Part shown: in pieces, positions 1 to 64,000 of the stretch
Layout of the letters: each line of letters opens with the position of its first letter
Numbering within the stretch: position 1 is the stretch's first letter
Origin: Rhizophagus irregularis
Lineage: Eukaryota > Glomeromycota > Glomeromycetes > Glomerales > Glomeraceae
Direction of reading: 5' to 3'
NCBI RefSeq assembly: GCF_026210795.1
Contig: NC_089435.1
Span: forward strand, 3,844,001-3,908,000
DNA: 64,000 nt
Position numbers and translations under genes: made by a program
The notes under the pieces: model-generated
Database searches by the model: none
The model's input: only the letters and a program-made list of their open reading frames with translations
Told to the model about the DNA's origin: nothing

Positions 1-48
1 TTATACTAACGTATTTATCATCATATTTATTCAATGATTATTATTTAG

Positions 49-788
49 ATTTGATAAACTTCTTTATCTTGGAGTAAGTCAAGATCACGAATCACAACTT
101 AAAATAATTCAAGCATTAACAAGAAAGTATGCAATTTTTTCATTTTTAATCATAAGAATACTTCTGGACATTTAAATAATTTTTTCGAAAATTTATTTTG
201 TTAGGTTCCGTTTACATCCTTCATTGGACCTTGGAGTTGTCGCAAAGAAATGTCCTTTTAATTATACAGGTGCTGATTTTTATGCACTTTGTTCGGATGC
301 AATGTTAAAGGCAATGTCAAGAACAGCTGAAGCTATAGAAACCAAAGTTGGTACGTATTATGTAATGAGCGAGATTTTTTGTCCCATTTGATGAACTAAT
401 TTATTTAAATTTGATTTTTAAAGCTGAAATAAATGCCAATCCATCATCAAAATTTCCTAAACCTATTAATTCGCAATATTATCTTAATCATCTGGCTACG
501 CCTGAGGATACTCTGGTTGAAGTTAATCAAAACGATTTCGATAGAGCCTTAGCTGAGTTAGTACCTTCAGTCTCCGAAAAAGAATTAGAACATTATAAAA
601 TGGTAAAAATGAGATTTACTCAACAAGAAGTAAATAAGTTCGAAAGGAACAATGAACAGAATTTGCTCGCCGAAGAAGAATATTCTAACATTAACATTAT
701 TAGCGGTGGGAGTGGAACTATCGATTTTATTGGAAATAACAATGAAAAGTCGCAAGAGGATAAAAAAGGTAAAGCAAAAGTCGGTTGA
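49..788 (+). CDS. PEX6: Peroxisomal AAA-ATPase PEX6, C-terminal part
   Basis: This is the 3' end of a gene that begins left of the window. Three exons fit GT..AG introns and one frame: 49-126, 205-350 and 424-788 (TGA stop). The first exon reads FDKLLYLGVS, the sequence after the arginine-finger region of the second AAA+ domain of PEX6. The second reads RLHPSLDLGVVAKKCPF then YTGADFYALCSDAM, the sensor-2 helical lid. The last exon holds the FxxALxxLxPSVSxxEL helix typical of PEX6 and a charged, low-complexity tail. In the known family, PEX6 pairs with PEX1 in a hexamer at the peroxisome membrane that extracts ubiquitinated PEX5 for recycling. PEX1 and CDC48-type ATPases are less likely because the GADFYALCSDA and LxPSVSE motifs favour PEX6. 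The N-terminal half cannot be assessed. Confidence 0.9.
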
Positions 789-2173
789 TTAATAGAAATC
801 TTATTCCTGATTTGTTGAGCTTTTTGTAATACTGCGGCAAAAATTACCTTCTTGAGTCCTCGTATTACTTTCTTGACCCGGTCAAAATATGCATGATTAT
901 GTATGACAAACATATTCTTTTCTTGACTCGAAACTCGATAACTGATAGTGTGATAAACAAAAAAGAATATTTAATAAGAATAACAATAACTTGTTAAAAA
1001 CTTTGCTGTTTATATTGTTTTATAATATATGATAATGTTTTAGTGTAACAAAAATTTTTTAAAAAATAAGTACCGTATTATTTTTTCATTAAGTATTATA
1101 AATCTATTTATAATATTAATGTCTTGCAAAATTCTTTTTGTGTCTACACTCTTGTAAAAGAAATGAAATAACAACGTGTTAATGTTTTTTAATTTCGAAA
1201 AAGAATATGTTTGTCATAAGGTAATTTTTGCAATACTGCGGGTTCTTTGATTTTATTGATCGCGTATTCGCGTGAGTTGGCTGATTTGTTATGTTTATAC
1301 CAAAAAAGGAAATTATTAACTAAATAAGTTGACCTGTAAATAAAAAAAACCAGATTATTTCTAGAAAAGGCAAAATCCGGAATTAACATTAGCAAATTTA
1401 ATAAATTAACGGCAAGTCATTACTATAAGTGGAGAATAAAGCATAGCCTTATTTCCAGAAACAAATTGTTCTTTTACGAATACGAGAAAACCATTTTAGG
1501 CTAGTCCCAAATCATTTATCGAAAGTGTTACTTTTATTCTTTGTCTTACAACTCCATCTTCCGCAATTAAAGATCCGTAAACAACAATGTAATGAATTTT
1601 CAAAATTGTTATATTTTTACGGAGCACGACGATTTATCCTAAATCCATAATTGATAAATTAATAAATTACGACCGCAGTCGAATAACCAAAATTTTGTAT
1701 TGAACCCAAATTTATCCACAATAATTATATATTAATATTATTAATATTTTGCGTAATTTTTTAATGAAAGAAAATTATACTAGTAATTCCAAACAAACAA
1801 TGATATCCTGAAATAATTTAATTGTGTCGATTACATGATTATTGATTATTTACATCATTCAAACACCAGCATGTCATACACTCCTTATTCTAAAAAAATC
1901 GCCCAATAAAATTTCAATGAATTTCTACTTAAAGTTACAAGAATTCTTTGTTTTTTTTTTGGTTTTTTCTTGTTGAAACAAAAAAAAAATTTTATCGTTA
2001 TCGTCGCTATTCATTATTTTATTTGCGAAATATAATATTAATTTTTTAAAAAAAACTCCTTAAATAAGGTTGGTATAACTTTTTCAGGTTGGAAAGTGAA
2101 ATAACATTTGGACAATTCCCGTTTATATTATATTTTATTTTATTTTTATAAAAAGAGAGAAAATTCAACAGTA
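789..2173. other. Intergenic, PEX6 to Argonaute
   Basis: About 1.4 kb of AT-rich spacer holding the PEX6 3' UTR and the Argonaute promoter. Poly-T and poly-A tracts sit at 1950-2060, just before the Argonaute start. I see no further gene, RNA gene or clear repeat. Confidence 0.6.
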
Positions 2174-5100
2174 ATGGCTTCTGGAGCGACAAAAGCGGCA
2201 GCTAACATTGGTATGATAGTTGCTAAACGGCCCGAAAAGCCAGGTAGTGCTGGCAAAGTCGTTGAATTAAAGACCAACTTTATAGCAGTGTCTACTGAGG
2301 TAAATAGAATCAGTAAATATTTTATAAACTTTACATAGTGAAAAATTAAGTATTCGAATTACTTTTAATAGTTTAAATATCCGAAAGTGCACTATTATTC
2401 TTTTGAAGTTTCTGATGCGAAAAAGAAAAAAGCTGGAAGAAAGGACTCTCAGAAAGTGTTCGAGCAAATGAAAAAAAATCAAAAATTCGGTGCAAAGGCT
2501 TTACCGGTTTTCGACGGTGGGCAAGTTTATTCAATATCACAGCTTGATATAGGGCATAGAAAAGAAACAAGGAGCCATTCGGTAACATTGGAGATATCGA
2601 TTATATTTGATTATTCAATTAAGCAATAATACACTATAAATTAACTTTGTTAATGTTACGATTTAAGGTAAAAATTCCCGTGGATGCTGATGGTTCAGGA
2701 CGTGAAAAGGACTTAAAGGTTGAAGTTAAATATCAAGGAGAAATAGATTTGAGTCCTATCGGAGATTATGTTAAAGAGAAATCTACTAGTGCTTGGGATG
2801 GGAATATTCAAAGTAGTTTGACTGTCTTAAATGCTTTTGCAAATAATAAAGTCCGATTATCGTTTTTATCTGTGGGAAGAAAGGCGATATTTCCGCCGCC
2901 TCGTGATAATAGACCAATTTTTTTGCCCGGTGGTATCGAAATGAAACAGGGGTTCTATCAATCAGTAAGACCTGGATGGGGTAAATTTTTTTTTAAATTT
3001 TTTATATTTAAAGTTAACTTAAAGAAACATTGATTTCACATATTGTTAAAACTTTCGCAGGAAGGCTTACAATAAATGTGGACATATGTGCTACCACTTT
3101 TTATCCTGCGGGTCCTATAATTGATCTCATACCAAAGATTATCAAAACCAAATTTGACAGGCATGAAAAAACGAGAGATGAATTACGTAGAGGCTTGGAT
3201 AGGAGAGAAATTGATACTCTTAATAGATTTTTCAGAGGTGTCATGATTTTTGTAACTCACAGATCAGACAACCGTAAACCAAAACATAAAGTGTCTTATC
3301 TAGATTCTCAACCAGCTGATCAAGCTAAATTCAAACAAGGCAATAAAGAGATTACAATTGCTCAATATTTCAAAGAAACCTACAAACAAACCTTGCAATT
3401 TGGACGATTACCATGTATTGTTGTAATTAAACCAGACAAGACAAAAGTGTTTTTTCCTTTAGAAGTGTGCGAGATATGTCCTGGTATATTTGTATAAATA
3501 CATATTTTTTTTTGGCTTATAATAATTTTTCTTTGAAGTGAGAAAATAATTACTAATAATTACAATTTTTGTAGGACAAAGATACGAAGATAAACTTTCT
3601 GATGATGCCCGAAGGGAAATGGTTCAAAAAACTGCGATCAAACCGTGGGAAAGATTTGATCGTATCGAAACAGCTATCAAAGATATTTTTCGACATCAAA
3701 GAGACGAAAATTTGCGCTCTATTGGGATGAATGTAGACCCAGAGTTTATTAAGGTCAAAGGTAATTGTCAGAATGAATGATACAAGGTCTTGTTTTTTTT
3801 TTAACTTTTCAAACTCGACATTATAATATTAAGGTCGCGTCATTCAACCACCAAGATTAACTAATGGTACAGAAATAGTCCCGGATGGAGGACGTTGGGA
3901 TTTGAGAAAATTCATTAAAGTAAAAATTTATAACATTGAAATAATAGTAAATTTATTACTTATTTTATTAAAATTTATAATTTATATGAAATTTTTATTT
4001 ATTTTTAGTGTCCTAGGCTTCATAATTGGTCAGTAATTGTATTTGAAAACAGGAATTATGCTCCTCTAGAAATGGTCAAAAATGCTATTAGACAATTAGT
4101 CAGTTCTTTAAGTGAAAGAGGGATGGTAAGCATAACGAAAAGAAGTTGTCAAATATTTTTAAATTTAAAATTTTATCGTTTTATATTTATTTATACATAC
4201 GACACCTCTGTGTATATATATATATAGGACGTCTATCCAGATCCACCAATAGAATATGGTAACCCACAAGGCGGTTACGATAAAGTAAATTTTCTTTTTT
4301 TCTCACTTTTTTTTTATTTATATATAATTCATGAATTACTTTTTTTTCAATTTAGTCGCTATTACTTGCTGCTCAAAAAGCCAGGATAACGCGTGATAGG
4401 CCCGCACAACTCATTATTTGTGTAATTCAGAAAAAGGTCTTAGGTGCATCTGGTATTCATGCTATAATAAAACGTATTTGTGGTACTCAACTTGGTGTAA
4501 TTTCCCAATGCATTGTTGCCAACAACATGAAAGGCCAAAACCCTAGTCGGTGGAGGCAAATATGTGGTAACATTTCTTTGAAAATTAATGGAAAATTAGG
4601 TGGTAAAAATTGTGTTTTAGCTGACAGGGAACTTAATTTTGGAACGAACAAACCGGTACTTTAATATATTATCTCTATCTTAATCCTTTGTTCATAGTTT
4701 ATATTAATTTTGTGTTTATAATTGTTTCCTATAAGTATATGGTATTCGGTGCTGATGTTTTTCATCCTGGTCGTGAAGAAAAGGGACGGCCAAGTGTAGC
4801 TGCAGTTTGTGCATCAGTAGACAAGACAGTTACAAGATATGTTGGCCGACACAGTATGAATCAAAAAATAAAAAATGAAATTATCGAGAATCTCGAAGGC
4901 ATGGCAGTAGAATTATTAAATCAATTTCAACGAGAAAATAATATACTACCTTTCCAAATTGTGTTCTACCGTGATGGTGTTGCTGAAGGTCAATTTCAAC
5001 ATGTCGTCCAAAAAGAAGTAGAAGCACTAAAACGTGCTTTCAGTCGAGTTTATGGCGAAAAGGGTGAAAAAGGGCAAAAACCACAATTAACGTTTATTAT

Positions 5101-5792
5101 TGTGCAAAAACGTCATCATGCACGGTAGGTTACATTTTCTTACAACATATTTCATGGCTATTTCTATGATTTATAAATTTTACACATTTTATCTATAGGT
5201 TTATGCCTGTTCAGAGAGGAGACTCTGATAGAAGCGGTAATTGTAGACCTGGTACAATTGTGGATACTGAAATTGTGGTACCTCAAGAATTCGACTTTTG
5301 TAAATAACCAATCATTCATTTTTATTCTATAGTTATATGTATAACAACAGCACTTATGTTTAATATGTACGAATTGCATTCTATTTTAATATAGATTTAC
5401 AGTCCCACGCAAGTCCTCTTGGAACGGCTCGTCCTACGCATTATCATGTGTTATTAAATGAAGCTAATTTTCCTGTTGATGCTATACAGACCTTAACATA
5501 CAAATTATGTCATTTATCTGCCAGGTAATATATATCATTTAAGCTTATGAATAACAAAGTAAAAACTTATCATTTGCATTTAAATTTCAGATGTAATCTT
5601 GCCATATCTCATGTGACTCCGGTCCACTATGCTCATCATATTGCGAACCAAGCAAAACATTTCGTTTCATGGGATGGTTCTGGCAGTGGAAGATCAGGTA
5701 GTTCAGGTGGTCGTGGAGGTGATACTGTTCCAAATACCACCAGATGCGAGAAAATGAAATCCGGGATTGAAAACGAGATGTTTTTTGTTTAG
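2174..5792 (+). CDS. Argonaute protein, slicer-competent (DEDH)
   Basis: RNA-silencing effector that binds small RNAs and cleaves complementary RNA. Thirteen exons join in frame to about 879 codons: 2174-2299, 2372-2581, 2668-2980, 3061-3483, 3575-3760, 3834-3919, 4009-4125, 4228-4284, 4356-4655, 4736-5124, 5199-5299, 5395-5524 and 5591-5792. The ATG at 2174 gives MASGATKAAANIG, preferred over an in-frame upstream ATG at 2108 because a short basic leader is usual. Order: N domain, linker, PAZ (about exon 4), MID (exons 5-9), PIWI (exons 9-13). The catalytic tetrad is present: D613 in VFGADVFHP, E654 in the glutamate finger (NEII), D686 in YRDGVAEGQF and the His of PTHYHVL. No stop or frameshift is seen. 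The 3' ends of this gene and MCM2 converge. The boundary at 2582-2667 is the least certain. The family is strongly expanded in Rhizophagus (general knowledge). Confidence 0.95.
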
Positions 5793-6252
5793 GGGATTTT
5801 AAAGTTAAACCTACATTATATGGTCATTTATAGAATAGATACCGGATAACGAATTAAATTTTTCAAAAAAAAAATATATATATATATAATAATAATAATT
5901 AGGTAACTACTGTATTATTAATAATGTTCTTAACAAATAATTTTTCCCTTTAATATTATATACTACTATATTTATTAAATTAGGATTAAATTAGGATTAG
6001 TTCTATTTGACATTAATTGTAATTTATTTTTGCGAATTTGAACAAATATTAGATTATGTACACATATTTTTTTACTCACGGTGATTTCATATATTTTAAT
6101 AAAAAAATCAACATTGTATTAAATTTCATTCATTAAATTTTTGTATAACTTCACATTTTTTTTTATTTGATACCTAATTATTTTATAGAAAGTAATTCTA
6201 ATAAAGCTATTATATATCTTCTTAAATAATAGCTTATAAAAGTAGATTTTCA
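5793..6252. other. Convergent 3' UTR spacer
   Basis: A 460-bp AT-rich gap between the stop codons of the Argonaute and MCM2 genes. It contains an A-run and TA repeats at 5860-5900 and presumably both polyadenylation regions. No gene is seen. Confidence 0.6.
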
Positions 6253-10122
<3,870 letters not shown>

Positions 10123-10428
10123 AGTATAATGTTACAAAATGAACAGAGATAGCGCGAAACCAAAGAAGTAATTTTATATAAACCATCATAACTACCATAG
10201 AAGTTGATCAAACACGCGAAAAAAATTAGACAATATTACAACATGTTAATTACACGCAAAACTAACCTATAATTGGTAATATAAAATGTGTTCTCTCTTT
10301 GATCCGTTACGGATCTACTAGAGTTGACGAATTTGTACAGCTACAAAAAAAAATCTTCCACAAAGCGATTTACACATCTAAAAGTGTAACATGTAATGAA
10401 TATTACCATAAAAAAATGGTCAAGCAAG

Positions 10429-10474
10429 TTAGAATTAGGATTAGGATTAGGCCCGTTAGGGTAAGGGTTAGCAA
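10429..10474 (+). repeat. Short degenerate telomere-like tract
   Basis: Several near-copies of TTAGG(G/A) stand in a row here, including TTAGGATTAGGATTAGG and TTAGGGTAAGGGTTAG, on otherwise featureless AT-rich DNA. TTAGGG is the usual fungal telomere unit. The tract is too short and degenerate to be a functional telomere. Confidence 0.5.
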
Positions 10475-11807
10475 TTTTATAATTATTCTGGAAACTCTGA
10501 TTTTTTTAAATGCGCACCCATTTTTTAAAAATATATCATAATAAAAATATTTATAATGTAATAAAAATACAATTTTATATAAGTTTATATAAATCTATAC
10601 TATAATAATATTATAATTATATTTTAATTGCAAAAATATCACACCACTAGTATTCAACATCACAGTTATATGTATGTTAAAATTATTTTTATAATTTTTT
10701 TAATCTATATTATTAATAGTCTAATTAAAATGTTTTCATTAATAAAATATTATAATCCATATTGCAATATTTAATGCTATATCATATACTTTACATATAT
10801 TTTTTTAGTTTTTCAATTTTTTTTTATTTTGCAATATTTGTAATATAAAAAAAAAAAGTACTAAGTAAACTTTTCTGATCATTTAAGCTATAGTTTTTAT
10901 GAAAACACATATTATAGTATTAAATACCAGTGGTATGATTTATAAAACTTCATTAATAATATATCTTTTTTATTATAAATAAAGTATATTAACAATATTA
11001 CAAAAGCTTTTTCATTATATTATAGAAAATTACTAAACTTAACCAGGGGAATTTTTCTCCCCTTTCCTTTTATTTCACTTTTTAATTAAAATGTTGATTT
11101 GGATAGTAATCTAAGAATAAAATTATATGTAAATTTATGAAAAGAAAAGGTTTTATTAAGTTGAAAAAGGTAGTTGTTCAAATAGTTTTTGAAAAAATTA
11201 CATAATTTTGATTTTTATAATTAAATTGTATTTTTCATAATAAAAAATTTTTTTAAAACCAAGAATTGCCAAATTTTTATGCAATTAATATCCAATTATA
11301 TTTATTTTATATATTTCATAAAAAAAGTTTATTTTTTTTAATTTTTAAGAGGAGGGAAAATTATCCCTCTGGTTAAGATTAGCAATACTCTATATTATAT
11401 ATAAAAATTAAAAATTTCAATTTAATTAATTTTTAAAAATAAAAATAAATAAAAAATGCATATATAAATATAAGAAAATTACCAAATGGTAATTATCATT
11501 ATACTAGCATTAGCAAATATTAATAGTATAACTTATAGAAATTAACTAGTAAATTAACTTTATAAATTAAATAGAAAATAGTAAATATATAACTATATAC
11601 TGTATTTAGCAAAATATAAATTATATAATTAATATAATAGTTTACAATAACAAACTAAAAAGTGATAATTTATTATAGAAATAAGTAAATCTTTAAAAAG
11701 AAGTTGATCAGTTAATTGTACTACTTTAATTATTATATATAAGATTTAAAGCATTAAAAATTTTATAAAGAAATACAAAATTTTAATAAAATTAATAATT
11801 TAAAAAG

Positions 11808-11950
11808 AATTTTTCTAACTATTTTCAGAGGTGATAATCACTGGTGACTGAAATTATGATGATCAACCGACATTAAAAAAATATAGTGCTGGTAAAAATT
11901 GATAATTCTGACCAATAGGGATGATCGCTTCCAGTGATTTAAAGTAAAAA
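11808..11950 (+). repeat. Small dispersed element, older copy
   Basis: This stretch shares its order of landmarks with the better-preserved copy at 29308-29445. Both have GAATTTTTCTAACTAT at the left end, then GGTGAT-type inverted repeats, TGACTGAAATTATGA, a TAAAAAAA run, GGTAAAA, TTGATAATTCTG and a right end of GTGATTTRAAGTAAAAA. Relative to that copy it has many CG-to-TA changes, including loss of the CCGG core. Confidence 0.7.
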
Positions 11951-12419
11951 TCAAATAAATAAAATTTATATTTATTAAAAAAAATTTCTAATTTTAATTA
12001 AAGGTGAAATTTCTCTTATAATAAATAAGGGATAGCAAATAGAATTTTTAATAATAAAAAATTTCCAAGTTCTCAGATTAATTAATAAAAAAAGACTTTA
12101 AAGTATAATACATTGTAATAAATAAACCTAATTACTAATATAACTTAACTTAATTCTAATTCTAAACCCTATCTAATTCTAATAAATATTAGAAAAAGAA
12201 AATTTTCCTTTCAGTTAAATATAGTTATTTTCTTTATTAAATATATATATTATTTTAGTATTTAACTGGTATAAAATATACTTTATTTATAACTTTATTT
12301 TAATATTTAACTATATATTATTAATAATAAAAGTAATATTTATTTTATTTATTTAAATATTTATATATAAACTTTTTATAAAAAATATTTTTAATTATTA
12401 TTTATTCTAGTATTTTATA

Positions 12420-12690
12420 TAAATTGAATTATTTAAGTTGAATTATCAAATTAAAATTTTAAATTGAATTTAAATTTAAGTTAACTATATCAAATTGATT
12501 TGAATTTAATTTAAATTTAATTTAGATTTAGATTACTTAAATCAAATTTAATAAATTCAATTCTAATTTAAATTTAAATTTTAAGTTAAATTATATTAAA
12601 TTAATTTAGATTTAATTTAAATTTAACTTAGATTTGAATTGTTCAAATCAAATACAATTTCAATTTAAATTGAATTTTATCTTATTAAAA
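12420..12690. repeat. Imperfect AAATTTAA-type repeats
   Basis: Low-complexity block of A/T words such as TTTAATTTAAATTTA. Two roughly 110-bp segments resemble each other, both ending near AAATCAAAT, which suggests a short duplication followed by drift. No coding signal. Confidence 0.55.
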
Positions 12691-12855
12691 ACTAAATTTT
12701 ATTCTTTATATTTTTTTTAAAAAAAATTTACTAATATAAAAAAACTTAATTCAATTATTACTTTTAATTCTATTTATTTTTATTTATTATATAATATTTA
12801 AAAAATTATCTTATAATAATTAAATACTTCTATTTAAATATTCTAAATATATTAC

Positions 12856-13965
12856 TTAAAAATTAATATTAATATTACCATTCTTTGTATTAGCATTCAA
12901 AGTACCATTTTTATCACCAACTTTACCAGTTTTCTTTTTATCTTCACTAATAGCTACAGTAGAAGGATTATCAATATTAACTTTACCATAATCTGTCTTT
13001 GCATCATAACTTCCACTAAAACTAGAATTCTATATTAAAATTAATATTGAAAAAAAAAAATTAATACTCATTTCATGTATAATAAATAATTTTAAGATAC
13101 TTATAATACTTACGAAATTTAATTGGATATCACTAAGTGAATTTGTAATTTCAATCTTTGGATTAGTAGCATTAGAACTAATCGAAACATTTAATTGAAT
13201 TCCACCATTATTTGTAATAGCAATCAACTCATTAACAATTTCCGAAACAGAACCTGTAATACCACCATTATTGGTATTTAATGTTAAACTTCCAACTGCA
13301 AAATTATTAACATCAATTTCACCATTTACAGTTTTAGCAATAATTTGAGAAGAATAGGGTACTGGATTTGCATAAAAAACAATATCATTTACATCCGTAT
13401 CAATTGTTATAACAGAAGGAATTGTCTGCGGTAATACTACTTCTACTTTTGCTAAAACACATCTTGGTGGTAAACTAAAGTAACCTATCCATGCCAAAGA
13501 ACCTTTAAAAGTATCTGCTCGTTCCTAAAGTTAAAGAAGAATATGTTACAGTGACGTGTTATTATTTATGATACGTTTATAATACTTACGAGGAATATTT
13601 TCTTTGTAGAATCAGCATTTTCTTCTTTAATAGATGTTGTTTCATCTTTTGTAGCCACAACACGAACCGAGACAGATACATTTGTATCGCTGGTTGAATT
13701 ACTTTGTGTGACATAAATTTGACCCGTCTAAAAATAATATAATTAATACTTTTAATATCAAAAAAACATTATTTCATTATTTCAATTACTTACTTTAGTT
13801 AATATACTATTAAATGAAATAAAATTGAGAATTGGAAAAATTTTTGGATCATAAGTATGAACAGAAGGCGTAACAGTATTAATATCCACCGTTTGACTAA
13901 GTTTACCACAAACATTAACATTTACTCCCAAAATAACCTAAAAAAGAATTAAATTAATAAAACCT

Positions 13966-14006
<41 letters not shown>

Positions 14007-14164
14007 TCGTTACTTACAGCTATAATGACAAGTGAAATAACAACTAAACAACAGAAAACACCGCACAGTGTAAGGATAGGAGTCCAAATGCAACCACAAC
14101 ATCCTGTTATTGATCCTCCGGTTTGTTGTTGTTCATATTCATAATATTGCCCTTTTGAAGACAT
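12856..14164 (-). CDS. Single-pass membrane protein with DUF4097-like ectodomain
   Basis: Five exons join in frame to about 337 codons: 14018-14164, 13794-13937, 13590-13727, 13114-13524 and 12856-13029. The protein starts MSSKGQYYEYEQQQTGG, has a Cys-rich stretch (GCCGC) and then one strong hydrophobic helix at about residues 28-52 (LTLCGVFCCLVVISLVIIAV). The rest is rich in Asn, Thr, Ser and Val with repeated turns such as VNGEID, NNGGITGSV, NNGGIQLNV and TKNGNININ. That spacing is typical of the right-handed beta-repeat seen in DUF4097/adhesin-like proteins. With a short cytoplasmic head and a large tail, a type II topology is likely. Substrate and partners are unknown. The DUF4097 label rests on repeat style, not on a search. 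Confidence 0.75.
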
Positions 14165-17100
14165 TACTAACTAAATGTAGCTCAATTATCAAGAAAACTA
14201 AATAAAAAAAAAATGAAATGGCAATTCACTTCTCATATTCTTGTTTTTTATAAAAAAAAATTAGAAAAATTTCTATTTGTGAAAGCAAAGCCCAAAGTTA
14301 CGCGAAAATTCAACAAAAAGTCTTTAGCACATAGCCACAAATACCACCCATTTGCCACCACTGTTAATGATAAATTATTAAAAAAAGTATAAGTATTGTA
14401 TAATTTTCTTCCGTTACATAATTGTTAATTAAACATAATTTAATAAAATTATTAAAAATTATAACGAAAATATTAGAGAGAAAGTAATTATTATTATTGA
14501 ACGAGTATTTTTATTAAAGATATTTAAACATCATAATGATCATATAACAGATTGATCATTTGTTATGATCGATATTGATCATAAGTAAATATTTTTGAAA
14601 TATTTTTAAAGATCAAAAAATTTAAAATTAATAATTAATTTCACAGCCACAACACAAAAAAAAGATGCTTATGACTGATCGCGGCAATAGCAGATATACA
14701 TTTACAGATGGTGACTTAGTTGTGTAAATTCATCTTCATCAATATTAAACGAATCAAAAGAATTGTTCATAAAATAAAATACAATAAATACATTTTTTTT
14801 ACGCGATTTAAATTAATAATATATAAAATTACGTCATATTTGGGATATTCATAACACAAATGACACAAAATTAAAAAGGGATCACCTATGTTCTAAAAGA
14901 AATATTGATTAGATGATATACGTAATATAAAAGATAAGGGAAAACTGCATTAGTGAAATGGTAAAAAAATGCATAAGTAAACGAAAATCCATATTTTTTT
15001 ACATGTGAAATTAAATTTTTCAAATGATTTGCTACGCCCAATTTAATAAATTGTGACATTTGACAATATTCATAAATTATTGGTTGAACATTTTTAATAT
15101 GACTAAAATTGGTTAAATTGAACCTAATTTAATGCAGAGTTATTATCTTTTTCACAAGCACATTCTATTCTTAGGAAAGATAATAAAAGATAATAAAGTT
15201 GTGTGAGAAGAAAAATATGCATGAAATTAATACATGTTAGGAAGAAAATGAAACCAAGGGAAATAATAATCATTGATGCAATATAATTCCATTCTGAGCA
15301 AATAACCAACTAAAGTTAATACAGATTCAATAGATTAGGGAAAAAAGAGAAAGAGAAAAAGGGATGTACAATTTCAACATTTTATGCATTTTTTTCGCGA
15401 TTTTTATGAAATCTCTTTCATAAAATTCTAAAATTCTCCTCATTTCCCCGGGAATTATTTACATGATTTTTTATTGCGTCTATAATTTATGATTTTTTAC
15501 CCAAGTACGCATATATTATGCAAATAGCTGCAATGCTGCATATATGACTGATAATGATAATTATTAAAATGGAAATCAAAAAAAGGGTGATTTAGATTTT
15601 AGATTTTAGATTTAATGAGAAAATAAAGATATTCAACGTTGAAAGAAAGAAAGATATTAATTATATTAAGATCATGATGCAGAAAAAGTAATAGAAATAA
15701 CGTTTTTTTTTTTAATGCATCGCGAGAAATTACTCACTTGAGAGTTTAAACTTTGTAATGCACGTGTCAACCTTTTAATAAAAATTCAGTTTTCTTTACG
15801 AAACATTTTTTTTTTTTTTTATTTTTATTATCAAAAAACAAATATTACAAAGGATTACATACAGTTAAAAAGTACTGTACATCAAAAATAAACAAATTTT
15901 CTAAATAAGTTTTATTTTATTTTATTTTTTTTTTTATTTCTCTAAAATAAGTTATTGTGTGTGATTATCTGTTATTATAATAAACGAAAATCATTTTTAT
16001 AGACCTTAATTAGTAAAGTACAAGTGAGATTATTAAAAATTTCTACTTTTATTTTACCAAAAAAACTTTAAATTCCATTTTTTTTTGAGATCACACAAAG
16101 TTTTAAAATTAAAATTTCATTGAAGTCATTCCAGTTTAATAACCGGTTTTTTAAATCCGTGATTAATAATTTTGATTTACTAATGATCATTATATCATTA
16201 TTATCACTAAAGAAGTGATTTACGTATACTTAAATTAGAAAGTTTTTAAATTTAACGTATAATAATAATTAATAATTAAATTATTATACTTACCCTCGTT
16301 ATTAAATTAATTTTGAATGGTTGAAAAAATTTAGGAAATTTCTTTTCATTTTCAAAATATTATCATATTTAATCAATTATTTCCAAGTAATTCTTTGCAT
16401 TATAAGCAGGTGATTATATGTATTAAATGTATTTTTGAAATTTTTTATTTATTTTTATTTATATTTACAAAATACTCAGCCAAAAATAACATTATTATTA
16501 TTATTATTATTATAATACAATGAAATTGATGCTAAATTAAAACAATGTATTGATACAATGCCTTTTTCTTCACTTTCTTTCTTCTCTCTTTAGTCATACT
16601 ATATAATATTACACAATGTTTCGCTGCGAAATATTAATGCAAGGGTTTTCATGGTCTGTGTATTTTTTTTTTTAAAAAAAATTGATATTGTTCGTTTAAT
16701 CGTCACAAATTTTATTTGTGGCTGATTTTTTTTTATATCACTTTATCCCAAATTACTGGTCATAATGCATTATATTGTGGGATTGTGGGAATATTTGGGT
16801 AATATTTCCTTAGATAATGTGCATTACATCTTCTTTATTTTGCGTCTTTTTTCCGAATCTCTTTTAATATTCATTCTTTTTTCTTTTCCCCGCAAGGTTT
16901 CGGAATTCGTTATTTATTTATTATACAGTTTCCGATTTTTCCTTTAAATAGTAATTAAGTACAAAAGGTTACACGCATAATTTTTATTTCTTCATTATAC
17001 ATAATTGTTTATTAACTATCCGCAGCGATCAGCTCATTTTCAATGAATATTCATCGAATCCGCATTTTCTTTCATTTTTTTTCTATTAAATTTATTAAAT

Positions 17101-18271
17101 TATCCGTTTATTAATTATTTATTTCTTTTGGTAAATTTCTCTTTCATTATCATGTGAAAATAGCTTTTGAAAACAATCTGAAAATGGTCAAGTCAATTAA
17201 AAAAACTTGTTAATAAAAAATCTTATGATAAATGTATTCGAACGCGTAAATCACCTCTTAATTGGGGAACTCGATAACAATTTAAGATTAGAAGGAAAGT
17301 TGATTCCAAAGTGGTTTTTAAAATCATATGAAATGATTTTTTTTGTGTCCGTTATGTTATAAATCAATTTAAGGATTAGGGAGCTTTTTTTTTTCTTTTT
17401 ATTAAAGTACTTTACTGCGTATTATATTATTTTTATTATTTGTATGGAAAAAGGCGGGTAAATAATTTGTCATTTGTATTACAAACATAATTTTATTCAT
17501 AACATTTCTGCAATCCTATGACCTTATTACTTTGTTCTCCAGAATAAGTTCAAAACAACTTTTTAATTTTTTTTTCCAGTATCTCTCCACTCAAAATGTT
17601 TTGAAAAGGTCTTGATTTATTAAAAGAAATTTCAATATTCAAAAGACAAATACGGTGAAATGGCTGCAAAAGTAATTTTTTAAATTGCCGCTGGAGTATG
17701 ATTGTCATCTGAAAATGTAATTTTGATTCCGATTTTTCGGTTAGTTTGCAATTTTTTTTTTCTATTTCAAGTAAAACATAACAGTAAAAGCATAAGAAAA
17801 AAAAAACCATTAATCAAAAAAAAGAATATTTCCTTAATACACGATTGAATTCGCATCACTCCTATGTGTTTCATATTGGAATATCAAATCACAATTATAC
17901 AATGTTTCTTCTTATCTTATTAAATAAAGGTGATATGTTGACCTATTAGTCACACGATTTCAATCGTCACACAATAGTTAACCCACATAAAAAAAAAAGT
18001 TTAAATATTTCTACTCGAGATCTTCCATTCGTGTATATATATAAAGAATCAGAAATGATGAGTCGCAAAAAAAGTTGAAATTTCAATTTTTTTTTCTTTT
18101 TAAAAAAAAAAATAAAAAAAATAAAAAAAATTGAAAATAACTAAAAAAAAAAAAAACTAAAAAACCCTCCAAAAAAGACCAAAAAAAGTATCACGATTGA
18201 AAAAAAAATTTTTTTTTTGAATAATAATTCGTTCTCGAATAAAAAAAAAGAAAAACTTTTCACTCATAATA
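14165..18271. other. Long AT-rich intergenic region
   Basis: About 4.1 kb between two divergent genes, the longest empty stretch in the gene-rich half. It holds homopolymer runs, an ATT run at 16495-16510 and a purine-rich A-tract leader before the next gene (18080-18270). Short open frames at 15124-15309, 16765-16947 and 17550-17810 lack start context, splice partners or recognisable sequence. No tRNA or rRNA is recognised. Confidence 0.55.
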
Positions 18272-19677
18272 ATGGCTCCAACAAAAACAATTAATGTTCA
18301 CTTAGCAAGGGCTAACCAAGTCATTGACGTTGTTAGGCAATTGCCTTATGACCCGACTTATAAATCCGAAGACGTCGTTCACATTTCTCTTACTATGGCA
18401 CCAAAAGCTAGAATAGAAATTGCTTCTATAGCAGGAATAATTCAATATTCTTGTGACTTGGTTATGTCAAAAACAATTCATGACGTTATATTCGACTTTT
18501 CAAAAGTTAAACTACCTTTCACTTGGCCGGCAAAGAAAACTATTCGTGATATCCTGACTTTGAAACCAAAAGACCCAGTAGCGATTGAATTAGTTAGTAA
18601 AGACTGTCGTTTGACAGTTTTCAAAAAAAATGACCCTAAACGCCGTGATGAATGGTATGACCATATCAAGAACTGGAGAAAAGATGTACCTCAACGTTTC
18701 CACTTAATGTTGAATGAATTGGTTGAAAATGTATCAGCTCATGCTCAACTTGAAGAATCGCGTTTTGTCTTTACGGTCGGTTTATTATTCAGTACAAAAA
18801 AGGTATGTACTTATAATCAACTTAAATTTATTTCACATGCTTATTGAATATAATCATTTTGACATTGTTTTCGTTTTGTTTTTAGCAACTTTTATACTGC
18901 ATCGCAGATTGTGGTGTAGGCCTTAAAGGATCACTTAATCACGCAATCGTTTCCGAAGCTAAACAAGTTTCAACACGTGCTTGTGCATTAAATTTAACTC
19001 GCCCTCAATTCACGTCAAAAGGAATTCAACGTGGTCATCAAGGTGTCGGACTTTTCATCACTTCAGAATTATCGCAAATGAACCAAGGTTACCTCGAAAT
19101 TATTTCTGGAACACAGGAATATGAACAAAGTGGTAAGTAAAAAGAATATTGATGATATAATATATATTATTATTAATATTTTTAATAACAAATTATTTAT
19201 AAAATTAAAATACTTTTTCTTTATTCTGTGTAAATAGACAATACAGTCATGCGTATACGTGGTGTTGCAGAATGGAGAGGGACAATGGTTCATGGAGCAA
19301 TTAATCTCGATAAGGAATTTAATTATCGTCAAGCAATGAGATTATTTTCTGATCCTTCCAAGCTCTCTAAGGACCGTTTCTTGGTTGCTCATCTTCACTT
19401 GAATGTATATGGAGAACGAACCTTAAGAACGAGAGAACTTTGTGAAGAAATAATTCGGGACCTTGAACTTTCTGTTGAACGTTCACCAAAAATTATATTA
19501 GATTTCAGCGATATTGACGAGATCAGTCAGGCCTTCCGAGGTTTCTTACGACAATTCGTTGTAAATAATAAACATGTAAAAATTATGATTATGGTTCCTC
19601 CAAATGCAGACGAAGATTTGAAAGAAGATTTACAAGAATTAGTCGAGCTTGCTGCTCAAAATTTAGATGATGATTAG
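18272..19677 (+). CDS. GHKL-type ATPase with C-terminal STAS-like (DUF4325-like) domain
   Basis: Three exons join in frame to 405 codons: 18272-18802, 18886-19132 and 19238-19677. The middle shows the three GHKL/HATPase boxes in order: N-box NELVEN (about 148-153), G1 DCGVG (185-189) and G2 GHQGVGL (227-233). The C-terminal 110 residues have the alternating strand/helix look of a STAS-like domain: YGERTLRTRELCEEI, then IILDFSDIDEISQAFRGFLRQF, then IMIMVPP. In bacteria this pairing occurs in ATP-binding proteins with a DUF4325 domain, thought to act in partner-switching regulation (family knowledge). The N-terminal 110 residues may be another STAS-like unit. A eukaryotic, spliced copy is unusual. 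A misassigned N-terminal start is unlikely because MAPTKT follows an A-rich leader typical of this genome. Confidence 0.8.
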
Positions 19678-20569
19678 ATGAGATTTTTTTTTTATTAGAT
19701 AAATATATATACATTATAAAAAAAAATTATCATTAATAATTTTCTTTTCTCTTTGTATAATTTGTATAATTTTCAAAAAAAAAAAAGAAAGAAAAATAGA
19801 CTAGAACTTTTTAGTAGATAATAGATATTGATTATTTCTTTTTAAAAAAAAGGCGGCGTAATGAATGCGCGTGGTTATAGAAAAATTTTTTTGGGATTAT
19901 TATTTCATTAGATTTCTTTTTCGTAATTGTATCACATTTAAAAAAAAAAATTCAATATACATTTAACTCTTTAAAAAAAGCTTCATTAAAATTTTCTGTT
20001 TTCAAAAAAAAAAATTTATTTTTATACATATTCGATTCAAACTTTTTTGTGCCTTGGGCGTTTGAACATATGTCCATTAAAGTTTCAAACACTTTGCTGT
20101 TACGTCTGAAATTACAGAATAAATTTTAAAACTACCAAAATTAAAAATATTCTTCAATAAAAATCACTTTAACAAACCATCCAAGAAAAATTTTATATAT
20201 AAAAAAAAACCAAAAATTTTTCTGCTAAATTTTAATGATATATAACCAAGTATACAAATATATAATATATATAAAAGAAATAAAATAATTTTTTTTTTTG
20301 TTGATAAAAAATAATTACATACAGAAAATATATATATATATAAAAATTTTCAAAATATAAAAGTCAATAAATTTTTTGATATAAAAAATAAAAATAGGAA
20401 ATAAAAAATAAAAAGATATACAGAGAAAAAAAAATATGTATATATGTTATGTATATGTATATATATAAGAATTCAGTAATATAATATATCCCAAATATAA
20501 TAATATAATAAAATATGTGATGGTTTATATATAAAAACAAAAAAATATGTAATATAAAAATAAACTACA

Positions 20570-20603
<34 letters not shown>

Positions 20604-20878
20604 TTTCAAACCCAATGCAATAATAATAATAAAATGATGAAATTAAAATGTCAAGTAATCAAAAAAAAATTAAAAAAAAACCCACCCACGGCACAAATTT
20701 GTGCAAATCCAATAAAATATCCATTTCTTAAATTTAAAATAATCGAATTATCTTCATTTTAATGAATTCTTGTCACCTAATCAAACAAATTGTGGAAAAT
20801 ATTAATTACATCTCTATTTATCATTACAATTGATATTATCCTCAAAAAACCCAAAATAATATTCCATGGTCCTTCTAT
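19678..20878. other. Convergent AT-rich spacer
   Basis: About 1.2 kb between two convergent stop codons, dominated by poly-A, poly-T and TA microsatellites (for example 20325-20345 and 20570-20605). These are probably the two 3' UTRs. No gene seen. Confidence 0.6.
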
Positions 20879-23802
20879 CTAATTTTCACGTGACTTATTC
20901 GATCTATTGATATTGGAATTTTCGTCTCCATTGGTTGTCATACGAGAGACAGAAATCGACGTTGACAAACCAGAATCTGAAGCCGTACTACCCGAATTTG
21001 AACCTGTAGTCGAAGAAGAATGGCAAGAATCAGATGATGAAGATCTAGATGCATTGCCGTGTCCGTGATTTTGCAAGTGATGATTATGTTGTAAATGATT
21101 ATTTTGACTATTATGATGCTGTCCATGATTATAAAGTCCATGATTTGAAAGATTATTGTTAACCACCACCCAACTACTTCTTTTAGAAAGTTCAGCACTC
21201 GGTGTACCATGAGTTGTTGATACACCATTTGTGTGAATATGATTATGTCCATGACCATTCACAATCGTATTTTGTTTTCCTGACAATGATGATGACGATA
21301 TTGGTACTGAAGAAATTGATAATGAAGACCCATTACCCATTGTCGAATTCCTTGATTCAGGATTTAACCCACTAGCACCATTTGAACTTCCATTATTACC
21401 ATTAGATATACTACTTCCACTCCAAGCAGGAACAGAACCACGTCGTACAAGACCAGGACTCAAATTATCAGGAGGAACTGTTGATACAGGAGAAGGTATG
21501 CTACTGCTAGTAAATCCGCCTAAATGACGGGGAAGTGGTAAAAGAGCAAGAGAAGCTCTACGAGCATATCCTCCTATGGCATTACTAATAGCAGCAGTAT
21601 TAAAAGATAGTCCTGGAAGTGAAGGAGGTAAAGTAGTCACAGGAGTTGTAGGTAATGACTGTGTTGATGGAGCTGGTGGATAAGCCGGATAATGATAAGA
21701 AGGTGGAGGATATTGAAAAGGATTTGAAGGAGAATCATGAGACATACGTCGCATAAGGTTTGTTATATTATGTGTAGGAGATGGAGTTGGTAAGGTAGTA
21801 TTGTTAGACGAAGGCTGAGGACAATTTCTATTACCATTTATAGATTTTGAAGTTGGTATAGTTAATGTGGGAGTTGTTGGAGGAGCTGATGAATATGGAG
21901 GTGCCGCCGCTGTTCGATAAGCGAGATCTTCTGGATTCATTGGTTTTGGTGATGAATGTCTTGGATGATGATATTGTTGTAAATCATCTGACAAGTCACC
22001 ACTTCTTGCACGACTAAGTAACGAACCGCTACTATTTGCACGTTTTATTGTGGAACCTAAACTCATTGATCTATGATGTTGTGATTGGTGGTGTGGATGA
22101 TGTGGATATGGTTTATGCAAATGATGATAAACGGGGTGATGGGCATTAAACACGCTACTTGAAGCGAAAGGAGCGTGCATGGGTGAATTATTAATGGAAT
22201 TTCCATTTCCATTTGATGCTGAAACCATTGATGGTGATGAACCAGGTAATGGAGGTGGTGGTGTCTTTGATAAATGTGTTGAATATTGTTGTGGAGATGA
22301 TGTTAACGTTGATTGATATGATGAGGTAATGTTCAGTGACTTTGTCGAAGAAAAACTACTATCCCGACGATGCGAACGAATAACATGATGATTATTTTCT
22401 ATTTGATCTTCTTCTTTCATTGCTTTCGATCCACCACCTTTACTTGTCGTATCATCAGTAGAAGGGAATTTACGTGACCTTTTGCTTAGACTCTTATCAA
22501 AGCTATGTCCTGAATCCCATCTGCCATGTCCATTAGGATATCTTATATTATCGTATATGCCCGCACCTTGTCTCATTTCTTCTTCCTTTACCCAATGTTT
22601 GAGTAATTGATCACCGTATTTCTGCAATTCTTCCACTGTAATTGCTAAACGAAAGTCGTTTAAAACGAGAAATTCTAACTCGAGTTGATTTAACTCCGAT
22701 ACCGGTAGTCCTCCAACCTATTAATTTTGGATGATATTGGGTAAAAAAAAATACATATATGTAACAGACATCCAAAAAAGGAATTCAGAACGAAAAAAAT
22801 TTTTATATATTAATCCAATATTTCTCTGAAATAATTTCAAAAAATCAAAAAATAATAAAAAAATAGAAATGGACTAGAAACAATTAGTATTTTTGATTTC
22901 ACTCATTTAAAAAAAAAAAAAAATTTCGTAAAAGTAATAAATATTAATTGTTTCTTAAATTATATCCAAACATATATATATACATACATACATATACATA
23001 TATATATATATATTTAAAAATCAATTAAATATTTTAATTCTAATGAATTCCATATTAAAAAAAAAATTATTATTAATTTCCCCAAATTTTAGGAATAAAA
23101 ACTCCGAGGTTCAAAAAATTTTTAATTGAATTTTTATCCAATTTTCAAAAAAAAAAAAATTAATTGAATTAAATTGAATTGATGGATAAATCTTTTTATA
23201 ATTCATTTATAGCTCACATCCTTGATTTATCCAACAATTCTGTTTATAAAAAAAAAAATAAGGAAGAATTTCCTTTTCGCCCATATATTTCTTTGGCTAC
23301 AAAAAAAAAGAAATTCATGTTGCACCTTTGGAACATAAAAAAAAAAGTTCCTTAAAGAACCTGCTTACCATACCTTTGCGTATCTTGAATTCGTGAAAAA
23401 TACGTCTGAAAAGAATTTGGAAGAGACCATGATACCAGCAATTATTAGACGATGAATATTAAAAGAATCGATAGAGAAAGGTTTTCCAGTTGTTGCTATG
23501 GCATTCTTTGACATACGATCAAAATAAACTAGTAATGATAAGAAACATTCATTTGTTGTTGGACAATATTTCAGTATCCTTGAAAGATAGGAATGAATAT
23601 CTATTGAAGGAACTGAACGAGCATGAAAACGCGTGAAAGAAGGTGTGGAAGCTACTGAAACTGTTGAGGGTGATGTCTCCGTATGGTTTATATTGTGTGA
23701 CTTTAATTGGTCATTAGCACTTGTAATCTTTTCTAGAAGCGAAGCTAGCATCTTCAGAGTGTCCGTAACAGGGAAATTTGCTAAATCCAGCGTGTGCATC
23801 AT
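20879..23802 (-). CDS. PHO80/PCL-type cyclin with long disordered tail
   Basis: Two exons (23374-23802 and 20879-22717) join in frame to 755 codons. Residues about 80-180 form the cyclin box of the PHO80 family: FHARSVPSIDIHSYLSRILKY, FDRMSK, then after the 656-bp intron VGGLPVSELNQLELEFLVLNDFRLAI. The N-terminal DLANFPVTDTLKMLASLLEKI also fits. Such cyclins activate PHO85-like kinases in phosphate, glycogen and polarity control (family knowledge). The remaining 570 residues are low-complexity, rich in Ser, Pro, His and Asn, with LLSRARSGDLSDD and several SP/TP sites that could be kinase targets. Yeast PCLs are much shorter, so the tail is the distinctive part. Which PHO80-family member it is cannot be decided from sequence alone. 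Confidence 0.88.
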
Positions 23803-24884
23803 GAATGCAAAGTTTTAATTTATTATTTTTTTTTAAAAAAAAAGTAAAAATTGTCTTTTGACAGGAATAAAAATAATATTAGCGTCAAAGAATAAATAAA
23901 GAGATGTATAGTTTTGTTTATGGAAAAAAAAAAAAAGAGTGGAAAAAAAAATTGTATACCATATAGCCAGGTCTCAAGCTCTTTTAGGTGAGAAAAGCTA
24001 TATAACAGGTAAAAGTATTGTATTTGGAGTAACAAAGTGGTACAAGGAGGAAAACCACAGCCAACCAACATATACAATGACAGGCGTCATTCACTTTTTT
24101 ACTGACATAGAACACTGACTTTATAAAAAAGTAGTATTAAACAAGGTTTGGGTTTTTTATTTATTCTATAAAATGTGAATCGAAAGGTCACACAAAAATC
24201 GTAATTAGTTTTGATATGTGATGCGGATTATACGACAGATAGTGTAATTAATTCTGGCAGCACAAGATTATGACGAAAATCTTGGTAGAAGACTTGGAAG
24301 ACTAAGACTAATTATTGATTAAATTAAGAAAGAAAATCACCTTTTCTATCAGATTTTATTCTCTATTTATGAATTACCAAATTTCTATGACTCGAATACT
24401 TTAATTTCGAGTCCGGTCCGCATTTTTTTATTTGAATTGAACTTCAAATTTATCACAAGATTTCTCGCCATGATTTTTCAACTAAAAAATAGATTCGATT
24501 CGCGTTATCAATAAAAGACTTTGGTCAAAAAAACATTCATTACTAAGCAATAATTTAGGCCACAAAACTATAAATTAAAATTGGTTATGGACCGAATTCA
24601 CGTGATTTAAACACAATGTAACTTAAGGGAATTCGTGTAACCAAAAACGTTTCAAATATATGCATATTTAATTAATAAATGTTTCGGAAAATGCAATTAC
24701 AAATATATTATATGTATTATTTATTATCATTACTTTTTGAAATAAAAAGGATACACCCGCAATTAAAAATTTTCTCTTTTCCTTTTTTTTTTTTTAAAAA
24801 AAAAAACCACATTCTCACATATTTAAAAATAAATATACCTTTCATTTATTCTTTTCTTACTTTTCTTTTATTTAGAAAGGAAAA
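23803..24884. promoter_or_regulatory. Divergent promoter region, cyclin and hydrolase
   Basis: About 1.1 kb separates the cyclin start (minus) from the hydrolase start (plus), so both promoters must lie here. The hydrolase leader carries a pyrimidine-rich stretch at 24770-24875. No specific regulatory site can be named. Confidence 0.45.
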
Positions 24885-26138
24885 ATGACTTTTAAGAAGA
24901 AAGTTGTTGAAGAAATTTCAGGGTATGAATATATTCATTCCGATATAGTGATAATACCAGGATTTAGAGGGTCAAAATTAGTGGATGAAAAAAGCAAAAG
25001 ACCAGGATGGATATCATTACATACCCCATTTTTTCCTAATAGTAAAGAATCAATAGATTTACCATTACATATAACCAAACATGAACATGATAGATTAATC
25101 CCAGGCGGAATTGTGAAAAAAGTTGCATGGTTAAAATTTTATGAAAGTTTAGTTAATCATCTGGATGATTTATCTAAATCTCGAGAAAGAAGTATAAAAA
25201 AAGAAGAAAAAAAATTAAAAAAAAAGGAAAGAGAAAATATTGAAGAATTGCCATCGTCATCATCTAGTGCAACATCCGATAGTATGAGTGATGATACAAA
25301 TATTAATATTAATCAACAATTTAAATTACATAAATTTTCATATGATTGGAGACGTACAAATGAAGCTTCAACTGAAGTTTTTATTGAATTTCTTCAAAAT
25401 ATTTATAATAATAATGGGAATAAAAAAATTTATATAATCGCACATTCAAATGGTGGATTAATAAGTCTTTCGGCATTACATCAAAGACCTCATTTAATAG
25501 GAGGGATCATATTTGCTGGTACACCATTTAATGGAGCTCCTGGAATATTTGGTAATTTAAGACATGGTATTTCATTATTATTTAATAAAAGATTACAAGA
25601 TGATGCATCACATTTTGCTCTACGTACGGTATTCACATTAATGCCACCTAAATTAGATGCTTTCAAACATCCAAATAATTTAAGTAAAAATGCCAATGTT
25701 GATTATTTTGATATTGAAGAATGGAAAAATAGTGACTGGTCACTAGTTATTAATGAAGATAATCCAAGATATGATGAATTAGGAAGTAAACAAGAACGTA
25801 TTGATTATCTTCAAAGAACTTTAGAAGCCGCGAAAAGATTTCATAAAACTTTAGAAAAACCTTTTGAAGATTTTGAATATCCTCCATTATGTACATTAGT
25901 TAGTAATAATCATCTTACCAATGGTGGTTATGCAATGGGTAAATGTGATGGTAAACATAGTATCTTATTTGATAGGGCTATCTATACTAGTGGTGATAGT
26001 GCTGTTCCCTTTGAAAGTACCAGATTACCTCAAGGAATACCTTTTGAAACCGTTTTTTCAGAATTTTCTCATGGTTCTTTATTAGAAGATGTAGAAGCTG
26101 TTGGAAAAGCATTAGAGATCATCTTTAAAAAGTATTAA
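24885..26138 (+). CDS. LCAT-like alpha/beta hydrolase (lipase or acyltransferase)
   Basis: Intronless frame of 417 codons. The fold marks run in order: IVIIPGFRGSKL near residue 21 (oxyanion region), FSYDWRR at 151 (a hallmark of the LCAT/PDAT/PLA group), the nucleophile elbow AHSNGG with Ser188, Asp371 in SGDSAVPFEST and His396 in EFSHGSL. That gives a complete Ser-Asp-His triad. A Lys/Glu-rich, Ser-rich insert at 97-140 is probably a disordered loop. No signal peptide or membrane helix is visible, so a cytosolic or peripheral enzyme is likely. It may hydrolyse or transfer acyl groups on lipids; the substrate is unknown. The start at 24885 lies 8 bases after an AGAAAGG leader, and the next Met is far inside the fold. 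Confidence 0.85.
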   Translation: MTFKKKVVEEISGYEYIHSDIVIIPGFRGSKLVDEKSKRPGWISLHTPFFPNSKESIDLPLHITKHEHDRLIPGGIVKKVAWLKFYESLVNHLDDLSKSRERSIKKEEKKLKKKERENIEELPSSSSSATSDSMSDDTNININQQFKLHKFSYDWRRTNEASTEVFIEFLQNIYNNNGNKKIYIIAHSNGGLISLSALHQRPHLIGGIIFAGTPFNGAPGIFGNLRHGISLLFNKRLQDDASHFALRTVFTLMPPKLDAFKHPNNLSKNANVDYFDIEEWKNSDWSLVINEDNPRYDELGSKQERIDYLQRTLEAAKRFHKTLEKPFEDFEYPPLCTLVSNNHLTNGGYAMGKCDGKHSILFDRAIYTSGDSAVPFESTRLPQGIPFETVFSEFSHGSLLEDVEAVGKALEIIFKKY

Positions 26139-27504
26139 AACTTGATCATCATATAAGGCAAAATTATTGTTCCCCTTATTAAGAGAGTAGTACTTCTTTA
26201 ATTACAATAGATACAATTATACTATATGCATATTTAAATATAGACTTGACAATAATTATTTACTTAACAATGTCCCCCCTATTTTTGTAATCAGTTAAGA
26301 CTTTTTAAGTCGATCTACTAAATAAAAATAAATCAAAGATTTAATCTTTCATAATAAATTGCTTATGTAATAATGTCAAAATAAATAAATTGAATAAAAT
26401 TGATAAACTCCTCTTTCGTGTGGAATTAGTGAATTTCTTATTATAGATATTCGTGCAACATGTAATTAAAATAATTTCCATATTTGGATAAAAAAAAGAT
26501 TTTGTCGCATATTTGTTTGTTTATTAAAACTGGAACATTTAGAAACAACTCCACACAACTCCTGAAATTAGTTTATGTGACAAATTTGGTTATTTAATAA
26601 TTTTATTGTTAGAACTCGTCGTTGTTTCATTAAATTAATTATACAAATTCAAAACAATATATTTTCTTTGTCACATTATGATTGGGAGTGAAGTGTAACG
26701 TGTGAATATATTTTTTCCACCTTTTTTTTGTGTAATATTCCGAACGAGCGTACTCAAACAAATGGTTTTTCACATCCTGTTCCTTGTTTGTTTAAGGTCG
26801 CATAGCACGTTTTATTTGACAAAAGTTTCAGACCTAAATTTAACTCTTTTCTTATCACCTTTAATTACAAATTACTAAAATAAGTATTTGCACAATGAAT
26901 TGAAAACAACGAATTTCCTGGGTTTCACACGCATGGGTCGATTAAAAACAGGGAACAAATAGAATACATACATAAATTTATGCAATGTAATATTTGAAAA
27001 GACTATCTACATATTATTCTATTTGTGCACTTGATATTGTTTTCTTAACTGAAATTGTCTTTGTAAACATGTAATAAAGTAATGATCTACACGAAACTAA
27101 TTTGTGCGAATAAGATGATTTCTTGCAAACGCCCGGGAATGATGAAACTTGATGAAAAACAAGGGGTGATGTATTAAGTGTTAATTCTTTATTGAAGAAA
27201 ATAACGTCTTTACTGTAAGACAAATCAAAAAAATTTTCTATAAATATGGCTTGATTTTATCGTAAGATGTTTCTTCATCCAAAAATAATACATTTCATAA
27301 GATCAATATCCCTCAGGAGGGCTCTATTGTTTTATATACAAAGTTTGAAAAAAAAAAATACACATACTATAATTCTTCCTTCTAGCAGGCTAGAACTTCT
27401 TGTTTTTTAAATATAATATAACTTCGGATTTAGATTTTCATTTTCGTTTTATTTATCTATCAGTCTTTTCTACCTTTTTTTTTTTAATTTACTAAATCCT
27501 AATA
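26139..27504. other. Intergenic, hydrolase to LPMO
   Basis: About 1.4 kb of AT-rich DNA. The last 100 bases before the LPMO are pyrimidine-rich (TTTTCTACC then a T-run), like other leaders here. No gene or repeat is recognised. Confidence 0.55.
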
Positions 27505-28665
27505 ATGAAGTTCTCTTCTGCTATTTTCACAATTGTCGCTACATTTATCGCTTCCGTGTCATCGCACACTACAATGTCATTTCCTCCAACTAGGGGACAT
27601 CCATTAAATAAAAATGCAGCTGTCCAAGACTTTGAATGTATAATGGCACCATTAAATGGTGGATCGGGATGTGCACCTAAAAAATTTCCATGTGGTGGAT
27701 ATCCAAAAGATAAAAAAATCGTTACAACTTTCAAAGCAGGAGAAGTTTTTGAAGTTAAATTTTTTAATCAAAACTTCCCTAAATTAAAAGATGAAGATAA
27801 ACAAAAAGATCAAGCAAGACATAATGGTGGTTTATGTGAATTTTCTTTATCTTATGATGGTGGTAAAACTTATACCGTTATTGCCTCTTATAAAAAAACT
27901 TGTCCTGACATTTTCTTTGAAGGTTGGAAAGTTAAAATTCCTGAAAATGCTCCTTCTTGTGATAGTCCCGGAAATTGTATCTTTTCTTGGAGTTGGATTA
28001 ATGCTGTTGGAAATCGAGAATTTTATCAAAATTGTGCTGATGTTAAAATTGAGGGAAATGCCACCGAACCTTTACCTATTATTGATATTACAAGAGCAAA
28101 TTTACCTCCTCTTTTCAAAAAGATTTTAACTCCCGAAGGTGATGATTTAAATAGTGGTAATGCTGTAGGTTCTGGTCCAAGAAAAGAAGATGTTCAAGCT
28201 AATTTGGCTTTAAAGATTGGTAATGGCAATAATGACAATAAAAAACCTCCACAAAATGATGATAAACAAGATGGTGATGATACACAAGACGACGATAATA
28301 AAAGCCCTCCACAGGATGATGACAATGATAACAAAAGTCCTCCACAGGAAGATGATAACGATAATAATAAACCTCCGCAAAATGATGATGATGGAAATAA
28401 CGATGATAACAATGACAATGAAAATGACAATAACAATGACGATGACAATGACAAAAATGACAATGACAATGACAATGATAATGAAGACGACAATAATCAA
28501 GATATTCCATGTAGTGAAAATGGAACGATGGTTTGTGGCAAAGAAGGTGGTGCTGAATTTCTTACTTGTGATAATGGTAAATTAGTTTCAAGATCTTGTC
28601 CTGGAATTTTAGTCTGTACACAAAATGGTAAATCAATCTTTTGTGGTTATCCAAAAAGAAGATAA
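27505..28665 (+). CDS. Secreted chitin-type LPMO (AA11-like) with CBM19-like tail
   Basis: Intronless frame of 386 codons. A signal peptide (MKFSSAIFTIVATFIASVSS) should be cut just before His21, giving the N-terminal histidine of the copper histidine brace. The second brace His is probably His106 (ARHNGGLCEF). The core ends with WSWINAVGNREFYQNCADV, a pattern of AA11 lytic polysaccharide monooxygenases, with Tyr174 as a candidate axial residue. AA11 enzymes oxidatively cleave chitin. After residue about 230 comes a long Asp/Asn-rich linker with PPQ(N/D)DD repeats. The last 50 residues hold six Cys (CSENGTMVC, LTCDNG, SCPG, VC, FCG), resembling the chitin-binding module CBM19. It may remodel the fungus's own wall or shed chitin during symbiosis (inference). 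The exact AA family needs a profile search. Confidence 0.88.
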   Translation: MKFSSAIFTIVATFIASVSSHTTMSFPPTRGHPLNKNAAVQDFECIMAPLNGGSGCAPKKFPCGGYPKDKKIVTTFKAGEVFEVKFFNQNFPKLKDEDKQKDQARHNGGLCEFSLSYDGGKTYTVIASYKKTCPDIFFEGWKVKIPENAPSCDSPGNCIFSWSWINAVGNREFYQNCADVKIEGNATEPLPIIDITRANLPPLFKKILTPEGDDLNSGNAVGSGPRKEDVQANLALKIGNGNNDNKKPPQNDDKQDGDDTQDDDNKSPPQDDDNDNKSPPQEDDNDNNKPPQNDDDGNNDDNNDNENDNNNDDDNDKNDNDNDNDNEDDNNQDIPCSENGTMVCGKEGGAEFLTCDNGKLVSRSCPGILVCTQNGKSIFCGYPKRR

Positions 28666-30439
28666 ACCTTCAAAGCCATTTTTCCGTTTCAAACTTTGTA
28701 TATTTACATAAAAAATAGAAAATTTTATATAGATGTATTATTTTTGGATCAAAAAAAAAAACTTTATTATGTATTTTTAAAAAAATTCATGTAATGTAAT
28801 TTCTCCTTTCATTCTTTTGTTAAAAAAAATTTTTTTCGTGATTTAATACGATCCCTCAATAGAAATAAAAAATGAATTTCAAACATAAATGCTTAGTCAA
28901 GTTGTTATTGGTTTTTTTAAGTTTATAATGTAATTTTCACTTTTTTTTTCAGGGACGTAAACACTATTCATAAACCATTGCGTATAACTACAAAAATGAA
29001 TTTATACTACAGTGATGAATGATTCAAAAGCTAATAGTTAACTAAGAGTACTTGTTATAATCAAATGGTAAAGGAATATATATTTATAATCTCTTAGTTA
29101 TTAAATACAGTGAACTATTCGGTTATAAAATTGGCCAATAAAAATATGGATATGTGATCATTCGCACACTTTCCGAACCAACAAAAATTGTCTATAGTTA
29201 CCATATTATACATTTTATTATATTGATTATTTACATATTTCTTGTTTTTTTTTGTTTATTGTGCAAACAAATGGATTTTACTATGTAAAATATATAATTA
29301 AATGTTTGAATTTTTCTAACTATCACCGGGGGGTGATGATCACCGATGACTGAAATTATGACGCATTAAAAAAAATAGAGTGCCGGTAAAATTTGATAAT
29401 TCTGGCCAACGGTGATGATCACCTCCGGTGATTTGAAGTAAAAAACATTAATGTTTATAATTTATAAATATATATAGATCTTTGGACAACAAGAAAATCA
29501 GTTTTACAATACATGATTCAGTATAATAAAAATTTGGTAAATAGATTTGCTATATTCAGAATTAATTGTATAGTAATATATTTATTAAATAAAATTTAAA
29601 TATATTTTTATAAACTGAAATTATATATATAATTAAAGATTTTACTTTATATAATTATCTGACCATATATTTTTATATTTGCTATAATAAAATAGTAATT
29701 TTTTATGCATTTTTAATATATACAAAAGTTTTGCACTTTATATAAATAAGATAAATAAACTGCAAAGAATATAATTAATAATTATAATATTGGAAAAATA
29801 CTTACTTAAATTTTATTATAATAAATTTTATAGGTAATCTTAATGCTTATTAGAAGTAAAATTCATTAAAAATAAAAATTCATTAGAAGTAAAGTTTATC
29901 TATATCATGTAATTTATATTTATTATATTAAAATTTGAATTTTTTGTTTTAAAAATAACTAATAATTTTTATTAATAAAAGTATTTAAAAAAAGTTTACT
30001 CAAATACTTAATAAATATATACTAAAAAAAATTTATTGACTAATTAAATTTACAGTTAATCAGATAAACTAATTTTATTTATTGCATAATCTTCTTTTAA
30101 TGTAATCAAATTTCATTTATTTTTAATATATATTATATTTCAGCTCGCTGTTCCTTTTTAACAAATTTTTTCTTTACTAATTTCTTTTTTTTCAGGTTTC
30201 TAATCTTAAGTTTTATAAATAGTAAGTTTCAACTATTAGTATTACTTTCAAACTTTTTTTTTTATTTAATTATTTTTTTCTTTTATTTTTATAAGCATTT
30301 TATATATAATTTTGTAAATAGTAAGCTTTAACCAGTTTTATTATTTTTTTTTAAATTATTTTTTTTAATTAATTAACAATAAGTTTTTTTTTCTTTTGGA
30401 TATAACTTCCAAACTTATTTCAAAAATATTTCAATTTAT
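28666..30439. other. AT-rich transition to repeat-rich half
   Basis: Downstream of the LPMO the sequence loses gene-like structure. Apart from the small element at 29308-29445, I see only AT-rich low-complexity DNA. Confidence 0.5.
29308..29445 (+). mobile_element. MITE-like element with CACCGG inverted repeats
   Basis: A 138-bp unit with inner inverted repeats: TCACCGGGGGGTGATGATCA at 29323 against CGGTGATGATCACCTCCGGT near 29410-29430. The ends, GAATTTTTCTAACTAT and GATTTGAAGTAAAAA, recur at the second copy (11808-11950), so the element extends beyond the palindromes. It has no coding capacity and no clear target duplication. Confidence 0.7.
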
Positions 30440-30680
30440 AAGTAAAGTTACTGAAAAAACTAGAGGATTTTAGCAAGTTTGTAAAATGCCAAAATAGCTA
30501 ATATTATATAAAAATCTTATTAAGAAGTTAGCAAAACTTTAAAAAAATATGAAACTTATTATAAATGCCAAAATTGCTAAAATTTTACTAAAATTATAAT
30601 AAAATTATAAAATTATAGTAAAATTTTAAAGAAACTAATTGTAGAATTATTATAGAGAAATTTAAGTAAATAACTTAACT
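30440..30680 (+). repeat. Decayed copy of the repeat at 48140-48390
   Basis: Shares about 240 bp in the same order with 48140-48390, for example AAATGCCAAAATAGC, AACTTATTATAAATGC and TATAGTAAAATTTT. Differences are mostly G-to-A and C-to-T in this copy (TTTTGGCAAG becomes TTTTAGCAAG, GTTGCTGGAG becomes GTTACTGAAA). The element class is unknown. Confidence 0.7.
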
Positions 30681-30831
30681 TATAAGTATTTTAAAAGTTT
30701 TTTTTATTCTTTTTAACCATTTTTTCCACTTATTAGAATGTAAAAAAAATACTAAAAAACAAAAAATATTAAGATAAAAGTTCTTTAGTATATTATAAAT
30801 TTTTTTATAAAAATACTCTAAGATTTATAGG

Positions 30832-31073
30832 TCAAAAAATGAAAAATCAGGTATCAATTAGTTACCAATTAGTCACCAATCAGATACCTGATAAATAGCT
30901 AATTGATGATTGTCAAATACTGTTACCAATCTGGCAGTTTACTAACTTTTGATCCAATAATCAAAAAAGAATGTAATATAGCTCATTGGAATCATTTTTG
31001 ATTATTGGATCAAAAGTTAGTAAATTGCCTGATTGGTGACTATCAATTAATACCTAATTTTTCACTTTTTGAT
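30832..31073. mobile_element. Fold-back element related to the MULE ends
   Basis: Near-palindrome of about 242 bp. The inner arms at 30933-30967 and 30995-31029 match over 35 bp with one mismatch (core ACTAACTTTTGATCCAATAA). The outer arms also pair, through AAAAATYAGGTATYAATT and TAGTCACCAATC. The arm sequence plus the centre ATAGCTCATTGGAATCA matches the long terminal repeats of the element at 32541-41425, so this is probably a short non-autonomous derivative. Confidence 0.8.
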
Positions 31074-32540
31074 TTAGTATGATTTAAGAAAATACTTTTT
31101 CTTTGATTTTATCTGATAAGAACTTTTTATAAATGCATATTTTTATAAGGTGGTAAATTTTAATTACTTTTTTTTTTAATTTTTATTTATACTAATTATT
31201 ACTGATTTTATTTTTTTTTTAAAAAAATATTTTTTTATTTATTATCTAATAGAAACTTTTTGTAAATGGTATAAGTAATAAAATATTATCATAAAATTCT
31301 GTATAATCCTAATAAAAGTTAGAATAGATTTTATTGCAGATTATATTTATATAAATTAATTTAAGATAAAAAGTTATAAAATGATATTAATCAATTTACA
31401 GTGTATTGCAAAAAAAACTGGAAAACTATTTACATGATAAAAATATATGTTATACATCCAAAATAAATTTAATTTACATTATGTAAATTGTATAATAAAC
31501 CTAAGACTCAAGACTATATTTTAATATCTTTTGAAGTTATAAATACTTCATTATCTTTATTTGCAATAATTATTTATTTTAAATTAAAAATATAACAGAA
31601 AATTAAATTACATTTATAAAATAATAGTGGATTAGATTTAATTTAAAATACTCAAAAATTATTAAGAATAATGCCAAAAAATAAATATCAAAAAATTTGC
31701 AGTAAAGAAGCATTTATGATAAAATGATGGGAGTTTTATTCTATAAATTGTCACAATTTCAGTATATAGTAAAAAATACTAATAAATGGTTCAAATTATA
31801 AAAATATGTATAGTTTACTTAAAATAAAATTGAATATTGGGACTATATTTTGATATCATTTAGGACCTTACATTTTTTTTTTTTTACTTTTTATAAAAAT
31901 TTCAATCATACCAAGTTCAAAAGAGTTGTATTTATTTTTTTTCTGGTTTAATTTATTGTATGGAAGTGAGTAGGGTGAAGGGAGAATTTATTCTAAACTT
32001 CAGCTTTTTTTATATATTTATGTTTTTTATCATGCGAATTAATAAAAGTGAATAGAAAAAAAATTTATCTATAATACAGATAAGTTCAGATTATGTAAGA
32101 ATGATCCAGATAATCCAAATGAAAATATTACGAATATTTCAGATGATAGATTTCTAATCAGATTAGATAAACGAAAGATGGATTTTAATTAGATCAGATA
32201 AAATGGTGACAGATATCTTTGCTATACCTTAAGTAAATTTTACCCCTAATCTGGTGACTGGTAAGCATTAAGATTATTCTTTAATTTAAATAGGAGATCT
32301 CTTTGATTTATATTTGAATTGTAAAATTTTTACTAGTTTAACAGAATTATTAATACTTTTAATTATATCTTATTGTAAATTTTATTTATTATATCCTTTA
32401 TATCTTTAGAAATATGGTGCTAAAGTTATAAAACATCTATTTTGGCATATCACACTAAATAACAAATAATTTTTCCTTTTATGAATTTTTTAAAATTCAA
32501 CTTATTAAGATAAAATTATTAGATAAAATATACAAATCCA
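31074..32540. other. AT-rich region, possible old repeats
   Basis: No gene. Two segments (about 31400-31560 and 31755-31870) resemble each other and both end near GACTATATTTTRATATCWTTT, suggesting decayed copies of an unidentified element. Confidence 0.4.
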
Positions 32541-32953
32541 ATTTACTAACTTTTGACTTAGTGATCAGAAAAGAATAAAATATAGCTTATTGGAATCGTC
32601 TCAGTAAGATGAATCTAATGGTAGTAAAATTGCATTTCTAGGATTAATAGTTGATAAGAAATTAAATTAAATATAAATAATATGGGTAACATTATTTGAC
32701 GACCCGTCACCATGGCGATACTCAAATTTTTTTTTAGTTGTACTACGTAATTTTTATACTTTAATTTTTATGACATTTATAATAATTTGTAACCGTAATT
32801 TGAATAGCAATTATAGGTATTCATGAACGAAATTTGACTCATTTTTTATTGGATTTATTCATATACTGTACTACTGTACTTCGTTAGCTTTAATAGTAAT
32901 AATAACAGTAAATCACATGTGATTAGAAGCATATTAACGCATTTGAATAAAGC

Positions 32954-35900
32954 TTACCTTTCAAACACTTCATTCTCTTTATTAGCATTATCCAATTTTT
33001 CCTTACAAGTTTTGCTATTATGTCCCTTTTGTTTACACAATTTACATGTGTATTGAGTTTTAGTATTAGATAACTCTAAAGTATTTTTCATTCTCTTGTT
33101 TGATTTAGGACGACCTTTTGGCCTTCTTTCAACAGGATTTCGAATATTCATGATATTATCACTTTCGCCGTTGTTATTACTGTTACTAACACCACCATTA
33201 CTATTATCAACAACAATTCTTGGCTGTAATTTTTTTTGAATTGACAGAAAAACCTCACAAAGTTCTCGGTAAGTATCCTCATTGTTGTTTTCAATTACAT
33301 CAACCATTACTTTTCTTCCTAAACCCCAAAGTTCTCCAAACTTACGTTTTTTTGATATAGATTTAGTTATTTCAGTATTTATTGCCGAAGCTCCAACTTG
33401 AATAGCAGATCCATTTGAATTCAAAAATTGTGTTGGCAGAGAATGCGTCTTTAATGCCGACATTTTCATTGAAGAAATGGCAACAAATTCTTTATTTGAT
33501 ATATCAGTCCCTTGAAGTATATCTTTATACCAACGCTGGTTTACCAAACCAATGTGAAATCTAGCAGTAGACGTAAGAGTCATTACACGGTAAAAATGGC
33601 GACATGGATAACCATGAGTCTTGTTGATCATACACGTGCAGAGAAAGGTACCATTATTCAAAAGACATACAAAGTGGGATGTCTTTTGGCTTGTTAAATA
33701 TACAACCTCCCATACTTCAAGAATCAATGAGGTATCTTCTAAAAATAAACTTATTTGTACTTGTGGGCAATCAAATAGGTTATCAATACATTGATTTGAC
33801 TCGTCAAGTATCTAAGTAGGAGTTAATAAATTATTTTTTAAAAATTATTGCCGTTAGAAAGCAAATTAAGCTAAAATTAATAGCGTAAGTCTTACCATTT
33901 CCTTAGAATGCAAAATTTCAAGCTCAATTTCCACAGCATGATAATAAAGACTTAGTTCCATTTGTTCCTCCTGCTTCTTCATAATATTTGGCATTACAAA
34001 TTCATTCAGCTGCTGCGCTACTGGTCCAAAAATAGATGTTGATACATTTTGAGGTCTGATTTGAGGTATAGTTTGATGCCAATTTATGAATTCGCAATAG
34101 TCAACTTCTTCTTGATATCTCTCTTCTAATGCATCAAATAATTCACATAATGAAAGGTTTGAATTTCCAAAAAGCCGTTTTAATACTGAATTTTCACCTT
34201 CATTGCGAGAAGTTGTTTGTGCACCAGCAGTAAAATATTTGCTAGTAAAAGCTCGTGCCCATGATTGAAAATTACATCCTAAAGACCTTATCAAATAATT
34301 TTTAGCTTGTGGGTAATTCTGTAGTAATATCTCCCACCTTTTATTGAATGAACAAATACATAAATTAATTACAATATACTTTCTATTAAAATCAATAAAC
34401 AAATGAACAATTAAATTTATTTAATTTCAAAGCACAATAAACAAAATTCTACAATAGATGATATACTGTAAAACAATGGAAGAATTTGAATAGACTATGA
34501 TAAAAAAATAATGGAGTCTAATGAAACAATGATAGAGTCTAGTGATTACAACAAAAAAATTAATGATGGAGTCTAATTAAAAAATGACAAAGTCTAATGA
34601 TTACAATGAAAAGGTTAATGGAATTACAATAAAAAAACAATGGTAGGAATGGCAAAATTGTAAGTACAATAGAAAATTTGTAAAACAATTTAACACAATA
34701 AGTATACCTTTCGTTAAACTGTTTTTCTGTTAAACTGTTTCTTGTCATGTAAAAGTCCTTCATAAAATTATCAAAATTAGATCCAAGCTTCCCCTTTAAT
34801 TGCTTTGGCAAGTTTTGGCCTATATGCCAAATACAATGCATATGAAAAGTATCAGAAAATAGTGTTGCAACAGCACCACTAACTGCTGGATCACTATCTG
34901 TAACAAAAACTTTCGGCGATATACCGGTAGCCTCTTTTACACATTGAAAAACCCATTCATATGAGAATTGTGTCTCATCATCAACAATTGCCTGAGCTAC
35001 AATTCGTGTTTTCAAATTATTATCAGGTGTAACAAAGATGGATAATGGTCGATTATAACGGTTAGTTTTACAAGTATTATCATGCATTATCACATCATGA
35101 TAACGTAACCATAATATTTGTTGTTCTGGACTCATCCAAAAAAGATGAGTTAATGAAGAAGTAATAGGATCTAATTTCATTGAGACTACCCATCGAGGAT
35201 CTTCTATTTTTTTTTCGTGGAGTCTTTTTAGCAAGATTCCCGCATCTGCTTCACCTGGTGTTGATTCACGACGAAATTTACTAATAGCATTATAAAGATC
35301 TGGTCTATGTATTCTAATTTTAAATTTTTCTCTAATAATTCGATATTGTATAGTTGCATCTGCCTTAGCAACAACTGTTAAAAAGCGAATTTCTTCCATA
35401 ATCTCATCTGATAATTTTCGTAATGTAGGGACAAATTTAATTGCTGATGGATGAAGCTCATGACCGACATGTTGATCATGTAAAGTTGTGACCTCAAGAC
35501 ATCCTTTACTTTTTTTTGCCCAAATATTTACTCTCCATGGACATTCAACTCGGCAAGATGAAGTTTGTCTTTTCGATGATTTGGACTTAGCTTTTCCAGC
35601 ATGGCGACACAAGTATGTTCGTTTTGTTATTTCTTGTGTTGTTTTATCTACCCTTCCTCCTCCACCAATTCTTACTCCATGGCCTTTGGTAGCAGCGTAT
35701 TTTTTCATAAAATTTGCTACACGATCCCAATTATGAAAGGTCTTGCCAACATAAAGCTTCATAGTATCCTCCTCCTCCTCCTTCTCCTCTTCCTCCTCTT
35801 CCTCCTCTTCCTCCCCTTCGGCAATATCTTCAATTTCATATTCATTATCGGACATGCCATTTAAACTATAGTAACAAAAGGCATAGCTAATATCATTAGA

Positions 35901-36018
35901 TATATTCTAACTACCTAAGAAAATCTCTATTACTTAACCTGTCAGTATCAGAAAATTCTTCCGCACTATCATATTCCAACAAAGCTTCTAATTCGGCGTC
36001 TTGAATGTTTTTTTCCAT
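32954..36018 (-). CDS. MULE transposase with FAR1-like, SWIM and CCHC domains
   Basis: Four exons join in frame to 845 codons without a stop: 35939-36018, 34708-35865, 33896-34337 and 32954-33811. After an acidic N-terminus (a Glu run) comes a FAR1/WRKY-type zinc domain (KLYVGKTFHNWDRVANFM..YLCRHAGKAK..CPWRVNIW). Next is the MULE DDE core: Asp in IMHDNTCKTNRYNRPL, Asp in VFVTDSDPAV with the CIWHIGQNL motif, and Glu in TTSRNEGENSVLK. A SWIM finger (CTCMINKTHGYPCRHF) and a CCHC knuckle (CKLCKQKGHNSKTC) follow near the C-terminus. The transposase would bind the element ends and move it by cut-and-paste. Intact reading frame and conserved catalytic residues make activity possible. The first exon is a prediction from splice signals; translation could also start at 35855. 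Confidence 0.85.
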
Positions 36019-37008
36019 AATACACAATTGTAAGTTAAAAAACAAAGGTAAAGTGTGTGTAATTAGTTTTAAAAGAAGTAAACAAGCAGTTTATTGTCAA
36101 ATAATCAAGGTAAAATATGTATTTTAGTTAAGAAATACAGGCCATTTATTCTGAATAAACGTGAATAAAACAAACAAGAGTGAAAAAAAAAAATTAGTTA
36201 TTGGTATTTGGTAATACGATGGTCACGCACGTGATTATTATGAATATGTACGCGTGTGATAATATGTGATAACTCGCGATCTATCATATGCATGATGTCA
36301 TAAATATACGTGTAATACAAAATTATATGATTTATTTATAGGGGTCGCCATGGCAACCTGGGTCGCCAGCTACATTTTGCCAAATAATATATTTTTATTT
36401 TTATATTAATATTAATCCTAAAAATGTAATTTTACTACTATTAGATTCATCTTATTGAAATGGTTCCAATGAGCAGCTACAGTGCGATACCTCTATAACC
36501 AACCCAATTTTATAGTCATAATGTGACATTTTCAAAAAAATGTCACATTAGCAAAAAATAATATTTTAAAATTCTAACTGATAATTTTAATAAAGCATAT
36601 CAAGAGCTTTTAAACTTATCGGATTAGATTAAAAAATAATAAATTTTGCTAATGTTACATAAGTTTGAAGTTCAGGTAATTTATTATGATGGGAAAAATT
36701 TAAGAATAAGTAATTTTCATGTAACATAAAAAAAAACAATCATTTGATAGTACTTATTCAAATAAATCATTTTAGCTTATAAACTTACTCATGCTTTATT
36801 AAAAAAATTTTGAAAAAAAATTTAAAAAAAATTTTGGTAGTTTTTATTTATTGCAAATTATATTATGTCTATTTCTCAAAAAGAAATTACAGGAAAACTT
36901 GCTAAAAAAAATATAAATCACATAGAAAAGTTCTTGATGATATACTTAATTAAATTACTTTAAATAATTATAATGAATAATAAATTATATATAAAAAATT
37001 ATGCATAA

Positions 37009-40000
37009 GGCCGCTCCAACAAATAGTTTCGTTTAACATCACATGACATGAAAAAAATAGAGGGGGTGGGAGGTAAAATTTTGTACATATTAAATTTTAA
37101 ACACATATATAAAGTCATGTTATTTTATTAGATGTAATGATTGTAACATTAAGTTTGCGATATTGTATTACAATCGACCACTTGTATCAATACTTAATTT
37201 ATATTATTAACATGTGAACAAATCGTATTTTCTTTTTCTTTTTGCTTTGTTCGATAAACTTTTCTTTTTCTTTCGTGTAGTATCTGTAAATAAAACTGCA
37301 GAACTGACGATACTTTTTTTGGAAATTATATACATCAAATGTTGTATTTGTTTGTAACAGCCTATGAAAATGGCATATCTTTAGTAAAATCAGCAGTGGT
37401 TGGTATTAAAGAATCCGGAAATTTTGAAGATTTATTAAAAGAAGCACTTTCAAATGAACTTTTTTTAGAAGATAAGCTGGTAAAAGTTGATCTTCAATGT
37501 AATGATTCTTCAGCTTGGCATCCTGTATTAAATGGCCTTACCGAAAATTTAGAAGCATGTTTTCAATTGAAGGCGCAGCATGTACGTTTTACAATATCTC
37601 ATAGTATATCAATTCCCGATGAGTTATCTAATGAAGGATCTTCAGCATTTAATTTCATGATGACACAACAACGCCTAAAAAAACTTCCACTACTTTACAA
37701 CTCCCAATTTCGTAATGATTTGCTCTATAATGATTTTTTAAAAATTTTGCAAGAAAGGAAACTGGGATGGCTGAATGATAATCATTTAACTATTGGGCAT
37801 TCTTTTATCTGCAGAGTTACCGATTTAGTATGGTATTTGGATCCTCATCTTGGCAAATTGGAAAAACGCGGCTTGAAACTACCAAAAATTATAGCCAAAC
37901 TTCCTGTATATGCTTCTGAAAGTCATTATAATCTCTATCATGATACTACGAAGCATAAAAAAATTGAAATATCACGAGAAAAACTTGAGTCATTTGTTAA
38001 AGCTTTAATTTTATCTATTCAACAACCTTGGACACGCCTATTACATTGGGAAGAAGTAATTAAAGATATTGATGATCTGATAAAAATAGCTCAAGAATAT
38101 GCCAACTATTTTCAAGGGGTTAATAATAGAATGCGTACTATACATACGAGTCTAGTTCCTGTAAGAAATGGGCGGGATGATATTACAGTTGAGGATATTG
38201 AAGCTGTTGACTTATATCCATCTCAATATGAGTTTTTAGCACAGCTTCTTCGTGAATCCAATGATTATGATCTTCTAAATATAGATCATTTGCTTCCTCC
38301 CAAGCCACAAAATATATATCTCTTTTTTCAAAATATTTGTGCTGATGTATCCTTCACGCTATATCGTTACTATCATGGCAATTGTCTCAATACATTAAAT
38401 TTTGTATGGAAAATTCCTTCTTTGGATAAATGTGACAAGACAAAAGAAGCAAAAAATATTTCTGCAGCATATGATCAAATCCCAATCTATTGTACAAGAC
38501 AAATGCGAAAAAATGTGATAAATAAGGTTTTTTTCTTTTTTTTTTTTGTTTATACTTCAGTTAAAATATTTCTTTTGAAAATATACTAAATATACACCAA
38601 CCTTTTTATAGTATTCTTTAATAGTTAAAGCATCACGCTCAATTCTGCAAGTACTTTATCAAGATTTAACAGGAGATGTATCAACACCAGATAATGAAAT
38701 CAATAAGAAAACACATGAACGGATAAATTGATGCTAGATACCCAAGATCCTGATATTATTATAGATCTTCGTAAGATTATTAATGAAAAAGGCACAAAAT
38801 TTGATGTCTTTTGGAACGAAATGCAAGATTACTTTAATGAGGTAATGATTATTAATTTAAATACTATTTTTGTATTTATATCTTATATAATTTATATCAA
38901 GATCATCTCAAATTTTAAAAAGGTTACGCCTGCAGTGCATGATTGATGACATACCTCAACTTTATATATGCCAATTGCCATCTCAGTTAAGGATCTGGTG
39001 CAAATCATAATTGAACGATTAGAAAATAAATATGGCACCATACCAAATGATATTGAAATACCTTCTACTGAATGGGTGCGATTACAATTTTGGCCAAAAA
39101 CAGAATTTTCAGAAAATCGGTATACAGGCAGGTTTCAAATTCGATATATGATTCAAGCTCGTCAAATACGCAAGTCTCATATTGATTCACATTACTGTTC
39201 TGCACTTTGGAGATATTTACGTGAATTTGCTATTAAATTTAAAGAGTATACAACATTAATTTGTGCTGATGACAAACATAAAGTTCCTATTGGAGAATCA
39301 GTTGCTACTTCAACAGGAGTGAGAAATAAATCAGCATTAACTACTATAGATGGAATACTTAATTCTTGTGATCACAATTTTACAAAATTATCTTTGACCC
39401 CTTTGGCATCTTTATTTGTTGACATTCCAAATAGTATATCAGATTCATTTTACCAGGGTCAAGTATATATAGCATATAAAGATACAATTTTCCAACCAAG
39501 TTCTGCTATACGACATGCAACAGAATTCTATAATAATTATTCTATTCAATATCAAGATAATATTAACAAACCTAAAATTTTACTTTTATATACTGATGGT
39601 GGTCCAGATCATCGATGCACATATGGATCTGTTCAAATATCATTGATAGCCTTGTTTTTAAAAGGTAACTTTGATTTCTTAGCTGCTGTACGAACTGCTC
39701 CTTACCACAGTTGGGCCAATCCAGCTGAACGTATAATGTCAATATTAAATCTTGCTTTGCAAGGTGTTGCTTTAAAGCGAGAAGATATGAGTGGATTATC
39801 AGAACAAGCTTTTGAGAAGCTTAAAACTTTATCTGAAATCCGTGAAGGAGCTAATTCTAATTCACATTTAAAAGAAGAGCTTATTAAATCAATTAAAATT
39901 ACTCAAGAATTCCTTGAAAATCGTACTTCACGACTTTCTTTACATGATTTAAAATTCAAAATCGCTTCTCCTGCCATAGAAACTGAAATTGATTCTTTAT

Positions 40001-41166
40001 TTGAGGTATTTTTTATATTAATATTTGCTTAAATTTATTTTTGTTAATCATTAATATTATAATAGTCTATATTAACAGCTGAAAGTCAGCTTACAATTAA
40101 TGATACAACGCTAGTAGAATTAAGAAAATTTCATAAATTAAAGGAATTTATTGATACGCATTGTCAAATTAGACAATATTCATTTCAGGTATGTCAAATA
40201 GAGTAAAATGCACTTATATATATTTATTGTATTCGAAATTTATCACAAAACTCTAATTTCTGCAGATTAAGAAATGCAATAATAGTGAATGTACTATCTG
40301 TTTACCAGTTGAATTACCAATTGAAGTATTTGATGAATTGCATTTTTTGCCTGATCCTGAACCATCTATTGGTAAGAATTATACAACCTTTTTGCATAAA
40401 GTGCTCAAAATTCTAATTATGTTTTTGGGCGTTTTTATTTTAGCTGATTCTAATCATTATAAGGATTTTTCAAGTATATATGGGACTCAAACATCTGAAA
40501 ACTTTCGTCCAAGTAAAGCAGGACAACTAGAAGCTGATAATTTACCCCAGGGCATTTTCAATAATAATCGTGTTCGCGAATTTATTGAATGTGATTTTTG
40601 TGGAAAAATTCGATGCATTTATAGTATGAGTGCTTTAAAAAAAGAGCAGATATCCACATTACAGCTCAAAATAAATGATAATGATTTTACTTGTGGAATT
40701 GAAGAATGGATGCCACCTTCACATGAGCTGAAAGGTATTGTTTTTATTCGTCAATCTCTTAGCTGTGATTCTCCAATTGAAAGTGGTTATTATTCAAATC
40801 GCCTAAAAAAACCTCCTATTTGTTATTATTGTGGTAAAAATAATTCATTGGTGGAGGCAACTGACGATTTACTTCATGGATATCAATCTGTATATCCACT
40901 TTGTTCTAATTGTCAACTTTTGGGTCATTCTTTTCATACTTGGGGCAAGAAAAAAGTTGGTGAATTAACAAGAAAAAGGAAAAGAGAATAATTTTTGTAT
41001 TATATAATCTTTTAATAAATAATTTGTTAAGTAAAATGATTGTTATTTTATCTTTATTATCGTATTTTTATAAAATCACGTGATATACAAAATGTACATT
41101 TAAATCTGAATTTTTTGAAATAATGAGGGGGGTTGATGTTAAACGAGACTATTTGTTGGAACGGCC
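37009..41166 (+). mobile_element. TAA-flanked DDE transposon
   Basis: The element has about 32-bp inverted ends, GGCCG(C/T)TCCAACAAATAG followed by T(T/C)TCGTTTAACATCA, at 37009-37040 and reversed at 41135-41166 with two mismatches. TAA flanks both sides (37006-37008 and 41167-41169), a 3-bp target duplication. The interior (about 4.16 kb) holds one broken multi-exon transposase. A 3-bp TWA target and ends starting GGC recall PIF/Harbinger, but the protein does not look like a Harbinger transposase. Confidence 0.85.
37339..40991 (+). pseudogene. Unclassified DDE transposase with C-terminal zinc fingers, frameshifted
   Basis: The reading frame runs through exons 37339-38526, 38612 to about 38840, about 38922-40004, 40067-40188, 40266-40371 and 40442-40991. 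Two frame breaks stop it: one at about 38727 (RIN then a stop, with MLDTQDPDIIID resuming in the next frame) and one at about 38964 (a TATATATG run before MPIAISVKDL). The catalytic core is clear: CADDKHKVPIG (Asp), LLYTDGGPDHR (Asp) and WANPAERIMSILN (Glu). The C-terminus has CxxC pairs (CDFCGKIRC, CYYCGK, CSNCQ) ending in a basic tail. I recall similar DDKH..YTDGGPDHR proteins in sponges, cnidarians and Rhizophagus, without a standard superfamily name. The N-terminal half (YLFVTAYENGISLVKSAV) is unassigned. It is probably inactive in this copy. Confidence 0.75.
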
Positions 41167-41689
41167 TAATTCTAATTAACATTAAGTATTGCATTAGCCA
41201 ATCAAATTTATTTTAAGTCATGTGATTTTGTATTATGTCAGCAAAAAAAATTGAGAAAATTTTTTTATTTGCTTAATGTATTTATCTTTTTAAAAGCTAT
41301 CTAATTTTAAAATTTTATAAAATTCTGACCATTAGATCACAAGATATAAGAGGTACCTATTATAGAGGTATCGCACTGTATATTTCATCCTTTCTGATTA
41401 CTGGATCAAAAATTAGCAAACTGCCTGATTGGTAACAGTATTTGGTGAAAATGCTAATCGATTACTAATCGGTTACCAATCAGCTATCTATTAAATACCT
41501 GATTGATGACTGATTGGACCTGTGTCAGCTATTTTTTTTCTTTTTTTGATTAATTTTTTACTTTAATTTTTTCTTAAAAGACTATATAGCTTTATTTTTA
41601 ATAAGTTTATTTTATATATTTTTTTTATTTGTTTGTAAATTGTAAAATTTGATAAATTTAATAAGGATAAAAGCTACTATACCATGTTT

Positions 41690-42110
41690 ATTTATGTCAG
41701 CTATTTCTGGTCTGAATGAACCAAAACTTCATGAAATCAACAATTACTTATTCCAATTTAATAAGTTATGGAGTGGATATAATGTAATAATATGTAAATA
41801 CAACAATAGTCATTTTGTCTGAGGAGTGATAATTAGTTATTTTAGCGATGTACCTGCTATTCAGAAACTGTGCTTTTATCTCTGCATGTATCATGTATTA
41901 TTAGTGAATAATCAGCCAAATTTTGGAGGGTTTGCAGATTTTGACAAATGGTTTGTTAAGCAAGATATCAATATAATTAGAGAAAATGAAAGAGTGTACA
42001 ACTGAAAAAGCATATATAAAAGCTCATGTTTCTTAATTTCATATCCATTGGTCAGAAATTTACTGGTTGCATTATTTTAATATGGTATAGTTTTGTGTAA
42101 TTATAGATTG
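41690..42110 (+). pseudogene. CACTA (tnp2) transposase remnant
   Basis: Translated pieces match the CACTA transposase at 54.3-57.4 kb: LNEPKLHEINNYLFQF (compare PNEPKLH..LNHYLAPV there) and NFGGFADFDKWFVKQDIN (compare NFGGFNNMEQWFVSRNVE). Frames are broken by shifts and stops, and the piece between them is lost. An old fragment, not a gene. Confidence 0.65.
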
Positions 42111-42899
42111 GGAAAGGCATTTTAAATAATTAACAGTTTAAGACAATGCAAAGGTGAGCTGACACAATAAAAATAACAAGTGATCTTGGATGTTACTCTG
42201 TCAGGTTTATTATAATTTTTGCAATACCTATCATATAGGACTTTTATGGTTAGATTGACAGAAAGATCCTTGCATATTTTATATGTTCCTATAAAATTTT
42301 AATAAATCAGAAACTACGAAAAAATGAGCTAAATTAAGCATTTAGTAAACTAATCAAAATGAATAAACTAGTTGAATACAAATACAGTCAAGCCTGAATT
42401 TGCATTTGTGCTTATATACTCATTCTGGTGTTTCATTTTTTAGGTACTGTGTATAAATTAAAATTTCTTAATGACTATATATATCAAATATGTTGAATGA
42501 AATAAACTGTTTTAAATAATAATCTTTTTTGAATAAAATATATAAGTTCTTATAATAATAGTATTGAAGATACTTTTGATAACTAATAACTGGAAGCCTA
42601 TCCCTTTTTTGAAAATTTTTAAATAGTAAATTTGTGGATACCAAATCTTCCCAAAATGATCCTATTATCATTTGACATAAATATTTTTGTTGTTTATCAA
42701 GTGGAAATTATGAAGCTCAAAAAATAATTGATCAAAAATCACATCATTTATGTGGTACTATCAAAGAATGGAAAACTGTACATTGTATAAAATGTATAAT
42801 GATAAAAAAATGTCAGAAAGTATTGTTTGATTTAAAATTGATACCAAAAATGGCCAAATTTTATTGATTTTTATTAAACTTTACGTAAAAAAAATTTTT

Positions 42900-43300
42900 A
42901 AAGTAACTAATAATATATTGGCCCTCCTTTTGCTTCTAACACTGTCTTCAAAAATGGAGCAATCTAAATTTTCACTCATGGTTCTTGGAAAGGCCTTACA
43001 GGCTTAGATATTGTCTTTTAATTGTTTCCAGATGTTCTCTATTGGGTTTAAATCTGGAGAATTTGTCAGCTAATCAATAATGTAAGTATTTGAATTGATT
43101 TTTTTCATTTCCTTTATTTTCATCACAAAAAATTAATAATCCTTTTATTCCTCCAACTGTCCAGCAAAACATTTCCAAACTATAACTGATTTTTAATCAC
43201 TTTTAAAAGTAGGTGTCAAACATTCAATGTTAAACCTTTCTCCTGTATGTTTCCAATAGTAGTTAGATCTGTGGATGACCTATTAAATATACGAATATCC
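42900..43300 (-). pseudogene. Tc1/mariner transposase remnant
   Basis: On the minus strand, 43020-43060 reads SPDLNPIENIWKQLKDNI, the DLNPIEN block around the third catalytic acidic residue of Tc1-like transposases. Upstream at about 43150-43195 SVIVWKCFAGQ matches the VMVWGCF block. Stops and shifts separate them, so the gene is dead. The ends of the element were not found. Confidence 0.75.
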
Positions 43301-43479
43301 AGATGATAATTTTCAGCCACAGATAAATTTTACAGATTTTATGGATATTTTCATATCATATGACAATGATGAATGATCTACTTATAATCTTGTGACTTGT
43401 GACTTTTATTATCTGTGCAATGTCTTCTTAAAATTAAATTACCCATATTTATCCAGAATTAATGTTATGAAGCAAAACC

Positions 43480-43990
43480 ATTCAGTTGTTGGTTAAATGG
43501 CAATACAAATATCAGACTCTTAAAGTCAGATAGTTTTCCACAAGTTGAAATCTGAAATCTTTGAGAAAGGAAACAAAGAAAAAAATTTCAAACCGTTATT
43601 TATGATATTTTGGAAGAAATGATAATGGCTACCTTGTGGGATGAATATAAACTGATACAAACAAGTAAAGGAAAGAGGAAGCTTGTGGACTATTTCAAGA
43701 ATTGGAAGGTCACACTCAAGGTCTTAAATAAACCACAAGTTTTCCTGACCACAGAAAAGAGTTGAAATGGTGTTGACACTCTATACCTAACTTGATGCAT
43801 TTTTTTAATTTTTCTTATCGGTAATGTTAACCTTAAGAAGAAAGATAATAAGTCCTCATCTAATGCCAACAAGCAAGTTAAGAATCCCATGTCTCAGAAA
43901 TCGAAGTCCAATAAAAAAAAGAAGGCTAAAGGAGGTGGTAATACAAACAAAGAGGTTTTAGCAGAAATTTTAGTATTACTACAGAATTTA
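43480..43990 (+). pseudogene. LINE ORF1 remnant, plus strand
   Basis: This segment matches the LINE copy at 49.8-51.5 kb over several hundred bases: YQYQISDS-type text, then MATLWDE, QTSKGKRKLVDYFKNWKVTL and a Lys-rich tail (compare MMMATLWMDRK and QTSKGRRKLVAYFENWETTL at 50857-51057). It is diverged and frameshifted. Confidence 0.7.
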
Positions 43991-44338
43991 ATTTAATTTC
44001 TACTTTATTTTGATTTTGTAGCTGAATAATTAATTTTAAGACAGGAATTTTTTTACTTTTGACTGAGAATTCAGCTAAAGTCATGCTTTGGTGGGTAAAA
44101 TAGATTCTGTGCACCTTTATGGAGGGCTTCACTGTTAATATCTTAATTTAGGTTTCCACAGTATCAGTCTTTATTTAAAAATTAAAAATAAAAAATAAAT
44201 TATTAGTTACGTTTTTTAATTTTTTTTTTTCATATCAGGTATTAAAACATGACATATATTAATGAAATCCTCAATGATATTACATTTGATGAGCCTGGTA
44301 TTTCAGAAGAGAAAGCTGAAAATTCACAAAATGTTTTA

Positions 44339-44617
44339 TAGCTGATTGCAAAATTGTAAGACCACCCTATGACTTTTTAATTTGAAAATTTGATATTTTG
44401 AATTTTTCAATTATTCAACTCCTTAAATAAAAATAGAAATATATCATATGATTCAATATAAATAAATTACTTTAAAATCTTTATTAATTTTAAGGAGTTA
44501 AAGTTATTACCAAAATAGGTATTTAAACTTGCTTTTTTACTAATTCTTGAAAAATTCAAAATATCAAATTTTCAAATTGAAAATCATAGGGTGGTTGTAC
44601 AATTTTGCAATCAGCTG
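44339..44617. mobile_element. TA-flanked MITE, intact copy
   Basis: A 279-bp element with about 70-bp inverted ends starting (T/C)AGCTGATTGCAAAATTG and including ACCACCCTATGA and ATTTGAAAATTTGATATTTT. TA borders both ends (44337-44338 and 44618-44619). A second copy begins at 61046. No coding capacity. End sequence and target suggest Tc1/mariner mobilisation. Confidence 0.85.
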
Positions 44618-44879
44618 TAAAAAAAATTGTAATTTAGCATGCGGAATTTTTCCAAAAAATGATAATGTATTTTCAATAATTCAAGATTAATATTTCATAA
44701 TCTGTAATTATTTCTTATTTTGTCAATATAATTTTGAATATAATTTTGTATTTTTGGTTTTGACATTTATAAATAATAAAGAATTGAACATTTTAGTTAA
44801 GTTACATGAACAATTGTTAACAAATTTTATGAATAAGTCACAGATTGGATAAACTGGATCTAACCACTAGTTTCCAAAC

Positions 44880-47800
44880 TCTTATCTGTCTTGACTGCTT
44901 GCCAATCTCAACACTTGGTTCCAATCCTGGATTGTTTTTTCTTTATATTTCTCACACCAACTAACATGAGATAATGTATGCTTTTTTGATACAATAGGTT
45001 TTTTGCTGCAACATGAAAATGGATTCCAGCATAATATAGTGTCTGTCTAGCAGTTGTTAGGCTGCAACTTAAGCCCAATGTATTAATAATTTCATGTAAA
45101 GGTTCATGTCTGTTCTTCTTAACTTCATTTAGGTGGAGTTGGCAGGGGAAACTGTAAGAGCAGCATAGATAGCAACAAGTGGAGGAAGGCCATTCTCTGA
45201 TAATTCCATGAGATAGAGTTGAGGAAACCAGTATCTTTCTTCTTGGGTAAAATTTCATTATAACATGAGTGAGTTGGAGGAGGAAACTATTGGAGATTTG
45301 GAAAAGGCATGGAAGAAATATCCATGGGAGAAAAGTCAGGGATGATATCCAGATGTGAATAATAAGAATGAACCACTTTATTGATATCAGCCCAAGTAAA
45401 AGGGAAAACAACTTCTGTAGTATCATACCTAATATGTTCATTAGCCATGGGAAGGATAAGAGAACATAAAAGAGAGGCCTTTTGGGTACAAAGAATAAGT
45501 TCAGCAGGACGTTTTTTGGGGCAGGCATAGGTTTAATAATGTCATCCAATGTACGAAAAAGCAAGTGGCACGAGCAGAGAGTTGTTTGCCAAATAAAGGT
45601 GAACTAGAATCATCTAAAGTAACAATCCAATTTTTAGTTGAAGGTGGAAAAGAAGTACAAGGAGGCAGATATTTATCGATCAACTGGTTGTTAGAATTAG
45701 GGATTGTGGTTTGTGGTTTGTTTCTGAATATCCAAATACCACTTATGAAAAGAACATAACCACGCTTATCAGTTAAATTGATAAGATATGAAGCCCAAGA
45801 TAAAAGATGGGTGCCTTGTGGAGTGATAAATTGAGAGAGATAGAAAAGTTGTTTCTTGCAAAAACCTTAAGAGTCATACATTTATACAAAGGAGTATGGC
45901 AAGAGATCAGGAAGCTGTGAGAAATAAATGAGCAATTGTGCAAGTGATATAATCTTTCTTAAATGAAATAAAGGATGACCATATAGATCAATCATTAACT
46001 AATAAAGGTGAAATAGGAATCAAAAACCTATATTGAATTAATTTTAATCTATAAATAAATAATAGATTGAATAAAAAAAGAAGAATTAGCTTAATAAAAA
46101 TAAATAAGTTAAATGACATTGTTGTTAATGAGCAAACAAATTAATTTAACCCAAAGCTTGAGATAAAATAAAATTGTATTAGGAAGAGAATGGTAGCCAA
46201 AGAACATTCAGATTCTGAGAGGTGAGTGACTTGCATATGGTATTTGAGCTTTGGGATAAGAACTGTATTGTGGAAATAAACAATTTGTTTAGCAGAGAGT
46301 TTAGTGGCAGCGAAAGAGTTACATTTGTTTTCTAACAAAATCGCATGAGCCATTAATGTTAAACCAAACACCTAAAAAATGAAAAGAAGTGGTCATAGGT
46401 ATTGGTGTAATGGATATAGAAAAAATCTTGTTCAAAGGTGACAACTGACAAGGCCAAGTCAAAAATAATTAGAGATGGAGACTAGGCAGAAGTTAAGGGT
46501 AGTGAATTAGTAGTTAGCACATATTTTCTGTGATTAGCTGAAGTATTGTTAATAAAATAAAATTCTTCAGTGATGAATAATATCAACTCCATGCTAGCTT
46601 TGGACAAGGAAATAAGAGTAGAGTCATCCATAAAAACCAAGTTGTTAATACGCAAATCAGCCGTATCAATGGGATCATGAGTTGTTGTCAATAAGGGAGA
46701 AGATAGAACATAAGGGTCCATCATACTATTCTTCAAGACAGTAAGCAATGGATTAATATAAATGACCCATAAAAGAGGGTGAAATAACTTCGTCCTGGTC
46801 AATACAGTAGATGTTGGACTGGTTGAAGAGAGTTAGGGAAGTAACAGGTAGCTGAGAGATTTTTAAGGTAGTCATAGTCAGACGAGAAGGGGGATCAGAG
46901 AAATGTAAATTGACCAGAACATGAGTTACAGAAGGATCCTCTTGCATGGGTGTAGGGCCAGAATCATTAAAAAAAGCAAGATGCAATTCAATATGAGACA
47001 TCCTTTGATTAGCTAATTCAAACATTAGCAACTTCATATTGCAATTCGCAGAGTAGAGTTAGAATATTATTTGCATCATCTTTAAATAAAGCAGAATTAG
47101 GAGTTTGTGGAAAGGCTTGATGTTTCAATGATTGAGAAGAGGAGGAAAATGAGATAGAGCAATCTTTGCCATGGTTATTTCGGGACTGGGTATGACCATT
47201 ATTAGTATTATCAGGTGAAAAGAGGTTTTGATTGCCAGCATTAGCATGGTGGGAAGCAGAAGCAGAACGATCATGAGATTTAGATCTAAAATGAGAACAT
47301 TGGCCAGCAGCTTGACAAGAGTGGAAAGGTTGATTAATGTTAAAACACTCCTTAAGTTTAGCTACAGGATCCCAAGTATAAGAATTAAGAATGACCCTGG
47401 ATTGTTTTAAGGGGCAAAAGTTGAAACACAACCAAGGCAGAATCTATGGCTTTCTGAGAGTTAAACGTAACATAAGCCCATTTCTTAGGTTTGTAGGAAT
47501 TAAGGGAAAGAAACATTTACAGCTTTAGCTTGAAGATCATGGGTTTAAAGGAGCCAGATCAATATCTTGAGTCAGCATTATTATAGACAATGTGAGCTTG
47601 TTGGACCTTAGCGTTTTTCCTAGAGAATAATAAATAGGAGGTGATATTACCAAATTTCTTAAAGTAGGTAAGGAGGTTGTTTTTGTTAATGAAGAATGGA
47701 ACATCAGTAATCTGAATAGCTCAGAGATCTTCATTACTTCAGAGTTGGTGAGGGTCGGGAATTCAGCATGAGTACCAGTGTCTCTGTCCTGAGCAGTATG

Positions 47801-47990
47801 GGGCTGTTTATCTTTGTTTTAACATTGGCTAAAGTCATGATGTAACTGGACATAGAAGACGCAGCAGAATTATTCGGAAAGACATCTGCTGAGTTGGCAA
47901 CGTTGAGTTATCAGAGTTCAGTTGTTAGCATTATTATTTTTTCTATCTTGGTGGTTAGCTTTCCTACTGTTAGGATTATGGTTGCCATGG
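44880..47990 (-). pseudogene. Degenerate LINE (non-LTR retrotransposon)
   Basis: Minus-strand pieces, read from 47990 downward, follow LINE order. An RRM-like/ORF1 region lies at 47537-47734, then a Ser/His/Asn-rich basic region with CxxC/H residues at 47018-47431. The reverse transcriptase block at 46482-46802 includes SPLLWVIYINPLL and the FMDD active site. Then come thumb/RNase H-flanking text (LDDSSSPLFGKQLSARA at 45560-45640) and a C-terminal domain at 44908-45564 ending GVRNIKKKQSRIGTKC. Many stops and frameshifts separate the blocks, so the element is dead. Limits are approximate. Confidence 0.75.
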
Positions 47991-48139
47991 CCTCTGAATT
48001 GAAAATAACTGACTGCTAAGTTTATGCTTATTTCTTCATATGAAAATTATCTGCAATTATTGACAAAATTCTTCTTTTTCTATTAGGTCCTTTTTGTTTC
48101 TTTTTAGGGATTCGTTAAAACAAGACCAAAATTTACAGT

Positions 48140-48390
48140 CAACTCTAAGGTTGCTGGAGAAACTAGGGAGTTTTGGCAAGTTGGCGAAATGCCAAAATAG
48201 CAAAACTTTGCCAAAACTATATGAAAGTCTTATTAAAAAGTTGGCAAAACTCTGGAGAAAAGCGAAACCTGTCGAAACTTATTATAAATGCTGAAACTGC
48301 CAAAACCTTGCCAAAACTATAATAAAACTATAGTAAAATTTTGGAGAAACTAATCATAGAATTTTGGAGAGGTTTAGGCAGGCAACCTTA
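48140..48390 (+). repeat. Dispersed repeat, better-preserved copy
   Basis: Less decayed partner of 30440-30680. It has repeated motifs built on GCCAAAA and AAACTAT words (TTGGCAAGTTGGCGAAATGC, TGCCAAAACCTTGCCAAAAC). At its right edge (48390-48415) stands AGTCGACTCTGGTTATAACG, which looks like a pogo/Tigger-type terminal repeat. No partner end was located, so the element type stays open. Confidence 0.6.
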
Positions 48391-48544
48391 GTCGACTCTG
48401 GTTATAACGAACCTGTTTGTACCAAAACCTCACTATACTGAATCATAATTTCCAGAACCAATTTTTTATAAATAATTTCACTGGATATAATGAACTTTTA
48501 TAATAAACACTATATAATGCATCTGAACCAAACTTAACCAGCCC

Positions 48545-49016
48545 CTATATATATATTTTATTTTATGCAAAGCAGGAGGGGAATACATATAAGAGCATAT
48601 ATCAACACCAAAAGTGCTGAGTTCACCCTAAAAGAAAGACCTGCCACCAAAAACCAGAGAAGCTGGCACCCGACCTTAACTTCTTGAAAAAAAAGACCTA
48701 TCTACAAGCACGCCCACAAGTAGCTAGGTAAACACACTGAGTAAAAAAACAAAAGTGGAGAGGACAAGTTCCCTTTTCAAGAAATTGTGGTACTAAACAT
48801 AAATTGATTCGGCTATGCTAATATCAAGTACAAATTAGTAGAAATAACTAAATTCTATTAAGACTAAACTAATTTTTGTAATAATTCTAAAATTTTTGCT
48901 AAAACCTCCTTGTTCGAACTATTACCACCATTCACCTTCTTGTTCAAATTGTCCAATTTCTCAGATGCTTTCATTTTCTGACCCAAGGGTTTTTTCAACT
49001 TATTACTTGTATTAGG
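48545..49016 (-). mobile_element. LINE 3'-end fragment, copy A
   Basis: Reverse-complement 3' end of the same LINE family as 49824-51468: it carries the poly-TAAA-type tail at its left end and GCAAAGCAGG beside it. It stops at TTACTTGTATTAGG, exactly where copy B begins, so it was cut by the insertion of copy B. Confidence 0.75.
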
Positions 49017-49650
49017 TATTTATTTATTTATTTTATGTGAAGCAGGTAGTTAATATATATAAGAAGAATGCGTCTTAAAAAAAACCTATCATCGAAAACC
49101 AGAGAAGCTGGTGCCTGACCCTAACTTCTTGAAAAAAAAGGACCTATCTACAAGCACGCCCACTAGTAGCTAGGTAATCACACTGGGTAAAAAAAAAAAC
49201 AAAATGGAGAGGACAAGTCCCCTTTCCAAGAAATTGTGATACTAAACATAAAAAGATTCGGCTATGCTAAAAACAAGTACAAATTAGCAGAAATAACTAA
49301 ATTCTATTAAGACTATACTAATTTCTGTAATAATTCTAAAATTTTTACTAAAATCTTCTTGTTCGAACTATTACCACCCTTCGCCTTCTTGTTTGAATTA
49401 TCCAATTTCTCAGATGCTTTCATTTTTCTGGCCCAGGGGTTTCTTCAACTTATTACTTGTATTAGGAGCTTTGGATGAGGAATTATTTTCCTTCTTCTTT
49501 AACTTTGCATTACTGGAATGGTCTTTTTTTCTTCTGAGCTCAAAACTTGATGGTAATCTAAGAGACCCCGAACAATATATATATAGGTCAGATAAAAAAT
49601 TCAAGGTCAATAAGCAAATATTTTTCATGTCTGCTAAGCAAACTTTTATC
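49017..49650 (-). mobile_element. LINE 3'-end fragment, copy B
   Basis: A second minus-strand LINE 3' end, starting with the ATTTATTTATTT tail at 49018. It repeats copy A for about 450 bp (shared CCAGAGAAGCTGG, TCTACAAGCACGCCCAC, GGAGAGGACAAG). It then continues past copy A into ORF1-like basic text (SSFELRRKKDHSSNAKLKKK). Confidence 0.75.
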
Positions 49651-49823
49651 TAACCCATAAATTTTTTACACTGCTAAGCAATTTATTTTATAACATATAT
49701 ATATTTATGAAAAAGTCCTCTTGCCACCCGGGGTGGTAACATGATTTTTACCACTCCTACTGCACGTGATACTATAACGTTATATAACATGTGTAAATAT
49801 TTTAAATATTAACGTAATGCGTC

Positions 49824-51468
49824 GATAGTCCAAAAAAACTCTTTCCCGAATACATTTTTTACGAAAATTTCTGCGTAATAATTTTTTTTTAAAAAATAAT
49901 CCCCTTTATTAAATTTATTACATAAATATAAAAATGTCTATGGATAAGAGCCGAACACCAAACGAAGCAGCTTTAGACTTCGTTTCCAAGTTTAACGAAA
50001 TTTATTTTCAAACTTTGACACACCACTTAAGTTCTTTTGTACAGGACGGTTTCCTCAAGGACTTATTTGAAAAAAACCCCTCAGTGACTAAGGATAAAGC
50101 TCAGTTACTGATACAGAAGTTTGGCGAAACAGCCAACCCTGCGAACTTCACTTCACAAGCCCAGGCTACGAATATACAACCCACCACCCTTTCGCTAATA
50201 TTTTCTATAGCGCTATATGCTGCGTCCAAGTCTTGGGATAATTTTTCAACCCAATTCTTTTGCAATTTTGGCGATATGGGTGATGATGATAATGACGATG
50301 ATGATGGATCTCAGAATACTGATGATTATCTGATGGATGAGTCATCTTTGCTAACGCTTGATGAAGATGATCTTATACGCAAAGGATTACAAAAACCACC
50401 AAATCCAGTACCAATCAAGCTTCCATCAATGCCTGATTTAGTAATGACCCTGTTGTTCAAACTGTAATACCCGAAAACTCCCAGAAGAAAGATAAATAAA
50501 AGGCGTGTGTTACAGCTGATAAACAAATCACGAACTAATCAACGAAGGCAAAACCTGATGTAAAAACATCAGCCAAAAATTCCCATAAGGGAAAGAATAC
50601 CTGAGACCTGCAGAAAATTATAGTAGAGTTAAAACTTTGGGGGAATACTATCAAGTGTTCTGTCAAACGACAGCACAAGTATCAGACTCTTAGAGTCAAG
50701 ATAGCACTATCCTCCTTTGCCCTTCCCCAGTTTAATAAATATTGGATGACAGACCTGGGAGGTATACCCGGTAGATAGTTCCCTGCAAGTTGGACTTTAC
50801 GAGAAAAAAAACAACGTGAAAAGTTCCAAGCCGTCATTCATGACATTCCAGAGGATATGATGATGGCTACCTTGTGGATGGACCGTAAACCATGTGAATT
50901 TTTAATGAAGTGCGGTGCTAGCTCATTTAAAATAATTCAAACAAGTAAAGGAAGGAGGAAACTTGTGGCCTATTTCGAGAATTGGGAGACCACACTAAGG
51001 GCCTTAGATACGCCACAGTTTTTCGTACCTGATGGTAAGGAGTTGAAATGGTGTTGACACTCCATCCCTTCCTTGAAGAAAGCACAAAGTAAACCGAAGG
51101 CTAAAAATACTCTGAATACGAAAAAGTCAGGTAAGTCTGAATCGTAATCAGCCTAAGAAGAATGATAAACCTGCATCCTCGAAACAAGTCTCTAAAAATA
51201 ATAACCAGGAGGAGAAATACCCGAATACTCAGAAGATGCCACAATTTCTTGAAAAGGGAACTTGTCCTCTCCATTTTTGTTTATTTTTCCCAGTGCGTTT
51301 GTCTGGACCTTTATCGGACGGGGTAGTAGTTCAGGTCTTTTCTTTTTAAGAAGTTAGGAGCTCCTCTGGAATCTGATGGTAGGATTATGTTGGGTTGTAT
51401 TACTTCGGAATCATGCCCTCTTTGTATCCCCTGCCTGCTTCACATAAAATAAATAAATAAATAAATAA
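49824..51468 (+). mobile_element. LINE insertion with 16-bp target duplication
   Basis: The 16-bp sequence ATTAACGTAATGCGTC stands at 49808-49823 and again at 51469-51484. Between them lies an element ending in an AAAT repeat tail (51446-51468) preceded by CCTGCCTGCTTCAC, the hallmark of target-primed reverse transcription. At 1.65 kb it carries ORF1 but no reverse transcriptase, so it is internally deleted or was mobilised in trans. It lies just upstream of the decayed MULE at 51524. Confidence 0.88.
49934..50467 (+). CDS. LINE ORF1-type (gag-like) protein
   Basis: Open frame of 177 codons, starting MSMDKSRTPNEAALDFVSKF 110 bp inside the LINE copy. It has a helical N-terminal half and a run of Asp residues (GDDDNDDDD) near 118. 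No enzymatic motif is seen. The following block, MMMATLWMDRKPCEFLMKCG at 50857-51057, probably belonged to the same ORF before frameshifts. Such ORF1 proteins package LINE RNA (family knowledge). The assignment rests on position in the element and on similarity to 43480-43990. Confidence 0.6.
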   Translation: MSMDKSRTPNEAALDFVSKFNEIYFQTLTHHLSSFVQDGFLKDLFEKNPSVTKDKAQLLIQKFGETANPANFTSQAQATNIQPTTLSLIFSIALYAASKSWDNFSTQFFCNFGDMGDDDNDDDDGSQNTDDYLMDESSLLTLDEDDLIRKGLQKPPNPVPIKLPSMPDLVMTLLFKL

Positions 51469-51523
51469 ATTAACGTAATGCGTCAAGAACGATACATTTG
51501 CCAATGTAACATTTAAAACAAAT

Positions 51524-52690
51524 ATGGATAACATCAATTTAAATAAGGAAAACACTTTACCAAAATCTATAGTCTCAAGAAAAAACCGTTTGAGAGTTCT
51601 TCAAGAGCTTCAGACTAGTGACAATCTAAAGGAGCAAGCACTTGAGTTAAAGGTTGGCTATAAATTTGAGAATTGGGAGCATGTAGACCAAGTTCTACAT
51701 ACATATGCCAAAACAAAAGGTTTTTCCTGGAGATTGCAAAATACTTATCATAGAGTTGATGGAAGCGTTAGTAAAAAGGTATTTGAATGTCATCATGCTG
51801 GTAAGCCAAGATCGCGTAAAGGAAATAATCCAGATATAACATGAAATACAACATCATCTCACATTGAGTGTACGTGTTATATAAATATTTGTTGGCCAAA
51901 AACTGACTCAATTCCAAGAGTAACTACTTTTGAACCAGGGCATAAAAACCATAATCTTAACACTTTAACAGCAATATTCGCACCATCATATCGTAGTTTA
52001 CCTGAGTCAGTGATGAATCGAATAAAATTGCTGAGTTTCCACAGCAAACATTTCTAGAAAGAGATGTAATAAATGCGATTCAATACTTTAAACAGGATAA
52101 TTCTCATAGTGAAGTTAATGATCCAGACAATGATGCGTTTTGGCTATTGAAATGCTTGAAAATCAGCAAAAAGAAGATCCTGGGATGTTTATTGCTAAAA
52201 AAATCCATCAAGGGAGGTTATTTCATATTTTTTGGATGGATTTGAATCAACAGGATTTATATCAGTATTATCATGATGTTATTGTAACAGATAACACTTC
52301 AAGAACAAATAAGTACCACATGGCTCTTTGCATCTTTGTTGGTGTTGATAATCGAAACAATACCTGTATTTTTGCATAAGCATTATTATCTGATGAAACA
52401 TCAGCGTCTTATACATGGGTTTTAGAACAACTTTTAGAAGCAAACAATGGAATCACGCCAACTATTATTATTAGTGATGCAGATACAGGCCTAGATGCAG
52501 CGTTAAAAACACTTTTATCTCATATAAAACACATCCATTGTATATTTCATATTTGTCAAAATCTGGATCGTCATATGCAAAGCTCTTTGGGTGAGAATAA
52601 TCGCAATTTTTTATCTAAATTTTATAATTTTAATGTTACGCGGATGCGTATTTGTTTTATCAAAAACACATTACACAATCACGTCTAAAA
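51524..52690 (+). pseudogene. Second MULE transposase, decayed
   Basis: The frame at 51524-51844 (MDNINLNKENTLPKSIV) contains a FAR1-like zinc domain (LKVGYKFENWEHVDQVLHTY, FECHHAGKPR) and ends at a TGA. It reads on in the same frame as INICWPKTDSIPRVTTF. Later pieces give the DDE core: VIVTDNTSRTNKYHMALCIF (Asp), TIIISDADTGLDAAL (Asp) and HIHCIFHICQNLDRHM. The Glu block, SWIM finger and C-terminus are missing. It differs clearly from the MULE at 33-36 kb, so it is another family. Confidence 0.8.
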
Positions 52691-52954
52691 ATGTTTCCTG
52701 TATTACATATACAATTAACTTATTCTTTGTATTAAAAATAGTAAATTTTTTTTACACAAAACTATTTATAACTTTGTTTACATATTTTATTAAATTTTTT
52801 TTAATGTGAAAAATGTAAATATATATTATATTATATGATAGTGAAGGGTCAAGGCAGGAGAGAATTTGCACTATTTCATCCTAAATTTACAAAATAAAAA
52901 ATAAATAGATTAGTGATTAGTTATGAAATCCGAATTTGGAAAAGGTCACGATAC

Positions 52955-53530
52955 CTATACCCTAAAACTCTTGAATTGCCTTTTGGTCATTTTTTCTAGT
53001 GGTTTACGGGATCTTTGTTTGTAACCACCAAGTGGTTCAAGTGAAACTGAAATAGTTCGATCTCTACCGGCGAGAGATTGAGATAGTACCGCCGATTGTG
53101 TGGATTGTGAGGATTGCTAAACTACTAATTTCACTAACAAGATAATCAAGAGTCGAATAAATTTTTGCAATTTCTATCGTATATGATTATATACAAATAA
53201 AATTAGTAAGAATAATCCCATATTCTAATTAAACTTAATACATTATACCATTTTTATCAACACTATCGCTTCTTCCACGTTTGCTGCAGCCATCACTTCT
53301 ACTTCTACTGCTGCGGTTGTTACTTCTGCTGCGGTCTCTTCTCATACTTCTTCTCCGGTTGTCATTTCTTCGACTTCTACTGCGGTCTCTTCTTATACTT
53401 CTTCCACGGTTATCATTTTTTCGACTTCTGCTGCATTCACTACTTCTACTTCTTCCGCGGTCGTCTGGACTGGAAGTGCGTCAAGATTTTGATCGTGCGT
53501 TATGATCATCCAGACTAAAACGAGACATCA
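52955..53530 (-). pseudogene. RS-rich protein gene fragment with one in-frame stop
   Basis: On the minus strand an exon (about 53530-53262) reads LKRRLMSRFSLDDHNARSKS, a TGA (53481-53483), then RTSSPDDRGRSRS with three RRDRSRSR-type repeats. A GTTGAT donor at 53261 joins in frame to an exon 53116-52955 reading QSSQSTQSAVLSQSLAGRDR to FKSFRV and a stop. RS dipeptides recall splicing-factor tails. The TGA stands where CGA (Arg) would fit, so the gene is recently broken or the stop is a variant. Start and N-terminus are not found; a hAT-like MITE (53577-53865) lies just upstream. Family unknown. Confidence 0.5.
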
Positions 53531-53576
53531 ATCGTCTCTTCAGGTTTGTGATTAATTTAAAGTAATTATGTCGACG

Positions 53577-53865
53577 TAGTGTTTGGAATCGAATATATTC
53601 GAATATACTCGAGTATTCATTTAAATTTATAAAGTGTATTCGAATAATATTCGAATAAGTTAAATTTCCTTTTATAGTAATGATTTACATAATTTTTAGC
53701 CTGAATTATGATTTTAACTCAGTTAAATTTAAGGATTTAATGCCCAATTAGAATTTTAACTATACTATATCTGGCTAAATGAATACTTGAATAACCACTA
53801 TGCTTATTCAAATACTCGAATATACTCGAGTTATTCGAATAACTGTTACATGATTCCAAACACTA
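53577..53865. mobile_element. hAT-type MITE with 8-bp target duplication
   Basis: A 289-bp element with inverted ends TAGTGTTTGGAATC (53577) and, reversed, GATTCCAAACACTA (53852-53865). It is flanked by TGTCGACG at 53569-53576 and 53866-53873. Subterminal ATTCGAATA words repeat in both orientations. The 8-bp duplication and (C/T)AGTGTTTGG ends indicate hAT mobilisation. Confidence 0.9.
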
Positions 53866-54242
53866 TGTCGACGCATAAATATTTTTTTGAAATAGATAGA
53901 ATTTTTGATTATGTGAAATTTTTTTTTTTTTTTTTTAAAAAAGAAAAGTTGAAGAATCAAATTTAGGTCAATTGATTCTTTATATACTTTATCGAAATAA
54001 ACTTTTTTATACTTTTCTTATTATTGCACAGCAACGAATATTTGATCAACTGATGTTGATGTATAATCCCATTTAAATTTGATTATACATTTTACTTTTA
54101 TTATTATGTAATATAAATATTTTATATTTAAAAGTGCAAGCAAAAGTATTATAAATTTATTACTGATAATTGACATATTTTATATATAAATATATCTCTT
54201 GTATTTATTAAATTCTCGCTAAAACTTTAATTACAATGGTTC

Positions 54243-57200
54243 GCAAATCAAAAAAAACTTTTGTAATGACACAGATGACACAGACAAACCTTCGAAAAAA
54301 CAGCGTAAACCGATTTTAGGTACTTTTAAATCACGTTCAAGACAATTTGTGGCATGCAACTGTAATAAATGTAAAGGTCGTAAAGTTGATCCACGTACAA
54401 GAGAGTCGCATATGAGAGAAAGAGAACTACCAATAAGAAGTGAATCTTCTAATATGGCAACGGAAGGGGGAATAAGCCAAATAAATGCTCCATATGATCC
54501 TATAGAACTAGACGAAATAAATATTAATGATGTTGATAGTGATACCGATTTTAATAATAAACAAGTGTTTAGCTTTCTTGTTAAAAATCCAAGAAACCCT
54601 AAACAAAAACAAGCAAGTAGTCATGTTAGTTTTCCATTAGTTGTAACTGAACAGCTCTTGTATAATAGTGAAGAAGAACAAGCCACCAACGAAGATGAAG
54701 ATGTATATTTTAATGAAGATGAAGATGATGATGATGACTTGTTGGGGCAACATGTTAATTTTGATACTCCAGAATATGATGGTGGAATTGAAGGTGCTGA
54801 ATTACCCATTCCAGATATTAATGCAGGATTTACATGGATTGTATATTGGATTTTTAAGTATCAAGAAAGATACCGTCTACCTGATACAGCTATTGATTCC
54901 CTTTTAAAATTTGTTAGATATATACTGGTCTTGGTTGATGAAAATACCTATTCAAAGTTTCCGAAAACTTTGTATATGGCACGTAAATTATTCGGCATTG
55001 GCAATCAATTAATTAAATTTGCAACTCGTAAAAAATGTTGCAAATTATATGCAGTAAAAGATTTGCCGACCGATCAACCTTATCATTGCACATTTCAAGA
55101 TTACCCAAACCACCCAATAAGTAATTTAAGATCTTATTGTAATAATATTATTACAAAGCAAATTCCCACAATCAAGGAATGATGTTTAAACCATCACTTA
55201 TTTTTCCCATTATTAGTATTAAACGAAGATTGCAACAATTATACAATACAAAAGGATTTGAGGAGTCGTGCAGGAAGTGGACCAATCGACCTAACAATGA
55301 AAAAGAATTGGCAGATATCTTTGATGGAAGAATTTGGAAAACTTTTGAAGATCCAAATAATAGCCAATTATTTTTTTGACATGAGGTAGCAGACAGTCAT
55401 TTGGGAATCATGATGAACCTTGATTGGTTCCAACCCTTTGACAATTCTCAATATAGTGTTGGAGTAATATATGGGGTCATATGCAACCTTCCGCGGAGTG
55501 AAAGGTTTAAGGTTTCTAATATAATTACTTTGGCAGTAATTCCTGAACCTAATGAGCCAAAATTGCATTAATTGAATCATTATTTGGCTCCAGTAATTGA
55601 CCAATTTATTGAGTTATAAGAAGGAATTAATCTGTCTAGTACGTATGAAAATCCAGCTGGCAAACATATACGAGCTGCAATTATATGCTGTGCATGTGAT
55701 ATACCAGCTGCAAGAAAACTTTGTGGCCATATATCTGCACGTGTAGCTTGCTACAGATGTCAAAAATTGGCTGATTTTACCATTGTAAACCAGCCAAATT
55801 TCGGAGGTTTTAACAATATGGAACAATGGTTTGTGTCAAGAAATGTTGAAAAAATGAGAAATAGTACAGTTTTATGGAAAAAATGTAAAACTGAAGATGC
55901 ACGAAAGAAACATGTGTCTGAGACATTAGTGCGATGGTCAGAGATGTACCGGCTTCCATATTTTGACCCTGTTCAATTCCTTATTGTTGATCCTATGCAT
56001 TGCTTATTTTTGGGCATTGCTAAATGGATCGTCACCCGATTATGGATTGAGGAGAGACGACTAACATCAGAAAACTTGACTACCATGCAGGAACGAGCCA
56101 ATAGGATGAAGTTACTATCAGATATTGGTAGAATCCCAAGTAAAATAATGATGGGTGAAGGTTTCTCAGGGTTTACAGCTGACCAATGGAAAAATTTTAT
56201 CCTTATATATGCTACTTCTATTACTTGGGATCTACTTAAAAATGATGATAGAAAAATATTAAGTTACTTTGTACGAGCATGCAATATTCTTACATGTCGC
56301 ATTATTTCAAAATCTGGGTTAGAAGAGGCGCATAAATGTCTTTTATCTATGGTAAAATTAGTTGAAAATAGTTATGGACCAGGAAAGATAACGCCAAACA
56401 TGCATTTATGTTTACATATATGTGAATGTGCATTGGACTATGGTCCACTTTATGCATTTTGGTGCTATAGTTTTGAAAGAATGAATGGATTGCTAGGTAA
56501 TTACTTTGATATACTTATAATAAATATTCTGATATTTAACCAGATTTTTTTTACAGGCTCATTACAAAGCAGTAATCAAAACATATAGCCAGCCAATGAA
56601 AACCAACATCTTTCAGAATGTTTGCCTTACATCACTCATAAAGAAAAGGTCGGTAGTCTTGCTCATGATGATTTTGACTTGTTGGAATATTTTGAATTTT
56701 TATCAATGTCAAAGAATGTTAAAGAGAAAGCAGGAATAGGGTCAGAACCTTTTCCAGGAGCATTGCTCAAGCCGAAAAAAGAAGCAAATCTTCCACAAGA
56801 TATATTAAAATTACTGATAGAGTATTACAATAGTGCATATGATAATTACTTTTTCATAAGCTTATCAGATATTCATAACACATTACCAGAAGCAATAGGA
56901 GTTTTACCAAAAGTCACTAAGTTCGGTAGATTAAGAATCGGAGTAGAGGTGATTGGCTCAACATTTTCAGCAAGACATATAAGATCGGTGAATGTACTAT
57001 CTCAATTTATTTTAGATGATAATCATACAACCGATATCTATCCTGGTCAGGTTCAGTTTTTTTTCGAGCATACAATTCACCTACCGGAAGGTTCTAAAAC
57101 TCACTGTTTAGCTTTTGTAAGATGGTACAAGAAAACAGAAAATCGTAAATATCGATTTCATTGTCAAATTGACAATGATGATTTGAATATTTGTAATATT

Positions 57201-57359
57201 GAACTGTGGGAGAATGAGTTTTATGAATTAAGTCAAGATTGTATCATACCTATACACAATATTTTAGGACGATTTGTTGTGGGAAAAATGACAATTGGTA
57301 AAAAAAATCCTAAAAGTTATTTGTCAGTTATCCCTATAAACAGAAAAATACATATATAA
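54243..57359 (+). pseudogene. CACTA/EnSpm (tnp2-like) transposase, broken
   Basis: Collinear fragments: a basic start (MVRKSKKTF) with a frame change, CNCNKCKGRKVDPRTRESH (zinc-binding head) and an acidic stretch. Then comes the tnp2 core: ADSHLGIMMNLDWFQPFDNS, ICCACDIPAARKLCGHISAR, FDPVQFLIVDPMHCLFLGIA, MHLCLHICECALDYGP and FWCYSFERMNG. An intron fits at 56495-56557. A C-terminal domain runs 56622-57359. In-frame stops at 55377, 55569 and 55617, a frame change at about 55180 and a TAG at 56586 disable it. Two of the stops can be explained as CGA-to-TGA and CAA-to-TAA changes. The element's CACTA ends were not located. Confidence 0.82.
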
Positions 57360-57750
57360 TAGAATAATAAACTGCTTTATTATTATTATCCAATGTTTGT
57401 AAATATTATATACGATGTATAATGGCTTTGTTAATAAGTTAATAATAAAATTTATTGGAATACTGAGATTGCTGATACTTCTAATATTAGGAAACGGTAA
57501 ACTGTTGTTAAGAATTTTATTTATTATAAAAAGTTTATTCAGTGAATACAATGATAATGATTGTATAATAATAAAGTTTTTATTGTAATAGTAAAGTCTT
57601 AGTTTTATATTATAATAAAGCATTTCTTTGTATCGACATATCTGATATTATAAAAATTATTCCATGTAGAAAGACAAGACACATCTATAGCTAGAAAGCC
57701 ACAATAGCGAAGATGCCAACGAATCTTCATTAGTACGTCTATCATAAAGA
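57360..57750. other. AT-rich spacer
   Basis: About 390 bp of AT-rich DNA after the CACTA transposase. No gene or clear transposon end seen. Confidence 0.5.
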
Positions 57751-58501
57751 TGGAAAACAAAATTTTTAACCACAGTACTATTCGAAAGCGAAAACCAAGA
57801 GAAAATGAAACTTCTGAACATTGTCAGGAATGCATTGTAAGCAATGTGAGAAAAATCGTTGAAAAAAACGGCAGAAACTGAGACGTGTGTCACGCATGTG
57901 AATGTGAACGAAAATGTCTAAAGTTAGCATCAGAAATCAACCAACAATGTGAAAGGCGTTTAGAAAACAATCGTTATATTCGAACCATTAAACGGCAGCA
58001 GTTTCAAGCGCTGGAGTCGCAACAAGATCAAATCAATGTGGCATCTCCGCTTCTGTTCTCTCTTTTTGTCTTGTGATACAAAGAATGTTTTTCATCTATT
58101 GTACTTATACAAGGAAATGTTAACGCTGCCGCAAAGAAAAGAAACAAAATAAGTTTTCATGAGAAAACGATATGGATCCAGGTGATGTGCCGTAATAAAC
58201 TACACCAAAAATGTGCAAGAATTCGCCATTCACTTTCCTCGAAATCTATTGTCATTAGAAGTACCTATTGTATGTCGCCCATCGGCAAATAACCTGGCAG
58301 GACTTAGAGATTTTAAAAGTTCATCGTGCTAAGGTCGCTCATGCATTGTGTTGGTTGAAAGAAAATAATCGTTATTACAAAGATATGATAATTATAATCG
58401 ATAATGAATTTCTTCAATCCTTATCTGTCGATGGTTCCATTGATGACCAAAATACTCAAATAGTTGCTGAAGATTTGGATCATGATGAGGAGGATATGTG
58501 A
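57751..58501 (+). pseudogene. Helitron-type N-terminal fragment (DUF6570-like)
   Basis: A first piece (57751-58076) begins MENKIFNHSTIRKRKPREN, contains CQEC and CHACECERKC cysteine pairs and an in-frame TGA at about 57880. After a gap, FPRNLLSLEVPIVCRPSANN (58220-58300) and, after a shift, VHRAKVAHALCWLKENNRYY (58319-58381) resemble the domain found ahead of Helitron helicase-like proteins (DUF6570: an IPRN..RPSxxNL..RVHRxxVxxALxWLKxNNxYY pattern). The Rep and helicase parts are absent. Truncated remnant. Confidence 0.55.
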
Positions 58502-59498
58502 TCACATGCACCTTCATTCCGGTTACCTAAAAAAAAGAGAAATTGAAGAAATCCCATGCGTCCAGAAGTCCATCTAAAAAAGATAAATGGAAACGTTAAT
58601 AAACGTTTCGTTGAAAAGAAAGTTTATAAATACTTCCACTCTTATCTGAAGAAATCGTCTAAAAAAGATAAAAACGTTTCATCAAAGAAATATTCAAAAA
58701 AACTCCATACTAAATTTCTCAAAAGGAATAAAATTTGAAGCATTAGAAAACATTTCATTAAGATAAATAATTAAGAAATAAAAAATTATTCGTTAAATAA
58801 AACAAGTAAAGAAAAAAAATGACTAACCAAATGTCACATCCAGGAAGGCTGAAAGAATGTCCAAGTCTAACGGCGTCTCTATAAAAATAGAAAAAGAAAT
58901 GTTTTTATAATCTCTTAATTAAAAAAAATTTCCTAAATTCCCATTTTACCTTGGGAGTCGGTGTTTCTACAAAAGTTGCAAAAGAAAAAAAAATTTTTTT
59001 CCTCCCCTACGATCCATCGATCCGTACTAATTATAAAATATCAGATGATTATCATATGACATATCGAAAGACTGATATGCATCTCCGATATTTTAACAAT
59101 ATGTTTTCGAAAAATAAGTTTATTAATAATAAAATATCAGCGTAATATTATTATACTCTAATATTTAATAATATTTTTTCAAAAAACAGTTTTATTATTA
59201 GTAAAAAATCATTGCCATATCAAATATTGATATATATATGATTTTTAATATTACCTATCACATCTATATCGGGTTTATGATATCTGACCGATATGTTATG
59301 ATAGCATATGACCTGATATACCATCATTTGACCTGTGTTTATTACAATGATAAATTATTAATAAAGCACCTCAAAAATAAATTACAGCAACCCGTATACA
59401 TGAAATTTCTATCTAATAAGCATGATTATTTTTTTTCAAAATACTCTTGAACTTGTTGTTTCTTCATTACTAACTCCTTCTCAACATCTACCTATTCT
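58502..59498. other. AT-rich region without supported gene
   Basis: A Lys-rich open frame (58556-58738) may be left over from the preceding element. The 59000-59330 stretch is rich in ATATC(A/G)GATAT-like words that recur at 61553-61740. I cannot assign either. Confidence 0.4.
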
Positions 59499-60515
59499 TC
59501 AATAACCCTCTATTACTCGCTTTACATTTTTACACAATTCTTTTTTGTCCTCCAAATTCTCTATTAAAGCAGACTCGGTAAATCGGATATTAAGAGGATT
59601 TTTACTTGTACAATATATTCCATCTGAAGCATAAAGGATGAAATACCAATCCATAGCTGTTGTAACGATTCCATAGATATAATCGAAGTCATCTCTGAAT
59701 GCATCACCCAACTTATGCCTTCTCTTATTTTTATTTACTTGCAACACACTTTCGCCAATGACCACTTGATATAATTTCCCTTCTGTGATGCAAATAAGTT
59801 CCTCAAGAGCCTTGATTGCATAATCGACTCAACCAGTATTTTCTTCACCAACAATTTCTAACTGGGGAGCCAAAGTAATCTCCTTTTTTATTATTCTCTT
59901 GACAATATATAGCGAAGTGTGAAGAATAACGAAATATATTCACACTGCATGGCTTCATTGCTATCGGCAAGAATAGTCCCCATATTTCCCAACCTGCGTT
60001 TTATTTCCCTTATACATTGTTTTAATTCTTCATCATTGTCTTCAAGTGTATATGTTTCTAGAAAGTGGAACATTAAAATTAGCCCATCAACTCATGTAAT
60101 AGTTTGTAAATAATAAACTGAGAAAATAGGACTCACTTGGTGGAAATTGATGGATTGCACCTATCCCATTACCATCAATCCCATACTTTGCTAATACCTC
60201 TTTTAAGTCTTTCTGAGTCTTATACGAGGTAAACGAGCGCTTCTTTCTCTCCTTACACTCCTTAATGAAGTCTGCAAGCCTCGATGCAGGTCCCAGTTTC
60301 ATTCCATGTCACTCAAGTTTTTCTTCGGTTAACTTGAGAAAGTCACGCCCATTAACTTTTTCTTCACGAATAACTTTCAAGTTATCGTCATCAAGCTCTA
60401 AGTCCTCCTCTCTCTGTAAAAATTTGATAAGAGCATCTGTTTTATATTTTTTGATTTCGTCTGCTAATGTGAGTGACACATTTCCAGTTGTGAAAGTCGA
60501 AACAGCTTCTGACAT
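59499..60515 (-). pseudogene. SAM-like / restriction-endonuclease-like family member with two stops
   Basis: Two exons (60515-60137 and 60057-59499) join in frame. The start is MSEAVSTFTTGNVSLTLADE. A SAM-like helical domain follows (DALIKFLQREEDLELDDDNL, FLKLTEEKLE, stop, HGMKLGPASRLADFIKE). After KYGIDGNGIGAI the second half (MGTILADSNEAMQCEYISLF, VDYAIKALEELICITEGK) resembles the nuclease-like half of a family I recall as very large in Rhizophagus. TGA at 60309-60311 and TGA at 59829-59831 each replace a residue that is Arg in my recollection of relatives (LERHGMK, GRVDYAIK), i.e. CGA-to-TGA. Function is unknown. As it stands it cannot make the full protein. Confidence 0.7.
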
Positions 60516-61045
60516 AATGAGTTTATGGATCGATTATCCTAGGATGATTACTCAGATTACCTGTTATCCTAATTTGACAGGATATCCAGATCTTTAAATT
60601 TCCCAATGGTTATCCTAAATTATTCATAGGATAATCCGGTGAAAAGCTCTACTTTTATTAATGAAACATCATATTTTTTACACTTGCTCATTTTATAAAT
60701 GTGGTTTTTTAGGGATAGTAGTATTAAAAAATGAGAGATTGAGATGCTAAGCAAATTTTCATATTGCAATTATCACCTGAAATTTTTATGTTTCACAGGC
60801 AGATCACAAATTAATATTTTATTAACATTATGTTCATACTAATATTTTCTATTACTAACCATTTTTTATTTCTTTTACTAACATTTTTACTACCATTTAT
60901 ACCAATATTATCCTTTACTAATACTTTATACACACTACTAATATTTCTATTTCTTTTTTTTAAATATCAATAATTGATCATTATAACAGACTAACATATA
61001 AAAGGAGATTTATTTGTGTTTTATGTACATAATAAATTTAACTTA

Positions 61046-61500
61046 TAGCTGATTGCAAAATTGTATAATTTTTTAATTTGAAAATTTAATATTTTGAATT
61101 TAAAAACCTGTTTATTCAACTTCTTAAATAAAAATAGAAATATATCATATGATTCAATATAATAAATTACTTTAAAATCTTTATTAATTTTAAGGAGTTA
61201 AAGTTATTACCAAAATAGGAGCATGGCTAAAGCGTAAGCTATGTGGCTCAAAAAATTTTCCAGATTCCCCAATGTAGCACGTGCGGTAAAATATTTACGC
61301 GTGGTGCCCAGCTGGCATAATGTTGAGCCATGGAGATCCTTTGTAGGTGTAGCGAGTGCTTGCACAAGCCACACAGCTGTGAAGGACCGGCCTGCCACGC
61401 CACAGTGACACTGTTGTGACAGCTGGGCCACTGTGGGTAAATATTTTCCCACTATGTGCTGTCAGCCGCTTTAGCTGTGCCCCAAAATAGGTACAAATCT
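61046..61500. mobile_element. Second copy of the TA-flanked MITE, interrupted
   Basis: From 61046 (TAGCTGATTGCAAAATTG) to 61219 this copy follows the one at 44339-44617 nearly base for base, including AGAAATATATCATATGATTC and TTAAGGAGTTAAAGTTATTA. At CCAAAATAGG it is interrupted by the GC-rich element. Beyond it the right half is diverged and its end was not found. Confidence 0.75.
61220..61481. mobile_element. GC-rich fold-back MITE inserted in another MITE
   Basis: About 262 bp at roughly 50% GC amid DNA of about 25%. Imperfect inverted ends share GCTAAAGCG (AGCATGGCTAAAGCG against GGCACAGCTAAAGCG). Inside, GTAAAATATTTACGCG..GCCCAGCTGGCA pairs with a reverse copy at 61410-61452. The target CCAAAATAGG is duplicated (61210-61219 and 61482-61491) and occurs once, uninterrupted, in the sister MITE at 44511-44520. 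Confidence 0.85.
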
Positions 61501-62216
61501 AAATTAAAATTATAAAAATTTATAAATTTGACCTAAATTAAAATTATAAATTTATAAAATGATATATCAGGTATATTTAGGATTTTGCTATATATAACCG
61601 ATATTTTACTACCCGATATGTATCTGATATATATAATATATGTGTCTGAATTTCTACATTTATACTATACATATCAGGTACCCAATAAGTGTTTACAATA
61701 TATATCACTGATTTTCTATATTTCTATTACACTCATCAGGTATTAATTTTGACTAGTTTCAATAAAATTTAATAAAGATAAAGGCTACTATGCTACGTTT
61801 GCCTTAATTTTGACTAGTGACCAGTGTATTTCTCTCCACTGATCTTCAGTCCAAAAATTTTTAAGAAGAAAATTTTATTTTCGTACTAACCATATTACTA
61901 ATATTCTCTATACTCATATCCTCTACTATAGTTTTACTATATATAGTAAGCATATTTGTCAGAAATCTTAGCGATTTTACAATCTAAAAAAAGTGATTTT
62001 TCGTGATCTTTACTTTTTTCTCAGATTTTTACATAATAAAGGTATCAAAATAGTCTTTTATAAAATTTATTATTATAAAATTTGTATCTAATTATATATT
62101 TTACAATATATTACAGTAAAATGTTGAGTGAAGATTTAAAATGGCGTATTATCTATTGTTATGAAGAAGGTTATAATAAATAATATAATATGGTAATTAT
62201 TTTGATAAATACTTAC
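61492..62216. other. AT-rich region
   Basis: Contains ATATCAGGTA-type words at 61555-61745 and no supported gene. The missing 3' end of the next gene may lie at 62100-62216 but no convincing exon was found. Confidence 0.4.
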
Positions 62217-63302
62217 AATATCTTGAGCCCACATCGAAAATGATATATTTGATAAAAATAAATGACGACCATCTTTTACAAAACAATGTTTGTGATTATA
62301 ATGGTTACAAACATATTTATCTTTTAATTGCATCATAATTTCACCGATTATTTTCTCCTTTTCATCAAGTTTACTTTCTTTCAGAACTCTATTCATTGCT
62401 GTACCTTTTTTTTTAGTTTTAACTGATTTAGATTTTGGTGCTTCTTCTTCTGTTTCTTCGCTTGTCACTTCTAATTCCAAATTATCATCCTATTTATTAT
62501 AACATAATAAGTATTATAAATTAATACAACACATAATCAACTAAGAATTCAGATTGAACCCAAAATTTACTTTATATTCTCGTTTTTTCTTATCTTTTTT
62601 CTTATCCTTCATAGTTACAATTATCATCACTTTTTTATTATTAGAGATGTAACGTTTATAATCTTTTAGAAATTCTTCAAAAGTAATTTCATTATCTAAA
62701 AGTGTTCCTGCTCCAACTTCTGAACTACCCTTATATGCCAAAAAATATTCATTACTAAAGGTTAATCCTATATGTTCAGAGACAAGTTGTTCAATTTTTG
62801 TTGAAAGATCATTATATTTTATATCATCAAAAGACCAGTTGACTAAAATAGATGGTAAAATCTCTTTTCCATTTTTAATTGATATACGAAGCTGTAATTC
62901 TGTTACTTGATTCACTTCAGATTTTATGATATCTTTTTCTTTTTTTATTTCCTTTCCAAATTTGTTATTTTCTCAGCTTATTTTACTATTACAAGCTGTA
63001 CAAAGTGAACAATAAAAGGAAGTTGCCAGGTTGACTTCATAACCAAACTTAAGATTACTTTTCTTCATAAATTCTTTTAAAAATGGTTGAGCGTTACTTG
63101 TGTCATAGCACAAACCTCTATAGCCACGTACTTTGGCTGTTCGGTTATTTTTAGTTGGTTTTTCATACTTATTACAATGACAATTTTCAAATGTAAGGTC
63201 TTTTTCACAGTATAAACACTTTTGACAGGTAAAACACGTCCCTATTTGATATTTTCTTGTATATACTTGTATTTCATATACTTCATTTTCATTAAGTGAC
63301 AT
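62217..63302 (-). pseudogene. Cys-rich protein of unknown function, one in-frame stop
   Basis: The frame starting MSLNENEVYEIQVYTRKYQI carries cysteine pairs CFTCQKCLYC, CHCNKYEKPTK and CSLCTACNS, likely zinc-binding. A TGA at 62973-62975 interrupts it, but the same frame reads on as ENNKFGKEIKKEKDIIKSEV to KVMIIVTMKDKKK until a GTAAAT donor at 62570. A second exon (62489-62217) joins in phase: DDNLELEVTSEE, a Lys-rich patch and CNHYNHKHCFVKDGRHL, ending at a GTAAGT donor with no clear partner. I recall related uncharacterised Rhizophagus proteins. The stop is again explicable as CGA to TGA. Function unknown. Confidence 0.6.
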
Positions 63303-63505
63303 TTTAACGTGTCAGCAATATAAAAAATGTGTAGTATTAGACGCAGTAATGAGCGTGAATTTCTATATACAGTATAAACTACAAAATCAGAGAAAAATTG
63401 AAAAAACATGATTGGTTAAAAAAATAATATTACACAAAGATCGAAATTTTTTTTGGTGAAACTATATTGATCAGCTGATCACATTTTATTGAAAACGGCG
63501 ATAAT

Positions 63506-63739
63506 AGGACCCAGAAATATGTATATAGGGGTCAGGTGATGAAAAAATTTTTTACTATGAGCTGTACGCATTTTTTCAGGGCCGGAATTATGATAATGTC
63601 AGTCGGTTACTATAATAGGAAATAAAATTCAGACTGGAATTATCAAAAATTATCTAAAAAAGGAAAGATTTTCATGATTTTTTTTAGTTCAAAATAAGCA
63701 AACTCAAACCTGACCTTTTTATATATATTTCTGGGTCCT
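63506..63739. mobile_element. MITE with 8-bp target duplication
   Basis: A 234-bp element with inverted ends AGGACCCAGAAATAT followed by (G/A)TATATA and GGTCAGGT on both sides. It is flanked by GCGATAAT at 63498-63505 and 63740-63747. The 8-bp duplication suggests hAT-type mobilisation. No coding capacity. Confidence 0.88.
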
Positions 63740-63769
63740 GCGATAATTTGGCAACTATAATTTATTTAG

Positions 63770-64000
63770 AATAAATTTATTCAACATATTGAAAATTTAC
63801 AATGTTACCTAAAAAGATCATATGAGCAAAAATTTAAAATATCAGAAAATGGTACAACCAAACATGACTCTTGCATTAATCATTGCTTACTTTATACTTT
63901 TGGAACTTGTGATGAATTACACACTAAAGTATGTAATGAATGTCAAGAGTTATTTACTTTTTTTATCAATCTCAAAGAAATTATTGATTCAACTACTCAT
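63770..64000 (+). CDS. Partial unknown protein cut by the window edge
   Basis: Open frame to the end of the window, possibly an exon after an acceptor-like TTTAG at 63765-63769. It reads NKFIQHIENLQCYLKRSYEQ, then ISENGTTKHDSC, CLLYTFG, CDELHTKVCNECQELF and FFINLKEIIDS. The spaced Cys and His residues (C..H.C, C..H....C..C) suggest a zinc-binding domain. I have a weak memory of this pattern in N-terminal parts of Rhizophagus transposon-related proteins. Product unknown. Confidence 0.45.

What the first reader, a model, noticed from the sequence alone, without database searches (positions are those of the whole stretch)
18272..19677. Bacterial-style GHKL ATPase fused to a STAS-like domain in a spliced fungal gene
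N, G1 and G2 boxes followed by a DUF4325-like STAS domain is an architecture I know from bacterial regulatory proteins, not from eukaryotic histidine kinases, Hsp90, MutL or topoisomerases. The gene has two fungal-type introns and intact key residues, so it is resident, not contamination. It may be an old transfer adopted as a signalling or partner-switch module.
Basis: partly seen in the sequence, partly recalled or inferred. Interest (0 to 1): 0.72.

Follow-up and report, generated by a model that had tools for sequence, protein, structure and literature searches.

The report
Fungal relative of bacterial immunity kinase
A gene in what looks like a mycorrhizal-type fungus encodes an ATP-binding protein of bacterial origin whose relatives switch bacterial anti-virus defences on after DNA damage; that such a gene had jumped into this kind of fungus was already reported, while its link to bacterial immunity and the apparent loss of its usual switch residue appear to be new.

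Summary
A three-exon gene (18272-18802, 18886-19132, 19238-19677, +) encodes 405 residues with intact GHKL ATP-site motifs and a C-terminal DUF4325 (STAS-like) domain, among eukaryotic genes. Its GHKL part scores 82-84 bits against a profile of 25 prokaryotic/phage relatives; with a profile of the same 25, no PDB chain exceeds 27.8. The relatives' DUF4325 partner matches VapS (PDB 9z7o, E 1.8e-9), so the family is best read as CapK/CapS and VapK/VapS: kinase plus STAS substrate, ssDNA-activated in CapK, controlling bacterial immune operons or a VapC toxin (Chambers et al. 2026, PMC13373217). Relatives are two adjacent genes or, as here, one fusion. Li et al. 2018 (PMC5982333) already reported a Rhizophagus irregularis "ATPase, DUF4325" gene (ESA12330.1) as a highly expressed transfer from bacteria; identity with this gene is untested. 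Apparently new: the link to the immunity switch, and that the fungal STAS lacks Ser/Thr at both candidate phospho-acceptor positions (Gln357-Ala358), where 28 of 28 prokaryotic/phage rows have one. The N-terminal 130 residues are unassigned. Best reading: a domesticated, self-tethered GHKL switch protein; biochemistry untested.

The parts
18272..18802 (+). exon 1: residues 1-177, N-terminal region of unassigned fold (about 1-130) and the N box
   Evidence: profile tests of the N-terminal region negative
18803..18885 (+). intron 1 (83 bp, GTATGT...TTTTTAG)
   Evidence: homologues continue across the junction
18886..19132 (+). exon 2: G1 and G2 boxes of the GHKL ATP site
19133..19237 (+). intron 2 (105 bp, GTAAGT...AAATAG)
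19238..19677 (+). exon 3: end of the GHKL domain, DUF4325/STAS-like domain, stop codon
18713..18742 (+). N box, residues 148-157 (NELVENVSAH; E149, N153, H157)
   Evidence: columns of E149, N153 and H157 invariant in the 12-row alignment
18907..18921 (+). G1 box, residues 185-189 (DCGVG)
   Evidence: D185, G187, G189 invariant
19042..19053 (+). G2 box, residues 230-233 (GVGL)
   Evidence: G230, G232, L233 invariant
19420..19659 (+). DUF4325 (STAS-like, VapS-type) domain, about residues 321-400
   Evidence: model pLDDT about 80-89 here
19525..19533 (+). residues 356-358 Ser-Gln-Ala, where 28 of 28 prokaryotic/phage rows have Ser/Thr at the second or third position
   Evidence: the second position aligns with Ser66 of chain 9z7o_A, taken to be VapS S48

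Best explanation
The gene is a horizontally acquired, domesticated fusion of the two halves of a bacterial CapK/CapS- or VapK/VapS-type switch: a GHKL serine/threonine-kinase-type domain joined to its own STAS (DUF4325) partner. Here the partner is covalently tethered and the canonical acceptor position is Gln-Ala, so I think the STAS domain acts as a non-phosphorylatable docking or pseudosubstrate module beside an ATP-competent GHKL domain: it probably holds the kinase in check, or presents it to a fungal client, and ATP binding plus an input through the N-terminal region changes that. Shown: gene model (exon 1-2 junction supported by homology), ATP-site residues, family of both domains by profile, absence of Ser/Thr at the acceptor positions. 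Inferred: that the family is CapK/VapK in function, ATP binding, kinase activity, pseudosubstrate role. Unknown: input signal, client, cell biology.
For: GHKL domain 84.4 bits with the prokaryotic/phage profile (82.8 for the whole protein) against at most 27.8 bits for any PDB chain with a separately made profile of the same 25 proteins. BLASTP against a viral-contig homologue E 4e-13 over residues 136-359. Same domain order in six fused homologues L001, L002, L006, L061, L040, L041. Two-gene form elsewhere: in 13 of the 25 non-fused context loci the profile finds a separate DUF4325 ORF just downstream of the kinase ORF. DUF4325 partner profile hits Escherichia VapS 9z7o_A at E 1.8e-9, next hit E 0.36. 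A kinase / STAS-like / PIN trio on a Deinococcus plasmid, and a gene related to that PIN protein in 7 of 30 context loci (two of the seven, L046 and L047, look like near copies). Function of the family read in PMC13373217. Transfer and high expression of an ATPase/DUF4325 gene in R. irregularis read in PMC5982333.
Against: The kinase sequences of the CapK/VapK paper were not held, so the tie of the GHKL part to CapK/VapK rests on the VapS match of the partner, the gene trio and the described architecture, not on a direct comparison. The N-terminal 130 residues, where CapK/VapK have STAS, match no family profile better than shuffles do (7 of 150, 17 of 100, 17 of 100 and 270 of 809 shuffles score as high). 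The C-terminal match is weak (15-17 bits), and both Pfam hits are below gathering. The fold search ranks Hsp90 and topoisomerase ATPase domains first, at TM about 0.2, with no STAS chain among the 50 rows shown, so it shows a GHKL fold only. No kinase assay exists; the STAS could be phosphorylated at Ser356 or elsewhere. The tree does not join the fungal protein to the fused bacterial clades, so the fusion may be independent.
Confidence: 0.5

Rival explanations
1. An active cis kinase: the GHKL domain still phosphorylates its own STAS domain, using Ser356 (one residue before the usual site) or another Ser/Thr, and the phospho-state changes binding to a fungal client.
For: ATP-site residues intact; Ser356 lies next to the canonical site, and the rows differ in whether Ser/Thr stands at the second or only at the third position, so the site seems to tolerate drift.
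Against: None of the 28 prokaryotic/phage rows has Ser/Thr at the first position alone, and the helix after the motif (ADELFGKL in many rows) is not conserved in the fungal protein.
Confidence: 0.22
2. An ATP-gated scaffold with no kinase activity: GHKL binds ATP and dimerises or changes shape, with the STAS domain as a binding surface.
For: GHKL proteins are often ATPases and not kinases (established knowledge); acceptor residue absent.
Against: The characterised protein of the same architecture, CapK, is a kinase (PMC13373217); E149 and N153 are kept.
Confidence: 0.18
3. A decaying relic of a transfer with no function.
For: Long branch in the GHKL tree (2.9 changes per site); STAS motif eroded.
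Against: Open reading frame across three exons and an intact ATP site; GC3 0.27, within the range of the seven other window ORFs measured (0.12-0.38); a gene of the same description in R. irregularis is among its most highly expressed (FPKM > 36.20; PMC5982333).
Confidence: 0.06
4. A divergent member of a standard eukaryotic GHKL family (Hsp90, MutL, topoisomerase, MORC, PDK/BCKDK, hybrid histidine kinase).
For: The fold search of the weak model puts Hsp90 and topoisomerase ATPase domains first; the PDB search with a profile that includes the fungal row lists one topoisomerase IV chain at E 0.032.
Against: Pfam finds none of their partner domains; TM-scores about 0.2 with large rmsd; with the profile that leaves the fungal row out, PDB hits at E <= 0.1 are bacterial histidine kinases, SpoIIAB and STAS chains, with no Hsp90, MutL or topoisomerase.
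Confidence: 0.02

Closest known systems
CapK/CapS and VapK/VapS(/VapC), Chambers et al., EMBO J 2026 (PMC13373217)
   Same: GHKL domain followed by, or adjacent to, a STAS-like DUF4325 partner of the VapS type
   Different: One fused, spliced fungal protein; no canonical acceptor Ser/Thr; N-terminal STAS not recognisable; ssDNA-contact aromatic not assignable; no homologue of a Deinococcus VapC-like PIN protein found in the window. CapK/VapK sequences themselves were not compared
R. irregularis ESA12330.1, 'ATPase, DUF4325' (Li et al. 2018, PMC5982333)
   Same: Same description: bacterial-type ATPase with DUF4325 in an AMF genome, best hit bacterial
   Different: Sequence not held here, so identity or orthology with the window gene is untested; the paper gives no mechanism for it
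Fused prokaryotic/phage homologues (L001, L002, L006, L061, L040, L041) and PHROGs phrog_3364 / phrog_5816
   Same: Domain order, length (414-439 aa against 405), ATP-site motifs, homology through GHKL into DUF4325
   Different: 16-23% identical in the alignments made; all six keep Ser at the acceptor site; single uninterrupted ORFs
SpoIIAB/SpoIIAA anti-sigma kinase and antagonist
   Same: GHKL kinase acting on a STAS partner (established knowledge); the prokaryotic/phage profile reaches SpoIIAB (about 20 bits) and an antagonist-type STAS, TM1442 (21.7 bits)
   Different: No sigma factor known in the CapK/VapK systems; far lower scores than the fungal protein has with the same family

Membership tests
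CapK/VapK-type GHKL kinase | GHKL ATP site (N, G1, G2 boxes) | tested here: met
   E149, N153, D185, G187, G189, G230, G232, L233 invariant in 12 rows
CapK/VapK-type GHKL kinase | GHKL domain nearer to this family than to other GHKL families | tested here: met
   84.4 bits against at most 27.8 for PDB chains. The two profiles hold the same 25 proteins but were aligned separately, with the fused rows cut to about 300 aa in the first and whole in the second. That these 25 are the CapK/VapK family is inferred from their DUF4325/VapS-type partners; the paper's CapK and VapK were not held
CapK/VapK-type GHKL kinase | N-terminal STAS domain before GHKL | tested here: inconclusive
   The single-sequence model is beta-alpha-beta-alpha-beta here (pLDDT about 45-54), but the 12-row model does not repeat it (pLDDT about 27), and profile scores are no better than shuffles
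CapK/VapK-type GHKL kinase | Aromatic ssDNA-contact residue (CapK W68, VapK F54) | tested here: inconclusive
   One kind of alignment puts the DFSKVKLPFTWPA stretch (F83, W85) beside the bacterial YPN motif; another leaves no aromatic there
CapS/VapS-type STAS (DUF4325) | Profile match to DUF4325 | tested here: met
   17.3 bits, 0 of 911 scored shuffles as high; Pfam DUF4325 E 0.0027 but below gathering. The step from DUF4325 to VapS was made with the prokaryotic/phage rows, not with the fungal protein itself
CapS/VapS-type STAS (DUF4325) | Conserved Ser/Thr phospho-acceptor | tested here: not met
   Ser356-Gln357-Ala358 in the fungal protein; 28 of 28 prokaryotic/phage rows have Ser/Thr at the second (21) or only at the third (7) position
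VapKSC / capKS immune locus | Adjacent VapC (PIN) toxin gene or immune operon | tested here: not met
   No window ORF of 25 codons or more matches a Deinococcus VapC-like PIN protein at E <= 1 (one query); the nearest ORFs of at least 150 aa on either side (13033-13524 and 20882-22717) have no Pfam match at E <= 0.001
CapK/VapK-type GHKL kinase | ATP-dependent, ssDNA-stimulated phosphorylation of a STAS protein | not testable with these tools
   Needs protein biochemistry
Eukaryotic GHKL families (Hsp90, MutL, topoisomerase II, MORC, PDK) | Their partner domains beside the ATPase | tested here: not met
   Pfam lists four families up to E 10 (HATPase_c, DUF4325, HATPase_c_2, ODC_AZ), none of these partner domains
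Published HGT gene ESA12330.1 of R. irregularis | Sequence identity or orthology | not testable with these tools
   No fungal genome or that accession is held; no whole genome for the window

The most novel reading that the evidence does not exclude
A mycorrhizal-type fungus has kept the ssDNA/DNA-damage-sensing half of a bacterial immune switch and rewired it: the CapK/VapK-like kinase is now permanently leashed by its own, no longer phosphorylatable STAS domain, and on DNA damage or foreign nucleic acid it acts on a fungal protein, a eukaryotic co-option of a bacterial anti-phage signalling kinase.
Probability: 0.15. Interest if true: 0.82.

Novelty: new variant of a known kind. Interest (0 to 1): 0.52.

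Why it matters
Bacterial immune modules are a known source of eukaryotic immune parts; one recent preprint describes a TIR protein transferred into amoebae (PMC13142454, abstract and section list seen only). This gene would be a case in which the regulatory kinase, not the effector, was taken up and then lost its phospho-acceptor. It also gives a testable function to a gene of the kind that Li et al. 2018 listed only as a highly expressed 'ATPase'. I found no earlier statement of the link: 'DUF4325' occurs in two papers of the library, the words 'fungi' and 'DUF4325' do not occur in the CapK/VapK paper, 'VapKSC' occurs only in that paper, and the broader searches (several of them showing only the top 15-20 of more papers) listed none. 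Subscription papers are mostly not in the library.

Tried and rejected
Single-sequence structure prediction was poor (mean pLDDT 38.9). With a 12-row alignment it rose to 55.3: the STAS domain about 80-89, the GHKL domain 47-75, the first 130 residues under 50. Fold search against PDB gave only generic GHKL hits led by Hsp90/TRAP1 at TM about 0.2. The viral library gave GHKL proteins and, at insignificant E (0.21 and 0.23), two small viral proteins with target TM 0.56 and 0.59. Phmmer of the fungal protein against PDB sequences had no significant hit (best E 0.041, LptC).

An N-terminal STAS domain in the fungal protein, which I first believed in because of topology and the stretch DVIFDFSKV, was set aside as unproven: four profile tests were negative (two).

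My first idea, that the acceptor is the third Ser of SSSF, was changed: the VapS alignment puts it at the second position, and seven rows have Ser only at the third, so I counted either. The VapS S48 assignment rests on an assumed 18-residue tag (chain 134 aa, native 116 aa by the paper's residue numbers). The place of Ser58 in SpoIIAA was recalled from memory. Left out of the 28-row STAS count: L003, L004, L005, L044, L046, L047, L051 and L068, whose partner ORF I did not extract; five rows (L009, L048, L049, L055, L059) entered because they lie directly downstream of the kinase, and for L065 I identified no kinase ORF.

The tree could not place the fungal protein or name a donor. Profile searches of genomes covered only 296 and 395 genomes in the phyla of two handles, and the one genome-contig scan confirmed 2 of 31 candidate stretches, so the closest bacterial relative is not known. 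Direct tblastn with the fungal protein found nothing in plasmids (E <= 1) and four phage records, one at E 4e-5 and three at 0.2. Viral-contig scans with the fungal protein alone, or with it as first row, found none. A 2023 R. irregularis genome paper (PMC10234402, one passage seen) has no word 'ATPase' and set aside possible transfers from its analyses.

Full report
THE GENE. Exons 18272-18802, 18886-19132 and 19238-19677 on the + strand join into 405 codons and a stop; the introns are GT..AG, 83 and 105 bp. The CDS has GC 0.37 and GC3 0.27, within the range of seven other window ORFs measured (GC 0.29-0.40, GC3 0.12-0.38), while its introns and flanks are far AT-richer (GC 0.11-0.24). Of 10 window ORFs scanned with Pfam, five matched: PAZ and Piwi exons, an MCM2_N exon, an LCAT-like hydrolase and a FAR1/MULE transposase. 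The window (GC 0.285) is therefore a eukaryotic, very probably fungal, contig; an arbuscular mycorrhizal fungus is likely but not proven, as no genome is held for it.

THE DOMAINS. Pfam sees HATPase_c (E 0.001) and DUF4325 (E 0.0027), both under the gathering score; NCBIfam sees nothing up to E 1; PADLOC gives only a weak match to a stretch of DrmA (E 4.8e-5, residues 143-294). PHROG families of unknown function are clearer: phrog_3364 at E 2e-13 (residues 112-288) and phrog_5816 at E 0.0015 (173-396). A profile from 25 prokaryotic and phage relatives, with the fungal row left out, matches residues 132-293 with 82-84 bits; of 831 scored shuffles the best reached 6.4. A profile from 28 DUF4325 partners gives 15-17 bits to the C-terminus, against at most 11.3 for 911 scored shuffles. 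As a control, a separately made alignment of the same 25 proteins was searched against all PDB chains: the best was a bacterial histidine kinase at 27.8 bits; SpoIIAB reached about 20; at E <= 0.1 no Hsp90, MutL or topoisomerase appeared. An earlier 12-row profile that includes the fungal row did list one topoisomerase IV chain, at E 0.032. In one search the N-terminal part of the bacterial kinases matched STAS structures (TM1442, prestin), and Pfam calls STAS in the Deinococcus kinase, so at least some of the bacterial kinases are STAS-GHKL.

THE RELATIVES. One of the latter (L040) has Fic, RhuM and AbiEi genes nearby, and the other (L041) an M78-HTH protein and a DUF4411/PIN protein upstream, one small ORF away. 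Of the 30 context loci, five are fused; in 13 of the other 25 the profile finds a separate DUF4325 ORF of 94-186 aa just downstream of the kinase ORF, and in the remaining 12 it finds the kinase only. The Deinococcus gobiensis plasmid P5 carries the trio ATP-binding protein, STAS-like protein, PIN-domain protein, and 7 of 30 context loci hold a gene related to that PIN protein (L046 and L047 look like near copies). On a Janibacter plasmid the DUF4325 partner has weak MarR/winged-helix matches in its C-terminus, under their cut-offs, in keeping with the STAS-wHTH layout described for CapS. At E <= 1e-15 the three-row profile of fused proteins matched 10 of 296 genomes in the phylum of G002 and 17 of 395 in the phylum of G001.

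WHAT THE FAMILY DOES. The DUF4325 partner profile (seven rows, no fungal row) matches Escherichia VapS (9z7o_A) at E 1.8e-9; the next PDB hit is at 0.36. This leads to Chambers et al. 2026 (PMC13373217; I read the abstract, the sections on anti-sigma likeness and VapKSC, the discussion, and passages). CapK (HTH-STAS-GHKL) is activated by ssDNA and phosphorylates CapS (STAS-wHTH) on a conserved serine, which breaks the CapS dimer and de-represses an immune operon. VapK and VapS do the like for a VapC toxin, and the operon protects E. coli from at least one phage; ssDNA activation of VapK is the authors' inference. Nearly 20% of capK+capS genes are sandwiched between a restriction-modification operon and an immune operon. 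I did not hold the paper's CapK or VapK sequences; the tie of the kinase part rests on partner, gene order and architecture.

WHAT DIFFERS IN THE FUNGUS. At the acceptor site all 28 prokaryotic/phage rows have Ser or Thr at the second (21) or only at the third (7) position of the motif; the fungal protein has Ser356-Gln357-Ala358, so neither. The ADELFGKL-like helix that follows in many rows is not kept. The ATP site is complete. The first 130 residues match no bacterial STAS profile better than shuffles do, two alignments place them differently, and the two structure models disagree there, so neither an N-terminal STAS nor the ssDNA-contact aromatic can be claimed.

ORIGIN AND NOVELTY. Li et al. 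2018 (PMC5982333; abstract, results and discussion read) list R. [quoted passage not shown] The window gene fits this description, but I hold neither that sequence nor any fungal genome. The transfer is therefore known in kind; the tie to the CapK/VapK immune switch and the lost acceptor residue I found nowhere (searches, some of them showing only the top of a longer list). The GHKL tree puts the fungal protein on a branch of 2.9 changes per site with weak support (77/81) beside L007 and L042: no donor can be named.

MECHANISM. My best reading is a self-tethered GHKL switch whose STAS part docks on the kinase but cannot be phosphorylated at the usual place. Rivals are a cis kinase using Ser356, an ATP-gated scaffold, and a relic. 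Structure work did not decide: the better model has mean pLDDT 55, and fold searches returned generic GHKL hits.

Noticed in passing
window 3018-3494 and 4637-5125 (+): PAZ and Piwi exons of an Argonaute gene about 13 kb upstream.
   Followed up: partly
window 34563-35906 (-): FAR1/MULE-type transposase; Li et al. 2018 describe a 10-member MULE family in R. irregularis.
   Followed up: no
window 27496-28662 (+): A protein that starts like a secreted one, with His-Thr-Thr-Met early and an acidic Asn/Asp-rich tail; looks to me like a chitin-binding or LPMO-type secreted protein, but Pfam lists nothing at E <= 0.001.
   Followed up: no
window 20882-22717 (-): 612-aa low-complexity Ser/His/Asn-rich frame whose first residues look like the end of a cyclin fold (my reading); no Pfam match at E <= 0.001.
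   Followed up: no
L001 2003-3322 (MT837999.1): Fused kinase-STAS gene whose ends overlap those of the hsdR-like and hsdM-like ORFs (my reading) in a gut contig recorded as phage.
   Followed up: partly
L041 5032-7176: Fused kinase-STAS gene downstream of a DUF4411/PIN protein, one small ORF away: possibly a vapKSC variant in which kinase and antitoxin are one protein.
   Followed up: partly
L068 2950-3828 (Halobaculum plasmid): A haloarchaeal homologue of the kinase; no DUF4325 partner is listed next to it in the record's (incomplete) gene table.
   Followed up: no
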